From: a virus
Strand: one strand, 5' to 3'
Length of the DNA: 33,537 nt
Virus record (IMG/VR): IMGVR_UViG_3300017713_000035
Coordinates: 1 to 33,537 of that record
Shown here: positions 1-33,537 of the stretch, piece by piece
Layout: each line of letters opens with the position of its first letter
Position numbering within the stretch: position 1 is the stretch's first letter
Notes under the pieces: generated by a model
Told to the model about the DNA's origin: nothing
The model's input: only the letters and a program-made list of their open reading frames with translations
The model's database searches: none
Position numbers and translations under genes: made by a program

Positions 1-1923
1 GAAGTTGCTGATGATATGGATAAAAAGGAAATAGATAAAATGGCATCAACTAAACATAAAGGTCTCCCAAAGAAGATCAAGGAAATGATAGACGAAGAAC
101 TTCAGGCATTAAATGAAGTAAAGCCTTTTGTCGATAATAGGTTAAGAACTAAATATGATTATCCAAAAGGTAATAGAGATGGATTAGTTTATCTTGCAAC
201 TAATGATAACAGATATCCAACAGAGATTGTTTTATATAATCAGAAGAGAGATGTATTTCATTTTGTATATAGCCATAGTGGTGAATTTACTGCAGGTAAT
301 ACTAAAACACAAACAGTCCCAAGAAAAGGATTTAATAGTACACATTACGTAATGCCTTATTTTGAAGAGTGGGAAGAAGACCTAGGATATGAAAGAGGAT
401 TCTACGAAGGTAAAATAAATGAAGCAGATCGTACAAGTAGTATTAGTAAACAACGTGCTAAAGCAGAATTGAAACAACAACTTAAAGGTAAGCGTGCTGA
501 TGGGTTAGGTGACTATACAGCTATTGTATATGGAATGAATGGTAGTGATAGAGTTCCTTTAAAAGGTATGAATGATATTAATAAATACTCTAAATTTGAA
601 ATTGGTGATAACGAAAAGGCATTAAAAGAAGATAACATAAATGAAGCTAAAAGTGCTAAAGCATTAAAGGCTGATTATGAAAAGGCTATCAAGAAAGAAC
701 AAGCACTTTCATCTTTAATGTTAATGAACTTACAAAAATATAAAGCAGCCAAAGCATCTGGTGATGAAAATGCTATTGCAAAGTTTACAAAGATTGCAGG
801 ACAATTGAGTCCAAAGAAAAAGAAAGCATCTGAGTTAGCAAGTGCAGCATATCAAGCATATGAAGATAAGATTAGTGGATTGCATGCAGATGCTGAATTG
901 CAAATTGATGAAGAATTGAAACGAGTTACTAAACCAATGTGGGATAAGATGGATGGTGATGCTAGAGTAAATGTTGTTTTAACTGCGGTTAAAGATCCAG
1001 ATGAAGCAGAACAATACTTTGAAACAGAATGGGAAGACCTCCCATCAGAAGTAACTCAGAACATATACTTATGGGAAGGTAAATTAAATGAAGCGAGCTT
1101 AAACTCAACCCAAAAAGCAGCAGCCAAAATGAATAACGAAGTTAGAGTTATTAAAAAGGCTATGAAAAACATTCAGAAAATATCTAAAGATATAACGCCA
1201 AAAGATAACAATGCTTGGGGTAATTATATACTAAGAGGTATTAACAGTTTGCTTGACAACTTCACAATTTTAGAAACTGTATATCAAAACTTGATTAGCA
1301 ATAAAGAAGATGATGCAATAGATTCTATAAAGAGATTTGAAATAGACTCAATAAAAGAAGGAGCATTAAATGAAGAAGATTACAAATATAAAAAGCAAGT
1401 AGCAAAAGCATTTGATAAGATAAATGATGAAATGTTTAACTTCAGACATTCAATGGGATTAAAACAATTAACTAACAAGGACATGAAGTTAAAGAAACAG
1501 GTAGAGTCAATACATCAAGCTATATTTAAGTTACAAGCAGAATTGCTGTCTAAAGGTTTAACTGAGAGTAGATTAAATGAAATGGATATCAATGATCCAG
1601 TATTAATAGCAATGAGAGCTTTCAAAACCCAATTAAAGAAAGACAAATCAAAGCCACCGACAAAAAAAATTAGCATGAACAAGTATTACAAGTTAATGGA
1701 CATGGAAAGTGATCTTATAGATCAAATGAAAGATGCTGCTAAAGAACTTAAACAATTAGATTCTGATATGAATGCAGAGGCAGGTCAAAAAGGTGATGGT
1801 TGGTCTGATGCAGATGCTAATAGATATGGTGGTGATTTAGATAAACTTCAAACTAAATATGAAAAATTAGCTAAACAAAAAGCTAAGGTTAAAAAAGCCA
1901 TAATGGATTATAGAATATCCTAA
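1..1923 (+). CDS. Long helical virion or prohead-core-like protein with repeated [I/L]NE motifs (5' end outside window)
   Basis: The frame is open from base 1, so the ATG at 16 is probably internal and the gene starts upstream of the window. From that ATG 635 residues are visible, rich in Lys, Glu and Ala and largely predicted helical or coiled coil. Six [I/L]NE tripeptides are spread along the chain, with the Glu at about residues 34, 136, 210, 359, 453 and 522. Several sit in the wider pattern EGK[I/L]NEA. T4-type prohead proteases cut after (I/L)xE, so this looks like a scaffold, core or internal protein cut into pieces of roughly 70-150 residues. Two segments (about 100-136 and 325-360) share an acidic, aromatic EEWEEDL / TEWEDLP stretch just before the motif, which suggests repeated modules. 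The cleavage role is inferred and no family was recognised. The protein is certainly coding. Confidence 0.85.
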   Translation, partial: EVADDMDKKEIDKMASTKHKGLPKKIKEMIDEELQALNEVKPFVDNRLRTKYDYPKGNRDGLVYLATNDNRYPTEIVLYNQKRDVFHFVYSHSGEFTAGNTKTQTVPRKGFNSTHYVMPYFEEWEEDLGYERGFYEGKINEADRTSSISKQRAKAELKQQLKGKRADGLGDYTAIVYGMNGSDRVPLKGMNDINKYSKFEIGDNEKALKEDNINEAKSAKALKADYEKAIKKEQALSSLMLMNLQKYKAAKASGDENAIAKFTKIAGQLSPKKKKASELASAAYQAYEDKISGLHADAELQIDEELKRVTKPMWDKMDGDARVNVVLTAVKDPDEAEQYFETEWEDLPSEVTQNIYLWEGKLNEASLNSTQKAAAKMNNEVRVIKKAMKNIQKISKDITPKDNNAWGNYILRGINSLLDNFTILETVYQNLISNKEDDAIDSIKRFEIDSIKEGALNEEDYKYKKQVAKAFDKINDEMFNFRHSMGLKQLTNKDMKLKKQVESIHQAIFKLQAELLSKGLTESRLNEMDINDPVLIAMRAFKTQLKKDKSKPPTKKISMNKYYKLMDMESDLIDQMKDAAKELKQLDSDMNAEAGQKGDGWSDADANRYGGDLDKLQTKYEKLAKQKAKVKKAIMDYRIS

Positions 1924-1951
1924 AACATTTCTGAAACTTTTCTGGTAAAAA

Positions 1952-1996
1952 ATTAGGTTAATTGGAATATTATCCTTATCTTTATTATATAAATAA
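1952..1996 (+). promoter_or_regulatory. Early-type promoter block P1
   Basis: Contains ATTAGGTTAATTGGAATAT followed by TATCCTTATCTTTATTATAT and an A-rich tail. It matches the blocks at 4278, 4712 and 10120. It lies 14-58 bases before the ATG at 2010. The upstream TTTCTGGTAAAAA is shared with the block at 4278. Promoter function is inferred from conservation and position. Confidence 0.65.
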
Positions 1997-2009
1997 AAAG
2001 GTAGAAAAT

Positions 2010-2198
2010 ATGAAAAAATTCTTAAACAATTCTTTATTAGTATTAGCCGGATTTGCTGCATTATATGTTGCATATATTACCGGAACAGGTGAAATTCTTA
2101 ATTATATAGACTTTGCAGATCCATTAAATGAAATGGGGTTTTGTGTTGCATCCCTTTCAATGGGATTTGGGTGTATTATAGCTGGTGTTTCTAAGTAA
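2010..2198 (+). CDS. Small two-helix membrane protein
   Basis: Encodes 62 residues. The frame also opens at 1962, but that start lies inside the promoter block, so the ATG at 2010 (MKKFLNNS) is preferred. Two hydrophobic stretches are visible, about residues 6-24 and 42-60, joined by a polar acidic loop (TGTGEILNYIDFADPLNEM). The positively charged N-terminus suggests both ends face the cytoplasm. No family was recognised. Size and topology would fit a holin-like or host-membrane-modifying protein, but nothing in the sequence proves it. It is the first gene after promoter block P1. Confidence 0.6.
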   Translation: MKKFLNNSLLVLAGFAALYVAYITGTGEILNYIDFADPLNEMGFCVASLSMGFGCIIAGVSK

Positions 2199-2226
2199 GA
2201 ATACCTATGTTATTCTATTGTTAAGC

Positions 2227-2240
2227 ATATTTATATTAAA
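2227..2240 (+). promoter_or_regulatory. ATATTTATATTAAA motif (late-type candidate)
   Basis: The motif runs straight into the ATG at 2240. Identical copies occur at 2466 and 16787, and close variants at 8636, 18917 and 31191. Promoter function is inferred. Confidence 0.5.
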
Positions 2241-2461
2241 TGAAAACAATTGAAAACATATCAACAGGTGAGGTATTTGAAGGTTCAGAGATAGAATATT
2301 TTATCGATGATGAAACCCAAATTGGCGAAGTTTATATAGATGGAGATCTAATATTTCAATCTCTAGATGTAATAGATGATAACCAATTAGAACATGCTTT
2401 TCGACAAGAATTTAAACTCTTATCAGAAGCAAGTGATATTTTTCTAGATTTTAATGGGTAA
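2240..2461 (+). CDS. Hypothetical acidic protein
   Basis: Encodes 73 residues with a strongly acidic composition (many Asp and Glu) and an apparent beta-rich N-terminal half (GEVFEGSEIEYFIDDETQIG). There is no signal peptide, membrane segment or recognised motif. No other Met occurs in the frame, so the ATG at 2240 is the only reasonable start. That start sits on the last base of an ATATTTATATTAAA motif, with no Shine-Dalgarno sequence, so the message may be leaderless or nearly so. Function is unknown. Confidence 0.6.
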   Translation: MKTIENISTGEVFEGSEIEYFIDDETQIGEVYIDGDLIFQSLDVIDDNQLEHAFRQEFKLLSEASDIFLDFNG

Positions 2462-2465
2462 CATC

Positions 2466-2479
2466 ATATTTATATTAAA
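2466..2479 (+). promoter_or_regulatory. ATATTTATATTAAA motif (late-type candidate)
   Basis: Exact copy of the motif at 2227 and 16787. It lies 21 bases before the ATG at 2501, with AAAGGAG between them as a ribosome binding site. Confidence 0.55.
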
Positions 2480-2500
2480 TTAACTAAAGGAGAAAATGCT

Positions 2501-2686
2501 ATGGCATCACATGAGTTATATGCTAAGATGGAAGCAAATTGGAACGAGTTCAGCGAGAACCATTCTAAATTTACAGAAAAAGGAAATAAAGCAGCTGCAA
2601 CTAGAGCGAGAAAAGCAGTTGGTGAATTAAAAAAATTAGTAACAGAATATAGAAAAGCATCTGTTGCAGAATCAAAAAGATCATAA
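2501..2686 (+). CDS. Histone H1-like Hc1 family DNA-binding protein
   Basis: Encodes 61 residues. The core FTEKGNKAAATRARKAVGEL followed by KKLVTEYRKASV closely resembles the Hc1-type proteins common in Bacteroidota, whose hallmark is a KGNKAAGTRARK-like stretch before a basic amphipathic helix. Such proteins bind DNA without strong sequence preference and are thought to compact or organise it. In a phage it could help package, protect or reorganise phage or host DNA. It has a good AAAGGAG ribosome binding site and its own late-type motif. The next gene starts 9 bases after the stop. The family call comes from remembered sequence features, not a search. Confidence 0.8.
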   Translation: MASHELYAKMEANWNEFSENHSKFTEKGNKAAATRARKAVGELKKLVTEYRKASVAESKRS

Positions 2687-2695
2687 GGCTGAAAT

Positions 2696-2950
2696 ATGGC
2701 ACGATTAACTAATGAACATTTACATAGCGAAATAAAGCTAGTAAAAAATGATATTGAATATCTTAAGGAAGGTCAGTCAAAAATACAATCTGATATCACA
2801 ATGATTAAGAAAGTATTGTTAGATCCGGATCATGGTACAATAGCAAGAGTTAATCGTAATACGCATTTTAGGAAAAAGGCTAACGGTGCAATATGGTCTG
2901 TATGGATTGCAGTCCTAGGCATCCTTAGCAAATTAATATTTTGGAATTAA
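2696..2950 (+). CDS. Coiled-coil protein with C-terminal membrane anchor
   Basis: Encodes 84 residues. The first 45 residues have heptad-like spacing of hydrophobic residues (EIKLVKNDIEYLKEGQSKI), consistent with a coiled coil. A polar linker with DPDHGTIARVNRNTHFR follows, then a single hydrophobic segment at about 64-82 (GAIWSVWIAVLGILSKLIF). This layout is common among small phage proteins of the XhlA type, which associate with holins, and among small membrane-tethered scaffolds. Lysis function is possible but not shown, and no endolysin is seen nearby. The stop is followed immediately by the next ATG at 2951, so translation is probably coupled. Confidence 0.65.
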   Translation: MARLTNEHLHSEIKLVKNDIEYLKEGQSKIQSDITMIKKVLLDPDHGTIARVNRNTHFRKKANGAIWSVWIAVLGILSKLIFWN

Positions 2951-3349
2951 ATGAATAAATCGGACTTACATAATAGATTAAAAGATTTGATTAAAGAAGA
3001 AGTAGAATCTACTTTAGCTGAACAATCATATCGATATGGCGGAATATTAGATCCTAAAGATTTTGATCCAATAGACCCAGAAATACATATACGTGGATTT
3101 GGCACAATGTCTAGATCTTCATTAAGAACAGAAATATCAACTAGAATAGAAGGTGCCCTTAAGACAGCAAAAGAGGCTGCAGAAGGAGGACCTAATTCAT
3201 TTGATAAATTTAAGTCACTCGAAGGAGTTTTCGAAGATAAGGGTGTCCTTATGCTTCAAATTAAGGCTGAGGTAGAAATAGCCGAACAATTGGAAAGCTT
3301 ACGCAAAAAGGGGGGCCGTCGAGCTCAACCAATCCCTAAACAATTTTAA
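2951..3349 (+). CDS. Possible capsid- or prohead-targeted internal protein
   Basis: Encodes 132 residues. The N-terminus MNKSDLHNRLKDLIKEEVES is an amphipathic helix that ends in TLAE (Glu24). This resembles T4 capsid targeting sequences, which are short N-terminal helices removed after (I/L)xE by the prohead protease. A similar N-terminus is found in the gene at 18942. The rest has a Gly/Ser-containing linker and a charged helical segment around residues 50-120, and a basic C-terminus (KKGGRRAQPIPKQF). If cleaved, a product of about 108 residues would stay in the head. That role is inferred and the family is not recognised. The gene follows the previous stop with no gap. Confidence 0.6.
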   Translation: MNKSDLHNRLKDLIKEEVESTLAEQSYRYGGILDPKDFDPIDPEIHIRGFGTMSRSSLRTEISTRIEGALKTAKEAAEGGPNSFDKFKSLEGVFEDKGVLMLQIKAEVEIAEQLESLRKKGGRRAQPIPKQF

Positions 3350-3354
3350 AGTTT

Positions 3355-3405
3355 CATTAGGTTTTACGAAAAAGTTTTTATATATTAATAATAATATTAA
3401 TTAAT
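3355..3405 (+). promoter_or_regulatory. Promoter block before the outer-membrane protein gene
   Basis: Contains ATTAGGTTTTACGAAAAAG followed by TTTTTATATATTAATAATAA. The 5' half resembles the early-type blocks and the AT-rich 3' half resembles the late-type motif. It lies about 95-145 bases before the ATG at 3499. Promoter function is inferred. Confidence 0.45.
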
Positions 3406-3412
3406 AGAAGAA

Positions 3413-3434
3413 ATACGCTATGGGTGTAGCGTAT
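3413..3434 (+). promoter_or_regulatory. Leader hairpin 1
   Basis: ATACGCTA pairs perfectly with TAGCGTAT across the six-base loop TGGGTG. It lies in the 5' leader of the gene at 3499, upstream of the long-range inverted arm. It could stabilise the 5' end of the mRNA. Confidence 0.6.
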
Positions 3435-3437
3435 GAA

Positions 3438-3452
3438 TTAGAGAGCTCCTTA
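3438..3452 (+). repeat. Left arm of inverted repeat around the outer-membrane protein gene
   Basis: TTAGAGAGCTC plus CTTA is complementary to TAAG plus GAGCTCTCTAA at 3916-3931. That gives 15 base pairs with one unpaired C at 3920. The arms enclose the coding region 3499-3909. Confidence 0.75.
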
Positions 3453-3460
3453 AGGTAAAA

Positions 3461-3474
3461 GGACAATAGTGTCC
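3461..3474 (+). promoter_or_regulatory. Leader hairpin 2
   Basis: GGACA pairs with TGTCC across the four-base loop ATAG. It lies between the inverted arm and the AAAGGAG ribosome binding site of the gene at 3499. The ribosome binding site itself is left unpaired. Confidence 0.5.
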
Positions 3475-3498
3475 AATTAAAATAAAGGAGAATAAATT

Positions 3499-3909
3499 AT
3501 GAAAAAAATCATTTTAACAATTGCTTTATGTGTTGCAACGATAGTAGCAACTCAAGCACAGACAAAAGGTGACTGGTACGTAGGTACTGGCGATATAAGT
3601 AACGTAGCATGGACAGATTGGGCAATTAGCCCGACTGTAGGTTACGGAGTAATGGATAACCTAATGGTAGGTTTATCTGTTTCACAAGCAGATTCAACAG
3701 TTGATATGTCATATGACTTACATGCTAGATATTTTTATAAAGGATATTTTGCATATGCATCAACTAGTGGATTAGATACTGAGACGTTGAGTCTTGGAGT
3801 AGGAAGGATGTTTACAGTACATAAGAGTGTGTACATTGATCCTAGAATCGTTTATAATACAGAAGAGAAGACTACAAACCTTAGTTTAGGTTTCGGACTT
3901 AGATTCTAA
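3499..3909 (+). CDS. Phage-encoded outer-membrane beta-barrel protein
   Basis: Encodes 136 residues. A signal peptide is clear: MKK, a hydrophobic core (about residues 4-16) and a TQAQ end, with likely cleavage after Ala20. The AQ ending is typical of flavobacterial secreted proteins. The mature part shows alternating polar and hydrophobic strands (WAISPTVGYGVMDNLMVGLS, YDLHARYFYKGYFAYAS), aromatic girdles and a C-terminal Phe (LSLGFGLRF), the usual signal for Bam-mediated barrel insertion. About 115 mature residues would make a small eight-strand barrel of the OmpA/OmpW/OmpX type. It may change the host surface, for example superinfection exclusion or masking of a receptor, but this is inferred. 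The gene has a structured leader, a strong AAAGGAG site, and inverted arms on both sides. Confidence 0.8.
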   Translation: MKKIILTIALCVATIVATQAQTKGDWYVGTGDISNVAWTDWAISPTVGYGVMDNLMVGLSVSQADSTVDMSYDLHARYFYKGYFAYASTSGLDTETLSLGVGRMFTVHKSVYIDPRIVYNTEEKTTNLSLGFGLRF

Positions 3910-3915
3910 TAAAAA

Positions 3916-3931
3916 TAAGCGAGCTCTCTAA
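3916..3931 (+). repeat. Right arm of inverted repeat around the outer-membrane protein gene
   Basis: TAAG, a bulged C, then GAGCTCTCTAA. It pairs with 3438-3452 and begins 6 bases after the stop codon at 3909. A short hairpin, GGCA/TGCC with loop ATTA, follows at 3943-3954. Confidence 0.75.
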
Positions 3932-3982
3932 ACACCCCAACCGGCAATTATGCCACAAAATTAATAAAAAAGAGGAATACAA

Positions 3983-4207
3983 ATGGATTCAGTAATTAAG
4001 TACGTAACAGGATTTTTCGGTGGACTATTATCAATCATGATGGCAGTTTTACCAGTATCAATTCTATGGACTGTCTTAACAGGCGGTACTGTATTTGGAA
4101 TCGATGTTGTAGCTAATCTTTCAGCTCTTGTAAGTGCACTAGGTAATGGTGGATTTGTAGGATTGATAGTATTAGTTATTATTACATCATTCTTTGTGAA
4201 GAAATAA
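3983..4207 (+). CDS. Small hydrophobic membrane protein
   Basis: Encodes 74 residues that are almost entirely hydrophobic. One segment spans about residues 8-33 (GFFGGLLSIMMAVLPVSILW), a second weaker one about 36-52, and a third about 55-71 (GGFVGLIVLVIITSFF). It ends in KK. It follows the barrel gene after 73 bases and precedes an intrinsic terminator, so the two are probably cotranscribed. Its size and hydrophobicity would suit a holin or another membrane-modifying phage protein. No family was recognised. AAGAGG before the ATG serves as a ribosome binding site. Confidence 0.65.
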   Translation: MDSVIKYVTGFFGGLLSIMMAVLPVSILWTVLTGGTVFGIDVVANLSALVSALGNGGFVGLIVLVIITSFFVKK

Positions 4208-4227
4208 GTTATCTTATATACATATGG

Positions 4228-4256
4228 AAAAGGCGCTTTACGGCGTCTTTTCTTTT
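4228..4256 (+). terminator. Intrinsic terminator
   Basis: AAAAGGCGC pairs with GCGTCTTTT over the loop TTTACG (nine pairs, one G-U) and is followed by CTTTT. It sits 20 bases after the stop at 4207 and just before a new promoter block, so it closes the 3' end of the barrel/membrane protein unit. Confidence 0.8.
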
Positions 4257-4277
4257 GTCAAACATTTCTGGTAAAAA

Positions 4278-4324
4278 ATTAGGTTATTTGAAAAAGTTTT
4301 CTTATCTTTATATATAATTAAAAG
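4278..4324 (+). promoter_or_regulatory. Early-type promoter block P2
   Basis: ATTAGGTTATTTGAAAAAG then TTTTCTTATCTTTATATATA. It follows a terminator and precedes the ATG at 4333 by a few bases. The flank TTTCTGGTAAAAA upstream is shared with the block at 1952. Confidence 0.7.
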
Positions 4325-4332
4325 AAAGAAAT

Positions 4333-4716
4333 ATGCATAAGTTATATCTAGTAAGTTTTATAATTGAAGAAAGAAGATGTTTTAAGATAGGTATCACATC
4401 TAACTTTGATGTAACAAAACGATTCCAAAAACATATTAACAATGGCAATATTTTAGCATTTAAGATATATAAGAGTTCCTACTTTGAAAGTTATGATGAT
4501 GCATATGAAGCGGAACAATTGTTAATGAATAATATAGTAAATGAGTTTGGAGGATATGATTATAACGGAGAAGTTAAATTTCATAATTTTTGGGCTAAAA
4601 ATAAGTTAGGAGGTATAACAGAAATTAGAAAATATAATCAAGAAGAAGTTAATTTTGCTTGGAAGTTTATAAATGAAAATGGAGAAAAAAGTTATAAAAA
4701 GCTTCAAAAAGATTAG
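4333..4716 (+). CDS. GIY-YIG-like nuclease, T5orf172/Mug113 type
   Basis: Encodes 127 residues. The N-terminal half has YLVSF (residues 5-9), then CFKIGITSNFDVTKRFQKH (16-34). This is the degenerate GIY-YIG pattern of the T5orf172/Mug113 families, in which Y-x-V/I, K-I-G-x-T/S and a following Arg carry the fold. A further Glu is present in EAEQLL, matching the usual position of the metal-binding Glu. In phages such standalone domains are often homing-type or host-DNA-cutting nucleases. No separate DNA-binding domain is attached. It is the first gene of a new transcription unit. The stop codon lies inside promoter block P3. Confidence 0.7.
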   Translation: MHKLYLVSFIIEERRCFKIGITSNFDVTKRFQKHINNGNILAFKIYKSSYFESYDDAYEAEQLLMNNIVNEFGGYDYNGEVKFHNFWAKNKLGGITEIRKYNQEEVNFAWKFINENGEKSYKKLQKD

Positions 4717-4756
4717 GTTATTTGAAATATATTCCTTATCTTTATTATATAAATAA
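4712..4756 (+). promoter_or_regulatory. Early-type promoter block P3
   Basis: ATTAGGTTATTTGAAATAT then ATTCCTTATCTTTATTATAT and an A-rich tail. It is nearly identical to the block at 10120. It overlaps the TAG of the preceding gene and precedes the ATG at 4769. Confidence 0.7.
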
Positions 4757-4768
4757 AAAATAAAAAAT

Positions 4769-5275
4769 ATGCCAAAAGTTAAAAAAGCCCCAAAAATTGA
4801 ATACGGAATTGAAATTGTTAAACCATGGTCAAAGGAGATGTATGATCATAATGATGTAGTTTCAGAGGAAATGAAAATGAATATTTTAGATGCCTGGAAA
4901 AAGGCCTTATCTAGATTAAATGCTAATTTAACTAAGATTGACCATGAAGGGTTGCAATGGGATGAAGAGGCATTTAATAATGAGAGTAATGAAATATCAA
5001 ATCCAATCCTAGTTAAACTTCAAAGAGGTATTATGTATACCGGATATGGAGATGGATTTACCATTCAAGATGTAAATGATGAATTCGAAAGAGAATTAGA
5101 AAATATGCCTAATTATCAACTCCATGAATCATATAGTTATTTAGCATTCGAAGGCCTGTTACCAAGAACGACATTTATGTTAGTAGGATTTGAATGGGAG
5201 AAGTTTGATTATCATATCATTGGTTCACAAGAATGTACTTCACCAGTATTATCACTAAGTTTTAATAATAATTAA
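4769..5275 (+). CDS. Hypothetical protein
   Basis: Encodes 168 residues: a basic N-terminal tail (MPKVKKAPK), then an acidic mixed alpha/beta body with several Trp (KPWSKEMY, DAWKKAL, GLQWDEEAF, GFEWEKFDY). There is no signal peptide or membrane segment. No family was recognised. It has its own early-type promoter, which suggests early host-takeover or regulatory use, but that is inference from position only. Confidence 0.7.
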   Translation: MPKVKKAPKIEYGIEIVKPWSKEMYDHNDVVSEEMKMNILDAWKKALSRLNANLTKIDHEGLQWDEEAFNNESNEISNPILVKLQRGIMYTGYGDGFTIQDVNDEFERELENMPNYQLHESYSYLAFEGLLPRTTFMLVGFEWEKFDYHIIGSQECTSPVLSLSFNNN

Positions 5276-5286
5276 AAATAAAAAAA

Positions 5287-5457
5287 ATGCAGAAAATAAT
5301 TGAAAAGTTTACAGTAGAGTTAAAAGGAGATTTAATTACCGTTTATAAAGATGGAGAATTGGTAACCGGTAAAGCAACAAGAGGTGCCACATCTGATATG
5401 GATTTTAAAGATATGTGTGAGCAAGTTCAGCGACATGTAGAGAAGACGAAAAAATAA
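5287..5457 (+). CDS. Hypothetical small protein
   Basis: Encodes 56 residues beginning MQKIIEKFTVELKGDLITVY and ending VQRHVEKTKK. Short beta strands (FTVELKGDLITVYKDGELVT) are followed by a helix. It is below the usual length cut-off but fits exactly between its neighbours: 11 bases after the preceding stop, with its own stop one base before the ATG at 5459. Codon use looks like the surrounding genes. Function is unknown. Confidence 0.6.
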   Translation: MQKIIEKFTVELKGDLITVYKDGELVTGKATRGATSDMDFKDMCEQVQRHVEKTKK

Positions 5458-5458
5458 T

Positions 5459-5785
5459 ATGGGAAGAAAAAAGAAATTACAGATTGGCGACATTGTTAAA
5501 GCATATTTCCTAGGAACATCTGATACATATGATGTAATTAAAGTTATTGATAAACAAACTTACAAATTACGATGTGTAAAATCAGGAACAATATTACCTA
5601 GTGTAAAATGGAAGAAGGATATGGATAAGAAATCGGTATGGTATATTGATGCTTATATAAGTCATAACAATGTTGCTAAGTCAACGGAAGATCAGAATAC
5701 CAGTAAGAACACTACGGAAAAAGATGAGCTAGATATAGCCATTAAAAAACAAGAGAAATTTATAGATGGAAAACTAAACAAGTAA
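5459..5785 (+). CDS. Small SH3-like barrel protein with charged tail
   Basis: Encodes 108 residues. After a basic start (MGRKKKLQ), the segment IGDIVKAYFLGTSDTYDVIK and the following strands up to VKWKKD resemble an SH3-like or KOW-type small barrel. The C-terminal third (about 70-108) is polar, low complexity and probably disordered or helical. No catalytic motif is visible. The gene starts one base after the previous stop, so it is likely translated in tandem with it. Confidence 0.6.
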   Translation: MGRKKKLQIGDIVKAYFLGTSDTYDVIKVIDKQTYKLRCVKSGTILPSVKWKKDMDKKSVWYIDAYISHNNVAKSTEDQNTSKNTTEKDELDIAIKKQEKFIDGKLNK

Positions 5786-5794
5786 TATTTATTG
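5784..5794 (+). promoter_or_regulatory. Weak late-type motif
   Basis: AATATTTATTG overlaps the stop of the preceding gene, 30 bases before the ATG at 5824. It matches the ATATTTATT core but lacks the A-rich end, so this is a weak candidate. Confidence 0.3.
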
Positions 5795-5823
5795 TTTTAC
5801 CAATCTAAATTAGGAGTTATAAT

Positions 5824-6015
5824 ATGGGACATTATGAAGATTTATGGTATGATATTACCGAGTCAATAAATAACAAAGATCTTAAGAAAGAGTTCGATGC
5901 ACAGTTAAAGAAAATGAACAGCCAAGATAAACATAGATATAAAGATGTTAGAGATAAATGGACTTATGCACATGAAAAAGTTACAAAACTTTATGATAAA
6001 AAAGCTAAGAAATAA
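5824..6015 (+). CDS. Hypothetical helical basic protein
   Basis: Encodes 63 residues, all predicted helical, rich in Lys and Asp (DITESINNKDLKKEFDAQLK, HEKVTKLYDKKAKK). TAGGAG lies before the ATG as a ribosome binding site. There is no membrane segment and no recognised family. Such small charged phage proteins often bind host factors, but no evidence is visible here. Confidence 0.55.
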   Translation: MGHYEDLWYDITESINNKDLKKEFDAQLKKMNSQDKHRYKDVRDKWTYAHEKVTKLYDKKAKK

Positions 6016-6058
6016 TTTGCCTAATTGAAATATTTTTCTTATCTTTATATATGATAAA
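6013..6058 (+). promoter_or_regulatory. Early-type promoter block P4
   Basis: The block has AATTGAAATATTTTTCTTAT then CTTTATATATGATAAAA. The ATTAGG portion is degenerate (TTTGCCT). It lies about 50 bases before the ATG at 6107, with a leader hairpin between. Confidence 0.6.
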
Positions 6059-6066
6059 AAGGTTAG

Positions 6067-6088
6067 AGGTCAAGCCTGAAATTGACCT
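6067..6088 (+). promoter_or_regulatory. Leader hairpin before the winged-helix-like gene
   Basis: AGGTCAA pairs perfectly with TTGACCT over the eight-base loop GCCTGAAA. It lies in the 5' leader, 18 bases before the ATG at 6107. It could be a protein-binding operator or mRNA stabiliser; no poly-T tract follows, so it is not a terminator. Confidence 0.55.
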
Positions 6089-6106
6089 GAGATTAAAAAT
6101 TAATAA

Positions 6107-6394
6107 ATGACAAAAAATAATTCAGTTCACGAAATGGTTGATGTCTTAAAAAAGTTAGGACCGATGACCGAAACAGAAGTATTCAAAGCAGCCTTTGGAT
6201 ATGATCGAAACAATTCAATCCAATCAAACAAAAAATATGCCGACATGCTTCGTAGAGGTATGAGAAAAGGTCTTATCAGTCGAGTTGAGACAGACGGATT
6301 AGGTAGAGCTAGGTTTGCATATTATGCTCCTAGAGTAGTTAAAGTATCTTGTTCATCAGAATTAGATAATAGTTGGCACAACGAATCAATATAA
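6107..6394 (+). CDS. Possible winged-helix DNA-binding protein
   Basis: Encodes 95 residues. The order helix (SVHEMVDVLKKLGPMTETEV), helix with basic residues (KYADMLRRGMRKGLISRVET) and a short beta wing (GLGRARFAYYAP) resembles a compact winged-helix or helix-turn-helix domain. The LGPMTETEVFKAAFG segment would be the first helix pair and KKYADMLRRGMRKGL the recognition region. It may regulate phage or host transcription. The hairpin in its own leader would suit autoregulation. This is a fold-level inference. Confidence 0.5.
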   Translation: MTKNNSVHEMVDVLKKLGPMTETEVFKAAFGYDRNNSIQSNKKYADMLRRGMRKGLISRVETDGLGRARFAYYAPRVVKVSCSSELDNSWHNESI

Positions 6395-6410
6395 AAAAAG
6401 TTAACAAAAA

Positions 6411-6460
6411 ATTAGGATCTTTGAAATAAAGTCCTTATATTATAGTATATTAATTAAAAA
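6411..6460 (+). promoter_or_regulatory. Early-type promoter block P5
   Basis: ATTAGGATCTTTGAAATAA then AGTCCTTATATTATAGTATA. It is a slightly diverged member of the family, 10 bases before the ATG at 6470. Confidence 0.6.
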
Positions 6461-6469
6461 ATAAAAATT

Positions 6470-6685
6470 ATGGCTTATTATGTAGCAAAGGTTAAAATTG
6501 CAACCGATACACCGAAAGGAGTTAAATGGCAATCAGAATCGTATTTAGTAGATGCACTTACTGTAACTCATGCAGAAGCATTAGTGAATGAAGACTTCAA
6601 AGATGATGGAGTTGAATTCGAAGTTAAATCTGTTTCCAAATCACAGATATGTAAAGTAATTGAACCATCAACTAAAAATTCGTAG
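6470..6685 (+). CDS. DUF4494-like protein
   Basis: Encodes 71 residues. The opening YYVAKVKIATDT, the SYLVDALTVTHAEALV stretch (about residues 24-39) and the following acidic segment match the pattern of the DUF4494 family, found mostly in Bacteroidota and their phages. Its function is not established. The gene has its own promoter and is followed after two bases by the gene at 6688. The family call is from remembered sequence features. Confidence 0.6.
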   Translation: MAYYVAKVKIATDTPKGVKWQSESYLVDALTVTHAEALVNEDFKDDGVEFEVKSVSKSQICKVIEPSTKNS

Positions 6686-6687
6686 AT

Positions 6688-7089
6688 ATGAGATATAATA
6701 TAAATGATAAAGTTGTTTTTGAAAACGAAGGAGTAAATCAGGTAGGAGTTATTACAAATGTAAGAAAGGCTGATAACAAAACCTATTATGACCTCAGAGC
6801 CGAAGGAGGGTCTGGATTTGTTTTAGTTCCTGTAGATAAAACAAAAAATAAGTATTCAAAGTCATATGCTATGATTAATTCTAAACTTTCAGAAGTATTT
6901 AATCAGTCAGTAGCAGATGGAGATATTGAACCAACAAATCTTTATGCAAAAGAAGGATTTGGTCATACTAGAGGTAATTTTACAAAAGGTACTCCTCTAT
7001 ATTTTGATGGTGAAAAGGATGGTAAGATGGGACAAATGGAAAAAAGAAATGACTTTATATTTCCAACGCAAGGTCCAAGATCATTTTAA
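6688..7089 (+). CDS. SH3-like domain protein
   Basis: Encodes 133 residues. The first 55 residues (NINDKVVFENEGVNQVGVIT, then KTYYDLRAEGGSGFVLVPVD) look like an SH3-like barrel resembling those in DUF-type Bacteroidota phage proteins. The C-terminal part is polar with several Gly and Phe (GFGHTRGNFTKGTPLYFDGE). There is no catalytic motif and function is unknown. It overlaps no neighbour, and the next ATG follows one base after its stop. Confidence 0.6.
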   Translation: MRYNINDKVVFENEGVNQVGVITNVRKADNKTYYDLRAEGGSGFVLVPVDKTKNKYSKSYAMINSKLSEVFNQSVADGDIEPTNLYAKEGFGHTRGNFTKGTPLYFDGEKDGKMGQMEKRNDFIFPTQGPRSF

Positions 7090-7090
7090 T

Positions 7091-7390
7091 ATGAGAGAAG
7101 AGATTAAAAAAGAACGACTTAAAAAGAGAGTTCTTAAAGATTTTCCTAATGCTTATGTAGATCATGATGGTAATGGTTATAAGATAATGGTTGGCAATAA
7201 ATATATTGCTGAAGAATATTATTTACCAAATACGCATGATCTAGATAAAGCATGGGAATATGCTGCATTAGCATGTAAGACAACTCAAAATTTTAATAGA
7301 TCACATCCGGATAGAATGGACCTTTCTGATAAAGAGGGTAAATACCATAGAATCAGTAAACGTAAACGGAGAGGCAGAAATGTTAAATAA
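7091..7390 (+). CDS. Hypothetical basic protein
   Basis: Encodes 99 residues from the ATG at 7091 (MREEIKKERLKKRVLKDF). The frame is open further upstream, but that part only shadows the preceding gene. The N-terminus is a highly basic helix and the middle has short strands (GYKIMVGNKYIAEEYYLP). The C-terminus is very basic (HRISKRKRRGRNVK), which could bind nucleic acid. Its end overlaps the start of the methyltransferase gene by 11 bases. Confidence 0.65.
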   Translation: MREEIKKERLKKRVLKDFPNAYVDHDGNGYKIMVGNKYIAEEYYLPNTHDLDKAWEYAALACKTTQNFNRSHPDRMDLSDKEGKYHRISKRKRRGRNVK

Positions 7391-8129
7391 AATTAAAAAA
7401 TTGTTTATGAAAAAAGACGAAAAAGAAGTGGAGATCAATCCACCAGAAACTCAAGAACAGCTTGACAAAGAAAATGAGCAAGCTATTCTTAATGCAGAAG
7501 ACGATGCTGCAGAATTAGCAGAAATACAACCAACTGCAGAAGAGTTAGCCGAGATGAAAAATCAAGGATATTTAGAAGATTCGGCAGCAGTAGTTGGGTA
7601 TGCAAGTCGTAAAGATCAATATGAAGCATATTCGGATATAGTCGGAACTATACCAGAAGGAGAGAGTATATTAGATTTCGGTTGTGGTCGTGGAGATTTT
7701 TATGCATGGCATGAAACTACATTCGGTCCAGGTAATGTAGATTATTTAGGAGTTGATGCAAATCAAACATTAATAGATATCGGCAATAGTTTATATGATA
7801 ATGTCAATTTGGTTTGTGATGACTGGACTAATTTAAAAGTGAAAGATAAAAAAGATTGGTGTGTTAATATACAATCGAATAATTTAAGATATGATGCAAT
7901 GACAGATGTATCTAATATTGAGTATGTCAAATCAACAATTGATAAGATGTATGAAATGTGTAATCAAGGATTAATAATATCACTTTCTTCAGATAAATAT
8001 GAAGTAGAAAATCAATTAACATATGATGCTGGTGAATTAGCATCATGGGCAATAACAAAATTTGATATCGTAGCAGTTGATCATACGACTAATACTAATC
8101 AATTTCTAATAGTAATTTATAAAAACTAA
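7380..8129 (+). CDS. SAM-dependent class I methyltransferase
   Basis: Encodes 249 residues. The Rossmann SAM-binding motif I is ILDFGCGRGDF (residues 97-107), and an acidic end of strand 2 is seen in YLGVDAN (about 122-128). A later acidic site lies around CDDWTN (146-151). An N-terminal extension of about 75 residues is unusually acidic and helical (KDEKEVEINPPETQ...AEELAEM) and may tether the enzyme to a partner. The substrate is not identifiable; no DPPY-type adenine-methylase motif is present, so a small-molecule, RNA or protein target is as likely as DNA. The start overlaps the previous gene. Confidence 0.75.
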   Translation: MLNKIKKLFMKKDEKEVEINPPETQEQLDKENEQAILNAEDDAAELAEIQPTAEELAEMKNQGYLEDSAAVVGYASRKDQYEAYSDIVGTIPEGESILDFGCGRGDFYAWHETTFGPGNVDYLGVDANQTLIDIGNSLYDNVNLVCDDWTNLKVKDKKDWCVNIQSNNLRYDAMTDVSNIEYVKSTIDKMYEMCNQGLIISLSSDKYEVENQLTYDAGELASWAITKFDIVAVDHTTNTNQFLIVIYKN

Positions 8130-8133
8130 AAAT

Positions 8134-8397
8134 ATGGGATACGTAAACAATACAGCAGCTTATGATCAAAAGAAAGTTCGTAAGTATGGAAAATTATATG
8201 GTTCAATTGACTTCGAAGTTAATGATTCTATAACACAACATTATTTTGAAAACAATGAAAAGCCAGTAGTAGGAAAACTGCATATTGGAAACAGAACTTT
8301 TGATGTAACATATCAAGAATTAGATATGATTCAAAAAACGTTAGGTACTGCAAAAGATGTAGTTAACAGAAAGTATAAAATGGGAATGATGCGATAA
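8134..8397 (+). CDS. Hypothetical protein
   Basis: Encodes 87 residues with a mixed alpha/beta pattern (GSIDFEVNDSITQHYF, KPVVGKLHIGNRTFDVTYQE) and a helical C-terminus. No membrane segment, signal or recognised motif was seen. The TAATG overlap with the next ATG at 8397 shows translational coupling. Confidence 0.6.
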   Translation: MGYVNNTAAYDQKKVRKYGKLYGSIDFEVNDSITQHYFENNEKPVVGKLHIGNRTFDVTYQELDMIQKTLGTAKDVVNRKYKMGMMR

Positions 8398-8636
8398 TGG
8401 GATTCCATAAACGATATATTAATGACGAGCAGATAATTGGCATCTACAGAAATGGTGGATGTCAAGCCGTTATTGACTGGTATCAAAAAGGAAGTGATGC
8501 TATAATCTTATCAGGAGAATTATCAGAAACCGTTCATACATTAATGAATATATTAGAACATAATCATGAACGAGGTTGGAATCGTATTTCTGAAGTTATA
8601 GCAGCTGCTTCTATAGAAAAAGGTTTCCAAAACTAA
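8397..8636 (+). CDS. Hypothetical protein
   Basis: Encodes 79 residues. The first part (HKRYINDEQIIGIYRNGGCQ) is mixed and the second is helical (ELSETVHTLMNILEHNHERG). No motif is recognised. It overlaps the preceding stop and ends at the next late-type motif, so it is the last gene of that small operon. Confidence 0.6.
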   Translation: MGFHKRYINDEQIIGIYRNGGCQAVIDWYQKGSDAIILSGELSETVHTLMNILEHNHERGWNRISEVIAAASIEKGFQN

Positions 8637-8649
8637 TATTTATATAAAA
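8636..8649 (+). promoter_or_regulatory. Late-type motif ATATTTATATAAAA
   Basis: One base differs from the ATATTTATATTAAA form. It starts on the last base of the preceding stop codon, 8 bases before the ATG at 8658, the same spacing as at 16787. Confidence 0.5.
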
Positions 8650-8657
8650 GGGAATAT

Positions 8658-8852
8658 ATGTCAAAATTTGGAATGTATACTAAAGGAACCAATGAAAACA
8701 ATCAGCATATAAGTTTAGTTGAAGTTTCTACAAAACAAGAAGCGGAAGCATATTTTGCAGGACGTAAACAATTATCACTACTTCAATTCCATAACATGTT
8801 TGTTGTACGTGAAATAAAATCACCAGAATCAAAAAATCTATTATTAGGATAA
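8658..8852 (+). CDS. Hypothetical small protein
   Basis: Encodes 64 residues (MSKFGMYTKGTNENNQHISL...). It has two or three short strands and one helix (KQEAEAYFAGRKQLSLLQF). No family was recognised. The next gene starts two bases after its stop. Confidence 0.55.
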   Translation: MSKFGMYTKGTNENNQHISLVEVSTKQEAEAYFAGRKQLSLLQFHNMFVVREIKSPESKNLLLG

Positions 8853-8854
8853 TA

Positions 8855-9262
8855 ATGAAATTAGATGAATTAGAAATATTTGAAGATGATTTTGATTTAT
8901 TTGTAGCACTAGATGATATAGATAAAGTAGAATTTTTGTCAGATGCAATTGAATATGGAACAGAGGTTGCGGTAGTTAAGCACGTAACTAAGTTGGCAGA
9001 CAAATATATGCCAAAGACACCATTAGTTGCATCTGAAGATTTTACTGTGGGTCCATATAGATTATGTGTAACAACATTTAAAGATTCTGAAATTCATTTA
9101 AATTCTAATAGTCTAAAAGCAATTAGATATTTTGTTAAAAAGATTATGAATGATGGAGTTATATTATGGCCATCAGATAAAAAGAAAAGCGAATTTGATA
9201 TCTATCGTTTTTTTAAAGCATATAAAATTGTAGGTAAGGTTGGCCCTTTCTGCGAAAACTAG
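8855..9262 (+). CDS. Hypothetical protein
   Basis: Encodes 135 residues. The acidic N-terminus (LDELEIFEDDFDLFVALDDI) is followed by an alpha/beta body with basic and aromatic residues (KSEFDIYRFFKAYKIVGKVG). No signal or membrane segment is present and no family was recognised. It precedes the Hsp20 leader. Confidence 0.65.
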   Translation: MKLDELEIFEDDFDLFVALDDIDKVEFLSDAIEYGTEVAVVKHVTKLADKYMPKTPLVASEDFTVGPYRLCVTTFKDSEIHLNSNSLKAIRYFVKKIMNDGVILWPSDKKKSEFDIYRFFKAYKIVGKVGPFCEN

Positions 9263-9274
9263 ATATTTATTAAT
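9263..9274 (+). promoter_or_regulatory. Late-type motif before hsp20
   Basis: ATATTTATTAAT lies directly after the stop of the preceding gene and just before the inverted arm at 9276. If used as a promoter, the hsp20 mRNA would begin near that arm, leaving a leader of about 70 bases. Confidence 0.5.
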
Positions 9275-9275
9275 G

Positions 9276-9300
9276 TAATTGGACTTCACTGCGGGTTGGA
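9276..9300 (+). repeat. Left arm of inverted repeat around hsp20
   Basis: TAATTG, five unpaired bases, then CACTGCGGGTTGGA. It pairs with TCCAGCCCGCAGTG plus CAATTA at 9771-9792: 14 pairs including one G-U, then 6 more pairs across a small internal loop. Confidence 0.75.
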
Positions 9301-9351
9301 CAGTTACAAAACATTTTTTATTAACGTTAAATTATTTAAGGAGATTTAATT

Positions 9352-9765
9352 ATGACAAAATTAACACCATATGGCACATCGCCATTCGACATCCTATTTA
9401 AGGATTTTTTCAAAACAGATGTAGACTATCAGTTTGCAGATACAACTAAACTTAACCATCCAGTAGATATATATGAAGCCGAAGAAGGGCTCAATATTGA
9501 TATTGCATGTGTAGGTTTAACTAAAGAAGATATTGATCTTAATATTGAGGGAGATATACTTCGAGTAGAATATAAAAAAGACGCTGGCCATAACGGGACA
9601 GAATACATTCAAAGAAATATTGCTAAACGAGCATTTAACTTTGGATGGAGAATTAGTAGACGATTTGACTTAGGTCAATTAGAAGCTAAATTAGAAAATG
9701 GTTTGTTACATCTTCATGCGCCACTTGCAGATGAAGCAAAACCTAAATCAGTTACAATTAAGTAA
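9352..9765 (+). CDS. hsp20: Small heat-shock protein Hsp20 / alpha-crystallin family
   Basis: Encodes 137 residues. After a short Phe-rich N-terminal arm (TSPFDILFKDFFKT), the alpha-crystallin domain runs from about residue 36 (HPVDIYEAEEGLNIDIACVG) to LENGLLHLHAPL near 115-126. The end has VTIK, an IxI-type C-terminal motif. Hsp20 is a holdase that keeps unfolded proteins soluble, and T4-like cyanophages and other myoviruses often carry it, perhaps to help virion assembly. The ribosome binding site AAGGAG sits at 9338-9343, with TTAAAT and ATTTAA around it able to form a weak AU hairpin. The inverted arms flank the gene. Confidence 0.92.
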   Translation: MTKLTPYGTSPFDILFKDFFKTDVDYQFADTTKLNHPVDIYEAEEGLNIDIACVGLTKEDIDLNIEGDILRVEYKKDAGHNGTEYIQRNIAKRAFNFGWRISRRFDLGQLEAKLENGLLHLHAPLADEAKPKSVTIK

Positions 9766-9770
9766 ATAGT

Positions 9771-9792
9771 TCCAGCCCGCAGTGTTCAATTA
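9771..9792 (+). repeat. Right arm of inverted repeat around hsp20
   Basis: TCCAGCCCGCAGTG followed by TT and CAATTA. It begins 5 bases after the hsp20 stop and includes the GTG that starts the next open frame. Confidence 0.75.
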
Positions 9793-9973
9793 TAATTTTA
9801 TAGAATATAACAATAAGAAGTATTTAGTTAGACGTATTATTAAAGTATCTGACTTAAAATCTAACTTTGATCAACAGGTCTTAAAACAATGGACGCGATC
9901 AGATACCCTCTTAAAGAAAGATGGATTATTTTACTGTTGTGAAACTATACAAGAAGCTGTTATAGTGCCATAA
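9782..9973 (+). CDS. Hypothetical small protein with GTG start inside an inverted arm
   Basis: Encodes 63 residues from GTG at 9782 (MFNYNFIEYNNKKYLVRRII). A TAG lies in frame at 9767-9769, so no longer form exists, and no other start codon occurs near the N-terminus. It has an N-terminal beta-like segment and a Cys pair (FYCCETIQEAV). No Shine-Dalgarno sequence is visible, and the GTG would be buried if the arms at 9276-9300 and 9771-9792 pair. Translation could depend on coupling to hsp20 or on opening of that stem. Confidence 0.5.
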   Translation: MFNYNFIEYNNKKYLVRRIIKVSDLKSNFDQQVLKQWTRSDTLLKKDGLFYCCETIQEAVIVP

Positions 9974-9990
9974 GAAATACAACAACCATT

Positions 9991-10047
9991 ATGGTAATAT
10001 ATATCGCAGGTGTTATATCAATTTTTTCTTTCATCATATATAAATAA
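9991..10047 (+). CDS. Possible 18-residue hydrophobic peptide
   Basis: ATG at 9991 encodes MVIYIAGVISIFSFIIYK then TAA, the length of one membrane helix. No ribosome binding site was seen, so it may be chance in AT-rich DNA. The rest of the gap 9974-10183 holds only promoter block P6 and AT-rich sequence. Confidence 0.2.
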   Translation: MVIYIAGVISIFSFIIYK

Positions 10048-10119
10048 CAAATTTCATGCTCAATCAGATTAAGTAAAGATTAAAAAATCATTAATTATCT
10101 GATAAAAAGCTTGAAAAAA

Positions 10120-10160
10120 ATTAGGTTATTTGAAATATATTCCTTATCTTTATATATAAG
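10120..10160 (+). promoter_or_regulatory. Early-type promoter block P6
   Basis: ATTAGGTTATTTGAAATAT then ATTCCTTATCTTTATATATA. It is nearly identical to the block at 4712 and lies 23 bases before the ligase ATG. Confidence 0.7.
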
Positions 10161-10183
10161 ATATTAAATAAAAACCATTAGAT

Positions 10184-11479
10184 ATGAAGAAAAACCTCAA
10201 AGTACTCCAAGCATTTGTAGATGAAATGAAAGCAAATAGTTCTCTTAATGTTAAAAAGACTATTATTAATTCTTACGGTAAGAATTCATTTATTAAGAGT
10301 GCATTAGTTTATGCATTAGATCCTTATAAGAAGTATTATGTAACCAGTAAGACATGTAAAAAGAACGTAGACATATGTGATATGAATAAGATTCATGATG
10401 ATATATTTACATTGTTAAACGACCTTAATGATAGGGTATATACAGGACATGATGCAATTGCAATGGTAAATGCATTTATACTTCAACATAAAGAATATGA
10501 AGATTTGATCTTTAGTATTATAGATAGAAACTTAGAAATTAGAGCGTCTGAATCAGTTATTAACAAAGTTATTCCAAATTTGATTCCAACCTTTGATGTA
10601 GCATTAGCAAATAAGTTTGATCCTAAACGAGTTAATTGGGATGATAATTGGTTTGCATCTAGAAAGTTAGATGGTGTAAGATGTATTACTATTGTAGGAT
10701 TAGATGGAGAAGCAAAGTGTTATTCTAGAGTAGGTAATGAGTTTGAAACATTGCAAGTTGTTAAAGATGCGGTTAAACAATTGGGAGTAGTAGGAGTAGT
10801 ATTTGATGGTGAAATTTGTTTAATGGACAAAGAAGGAAATGAAGATTTCCAAGGTATAATGAAACAAATTAAAAGAAAGGATCATACAATAGAAAATCCT
10901 AAATATGTAATGTTTGATTATTTGACCCAGACAGAGTTTGATGCTAAGACAAGTGAAAAGCCATTAGCAGAAAGAATATCTAGATTTGCTAAACTAGATG
11001 AAAGAATAAAAGATCAAGAATCATTATCAGTTCTAGAGCAAGTGGTTGTTAATGATGATGATCATTTTGCTGCTTTGAAAAGTAAAGCAGAAAAGGAAGG
11101 ACATGAAGGAGTTATGTTGAGAAAAAATGTTGGTTATGAAGGTAAAAGATCTCAAAATTTATTGAAAGTAAAAAAGTTTTATGACGCAGAATATAAAGTT
11201 GAGAGTATTGATTTTGAAGATCATAGAATTATAAGAGAAGGAAGGGAAGAGGTAGTTAGAATGATGGCCCAAGCTTATATTAATCATAAAGGACATGAAG
11301 TAAAAGTTGGCTCAGGATGGAATCAAGAGCAAAGATTAAAGTATGAAGCTAATCCAGAATTAATTATAGGCAAGACAATTACCGTTCAATATTTTGAAGA
11401 AACTAAAAATCAACAAGGAGGTTTGAGTTTAAGATTTCCGACGGTAAAACATGTTTATGAAAATGGTAGAAATGTTTAG
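10184..11479 (+). CDS. ATP-dependent DNA ligase
   Basis: Encodes 431 residues. The nucleotidyltransferase motifs are in order: motif I SRKLDGVR with the adenylated Lys161, motif III VVFDGEICLMD (about 206-216), motif IV EGVMLRK (308-314) and motif V LLKVKKFYDAEY (326-337). An OB-fold domain follows, ending with LSLRFPTVK (414-422). An N-terminal helical region of about 130 residues precedes the catalytic core. It seals nicks in duplex DNA during replication, recombination and repair. It has its own early-type promoter and is followed by a UV-damage endonuclease, so the two form a DNA repair pair. Confidence 0.95.
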   Translation: MKKNLKVLQAFVDEMKANSSLNVKKTIINSYGKNSFIKSALVYALDPYKKYYVTSKTCKKNVDICDMNKIHDDIFTLLNDLNDRVYTGHDAIAMVNAFILQHKEYEDLIFSIIDRNLEIRASESVINKVIPNLIPTFDVALANKFDPKRVNWDDNWFASRKLDGVRCITIVGLDGEAKCYSRVGNEFETLQVVKDAVKQLGVVGVVFDGEICLMDKEGNEDFQGIMKQIKRKDHTIENPKYVMFDYLTQTEFDAKTSEKPLAERISRFAKLDERIKDQESLSVLEQVVVNDDDHFAALKSKAEKEGHEGVMLRKNVGYEGKRSQNLLKVKKFYDAEYKVESIDFEDHRIIREGREEVVRMMAQAYINHKGHEVKVGSGWNQEQRLKYEANPELIIGKTITVQYFEETKNQQGGLSLRFPTVKHVYENGRNV

Positions 11480-11491
11480 GAATTACGAGAT

Positions 11492-11508
11492 AAATTTATT
11501 ATATTAAT
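11492..11508 (+). promoter_or_regulatory. Possible weak AT-rich promoter
   Basis: AAATTTATTATATTAATA lies just before the ATG at 11511 and loosely resembles the late-type motif. No Shine-Dalgarno sequence is visible. Low confidence. Confidence 0.25.
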
Positions 11509-11510
11509 AT

Positions 11511-12503
11511 ATGAAAGAAAATGTAAGATTGGGTTATGCATGTGTTAACATGACATTAACTAACCGACCTAAAAAATTAGGAGGCAGAGTAACAACATCA
11601 AGGACTGCTAGAAAAGTGACTTGGAAGAAAGGATCTGAAGATCCGAAAGATTGGGATTTACATTTATTAGGCGAGAGGACATTATTAAATGCAAACGACT
11701 TGTTACATTATCTACAATGGAATAATGAACATAACATTAAATTATTTAGATTAGGTTCTGAATTATTTCCATGGCATGATCAATACGAGTTACATCAGTT
11801 ACCTCAGTTTAATGAAATATCAAAAAAATTATTAGAATGTGGTAACTATGCACGTGAACATGGAATTCGTATAACAACTCACCCAGGTCCATTTAATGTT
11901 TTAGGTTCTCCTAAATTAGATGTTGTAGAGCGTACAATTGTAAGTCTTGAAAGACATTCTGAGACATTTGATATTATGGGTTTTGAGCCTTCCTTTGAAA
12001 ATAAAATTAATATTCATGTTGGTGGTTCATATGGTGGCGACTTTGTAGGCACATCAAAAAGATGGATTGCAGGTTGGCATAGATTATCTGATAACTGTAA
12101 GAAACGAATAGTATTAGAAAATGATGACAAGCCTAGTATGTGGTCAACAAAAATGTTATATCATTATTTTCATAAAGAAATAGGTATTCCAATTACATTT
12201 GATTACCACCACCATTCATTTCATCCAGATGAGATGTCAGAAGAAGCAGCATTAAAATTAGCCGCAACTACATGGCCTGATGATGTTAGACAGTGTACAC
12301 ATTATTCAGAAAGTAGAGCAAGAGAATTTCAAGATCCTAAAATTAGAGCACAAGCACATTCTGATTATATTAGAGATGAAATTAATACTTACGGACTTGA
12401 TATAGATATTGTAATAGAAGCTAAGGCAAAAGAGTTGGCACTTTTAGAATATCGTAATATTTATGCGTATAATAATAAAAATAAAAAAGAAGTTTTACTA
12501 TGA
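11511..12503 (+). CDS. uvsE: UV-damage endonuclease (UVDE/UvsE family)
   Basis: Encodes 330 residues. Hallmarks of the UVDE TIM barrel are present: RLGYACVNMTL at the start, LFRLGSELFPW, GIRITTHPGPF, INIHVGGSYGGD, RIVLENDDKPS and TFDYHHHSFHP with the metal-binding His cluster, then QCTHYSESR. The family nicks DNA 5' to UV photoproducts and some abasic sites, starting an alternative excision repair path. The length is normal for the family. Together with the ligase upstream, the phage could start and finish repair of its own DNA, which would suit sunlit water. Overlaps the next ATG by 4 bases. Confidence 0.92.
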   Translation: MKENVRLGYACVNMTLTNRPKKLGGRVTTSRTARKVTWKKGSEDPKDWDLHLLGERTLLNANDLLHYLQWNNEHNIKLFRLGSELFPWHDQYELHQLPQFNEISKKLLECGNYAREHGIRITTHPGPFNVLGSPKLDVVERTIVSLERHSETFDIMGFEPSFENKINIHVGGSYGGDFVGTSKRWIAGWHRLSDNCKKRIVLENDDKPSMWSTKMLYHYFHKEIGIPITFDYHHHSFHPDEMSEEAALKLAATTWPDDVRQCTHYSESRAREFQDPKIRAQAHSDYIRDEINTYGLDIDIVIEAKAKELALLEYRNIYAYNNKNKKEVLL

Positions 12504-12673
12504 AAGACAGAGAAAATGTATTAAGACAGCTAGATGAAGCTGACAATATGATTGCAATAATTGATGATGCAGTTAATAAAGGTCGACCTATTGACCCTAC
12601 TGAAATCAGAAATAGATTTAGAACTATTCGACAAAAATTAAAATTTGCAATAGACAGAGTAACCGCGAGCTAA
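12500..12673 (+). CDS. Hypothetical small helical protein
   Basis: Encodes 57 residues (MKDRENVLRQLDEADNMIAI ... FAIDRVTAS). It is predicted to be two helices with a GRPIDPTEI turn. It is too short for most cut-offs, but its ATG overlaps the preceding TGA (ATGA) and the next gene starts three bases after its stop. That tight packing supports a real gene. Function is unknown. Confidence 0.65.
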   Translation: MKDRENVLRQLDEADNMIAIIDDAVNKGRPIDPTEIRNRFRTIRQKLKFAIDRVTAS

Positions 12674-12676
12674 TAA

Positions 12677-13705
12677 ATGAAACAAAGACTTTTTCCATTT
12701 ATAATAGGATTAGCAGCACTTGCCGTGTCAGGCTCTGCTGCATTCTACTCTGTATTTGGATTGAGTAAATTATTTGCAGGTGCAAGTCTGCAAGTAATAA
12801 TAATGGCCGGGTCGTTAGAATTTGCCAAATTAGTTTGTGCATCATTATTATACCAATATTGGGACTCAATAAATAAGTTCTTAAGATTTTATTTATCTGT
12901 AGCAGTATTTGTTTTAATGATAATTACAAGTGGTGGTATATATGGATTCCTATCTGGAGCCTATCAGGAAACAGCAACCAAATCAGAATTCCTAGATAAA
13001 TCATTAGCTGTATTACAAACTAAACAAAATAGATTTGAAGAACAGAAGACAGATCTTAATTTAGAAAAGGTACAATTGAATACGACCATTTCTGATTTGA
13101 GAAAATCACTTTCAAATCCAACATCAGTATCATATTGGGATGAAACGGCACAACAAGTAATTACAACAACATCTAGTTCTACAAGAAGAGCATTACAATC
13201 AGAATTAAAAAGTACTATTGCAGATAGAGATACTATTAATGTAAGATTAGAAGCTGTAATGGATTCAGTTATGAGAATTGATACAGAATTATTAGATCTA
13301 GAAATTGGTAATGAAGAACAAAGAGAACTAGGTCCACTTAAATACTTATCAGAAACAACTGGTAAGGATATGGGACAAGTTGTTAATTGGTTTTTACTAT
13401 TAATTATATTTGTATTCGATCCATTAGCAATTGCAATGGTAGTAGCAGCTAATTTTGCATTTACACAAATAAAATCTAAAGAAGATAATTTTAATATCCC
13501 AAATGAAGTTCCTGACATGCGGGAACCTTTAGGCGATTGGGCACACCAAGAAATAGTTATTGAAGATGAAGAATTAGATCAAGAAGAAATGATCAAAAAG
13601 AATGAAGAAATTTTAGCTACACCCAAAGAAGATATTTATAAAGAAAAGCAAAAACCAGAAGATAATAACCCACCTGAAGAAAGGAATAATGGTTATTGGA
13701 ATTAA
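12677..13705 (+). CDS. Four-helix membrane protein with a long coiled-coil insert
   Basis: Encodes 342 residues. Hydrophobic segments lie at about 6-28, 37-59, 68-92 and 236-262. Between the third and fourth is a region of about 130 residues rich in heptad repeats (AVLQTKQNRFEEQKTDLNLE, ATI/DRD-type stretches), predicted as a coiled-coil hairpin. The C-terminal 75 residues are acidic, proline-containing and soluble. No signal peptide or catalytic motif is visible. The layout suggests a membrane scaffold or sensor with a long external or periplasmic coil. No family was recognised. It lies between the repair genes and the ClpP unit. Confidence 0.75.
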   Translation: MKQRLFPFIIGLAALAVSGSAAFYSVFGLSKLFAGASLQVIIMAGSLEFAKLVCASLLYQYWDSINKFLRFYLSVAVFVLMIITSGGIYGFLSGAYQETATKSEFLDKSLAVLQTKQNRFEEQKTDLNLEKVQLNTTISDLRKSLSNPTSVSYWDETAQQVITTTSSSTRRALQSELKSTIADRDTINVRLEAVMDSVMRIDTELLDLEIGNEEQRELGPLKYLSETTGKDMGQVVNWFLLLIIFVFDPLAIAMVVAANFAFTQIKSKEDNFNIPNEVPDMREPLGDWAHQEIVIEDEELDQEEMIKKNEEILATPKEDIYKEKQKPEDNNPPEERNNGYWN

Positions 13706-13721
13706 TATTAAATAATAAGTT

Positions 13722-14252
13722 ATGGCAAAGAAAAAAGTTACAAAACACAATTTTAAGACAAAAAGAAAAGATGGTAAGACATTAATGATATGTCGAAATA
13801 GTATTGCAGATACTAACTACAACTTATGGTCATTTCTAGAAAAACATCCTAGATGTAATGAATGGGTTGAAACAAATGCAAATGTTACAGCTGTACTATG
13901 TTGGCGATGTGTTAATAAGACGGTAGGTCCGCCTGAGATAAAGGGTGGGTATGTATCAAAAGGTAGACCTCGAGGGTGGCAGTTTATGAAAGAGTTTGTA
14001 GACCCACAAGGAAATGTATTTCATAAAGGTAAGGAACAGGTCGACCTTAAAGGTACATTAGAACCAACTAAGATTGACACTACTCCTAAAAAGAAATTAT
14101 CTAAACAAGAAAAAATAGATCTTAAGAATGCTATTTATGAACAAATGGCATTAGTTAAAGGCAATCTTAAAAAAGCAAAATTCAAAAAAGATCTAAAAAA
14201 AGGTGATTCAGAATTAAAAAGATTGAATCGACAATTGAAAAAGATTCGATAA
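13722..14252 (+). CDS. Basic protein with a four-cysteine zinc-ribbon-like core
   Basis: Encodes 176 residues. Cys at 24, 45, 60 and 63 (the last pair in LCWRCVNK) could bind one zinc ion. The middle has GRPRGWQFMKEFVDPQGNVF and the C-terminal 60 residues are a Lys-rich helix (KLSKQEKIDLKNAIYEQMAL, KRLNRQLKKIR). Both parts would suit nucleic-acid binding. No enzyme motif is seen. Likely a DNA- or RNA-binding accessory protein, but the family is not recognised. Confidence 0.65.
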   Translation: MAKKKVTKHNFKTKRKDGKTLMICRNSIADTNYNLWSFLEKHPRCNEWVETNANVTAVLCWRCVNKTVGPPEIKGGYVSKGRPRGWQFMKEFVDPQGNVFHKGKEQVDLKGTLEPTKIDTTPKKKLSKQEKIDLKNAIYEQMALVKGNLKKAKFKKDLKKGDSELKRLNRQLKKIR

Positions 14253-14296
14253 TCTTTGGACTTATGAAATATTTTCTTTATATTATAATAAATTAG
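14251..14296 (+). promoter_or_regulatory. Early-type promoter block P7
   Basis: TCTTTGGACTTATGAAATAT then TTTCTTTATATTATAATAAA. It is a diverged member that keeps GAAATAT and the TTATATTATA part also seen at 6411. It lies 11 bases before the ClpP ATG. Confidence 0.5.
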
Positions 14297-14306
14297 AAAA
14301 GATTAT

Positions 14307-14915
14307 ATGAGTATATACGAAGAAAAACAGCAGAAAGAACCATTGGTAGTAGAAGAACCTCAAGGAAAATTATATGAGGCATTACATAATCAGTTAGGTA
14401 CATTATTAGATTATGAAGATTCAGTTATTTTTATTAATGATGAAATTAATGATCATACATTGACAGATTTTATTATTCGTATGCGAAGTTTACTACAACA
14501 TCGAAAAAATAAATCAGCCCCAATCAATTTAATGATTAATAGTCCAGGAGGAGATATTTATGAAATGTTTGGTATCATTGATTATATAGAATCATTAGAT
14601 GTTAAAGTTAATACAATATGTAGAGGAAGAGCATTTTCAGCAGCTGCTATTATATTAACATGTGGTACTGGGTCAAGGATGATGAGTAAACGTTCAACCG
14701 TAATGTTTCATCAATCATCGAGCTTCCTTGGAGGTAAAATGAGTGATATAACGGCATATCTAGATAATGTTAAAAGTTTAGAAGTAATTATATATGATAT
14801 GTTAGCTGCAAAAACAAATAAGGATGCTGAATGGTGGAAAAACAAAATGAGATCAGATTGTTTTTTGACAGCAGATGAATTAATAGAAATAGGTGTAATA
14901 GATCAAATTATATAA
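14307..14915 (+). CDS. clpP: ClpP-family serine protease
   Basis: Encodes 202 residues, the size of a bacterial ClpP. The catalytic triad can be assigned: Ser111 in GRAFSAAA, His135 in VMFHQSSS and Asp184 in RSDCFLTADE. The oxyanion-hole PGGDIY is at about 80-85. The last residues ADELIEIGVIDQII match the end of the ClpP fold. ClpP forms a barrel that degrades proteins fed by a ClpX/ClpA-type ATPase, which the phage would take from the host. In some phages ClpP-type proteases mature the prohead instead, but this gene is not next to capsid genes in the window. It heads an operon that continues with the HD protein. Confidence 0.92.
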   Translation: MSIYEEKQQKEPLVVEEPQGKLYEALHNQLGTLLDYEDSVIFINDEINDHTLTDFIIRMRSLLQHRKNKSAPINLMINSPGGDIYEMFGIIDYIESLDVKVNTICRGRAFSAAAIILTCGTGSRMMSKRSTVMFHQSSSFLGGKMSDITAYLDNVKSLEVIIYDMLAAKTNKDAEWWKNKMRSDCFLTADELIEIGVIDQII

Positions 14916-14918
14916 AAT

Positions 14919-15674
14919 ATGAAATTAACAGCAGAACAAATAGTAGAAAATTGGAATGACCTAATAAAAGTTATTGATGATAACTTTGAAGGTGAAAGAA
15001 AAGATAAACTAAAAGCAATGTATATGGACATGGAAGAAAGGATGTGTATGCAACCTGCTTCTAGTTTCGATCATTATCATAATGCATTTGAAGGTGGATA
15101 TGTAGACCATGTATTGCGAGTAGTTAAATGTGCTAAACAAGTATATATGTTATGGAAAGGAATGGGATCTGATTGTGATGGATATACAATGGAAGAGTTG
15201 ATCTTTGTTGCATTGAATCATGATATAGGTAAAATGGGATTTCCTGGAGAAGGTAATGAAATATATATTCCTAATGATTCTGAGTGGCATAGAAAGAATC
15301 AAGGAAAGATGTATAAAATCAATCCTAACAATGATTTTAGCCTCGTAAATGACCTATCTATATATTTGTTGCAACATTATAATATCAGCATCACTTGGAA
15401 CGAAATGTTAGGTATAAAATTGACAGATGGGTTATATGATGAAAGTAATAAACCTTACTTTATGTCAAGGACAGCAGATTCTAAATTAAAGACTAATCTA
15501 GGATATGTAATGCATCAAGCAGATTGTATGGCTGCTAGAATTGAATTTGAAATGTGGTATAAAAATAAACCAACTCAATCAGCGCCAATTAAAAAGCAAT
15601 ATGCAAAAAAAGGATTATCAGAACCTAGTGTAAATGCACAGGAAATGTTTAAAGATTTATTTGGAGATAAATAA
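14919..15674 (+). CDS. HD-domain phosphohydrolase, YhaM-like
   Basis: Encodes 251 residues. HD metal-binding residues are visible: HNAFEGGYVDHVLRV (His54, His64), LNHDIGKMG (His101-Asp102) and MHQADCMAAR (His199, Asp202). The FEGGYVDH pattern before the HD pair resembles the HD domain of YhaM-type 3'-5' exoribonucleases, but no OB-fold is attached, so the substrate could be RNA ends or a nucleotide. The gene starts three bases after the ClpP stop and overlaps the next ATG, so it is in the same operon. It could clear host RNA or signalling nucleotides. Confidence 0.8.
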   Translation: MKLTAEQIVENWNDLIKVIDDNFEGERKDKLKAMYMDMEERMCMQPASSFDHYHNAFEGGYVDHVLRVVKCAKQVYMLWKGMGSDCDGYTMEELIFVALNHDIGKMGFPGEGNEIYIPNDSEWHRKNQGKMYKINPNNDFSLVNDLSIYLLQHYNISITWNEMLGIKLTDGLYDESNKPYFMSRTADSKLKTNLGYVMHQADCMAARIEFEMWYKNKPTQSAPIKKQYAKKGLSEPSVNAQEMFKDLFGDK

Positions 15675-15958
15675 TGTTAACAACAATAATAGTATTATCA
15701 GTAGTTTTAACGGCATCAGTTGTCGTAAATATTAACCAGTTACGTAAACAAGAATCTCAATCTGAATATATTGAGGAATTGGAAAATTCAAATACCGAGT
15801 TTTATAATTTTTTTGCAAAGTTAAAAACTCAAATTGGAACATCTCATTCTAAACTTAAACAGATTGATAGATTAGGTTCGTTTGAATCCGATGATGAAAC
15901 AGGATTTGCCTTTAAAGAACTTAAAGATATATACGATGACTTAAATAGAGGCTTTTAA
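15674..15958 (+). CDS. Small membrane-anchored coiled-coil protein
   Basis: Encodes 94 residues: an N-terminal hydrophobic segment (about 2-20, LTTIIVLSVVLTASVVVNIN) and a polar helical tail with coiled-coil character (EYIEELENSNTEFYNFFAKL). Both ends overlap the neighbouring genes by one to a few bases (ATAATG, TAATG). No family was recognised. The anchor could place another operon product at the membrane. Confidence 0.7.
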   Translation: MLTTIIVLSVVLTASVVVNINQLRKQESQSEYIEELENSNTEFYNFFAKLKTQIGTSHSKLKQIDRLGSFESDDETGFAFKELKDIYDDLNRGF

Positions 15959-16773
15959 TGACAGAACAAGAAGAAATAGAAATTACATATCCGGAAGGCG
16001 AATCACCTGTAGATAAATTTTATATTTGGCATGCTAAAGAAATGAAAGACCTAGAAGAAAATGGTCCTAAAAAGCGCCGAGGAAGAAAACCTAGTAAAAA
16101 ACAATACTTTACATATATAACAGACAAAGCAATTATTGCATATAATTTTGAACCTAGTTGGTCAAAAAGAAATAGAGTTTTTAAAGATTATATAAATTAT
16201 CCATTTAATAAATTAGTTGAAAATATTTATCATACATTTAGATTTAGTTATTTTGATGTACCGTATGAAGATGTTAAAGCAGAAGTAGTAGCATTTTTAG
16301 TACAAAAGATAAATAAATTTCAAGAAGGTAAAGGTAAAGCATTTTCATATTTTTCAATTGTAGCTAAAAACTATCTAATTATACAAAATAATGCTAACTA
16401 TGCAAAAATGAAGCAGCGATCAGAACTAAGTGTTGTTGACGATTCTAGGAACTTAGCCGGAGAAGCAGCACTAAATGATCATCAGGAAGCATTAAAAGAT
16501 TTTACTAATCAATGGTGTGATTGGTATGATGACAATCTTAATAGAGTCTTTTCAAATAAACGTGATATTATTGTAGCAGATACTATTATTGAATTATTTC
16601 GTATGCGAGATAATATAGAAAACTTTAATAAGAAGGCTCTTTATATTTTAATCAGAGAAAGAACCGGTCTTAAGACCCAAAACATTACTAAGGTAATAAA
16701 TGTAATGAAACGAGATTATGCTAAGATGTGGTCTATTTATAATAAAAGTGGCCATATAATAGGCAGCTGCTAA
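15958..16773 (+). CDS. 55: Late sigma factor, T4 gp55-like
   Basis: Encodes 271 residues. The central part (about 78-140) has the pattern of a reduced sigma region 2: NKLVENIYHTFRFSYFDVPY, then KAEVVAFLVQKINKFQEGKG and KAFSYFSIVAKNYLI. This is typical of gp55-type phage late sigma factors, which direct host RNA polymerase to short AT-rich late promoters. A basic, AT-hook-like stretch (KKRRGRKPSKK, residues 38-48) precedes it. The C-terminal helices (KALYILIRERTGLKTQNITK) may be a region 4-like part. The late-type motif ATATTTATATTAAA occurs 14 bases downstream of its stop. Confidence 0.85.
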   Translation: MTEQEEIEITYPEGESPVDKFYIWHAKEMKDLEENGPKKRRGRKPSKKQYFTYITDKAIIAYNFEPSWSKRNRVFKDYINYPFNKLVENIYHTFRFSYFDVPYEDVKAEVVAFLVQKINKFQEGKGKAFSYFSIVAKNYLIIQNNANYAKMKQRSELSVVDDSRNLAGEAALNDHQEALKDFTNQWCDWYDDNLNRVFSNKRDIIVADTIIELFRMRDNIENFNKKALYILIRERTGLKTQNITKVINVMKRDYAKMWSIYNKSGHIIGSC

Positions 16774-16786
16774 TCTTATAGTTCTT

Positions 16787-16800
16787 ATATTTATATTAAA
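16787..16800 (+). promoter_or_regulatory. Late-type motif ATATTTATATTAAA
   Basis: Identical to the copies at 2227 and 2466. It lies 8 bases before the ATG at 16809, with GGAC between, at the start of the baseplate gene block. A good candidate for the site used by the gp55-like sigma factor. Confidence 0.6.
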
Positions 16801-16808
16801 GGACTTAT

Positions 16809-17231
16809 ATGAGCAACGAATACGAACTCTTTAAAGGTACAAATTTTTCTGACTTGATGCGTGATATATATCATAATTCAAAAAAGAAAGGTCGTCAAAT
16901 CGATGGATTGATAAAAGAACTTCAACCATTGATAAAAAATACAGGCGATGCTACAGTTATTGTACCCATGATTAAAGATTACCTTGAAGTTTCTGTCAAG
17001 AATGACGATGCATTGGTAAAATTGGCAGCAGTTGTACAACGACTAATGAGTGCAACAAGTAAAGATGATGATGGGAATGAGTTTGGTCTAACTGACGAAG
17101 AAAGATCTAGACTTATTGAAGAGGCAGAATCAGAAATTGAAAAATTAAAAACAGACAAGCCAGAACAAACACAGGAGATATCAGATGTCAGTAGAGACAG
17201 CGGAAGTAATAGGGATAGACAAGGCATTTAA
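16809..17231 (+). CDS. Hypothetical protein at the start of the baseplate operon
   Basis: Encodes 140 residues, mostly helical and with a very polar, acidic C-terminus (TSKDDDGNEFGLTDEERSRL, DVSRDSGSNRDRQG) that is probably disordered. It lies between the sigma factor and the gp5-like hub, a position where T4-like phages often keep small baseplate or assembly chaperone genes. No family was recognised. Its last 47 bases overlap the next gene in a different frame. Confidence 0.65.
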   Translation: MSNEYELFKGTNFSDLMRDIYHNSKKKGRQIDGLIKELQPLIKNTGDATVIVPMIKDYLEVSVKNDDALVKLAAVVQRLMSATSKDDDGNEFGLTDEERSRLIEEAESEIEKLKTDKPEQTQEISDVSRDSGSNRDRQGI

Positions 17232-18366
17232 ACCATCTCGGAGCAAATTAGGTGTTCCGTTAAATTTAGGTGCTGTAAAGATTCGATTAGCGTCGAAGCA
17301 AACCGGAGGATCTCCTAGGATCGAACGATTTGCATTTCCTATGTTTAATTTTCAACAAGTGCCATTGGTAGGAGAACATATTGCAGTCCTTAAAGGACCA
17401 TCAAGTATGACAAATCCTGGGACAATGGCGTCATCATATTTTTATTTAGGTCCAATTTCTATACATGGTAATAATCATTTGAATCCTATGCCAGGGTCAA
17501 TGGATGTATCAAAAGCTGGAGGAGGAGGATTGGGATTAGCTGCTTCTGTTGGTGCAGCTGCAGCAGGTAAATTTAGATACAAGCCGGGCGATAACTTTAC
17601 AGAGAAAAAGGATGTACTTAAATTACAGCCATATGAGGGTGATTTAATAATAGAAGGACGTAATAGACAATCAATTAGATTGGGTTCTTCAATGATAGGA
17701 AATACTATGCAATATGCTAAACAAGCATTTTACAAAGGTAAACAAAATTCTCCTATTACAATTATATCCAATGGCCATAAAAAAGGAGGACCTGCTGCTG
17801 TTGCAAAGATTGGAGTTGGTAGACTTAGCAAATCATTTTCAACCCCAACATATGGATTAGAAAATCCTGATACCACTGATAGTATTTTTATTATGTCATC
17901 TGATCATAAGATTAGTATGAAGTTAGCAAAGACATCAAAGAAATATGGAGAGGGGGTTGAAAAACTATCTGTTTATTTAAAACCTCAAATGATTGCATCG
18001 TCAGATAGAATTATCCTAAATGCTAAAAAAGATGAAATCTTATTAATAGCTAAGAAAGATGTTAAAATAGTAACAAAAGGTTGGAATAGCGATATGGATA
18101 AGTTTTTTGATACTATGTTAGATTTTATGGAGGAGGTAATTAAACAAAATACAGAGTTGGAAAAATTACATAAAGAACTAGGTGCCGTGTCTCAAGCTAA
18201 TGCTAGTTCTATACACCCTACTGGTGTTGGGCCATCTGGTCCACCAACTAATGCTGGATCGTTTATTAAATCTAAAGGAAAGGCATCTGCTGGTGCTTCA
18301 AAAACAAAATCAATTCGTAATTCAATTACTAAATTGAAAAATGTTATTAAAAAAATGAAAGGGTAA
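17185..18366 (+). CDS. 5: Baseplate hub protein, gp5-like, without lysozyme domain
   Basis: Encodes 393 residues. The N-terminal part (LGAVKIRLASKQTGGSPRIE, then FQQVPLVGEHIAVLKGP) looks like an OB-fold. The stretch LQPYEGDLIIEGRNRQSIRL (about 147-166) matches the conserved gp5 segment of T4-like cyanophages. No lysozyme catalytic domain is present, unlike T4 gp5. A Gly/Ala-rich linker at about 106-128 and a coiled, Lys-rich C-terminus follow. It forms the central hub and spike base of the contractile tail. The AGGAGA site before the ATG at 17185 supports this start despite the 47-base overlap. Confidence 0.85.
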   Translation: MSVETAEVIGIDKAFKPSRSKLGVPLNLGAVKIRLASKQTGGSPRIERFAFPMFNFQQVPLVGEHIAVLKGPSSMTNPGTMASSYFYLGPISIHGNNHLNPMPGSMDVSKAGGGGLGLAASVGAAAAGKFRYKPGDNFTEKKDVLKLQPYEGDLIIEGRNRQSIRLGSSMIGNTMQYAKQAFYKGKQNSPITIISNGHKKGGPAAVAKIGVGRLSKSFSTPTYGLENPDTTDSIFIMSSDHKISMKLAKTSKKYGEGVEKLSVYLKPQMIASSDRIILNAKKDEILLIAKKDVKIVTKGWNSDMDKFFDTMLDFMEEVIKQNTELEKLHKELGAVSQANASSIHPTGVGPSGPPTNAGSFIKSKGKASAGASKTKSIRNSITKLKNVIKKMKG

Positions 18367-18368
18367 TT

Positions 18369-18902
18369 ATGCCTGCAGTTTGGCCCTCATTTCAATCACA
18401 ATTAGTAAATTATCTTACAAGTAATAAAGCTTCCGGGACATCAGAAACTGCTAGGAAGATAGGAACATTATATCATCAAGCAGTACGTTCTGCAATGCCA
18501 TTAATGGTTCCAGGGGCAACACCTTTAGGCGGGTCAGCTCAAATAATATCTAAAGGGTTTGAAGCGTCCTTTAAATTGGGTACTGCATTAGGTGGAGTTC
18601 CGAGCAATCCTGCTATATGGGCTCCTGCGGGATCTGCTATATCATTATATTGGACAGGGATGTCATTTAGTCCAGTACCACCTCCATCATGGATATCAGG
18701 AGCAAATATTACAACATTTCCGGGTGTTCCTCCTATACCACAAATATATTCTGCAATGAAAGCAAATTCAGCTGTTGGAGTAGCATCTGGGCTAGTAGGC
18801 GCGTTTACTACTCATCTAGCATCAGTTAGTGGAATATTCACCGGACCAAATGCAGGGTCGGCCGGAGCTCCTATACCTTTTCCATGGGTTGCTATAGCCT
18901 AA
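18369..18902 (+). CDS. Gly/Pro/Ala-rich baseplate-associated structural protein
   Basis: Encodes 177 residues. It is rich in Gly, Ala, Pro and Ser (APAGSAISLYWTGMSFSPVP, FTGPNAGSAGAPIPFPWVAI). There is no signal peptide, and its hydrophobic stretches alternate with Pro/Gly, so it is unlikely to be a membrane protein. It starts two bases after the gp5-like stop and lies in the same operon, so a role in hub or spike assembly is likely. No family was recognised with certainty. Confidence 0.65.
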   Translation: MPAVWPSFQSQLVNYLTSNKASGTSETARKIGTLYHQAVRSAMPLMVPGATPLGGSAQIISKGFEASFKLGTALGGVPSNPAIWAPAGSAISLYWTGMSFSPVPPPSWISGANITTFPGVPPIPQIYSAMKANSAVGVASGLVGAFTTHLASVSGIFTGPNAGSAGAPIPFPWVAIA

Positions 18903-18916
18903 TTTGAAGTTAACTG

Positions 18917-18930
18917 ATATTTATTAAAAA
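18917..18930 (+). promoter_or_regulatory. Late-type motif ATATTTATTAAAAA
   Basis: Shorter form of the late motif, shared exactly with 31191. It lies 11 bases before the ATG at 18942, with GGGA as a weak ribosome binding site. Confidence 0.55.
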
Positions 18931-18941
18931 GGGAATTATCA

Positions 18942-19418
18942 ATGAAAACACAAGGATTTATAAAGTTATTACGTAAGGTAATTAGAGAAGAAGTTCGTAA
19001 CGTTATTAAAGAAGAACTTAAACCAATGTTAAATGAAGAAAATGTTCAACAACAAAACATTAGCCTTCATGAAGCAATGAATACTCCAGAAGTATCTAAT
19101 CAAAAAATTACAAAAAAGCAGTTCACAAAAAATCCATTATTAAATGATTTATTAAATGAGACGGCAGCAATGCCTGCATCACAAGAATTAGTAGATTATT
19201 CGTCAATGAATTTTAAATCAGAAATGGCAGAATCATTTGGTATGGAACGACAAGCTCCAATGAGATCAGAGAGGCCTTTAGCAACAAAAGGAATTAATGG
19301 CGAAGGTATTGATATGTCAAATGAAAATGTTGCTTCAACAGTAAATGCTATGACAAAAGATTATTCTGGAGTAATGAAAGCAATGAATAAATTAGATAAA
19401 CAAAAAGGTAAAAAATAG
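18942..19418 (+). CDS. Protein with amphipathic N-terminus and LxE sites, possible head-targeted protein
   Basis: Encodes 158 residues. The N-terminus MKTQGFIKLLRKVIREEVRN is a basic amphipathic helix, and three (I/L)xE sites follow: LNE (Glu32), LHE (Glu44) and LNE (Glu73). The layout resembles the capsid-targeting peptide plus cleavage site of T4 internal proteins. A similar N-terminus occurs at 2951. The remaining part is Met-rich and polar. It sits inside the baseplate operon between the gp5-like block and gp25, so a baseplate role is equally possible. No family was recognised. Confidence 0.6.
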   Translation: MKTQGFIKLLRKVIREEVRNVIKEELKPMLNEENVQQQNISLHEAMNTPEVSNQKITKKQFTKNPLLNDLLNETAAMPASQELVDYSSMNFKSEMAESFGMERQAPMRSERPLATKGINGEGIDMSNENVASTVNAMTKDYSGVMKAMNKLDKQKGKK

Positions 19419-20008
19419 TGTCAAGAACGATATATCAAATAGCACCCATACAATCCGGAGAACAACAAGGAGTTGGTATATTGTTGCCTATGAATAAAGC
19501 AGCTCATGCAAATAATACTAATTTAAATTCAATCCTAGGACAATCTAGTAATGTAGGACAAGATTATAAAACTACAAAAGGTGGAGCTAGTGTATTTGCT
19601 CAATCATATAGTACAGAAGAACAAGCTATTAGTAATTTAAAAAATTTATTGGCAACAAATATGGGTGAGCGATTTATGCAACCTTTATTTGGAACAAAAA
19701 TAAGAGAAGCAGTATTCCAACCTAATACGTTAAATTTAGAAGAATTTATAAAAGAAACTATAACAGAGGCAATTAATAAATGGTTGCCATATATTAATTT
19801 GCAAGGCGTTGATATAGTACGTGATGTTGAAGTTTATACATTTGCAATAAAAGTTAATTTTTCAGTAACAGTGACTGGCGCTAACCGTGTAATAGTCGTA
19901 TTAGCAAATGAAAGAAATATTAATGTTGTTTCTGAAGCATCAAATCTTCCGACTGCATTAACAGCCGTAGATACATTTGGTGATGTATTTGCATCAGGAG
20001 GATATTAA
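19418..20008 (+). CDS. 25: Baseplate wedge protein gp25
   Basis: Encodes 196 residues from a GTG start that overlaps the preceding stop (TAGTG). The gp25/lysozyme-like fold is seen in AISNLKNLLATNMGERFMQP (about 70-89), with FGTKIREAVFQPNTL next, then INKWLPYINLQGVDIVRDVE. The GERFMQPLFGTKIRE segment is characteristic of contractile-tail wedge proteins of the gp25/GPW family. An N-terminal extension of about 60 residues is present relative to T4 gp25 (132 residues). It forms part of the wedge core with gp6 next door and nucleates sheath assembly. Confidence 0.93.
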   Translation: MSRTIYQIAPIQSGEQQGVGILLPMNKAAHANNTNLNSILGQSSNVGQDYKTTKGGASVFAQSYSTEEQAISNLKNLLATNMGERFMQPLFGTKIREAVFQPNTLNLEEFIKETITEAINKWLPYINLQGVDIVRDVEVYTFAIKVNFSVTVTGANRVIVVLANERNINVVSEASNLPTALTAVDTFGDVFASGGY

Positions 20009-20019
20009 GGAGATAAAGA

Positions 20020-21873
20020 ATGGCACAAATAAAAAAAGACGTTAGATATTTAGGTAAAGATTTTAGTCAATTTAGACAAAATTTAATAACATTTGCCAAA
20101 CAATATTTTCCAGGAACATATCAAGATTTCAATGAATCATCGCCAGGTATGATGTTTATAGAAATGGCATCCTACGTAGGTGATGTATTATCATACTATT
20201 CAGATCAAAATTTTAGAGAATCTTTGCTTTCTAGTGCACAAGAAGATTCAAATGTGATTGCACTTTCTCACTTATTTGGATATAAGCCAAAAGTAGGTAC
20301 TCCATCACAAGTAAAATTAAGTATGTATCAATTAGTACCGGCTATAGGATCAGGTAACAATATAGCACCTGATTATAGATATGCACTTTCTCTTCAGAGT
20401 GGGTGTAATATTACAGATGAAGATGGAAAAATTACGTTCCGGACTTCTCAAAATGTTGATTTCAATGATAATGCAGATGTATCGGTATATGAATTAAATG
20501 CATCTGGTGAGCCATCTAGATTTACATTAAGGAAAGAAGTGACGGCTGTCTCCGGAGAACAATTAGTAAAAGATTTTGTATTTGAAGACCCAAAACAATA
20601 TGATAAAATTTTATTACCAGAACATAATGTATTAGAAATATTATCAGTATCAAGTGATACAGGATATTCATGGAGTCAGGTTGATTATTTAGCACAAGAT
20701 ACTATATTTGAAGATATTGCTAATATTCCATTTAATGATCCAGAACTATCAGAGTTTAGATCAACAGTACCATATATTTTAAAGTTAAGAAAAACACCTA
20801 GAAGATATGTAGCACGAATTAGAGGTGATTTACGTACTGAACTTCAATTTGGTGCAGGGATATCATCTGATGCTGATGAAGAAATTATACCTAATCCAAA
20901 AAATGTTGGAGCAGGTTTAGAATACTTACGAAGAACGACAACATCTGCAATTGACCCAACAAACTTTTTAGCAACTAGTACATATGGATTAGCTCCTAAT
21001 AATGAAACATTAACTATAACATATACAGTAGGAGGAGATGTATCAGATAATGTGCCTGTTAATACATTAGTAAAAGTAATAGATCCAGTATTCTTAAATG
21101 ATAATCCTACTATAAATTTAACAGATACAAAAGCTACATTAGCTGTTAATAATACCGAACCTGGACAGGGTGGTAATAAACGAGAGAGTGTTGAAGCAAT
21201 TCGACAAAATGCTATATCAGCGTTTGCTGCTCAAAACAGAGCTGTAACAAGAGAAGATTATATTGCTCGATGCTATGCAATGCCGGCCAGATTTGGGACG
21301 GTAGCAAAGGCATATGTAATACAAGATACACAACAAGATACTATGGATCAATTATATCCTCGCGATACTATACCAAATCAATTAGCATTAAATTTGTATG
21401 TATTAGGGTATGATACCAATGGTAAATTATTAGCACTTAATAATGCACTAAAAGAAAATTTACGTACTTATCTTTCTAATTTTAGAATGTTAACAGATGC
21501 TATTAATATTAAAGCAGCACATATAGTAAATATTGGCATTGAATTTGAAATAGTTCCAAGACCAGATTCAAATTCAAATGAAGTTATTATAAATTGTATC
21601 GATCGATTAAAGAAGATGTTTAATATTGATAGGATGCAAATTAACGGTAGTATTAATTTATCATCAATTGTGTCTGAATTAGATGGTGTTAATGGAGTAC
21701 AAAGTGTTGCTAAGTTGACAATTTATAATAAAGTTGAAGGTAGTTATTCTAACGTTGTCTATGATATAGATACATCTACGAAAAATAATATTATCTATCC
21801 ATCATTAGACCCAATGATATTTGAAATTAAATATCCAGAAACAGATATTAAAGGTAGAATAATTAAGCCATAG
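20020..21873 (+). CDS. 6: Baseplate wedge protein gp6
   Basis: Encodes 617 residues, close to T4 gp6 (660). The start KDVRYLGKDFSQFRQNLITF, then ESSPGMMFIEMASYVGDVLS and YYSDQNFRESLLSSAQEDSN are the gp6 signature of T4-like phages. The region around 395-450 (RESVEAIRQNAISAFAAQNR, AVTREDYIARC) is the baseplate J-like domain. It pairs with gp25 and gp53 to make the wedge and inner ring of the baseplate. AAGGAGA before the ATG is a strong ribosome binding site. Confidence 0.95.
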   Translation: MAQIKKDVRYLGKDFSQFRQNLITFAKQYFPGTYQDFNESSPGMMFIEMASYVGDVLSYYSDQNFRESLLSSAQEDSNVIALSHLFGYKPKVGTPSQVKLSMYQLVPAIGSGNNIAPDYRYALSLQSGCNITDEDGKITFRTSQNVDFNDNADVSVYELNASGEPSRFTLRKEVTAVSGEQLVKDFVFEDPKQYDKILLPEHNVLEILSVSSDTGYSWSQVDYLAQDTIFEDIANIPFNDPELSEFRSTVPYILKLRKTPRRYVARIRGDLRTELQFGAGISSDADEEIIPNPKNVGAGLEYLRRTTTSAIDPTNFLATSTYGLAPNNETLTITYTVGGDVSDNVPVNTLVKVIDPVFLNDNPTINLTDTKATLAVNNTEPGQGGNKRESVEAIRQNAISAFAAQNRAVTREDYIARCYAMPARFGTVAKAYVIQDTQQDTMDQLYPRDTIPNQLALNLYVLGYDTNGKLLALNNALKENLRTYLSNFRMLTDAINIKAAHIVNIGIEFEIVPRPDSNSNEVIINCIDRLKKMFNIDRMQINGSINLSSIVSELDGVNGVQSVAKLTIYNKVEGSYSNVVYDIDTSTKNNIIYPSLDPMIFEIKYPETDIKGRIIKP

Positions 21874-21883
21874 GAGAAAAAAT

Positions 21884-23089
21884 ATGCATAGAATATATTA
21901 CGCAGAGAAAGATACAACATTATACGAAAGACGACCAGAAAGAAATACTGGCGTTGACCAAGTGATTGAATTAATAAAAATTGCATCGGGGTCACGATCT
22001 TTTGAAAATGGAATTGATTTAGGTATACAAGCTAATACATATAATACAAGAATATTAATTGATTTTGGAAATGAGATAACATCATTATCTCAATCAATTG
22101 CTGCAGGAGATATTCCTGAGATAAATAATGTTCTAGCTAGTGCACCATTATCGGCATCTGTTTATTTAAATTTACATGCAACAGATGCATCCGACTTAAT
22201 TAAAAAATATGAATTATTTGCTTATCCTGTTTCAGAATCATGGGATAATGGCACTGGTACATTTTCTGATTCACCGGAGGCTCGAATTGGAGCATCATGG
22301 TTATATCGAAGAGGAGATGCAAAGGCAGATGCAGCAACAGCATGGAATACAGGTTCAGCAAATAGTAATGTCGATGGTGTAGGAGTTAGTGAACTACAAG
22401 GTGGTGGTACATATTTCCTTAGTGCAGATAATGGCTTTGGACCAGAAGGACATGCTGAACTGACTAGTCAGATTTTTAATAATCAATCACCTGATGTAAG
22501 AATGGATGTAACTTCAATAGTTAAAGGATGGATTGATGGAGACCGACCAAATTATGGGTTTATGGTTAAACGTAGCAGAATAGATGAAAGATCAGGAGAA
22601 GTTTTAGGTTCATTGAAATTCTTTGGTAGAGAATCTCATACAATATTTGTTCCAAGATTGGAAGTATGTTGGGATGACATAGTTAATGCAGGTGGAACAA
22701 GTACAATATCATCTGATACATATGTACCATATTTTAAAAATATTAAATCAGAATATAGAACATCAGAGATTGCAAGATTTAGAATAGGAGTTCGACCAGA
22801 ATTTCCAACTAAATCATATGTTACGTCTTCATTCTATCTAACAAATGATAGGCTTCCTGCATCAAGCTCATATGAAATTATTGATTCTGTAACAAATGAT
22901 GTTATTATAAAAGATGAAAATATATGGAGCAGTTCAACAACAAAGATAAGTAATGATAGTAATGGCAGTTATTTCAATTTAAGAATGGATTCGTTTATGC
23001 CAGAAAGATATTATAAAATAAAGTTAACATGTAGAAGAACAAATGATACACAGACATTTGATGACTTTTACTTTAAGGTAGTGAGATAA
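21884..23089 (+). CDS. Virion structural protein, DNRLRE-like beta domain
   Basis: Encodes 401 residues. The start (HRIYYAEKDTTLYERRPERN) and the VKGWIDGDRPNYGFMVKRS segment (about 213-231) resemble DNRLRE-type beta-rich domains used in phage and surface proteins. The rest is beta-rich with aromatic and Ser/Thr content. It directly follows gp6, where T4-like phages carry further wedge proteins, so baseplate assembly is likely. The exact T4 counterpart is not clear. AGGAG precedes the ATG. Confidence 0.7.
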   Translation: MHRIYYAEKDTTLYERRPERNTGVDQVIELIKIASGSRSFENGIDLGIQANTYNTRILIDFGNEITSLSQSIAAGDIPEINNVLASAPLSASVYLNLHATDASDLIKKYELFAYPVSESWDNGTGTFSDSPEARIGASWLYRRGDAKADAATAWNTGSANSNVDGVGVSELQGGGTYFLSADNGFGPEGHAELTSQIFNNQSPDVRMDVTSIVKGWIDGDRPNYGFMVKRSRIDERSGEVLGSLKFFGRESHTIFVPRLEVCWDDIVNAGGTSTISSDTYVPYFKNIKSEYRTSEIARFRIGVRPEFPTKSYVTSSFYLTNDRLPASSSYEIIDSVTNDVIIKDENIWSSSTTKISNDSNGSYFNLRMDSFMPERYYKIKLTCRRTNDTQTFDDFYFKVVR

Positions 23090-23090
23090 T

Positions 23091-25877
23091 ATGGCAAGCG
23101 GTAAAACAACAGCAGAAGATTCGGTAAGCTTAAAAAATTTACTAATTGATATAATGCGTACGCAGTATCCGGATATTGCCGCATATCAAAATGGACAGAC
23201 TTTATATGCTCCAGAATCTCCTATAGAAGATGCTCCACAAGACCCTATAGAAACACCAAGGACAGCTGATGGAGGATTTTATATTAATACATCAGAGATA
23301 GTTAATAAAGAGTCTTTGACATTAAATAATTTAGTGTCGATAGAGCCTATAAACGGCATGGAAGAACGAACACAAGAACTTCTAGATCAAGGTTTTGACT
23401 TTTTCAGTTCTGAAGTACCTGTAACAGAAGCACCGGCCGGAGAAATAGAAACAGATATATTCATATCTACAGTAGATTTCAATACGAATGATGCACATGA
23501 TCTTTTTATACGAGAAGCTGCTGAAGTAGCAGCCAATCCTACGTATCCAGGATTAGTCTATTATATCTTAAGAGGAGAAGAGTATGCTATTCGATCTTAT
23601 AAAACGTTAGAAGTAATGTTGGCAGAACGTGGCCTAGACTATTCAGATATACGTTATGCAACTAGTGATGATCGTCAGAAGTATAAATTAGATAGAGCCA
23701 CTAAAACACAACCTAGTTTAGCTACAAGATGGGGGTATCAAATAAGATTCCAATCCGGATATAGACCTGTTGCACCTTTTGTAAGAGATCCAGCTGATTA
23801 TTATAAAGCTAATGAGGTAAATGAATTTGGGACTCCGTATTTGCAGACAGTGTACGAAGGTCAGAGTTATAAAGAAAAATTACGTACAATATATGAAGGT
23901 AAAGCTTGTATATATGATATTTTCTTTGATAACACCGAGACAGTCGGCAATGATGCAAAACCTAATCCCAATTTTGGACAACCAACTGGATGCGATGTTG
24001 CAGCAATTAGAATAATGACATTAGGTTATTGGAAATGGTTAGATGATACAAATGTTTTAAGAATGTATAATGAAGTTAATGGATTTGGAGCAGATATACC
24101 ATCAACAAGAGTGCCTGCTATTATAAATTTGTTTAAGGCAGGAGGAGTTACAAATTTTGAAGCAGCATATGCAGGTCCAATTAGAAAGAAAAATGGTTCA
24201 CAACAAACCGGAGGAGGAATAACAAATCATGATGGATTTTTAAGTGGGTGGAATGATTTTCCTCATATTACTAGTCAAAATATTTTAAATAGATCAGAAT
24301 ATGAAAACTATTTAGATATTTCTAATAACGGCAATCCATTTGATTTAGAATATATGAAACCATATGAGCCAGCCGGGTCGGTTAAATATTATAGTACAGG
24401 AACAACTAATCAGTTAGCCCAAGATGCATTAGCAGAGCTTGATGACTTACAAGATCAATTAAATGAACAATATCAATTAGATGCTCTTAAGGCACAAATA
24501 CATGTAGATATAGATGATGCATTATCTGAAATCAATTTGGTTTTATCTGGCCAATACACTCCAGAAGGAATGCAAGACGATTTAATTAGATTAGAAACAC
24601 AAAGGACGCTGTTTTTACGTGATGTCCAATTAATATTCAATACAAATGCAGATTACTTGGTATCCAATAATAGACCTGATGTAAGGTCTAATTCTTTTAT
24701 AACTGAAAGAATTAGTACTGGAGAAGATTTGGGTTCTGATTCTAATCTATTCCGATCGGCTTTGTTATTACCACAATCAGGTTTAACTTATTTAGATCAA
24801 GGATTAGCTAAATGGATATACAATAATAAGTTTTGGCATGCGCCAGGCTCGCCTGTTACAATATTTGGTCCTGGTACGTTTCAAAATTTAATGTACAGAC
24901 ATCCTAATGGAGTGCCATATAATCCTGATGATCATACGCTTGTAGAGTCTTTAATGGAAAATAATCGACTAGCATATGCAATTAGTACTAGGATACCATT
25001 TAATGAAGGTGTTAGTTGGAATAGAGATTTATCAGCTCCTGCAGAAAATCCGTTATATGAAACTCAACAAGTTTCGGAATATGGAACTTTGACAGATACG
25101 CCAACGCAACTTGATAATTATATTGATACATTAGATTATCTAACACGAACAACTGGTAATGGATCGATGGAACGATATTCTAAATTAATGCAATTGGAAG
25201 ATGAGTTTGAAGATCTACATACACATTTACTTGATAAAACAAAACATAGATATCGTAGTCAAATTATAGGATTATTGGAGGGACATAATACGGACTCGAC
25301 TCAACATAGAGGTTATACAGATATATACAATGAGTATATTGAAGTTAGAGATCAAGTGGTTGGTACTGAATCTGGCGAGACGATGATGTATGAAGGTAAT
25401 AGAGCCATGATGTTTGCTATATATTTTCATATAGCTTATTATAGATATACAATGCTAGAATTAGGATATAATGTAGTTTGGCCTTCAAAATCATATCAAA
25501 GAATAATAAATTATCTACCTGAATTAGGTGAAGATGTTGAATTATATTTCGGAAAAAATATTTTTGATCAAGAGTACAGTGACCAATATCAAGGATTGGT
25601 GGAAAAATATCATATAGCTATGCAAAGAACTGAGAATGCATTTAATTCTGCTTTGGATGGATATCAACAAGGCGAGTATACAGATGAGAATCCTGGATTT
25701 TTCCAGCAATATACATATAGTCATGGGCCTGCAGATGAGGCTTACCAAGTTGATGATTTTGATATGTTTTATGGTTGGATGGCGGCGTTTGGGCCTGATG
25801 CCGAAATCAATGAAGGTCCACAAGATGGAGATTTTGCAGGAAGTAATGACCCGGATGGCGTCTATGGATATAGTTAA
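23091..25877 (+). CDS. Large baseplate/tail structural protein
   Basis: Encodes 928 residues. Early residues are acidic and Pro-containing (ESPIEDAPQDPIETP), the middle has a coiled-coil segment at about 440-490 (LAQDALAELDDLQDQLNEQY), and the end is Tyr/Asp-rich (QQYTYSHGPADEAYQVDDFD). It begins one base after the previous stop. The size and position after gp6 are like T4 gp7 (1032 residues), but no clear homology is visible, so only a general baseplate role is stated. Its stop overlaps the nucleotidyltransferase start. Confidence 0.7.
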   Translation: MASGKTTAEDSVSLKNLLIDIMRTQYPDIAAYQNGQTLYAPESPIEDAPQDPIETPRTADGGFYINTSEIVNKESLTLNNLVSIEPINGMEERTQELLDQGFDFFSSEVPVTEAPAGEIETDIFISTVDFNTNDAHDLFIREAAEVAANPTYPGLVYYILRGEEYAIRSYKTLEVMLAERGLDYSDIRYATSDDRQKYKLDRATKTQPSLATRWGYQIRFQSGYRPVAPFVRDPADYYKANEVNEFGTPYLQTVYEGQSYKEKLRTIYEGKACIYDIFFDNTETVGNDAKPNPNFGQPTGCDVAAIRIMTLGYWKWLDDTNVLRMYNEVNGFGADIPSTRVPAIINLFKAGGVTNFEAAYAGPIRKKNGSQQTGGGITNHDGFLSGWNDFPHITSQNILNRSEYENYLDISNNGNPFDLEYMKPYEPAGSVKYYSTGTTNQLAQDALAELDDLQDQLNEQYQLDALKAQIHVDIDDALSEINLVLSGQYTPEGMQDDLIRLETQRTLFLRDVQLIFNTNADYLVSNNRPDVRSNSFITERISTGEDLGSDSNLFRSALLLPQSGLTYLDQGLAKWIYNNKFWHAPGSPVTIFGPGTFQNLMYRHPNGVPYNPDDHTLVESLMENNRLAYAISTRIPFNEGVSWNRDLSAPAENPLYETQQVSEYGTLTDTPTQLDNYIDTLDYLTRTTGNGSMERYSKLMQLEDEFEDLHTHLLDKTKHRYRSQIIGLLEGHNTDSTQHRGYTDIYNEYIEVRDQVVGTESGETMMYEGNRAMMFAIYFHIAYYRYTMLELGYNVVWPSKSYQRIINYLPELGEDVELYFGKNIFDQEYSDQYQGLVEKYHIAMQRTENAFNSALDGYQQGEYTDENPGFFQQYTYSHGPADEAYQVDDFDMFYGWMAAFGPDAEINEGPQDGDFAGSNDPDGVYGYS

Positions 25878-26374
25878 TGATTTGGCAATATGGAAAATAT
25901 AAATGGAATTGGCAACGTGAGAAACCAACTCAAATAAAATTTGATAAATGGAAATATGATTTTTTATCTTTACCAGACATACATAAATATAATGTTTGGT
26001 TAACTGGAGGGTTTTTAGAAGGATGGGACACATGGGATATTGATATTGTGTTGACGGGGCCGTATAAACCAAAACTAATTAAATCATTATTATATAATGG
26101 AACTAATTTAGGAATTAAAAAGTATAATATGTTCGTAGATGTTACATATCAAATATCACCAAATACAATACAAAAGTTTTGTAATAATATGTCACCAAAA
26201 GTTGTAAAAAAAATTGTTTTAGGAAATTCATTATCACAAGATAATAAATTAATTTCATTTAGTAAATTTGGCCGGAAAATAAATTCCGAATTATCTGTCC
26301 GGTACGATATTTATCCTAAAGAGAAGCATTTAAGTAGAACTTATAGAAAACAGCCTTACAGGTTAACAAAATAA
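25877..26374 (+). CDS. Minimal nucleotidyltransferase-fold protein
   Basis: Encodes 165 residues. The pol-beta-type signature is visible: VWLTGGFLEGWDTWDIDIVL (about 40-59) gives the GG/GS motif (Gly44-Gly45) and the D-x-D pair (Asp54, Asp56). A third Asp is in MFVDVTY (Asp88). All three metal-binding residues are therefore present in the right order and spacing. The C-terminal part is basic (RTYRKQPYRLTK). The substrate is unknown: it could modify a protein, tRNA or small molecule. It overlaps the previous stop and lies four bases before the next ATG, fully inside the structural operon. Confidence 0.75.
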   Translation: MIWQYGKYKWNWQREKPTQIKFDKWKYDFLSLPDIHKYNVWLTGGFLEGWDTWDIDIVLTGPYKPKLIKSLLYNGTNLGIKKYNMFVDVTYQISPNTIQKFCNNMSPKVVKKIVLGNSLSQDNKLISFSKFGRKINSELSVRYDIYPKEKHLSRTYRKQPYRLTK

Positions 26375-26378
26375 AATT

Positions 26379-29300
26379 ATGTCATTAGATAGATTTATAA
26401 ATAAAGAAGAATTGTTATCGAAACAATCTAGCCAGCCAAATAAATGGACTGAAGAATTAGTTTCTTCAAATCTGTTAGGTAATCTAGCTATAGATATGCC
26501 GGGTACTTTTCAAGGCGCAATGGTAAATGGTGTACCTGTTTCAAATGCCGATGTAAGATCTAATATTGAAGCTCATATATATTCTCCAGGCGGAGATTAT
26601 CTAGATTCGGCATATATGCTTACATCACGTTTAGATACAAATAACAAACTTGGTATTAATACATCAGATTTTGCTAATAAAATTAATGTAAAATCTGGAA
26701 ATTATCTAGCTGTATTTAATATTCATAATTCATTATCAATTGCGGGTGATTATAATGATAGAGGACTTAAAATTGTCGAAATATCTCCGGACCGTAAAGA
26801 GATTTATTTACGAGGAAATCCGGCATGTAGTAAATATGATCGTTATTTGTCATCAATATCTGATGGTTTATTAATAATACCTGAAATTAGAAAAACATTA
26901 GTTGCAGGTAATCTTGTACTTAATTTTGGAAAGAATCGTGTAAGTACAATTGTAAATATAAATGGATGGAATGACTCGGATGGTATGGTAGTCAAACTAT
27001 TAAAACCATTGAATGAAGAAGTTGGTGAGTCGGATCTTGCATGGATAGATTCTGAACTAGCCGATCCTACAGTATTTAGTATTGTTTTAGATATAACGCC
27101 AGAAGATGTAAAGGTATATATACGTCGTGCTAATTTTGATGCAGAGTCAAATTATAATATTATAACAGAAACAGACTTCAAGAATTATACAGAGTTATTA
27201 GGAAAGTCTACATCGACATCAGAACAAATTGTACAACAATTGTTAAGTGGATCTTTTTCAGATCCTATAGGCATCGATTATTCTGGATTTCAAAACTTTG
27301 TATTTTATTCATCTGCTGCAGAACGATTAGCTAATTTTAAATATAAATTACAGCAGATTGAACATTATGATAATCAAATATCTTTATTACAACTATCATC
27401 ATCGATTATACCAACCCTAGGAACAGATAAAGCATTAGCAGAGTCACGTAAAACATCTGTTATTGGCACATTTGATGGATTTGAAAAATGGTTATATAAT
27501 GAACCAACAAGTAGTTTATTTACTCATCAAGATGTATATGACCAAGCCCATACAAACGGCAATCCTACTAGATTAGAGGGAGGTGTATTGGCATCCGATG
27601 TATATCAGATACAACCATTTCCTAAATTTATAACAGGTAGTAGTGATCCTGATGGGGCTGGAGAATATACATTACATGGGTCGGAATCTACATTAGGTAC
27701 AGAATGGTATAACGGGACATTAGCATCCGCATCATTATATGATTCAGAAAATGAAAAAATATTACTTAATTCAATACCAGAACATATAAGGTTAGATTCT
27801 AATAATGATCAATATGAATTATTTGTTAATATGATAGGACATCATTTTGATATATTATATTCTTATGCAGATGCATTAGCAAAAACTTATCATCCAATTG
27901 AACATCCTAAGTTAGGACATACAAAAGATACATTATATCAAGTTGCTGAATCATTAGGCTGGAAATTATTTAATGGAAAACAAGCTTCAGCATTATGGCA
28001 ATATAAACTAGGAAAGAGTGAGACTGGATCATTGGCTTCAACAGGAAGTATATTTACTAAAACTGATGAAGACATTACTACAGAGGTTTGGCGTAGAATT
28101 GTTAACAATTTACCTTATTTACTTAAAACTAAAGGTACTGCAAGAGGTATAAAGTCATTAATGAATACATATGGTATCCCTCAGACTTTACTTAGTATTA
28201 GAGAATATGGCGGTCCGGCAGTTGCAGAAGATAAACCAACATTAATTGAAGATAGGTTTTCATATGCATTACAATTTGATGGCGGAAAGGGTGTAGATGC
28301 TATAGATTCACCTCATATTAAATATAATCCAAGAAATTATACTACCAATATTGGATCATGGGGGTTCCAAAGAGAAGGGTTATCTTCTGGTGCTAAGATA
28401 CCAGAACAAACGAGAGAGTTTAGATTTAAACCAGCTGTTAAAGAATCAATGGTACTTATGTCAACAGTGGTTGATAATGATAGTCCGGTAAGTAGTGATG
28501 TAAGAGTTTATGCTCAGCTAGTTCTAGAACATACAGGGTCATATTCTGGGTCTGATAATTATGGTAGATTAGTACTTTGTCAAAGAGGTGCACATGGAAC
28601 TTTTAATCCAATAACTGGGTCGACGGATTGGGCGCCACTATATGATGGAGAATTTTGGAACGCACGTTATTTTTTCACCGCAACTGGGTCCGGTGCTGGA
28701 ACATACAATGAAGTTGCTGGTTTAAATACAACTTATCATATTCAGGTACAAAAGGCTTCTGATTATATAAGTGGTAAAATAATTCATCGTGTTAGTGCGT
28801 CATTTGTACCAACTGATACTAGCCATAAGACAGGGTGGAGTTCAGCTGTAAATGATAACCATAAACATAGGATATGTATTGGAGGTCATCCAGGTACTGG
28901 TACCTCAAAAGATCAATTTCAAGTAAATACTAACTTAAGAAGATTCATGGGAGAGACGTCTCTTGGTTTTACAAATGCCAATGGTCCAAATTTGATGATG
29001 TTTTCCGGGTCTATGCAAGAGTATCGATCTTGGTTAGAACATTTATCCCAAAAGACATTTGATTTTCATACATTGAATCCAACTTCCTATGCATCATCAT
29101 TAACCGCAACATCATCATATGATACATTAGTAAGACATTATCCATTAGGAACAGATTTAAATGCCGTCGATCATACATTGACTAATCATAGATTAATGAC
29201 ATCATCTCACCCGGCACAAACTGTATTAGATGCACAATTGCAATATGGAGGTGATCCGGAGGATTTGGTAAATTCGGGTAGTTCTTATGCAACAATGTCA

Positions 29301-31133
29301 TTCTTTCCAACACCTACAAATAGTCAAAGAGGAAATTATGAGCCGGTTGAAGAAACATATTATGTACAGGGAGTATCATTAGGAGCTACATTACCAAAAT
29401 CACAAAAAATTAGATTTGATGATAATGAGTTAATAACTACATTATCTCCAGTAGCAACTGCAGAAACTTCTAGATTCGATAATGCATCAATTGATTCTAA
29501 TCGATTAGGACTTTTTTATTCAATGGCAGATCAAATTAATAAAGAAATATTTAATCAAATAGGAGACATTGCTCTAGATGATTATGTGGGAGATCCAGAT
29601 GATACATATGAACTTGAATATCATGACCTGACTGATTTTGCAAAAGGTTATTGGAAGAAGTATACAGATAAAAATGATATCAATGCATATATGAGAATTT
29701 TTAGTCAATTTGATTTTGCATTATTTGAATCTATTCGACAAATGTTGCCAGACCGTGCTGATGAGGTAATGGGATTATTGGTGGAGCCGCATGCATTAGA
29801 AAGATCAAAAGCAGTTCCATTCAAAAAACCGGAACAATCTAGTCATCATTATGAAGCACTAGTGCCTAGCTTAGAGCCATCTGCATCTACATCATATCGT
29901 TACTATGAAGGTGAGGCGTCGGGTAGTAGTGCAATGATTGGCACATTAGCATTTACACCTCCGGCCGGCGATAATGGATATTCTGATGATGGTAATTATT
30001 TTGGATCATATCAAAGAAATTTTACTTCAAGTACAGATTACTTTACAAAACAAGTTTTTCCTAAAGATTTGAGGCCATCAGTTTCTGCATCATTCTTGAA
30101 TGGATATATAGTAGTAAATGAAGGGAAAGAGGGTCTACCACGTGATACCAATTATAGATGGCTAGACGCTACTTGTGGAAATTTAGCATCCCAAGATAAT
30201 AATGATTTAGCTCAGAATGGGAGTATTGATCTAGATGAGGGCTTTGCAACAGATATAGTTCGTGCACAATTTAAAACATATACTCAAACAGCAACTATAC
30301 AAGATTTTAAAATAACAGTTGATCATCAAGATTCGACATTAAATGCATCTGGATCTGTATCCGTAAAACTTATAACAACAGAAGATAATGCATTTGCAAG
30401 AAATAGATCAGTGAGTGCTTCTGCATTTCCATATAAACATTTAACTGAGACTAGACATTCTGAGTTGTTTAAATATAGTGGTGCAACAGAACGAACTGAT
30501 ACTTTTTTGTTTGCAAATGTACATGTACCAAAACAAACAAATGTGACAGTAGAATTAATTTTAAATAATCCTGAAGGATCTGTTTCAAGACCACATATTG
30601 ATCATATTGGGATGATACAGACAATAAATAAAGCAGGGTATGGTGCTCAAGATTTATATATTGATAAAGTTAGGCCAAGTACTATATTTAGAAAGAAGAC
30701 TTTCCATTTTCATGAAACAGATCCTACTAAGTCTTCTTACTTCAATGATGACATGAGACGTAGAAGTGGGTCAAAACATCGTAAACAATTTACTAATAGT
30801 AATCAGGGAAGGTTTTTTCCAGGACCATTAGTGTTTAGTCAATCATTAGATATAACTCAATATAGAGATGACGAATCATTTAAGATAAATTCAAAATATC
30901 TAGGATCGCAACTTTCAGCTCCCGGCGTAAATGATAATTCCGGATATGCTGAATTAAATTACGAACCTATAGTACAAGTATTTATTACCAATCCAAATCA
31001 AATTGTATATAATGCAACACCAACAGTTACAGTAGCCGGACAAGAGAATCCTGGTAACCTTGAAGTTGATTCAGGACCAGGTATTATAGTAAATCGTCCA
31101 TTTAGACCAATTTCAAATGCGACTAGAAATTAA
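26379..31133 (+). CDS. Giant baseplate/tail protein with LamG-like domain
   Basis: Encodes 1584 residues, the largest gene of the window. About residues 565-612 carry WRRIVNNLPYLLKTKGTARG and IKSLMNTYGIPQTLLSIREY, a segment that resembles tail proteins of the gpI type and large T4-like baseplate proteins. From about 627 to 900 there is a beta-rich region starting YALQFDGGKGVDAIDSPHIK and including typical LamG/concanavalin-like strand and turn patterns, which may bind glycans. Later parts are beta-rich and Ser/Thr-rich. It is likely a wedge or fibre-anchor protein that could touch the host surface. The exact T4 counterpart is unclear. Confidence 0.75.
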   Translation: MSLDRFINKEELLSKQSSQPNKWTEELVSSNLLGNLAIDMPGTFQGAMVNGVPVSNADVRSNIEAHIYSPGGDYLDSAYMLTSRLDTNNKLGINTSDFANKINVKSGNYLAVFNIHNSLSIAGDYNDRGLKIVEISPDRKEIYLRGNPACSKYDRYLSSISDGLLIIPEIRKTLVAGNLVLNFGKNRVSTIVNINGWNDSDGMVVKLLKPLNEEVGESDLAWIDSELADPTVFSIVLDITPEDVKVYIRRANFDAESNYNIITETDFKNYTELLGKSTSTSEQIVQQLLSGSFSDPIGIDYSGFQNFVFYSSAAERLANFKYKLQQIEHYDNQISLLQLSSSIIPTLGTDKALAESRKTSVIGTFDGFEKWLYNEPTSSLFTHQDVYDQAHTNGNPTRLEGGVLASDVYQIQPFPKFITGSSDPDGAGEYTLHGSESTLGTEWYNGTLASASLYDSENEKILLNSIPEHIRLDSNNDQYELFVNMIGHHFDILYSYADALAKTYHPIEHPKLGHTKDTLYQVAESLGWKLFNGKQASALWQYKLGKSETGSLASTGSIFTKTDEDITTEVWRRIVNNLPYLLKTKGTARGIKSLMNTYGIPQTLLSIREYGGPAVAEDKPTLIEDRFSYALQFDGGKGVDAIDSPHIKYNPRNYTTNIGSWGFQREGLSSGAKIPEQTREFRFKPAVKESMVLMSTVVDNDSPVSSDVRVYAQLVLEHTGSYSGSDNYGRLVLCQRGAHGTFNPITGSTDWAPLYDGEFWNARYFFTATGSGAGTYNEVAGLNTTYHIQVQKASDYISGKIIHRVSASFVPTDTSHKTGWSSAVNDNHKHRICIGGHPGTGTSKDQFQVNTNLRRFMGETSLGFTNANGPNLMMFSGSMQEYRSWLEHLSQKTFDFHTLNPTSYASSLTATSSYDTLVRHYPLGTDLNAVDHTLTNHRLMTSSHPAQTVLDAQLQYGGDPEDLVNSGSSYATMSFFPTPTNSQRGNYEPVEETYYVQGVSLGATLPKSQKIRFDDNELITTLSPVATAETSRFDNASIDSNRLGLFYSMADQINKEIFNQIGDIALDDYVGDPDDTYELEYHDLTDFAKGYWKKYTDKNDINAYMRIFSQFDFALFESIRQMLPDRADEVMGLLVEPHALERSKAVPFKKPEQSSHHYEALVPSLEPSASTSYRYYEGEASGSSAMIGTLAFTPPAGDNGYSDDGNYFGSYQRNFTSSTDYFTKQVFPKDLRPSVSASFLNGYIVVNEGKEGLPRDTNYRWLDATCGNLASQDNNDLAQNGSIDLDEGFATDIVRAQFKTYTQTATIQDFKITVDHQDSTLNASGSVSVKLITTEDNAFARNRSVSASAFPYKHLTETRHSELFKYSGATERTDTFLFANVHVPKQTNVTVELILNNPEGSVSRPHIDHIGMIQTINKAGYGAQDLYIDKVRPSTIFRKKTFHFHETDPTKSSYFNDDMRRRSGSKHRKQFTNSNQGRFFPGPLVFSQSLDITQYRDDESFKINSKYLGSQLSAPGVNDNSGYAELNYEPIVQVFITNPNQIVYNATPTVTVAGQENPGNLEVDSGPGIIVNRPFRPISNATRN

Positions 31134-31190
31134 ATTAATCACAACAAATATAGTTAACGGGTAAAAATCAAAAGAAATCAAAGCCGACGT

Positions 31191-31204
31191 ATATTTATTA
31201 AAAA
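31191..31204 (+). promoter_or_regulatory. Late-type motif ATATTTATTAAAAA
   Basis: Identical to the copy at 18917. It lies 13 bases before the ATG at 31218, in the 84-base gap after the giant gene, and starts a further structural unit. Confidence 0.6.
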
Positions 31205-31217
31205 GATAGGGTAAATC

Positions 31218-31880
31218 ATGGGATATTTAAACAATTCAACAATTACAGTAGATGCAATCCTTACCAAAAAGGGTAGAGAGATTTTAGCATCAGGACAAGC
31301 TAATTTCAATATAGCACAATTTGCATTAGCAGATGATGAGGTAGATTATGATCTATATAATCCAGACCATCCATTAGGATCTGCATACTATGGTGCAGCA
31401 ATAGAAAATATGCCGGTAGTAGAAGCATTGCCAGATGAAACGCAAATGCTAAAATATAAATTAGTAACATTATCAAAAGGGTCTTCACAAATACCTGTTG
31501 TTAGTGTTGGTAATTTAAATAATACCGGAATTCAAATTAATTATGGGGAATCATTTACAATTGAACCTCAAACAATTAATATGCAAGCAGGAAATACTAC
31601 ATTTGGATATACTGCAATATTATCAGATTCAGGAGTATGTAATATTTCTGCTACAGGAGGGTCGGCTGGTACAACAGTTCCTAGATTTGTAGGAGATGCA
31701 TCAGCAGCAAGAAGTGTAACAGTATCAGGAACATCATTTACTATAACCGGTAAACGTCATACTGCCAGTAATAAACAAGCAACAATATTATTTGTTGGAA
31801 ATGAAACTGGTGGTAGAGTAGTTGTTCCGCTAATAGTAAATAGAGATGTATTACCAACAACAGGGTACAGCGTCGCTTAA
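31218..31880 (+). CDS. Virion structural protein with Ig-like C-terminal domain
   Basis: Encodes 220 residues. The N-terminal part (GYLNNSTITVDAILTKKGRE, then FNIAQFALADDEVDYDLYNP) is a pattern seen in many T4-like phage structural proteins of unknown role. Residues about 95-205 are Ser/Thr/Gly-rich beta strands (TFGYTAILSDSGVCNISATG) consistent with an Ig-like domain. Such domains often decorate virions and bind surfaces weakly. AGGAG follows its stop for the next gene, which starts 13 bases later. Confidence 0.75.
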   Translation: MGYLNNSTITVDAILTKKGREILASGQANFNIAQFALADDEVDYDLYNPDHPLGSAYYGAAIENMPVVEALPDETQMLKYKLVTLSKGSSQIPVVSVGNLNNTGIQINYGESFTIEPQTINMQAGNTTFGYTAILSDSGVCNISATGGSAGTTVPRFVGDASAARSVTVSGTSFTITGKRHTASNKQATILFVGNETGGRVVVPLIVNRDVLPTTGYSVA

Positions 31881-31893
31881 AGGAGATAAATAA

Positions 31894-33198
31894 ATGGCAG
31901 TAAGATATTCAAATAGAAATAATAATAATGCAAGATTGGCAGTTGATAGATTTGGTAATCAAGTATCAATGGCTACTAGTAGACCAGGGCCTACTAATAC
32001 ACAACTTATTCAAGAACAGGCTCAAATATTAGCTAATCAGATTATTCAAGAACAGCAGTTAGCTGAAGAAATAGCAGCACAGGGAAGAATATTTACAAAT
32101 TTTGGTACTGGCGATATTAGAGGCGAATATGAAGAGGTTGTAACTAAAGGATTGTTTTCAGGTAATACTGGTAGTTTTACTACAATGTTTACATCTTCTT
32201 TATTAACTGCAACTCAAAAAACATATTATCAAGAATTAAGTTCAATAGCAGATCCTGCAAATAATAGTCAGGCAGCATCAGAATTATCTATTGCATATGG
32301 ACATTTTAATGGTTCCGGTTCAGTAGATTTGACAGGTAATTTAAATAATGATACGCCATCAAGAGCTATTTATAGACAATATGCTCAATTATTATTAGCA
32401 CCAAATGATAAGAAATTTACAATTAACGGAACAGATACCGATTCAATATATGTATTAAATTTTAATAGAGCAAGAATAAGAGAAAAGGTTGATCCAGGAA
32501 ATTTTGAAGTTTCATTAGCTCGACTATCAGGTTCACAGTTTATTGAAGGAGCAGGTGGTAATGCTGGACAGAATTCAGAACATACTGGTTCAAATGTAAA
32601 ATTAGATGGAAGTGGTGTATATGTACAAGTTATTGATGATTCATCTATTAATGATCCAAGTGCAACAGAAGGAGGTTTAGTATATAATTTAATATCTGGT
32701 TCAATCGACGGAGGAACATCGATTTTTAGTCCAACAGCTCCAGTATATTATGGATTGTTATATCCACAACATGGTGTTGCAATATTAAATGGTGATGTAT
32801 TAGATACCAATACAAATTTTGGAACAGTATCAGGATCACAAGTACAAGGTGATAATACAGTTAAATTATTTCATTCCATATCATCATCTCATGGGTTAGT
32901 TGATACATCAACAAGGACAGGTGGTATTCAAGCAAGGTCATCTGAAAAGGTTACTGCAACTTATTACTTCGTACGAATTAAAAATGGTGAATATAATTAT
33001 TCAAATAATCCAACATTTACAACAGGGTCATTAGGAGAAGTTGCATATTCATCATTTGCAGCTGATCCGCAAGTTTATATTACTTCAATCGGTCTTTATA
33101 ATGCACAAAGAGAATTGTTAGCAGTAGCAAAACTAAGTCAACCATTATTAAAATCGTTTACAAGAGAAGCATTAATCAAAGTTAAATTAGACTTCTAA
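31894..33198 (+). CDS. Virion structural protein
   Basis: Encodes 434 residues. A helical Gln-rich N-terminal segment (TQLIQEQAQILANQIIQEQQ) is followed by beta-rich sequence with many Gly, Ser and Asn. Near the C-terminus AADPQVYITSIGLYNAQREL and LAVAKLSQPLLKSF form a pattern common among T4-like tail or baseplate proteins. It belongs to the same late operon as its neighbours. Preceded by AAAGGAG. The exact counterpart is not identified. Confidence 0.75.
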   Translation: MAVRYSNRNNNNARLAVDRFGNQVSMATSRPGPTNTQLIQEQAQILANQIIQEQQLAEEIAAQGRIFTNFGTGDIRGEYEEVVTKGLFSGNTGSFTTMFTSSLLTATQKTYYQELSSIADPANNSQAASELSIAYGHFNGSGSVDLTGNLNNDTPSRAIYRQYAQLLLAPNDKKFTINGTDTDSIYVLNFNRARIREKVDPGNFEVSLARLSGSQFIEGAGGNAGQNSEHTGSNVKLDGSGVYVQVIDDSSINDPSATEGGLVYNLISGSIDGGTSIFSPTAPVYYGLLYPQHGVAILNGDVLDTNTNFGTVSGSQVQGDNTVKLFHSISSSHGLVDTSTRTGGIQARSSEKVTATYYFVRIKNGEYNYSNNPTFTTGSLGEVAYSSFAADPQVYITSIGLYNAQRELLAVAKLSQPLLKSFTREALIKVKLDF

Positions 33199-33214
33199 CA
33201 AATAGCGATATGAT

Positions 33215-33537
33215 ATGTCAAATGTATTTAGACAAATTAAATCTGCGGACGTTCATCAAAGGCCATTTAAGGCCTATAAACAATATTATGTATTAAGTAA
33301 TAATATTGGAACCGGACATGTAACACAATCCGGTATTTATTATGACGGTCGTATTGATCAAGACGGAGAGATTCCATATATTACAAATTCCGATGGAACT
33401 AATATGTATGTCTCTTGGCATGCTGTTAAACAACGTTTTTATGATAATCGATCAACTGCATTACCAGAACATGTTCTCAATCCATTAAATAAAAGATTCT
33501 TATTTATATCTTCATCTACTTTAACATTACCATACAA
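33215..33537 (+). CDS. Virion structural protein (3' end outside window)
   Basis: The ATG at 33215 opens a frame that runs off the right edge, giving at least 107 residues. It begins MSNVFRQIKSADVHQRPFKA, followed by Tyr/Gly-rich beta-like sequence (YYVLSNNIGTGHVTQSGIYY). This start resembles neighbouring virion proteins in style. An ATG at 33210 in another frame is soon closed. It starts 16 bases after the preceding stop, in the same late operon. Function cannot be stated further. Confidence 0.7.
   Translation, partial: MSNVFRQIKSADVHQRPFKAYKQYYVLSNNIGTGHVTQSGIYYDGRIDQDGEIPYITNSDGTNMYVSWHAVKQRFYDNRSTALPEHVLNPLNKRFLFISSSTLTLPY

Follow-up and report, generated by a model that had tools for sequence, protein, structure and literature searches.

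Intramolecular pairing between the 5′ and 3′ UTRs of bacterial-type mRNAs is so far represented by a handful of single cases, RNAIII being another single bacterial RNA in which it is known, and 3′-UTR elements are reportedly little conserved among related species. The flanks of a gene also pair over hundreds of bases in the leader–trailer stems of pre-rRNA (16S and 23S), which undergo RNase III processing. In the Bacillus subtilis hbs mRNA, a 14-nt interaction between the UTRs protects against RNase Y (Braun et al. 2017, cited after a review, PMC7821165), and this pairing is reported as not conserved in close relatives. The type I toxin mRNAs hok and aapA/IsoA have a long-distance interaction and metastable 5′ hairpins, and their SD ends up sequestered (PMC6733600). 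In Staphylococcus aureus icaR, a C-rich motif of the 3′-UTR pairs with the G-rich 5′-UTR and forms a double-stranded RNase III substrate (PMC3868564).

Complementary arms flanking two phage genes, one for an Hsp20 protein and one for an outer-membrane (OMP) beta-barrel-like protein, share features with each of these systems. Whereas hbs is a single bacterial gene, the phage arms are compensatorily conserved over many lineages and occur at two unrelated genes; their pairing lies away from the SD, a position that fits an hbs-type clamp, and the phage pairing would, like that of hbs, be protective. As in hok and aapA, the phage mRNAs show a predicted 5′–3′ long-distance pairing together with, at Hsp20, a competing, covarying 5′ hairpin, but the SD that is sequestered there is predicted to be free here, and in place of a small membrane toxin with an antisense antitoxin the phages encode Hsp20 and an OMP-like barrel. 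In icaR the SD is covered by the pairing, which is repressive, whereas the G-rich partner in the phage is the loop of an upstream hairpin, and the left arms lie about 40–90 nt upstream of the start with the SD outside the helix, unlike an anti-SD 3′UTR of the icaR type. Pre-rRNA stems enclose rRNA and are defined by RNase III processing, and the phage arms likewise pair gene flanks; the length of an RNase III stem, about 20 bp or more, is reached by 74 of 95 Hsp20 helices and not by the barrel cores. The part of the literature covered contained no account of 5′–3′ pairing in these phages or genes, and neither the window nor the arms at ten related loci matched an Rfam family above gathering score. 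An earlier note on this DNA knew of no named system with such a layout, which stands for these phages and genes and does not extend to 5′–3′ UTR pairing as such, known in hok, aapA, icaR, hbs and RNAIII.

The window, by which we mean the whole stretch of DNA that was analysed, comprises 33,537 nt (positions 1–33,537 of IMG/VR record IMGVR_UViG_3300017713_000035, a virus record fragment). T4-like baseplate genes are present in it, and the closest named relatives of its baseplate are those of Microcystis phage Mel-JY01 (50% protein identity) and Flavobacterium phage immuto (40%); together with the promoters, these make Bacteroidota the likely host of the phage group. No named phage matched the region in a DNA similarity search. 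Simple ORFs were taken as genes, both across the window and across 3.1 Mb of related metagenomic sequence from uncultured tailed phages, including several near-complete relatives; of eight large related phage records, seven were covered for the most part by 20-kb pieces and the eighth over 77 kb. This yielded 3,378 distinct genes in 937 families, of which the 235 with at least three members were testable. For every gene, the 140 nt upstream were paired with the 90 nt downstream and the best ungapped helix was scored, with random cross-pairings as control; ungapped helices and cross-pair controls were used in place of duplex energies with free internal loops because the latter were noisy, one unrelated window gene reaching −37.9. 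The features of the two loci are collected in Table 1.

Table 1. Features of the barrel and Hsp20 loci, in window coordinates
Feature	Position	Strand	Basis or remark
Barrel 5′ hairpin, ATACGCTA-TGGGTG-TAGCGTAT	3413–3434	+	Sequence; loop GGGTG at 3422–3426
Barrel left arm core, TTAGAGAGCTC	3438–3448	+	Pairs with right core; enrichment and permutation tests
Outer-membrane beta-barrel-like gene, 136 aa, signal-peptide-like N-terminus	3499–3909	+	Pfam PF13505 OMP_b-brl, E = 6e-5, below the curated cut-off
Barrel right arm core, GAGCTCTCTAA	3921–3931	+	Followed by CACCCC, 3933–3938
Membrane-like gene, 74 aa, downstream cistron in the barrel unit, not within the putative clamp	3983–4207	+	ORF and position
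Terminator-like hairpin and T-rich tract, end of the barrel/74-aa unit	4228–4257	+	Sequence; terminators of relatives; window copy not listed by a generic scan
Late-type promoter motif, TATTTAT	9264–9270	+	Motif enrichment before Hsp20 left arms
Hsp20 left arm	9274–9300	+	Outer stem 9274–9284, bulge 9285–9287, inner core to 9300; MFE pairing and covariation
Local 5′ hairpin, GTAATTG...CAGTTAC	9275–9307	+	9275–9281 with 9301–9307; exclusive with the long-range helix
Hsp20 left core, CACTGCGGGTTGGA	9287–9300	+	Pairs with right core TCCAGCCCGCAGTG, 9771–9784
Hsp20 Shine-Dalgarno, AAGGAG	9338–9343	+	Outside the helix
Hsp20/alpha-crystallin gene, 137 aa	9352–9765	+	Pfam PF00011, E = 2e-9; phrog_432, E = 3e-15
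Hsp20 right arm	9771–9794	+	MFE partner of 9274–9300; start of next gene within

Complementary arms flank both genes at the places where the earlier note had put them, with cores 472 nt (barrel) and 470 nt (Hsp20) apart, and their pairing is far beyond chance; among the 43 window genes, the duplex z-score against shuffles was −4.4 for the barrel and −5.7 for Hsp20. The predicted MFE fold of the Hsp20 mRNA, outer stem included, has 24 pairs and a 3-nt bulge on the left, and the GTG at 9782–9784 within its right arm is the listed start of the next ORF, of 63 aa (9782–9973). The note had also proposed that the two genes sit in cassettes of one geometry. The start codons lie 50 nt (barrel) and 51 nt (Hsp20) past the left cores, and the Hsp20 right core lies 5 nt past the stop; the barrel right core follows its stop by 11 nt and not by the note's 5–6. 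The fixed geometry itself was lost in the wider comparison, in which lengths and spacings vary: the cores are about 466–519 nt apart (5–95%) in one-gene Hsp20 versions and 690–722 nt apart in two-gene versions. Since the spacing is not kept in relatives, the match of 470 and 472 nt is a coincidence.

Among the 235 testable families, only Hsp20 and the barrel were enriched for arms. Arms above the 2% control threshold were found in 44 of 61 Hsp20 genes (p = 7e-61) and 27 of 68 barrel genes (p = 4e-28), these P values being nominal in that related sequences were treated as independent. The best remaining p in one-gene tests was about 2e-4, and a two-gene test gave 8e-6 for a 3-member family, from near-identical sequences. 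Further protein searches reached more distant Hsp20 genes, and an arm core score of at least 13 was obtained at 71 of 72 further distinct non-cyanophage loci and at 1 of 43 cyanophage loci; cross-pairs with unrelated genes had their 99% point at 13, and those within the distant Hsp20 set had 95% and 99% points of 14 and 21, which are inflated because related loci share arms. No arms were found in the 11 named phages with Hsp20 that were checked (cyano-, pelagi-, Methylophilales and Vibrio phages) or in the MKKMILTLAL clade of the barrel family. A genome scan for cellular Hsp20 returned only four weak homologues.

Across relatives, the median length of the Hsp20 helix is 22 bp and many copies contain a small asymmetric bulge; the right arm is mostly found 4–20 nt past the stop. 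Some relatives carry a DUF2061 gene (Pfam E = 1e-22) after Hsp20; the right arm then lies behind DUF2061, with that gene inside the loop. What follows the right arm differs: in group A the start codon of the next gene lies inside or adjoins it, and in the other groups the next start is another 20–60 nt away and often preceded by promoter-like sequence. A local terminator accompanies the right arm at 3 of 95 loci and is absent from the other 92; the T fraction rises to 0.54–0.66 at +4 to +9 beyond the right core, where it is partly the outer stem itself.

Several lines of evidence place this pairing in the sense RNA. The letters of the arms are fully different between lineages (CACTGCGGGTTGG, AACGTACTAAGTGGGC, GTGAAACCTTAGG, GCAGGGGACC, GCTAGGGCAC, AGCAGGTCGGTC and others), and each version is matched by a complement of its own after the gene. 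With G-U and A-C mismatches given equal scores, a count over 86 distinct Hsp20 arm pairs gave 40 G-U (23 G-U and 17 U-G) against a single A-C (p = 4e-11, nominal, the sequences being related). A DNA inverted repeat would give both kinds of mismatch and sense RNA tolerates only G-U, so this asymmetry indicates a helix of the sense RNA. Within the alignable group, two-sided changes occupied 25 cells of the Hsp20 inner helix against 8 in shuffles, and shifting the partner by one column lowered pairing from 90% to 35%. The summed self duplexes of 36 Hsp20 arm segments came to −1124.6 kcal/mol against −607.7 ± 34.9 when permuted, with none of 20,000 permutations near; these segments were selected on self pairing, so the cross-pair-controlled enrichment counts are the fairer test. 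For the barrel the corresponding values were −1006 and −750 ± 22, and the predicted helix probability in full mRNAs was 0.97 for Hsp20 and 0.89 for the barrel. These comparative data show a sense-strand RNA helix that compensatory changes have preserved over a large group of phages; it is specific to Hsp20 and the barrel, encloses the cistron or cistrons and closes just behind the stop codon. The earlier note had suggested an mRNA architecture shared by selected genes and had held that the arms are not copies of one mobile element. The first is borne out by 2 of 235 testable families and the strand-asymmetric wobbles, the second by arms that differ between lineages and by the same asymmetry; the scan of genome and relatives against controls that it had proposed found the arms in relatives as well, as a property of exactly these two families and not a general one.

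A late-type motif (TATTTAT or TATGTATA) occurs within 45 nt upstream of the left arm at 82 of 95 distinct Hsp20 loci and in 92 of 3237 control stretches (3%), a ratio that is inflated because the motif list was drawn from the tested Hsp20 sequences. The same motif stands ahead of structural genes, for example at window positions 18942 and 31218. The Hsp20 helix thus begins beside a promoter-like motif, and the transcript would start some 5–10 nt downstream of TATTTAT, that is, at the left arm. Covariation shows that the left arm of group A can alternatively form a local 5′ hairpin, which would have to open for the helix to form (12 cells with two-sided change against 5.3 in shuffles; mean fold z of −1.5 over 36 relatives). 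Because the left arm is used by both, two exclusive folds are possible. GGG is found in 74 of 86 Hsp20 left arms, usually exposed in the loop of the local hairpin. Predicted accessibility of the SD and start in 36 Hsp20 mRNAs was 0.534 with the right arm and 0.520 without (p = 0.34); in 21 barrel mRNAs it was 0.594 and 0.563 (p = 0.07), if anything more open. Sequestration of the SD by the helix was rejected, its predicted accessibility being the same with and without the right arm.

The helices of the barrel family are shorter, with cores of about 8–14 bp, and in some of them the left arm lies away from the 5′ end. A terminator follows the 74-aa gene in 44 of 54 relatives and the barrel gene directly in 2 of 50. 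The transcript unit would therefore run through the 74-aa gene to the terminator, so that the first of the two cistrons is looped out and the message ends are not joined; from the terminator counts, the barrel clamp would isolate that cistron. The idea of a ‘closed-end’ message is thus partly right at most, and is doubtful for the barrel, whose unit continues into the 74-aa gene with its own terminator.

We favour, at a probability of roughly 0.4, a cis-acting 5′–3′ clamp that stabilises the mRNA or isolates the cistron, similar in principle to hbs and with inferred transcript ends. The arm pair would form an intramolecular long-range RNA helix that loops out one cistron or two (Hsp20 and DUF2061). 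During transcription the 5′ hairpin would form first; the right arm, once made, would pair with its loop, usually containing GGG, and displace the hairpin. The resulting clamp would bury the 5′ end and set a barrier of roughly 22 bp directly behind the stop codon, slowing both 5′-end-dependent and 3′-exonucleolytic decay, and the clamped cistron would outlive its neighbours late in infection with its ribosome site staying open. We count in favour of the clamp its family specificity, its recurrence, the self duplexes stronger than permuted ones, the RNA-level pairing, the shift of the arm behind DUF2061, the promoter adjacency, the high predicted helix probability, the open SD, the rarity of local terminators at the right arm and the hbs precedent. 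Against it we count the short barrel helices, the barrel left arms that sometimes lie away from the 5′ end, the choice of Hsp20 and the barrel over more abundant virion genes, for which it offers no explanation, and terminating ribosomes, which would repeatedly disturb a right arm 5–20 nt past the stop; a helix of at least 20 bp could also invite RNase III instead of protecting. A broader reading, which we advance tentatively, is a dedicated, lineage-wide phage RNA device with two states, 5′ hairpin and long-range clamp, that would loop selected cistrons and make their messages, late in infection, selectively long-lived (or selectively recycled), and that would be kept over wide divergence purely by complementarity. 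Two unrelated genes retain the same arrangement in many phage lineages through complete sequence turnover, and cyanophage Hsp20 genes are without it; this provides a large natural alignment for a long-range mRNA fold.

The length of the Hsp20 helix and its frequent bulge also suit an RNA-processing stem, in which RNase III would cut the helix of the gene flanks, release the cistron and destroy or separate the downstream message; right arms often overlap or abut the start of the next gene, and the icaR pairing is itself an RNase III substrate (PMC3868564). We consider this unlikely, as a left cut would do little where the left arm is at the inferred 5′ end, and the barrel cores are short for RNase III. 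The right arm so near the stop, behind DUF2061 too, and the group A start codons within or adjoining it would be expected of a translational closed loop or coupling, in which the stop is drawn close to the start so that ribosomes recycle, or the next start stays masked until the helix opens; the more distant next genes of the other groups, often with promoter-like sequence of their own, and the possibility that nearness to the stop is simple compactness make this reading improbable. Fold-back inhibition of the hok/aapA kind, in which the full-length mRNA would not be translated until the right arm had been removed by 3′ processing, shares the topology of a 5′ hairpin competing with 5′–3′ pairing (PMC6733600), but Hsp20 and barrel genes are not toxins and the SD and start are no less accessible with the right arm in either gene. 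The SD is not paired in the predicted folds, which argues against repression of the hok, aapA or icaR type, and we give fold-back inhibition little credence.

The T-rich sequence beyond the Hsp20 right core could suggest a long-range terminator, the helix and a following U-rich tract stopping the polymerase. This is very unlikely, since the T richness is partly outer stem, no clean U tract is present in the window copies, transcription of the barrel unit evidently runs on to a later terminator and a loop of about 480 nt closes slowly. Least probable by far is a DNA-level element, such as the inverted repeats of a mobile cassette or recombination sites; such a reading would suit a single gene between two arms and the recurrence of both genes across many genomes, but the symmetric mismatch types are not seen, the wobble asymmetry leading us to reject mobile or terminal inverted repeats, arm letters change with complementarity kept, and the right arm remains behind an added gene.

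CAATNNTG mini-hairpins also lie near the barrel. The loop of the barrel 5′ hairpin is complementary to CACCC (3933–3937), directly beyond the right arm, and a relative (L118) without the GGGTG loop is likewise without CACCC.

Small hairpins lie upstream of the ribosome sites of both the outer-membrane beta-barrel-like gene and the 74-aa gene that forms its second cistron, in the window and in related metagenomic phage loci (L080–L118). We found that these hairpins keep a constant centre, CAATNNTG, while their stems vary (GGACAATAGTGTCC, GGCAATTATGCC and GCCAATAGTGGC), and that the window holds four hairpins centred on CAATNNTG versus 0.9 in shuffles. They are possibly a protein-binding or translation element. 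Relatives L085–L105 also carry a long 5′ leader with repeated aggttattnaataaagg motifs, upstream of the left arm of the barrel gene.

At the Hsp20 loci of several relatives, the ATG of the next gene is inside or adjoins the right arm. One related locus, L336, has a match to permuted tmRNA ~600 nt upstream of a phage Hsp20 gene.

Positions of the features in the window and in relatives
Feature	Position	Details
Hairpin, barrel gene	window 3461-3474	
Hairpin, 74-aa gene	window 3943-3954	
Terminator ending barrel/74-aa unit	window 4228-4257; in relatives 3′ of 74-aa gene	conserved, 44/54 relatives
63-aa ORF 3′ of Hsp20	window 9782-9973	putative start, GTG within right arm
UvdE homologue (UV-damage endonuclease)	window 11511-12503	Pfam E=2e-52
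Match to permuted tmRNA	L336:738-904	Rfam, 62.9 bits (gathering 47)
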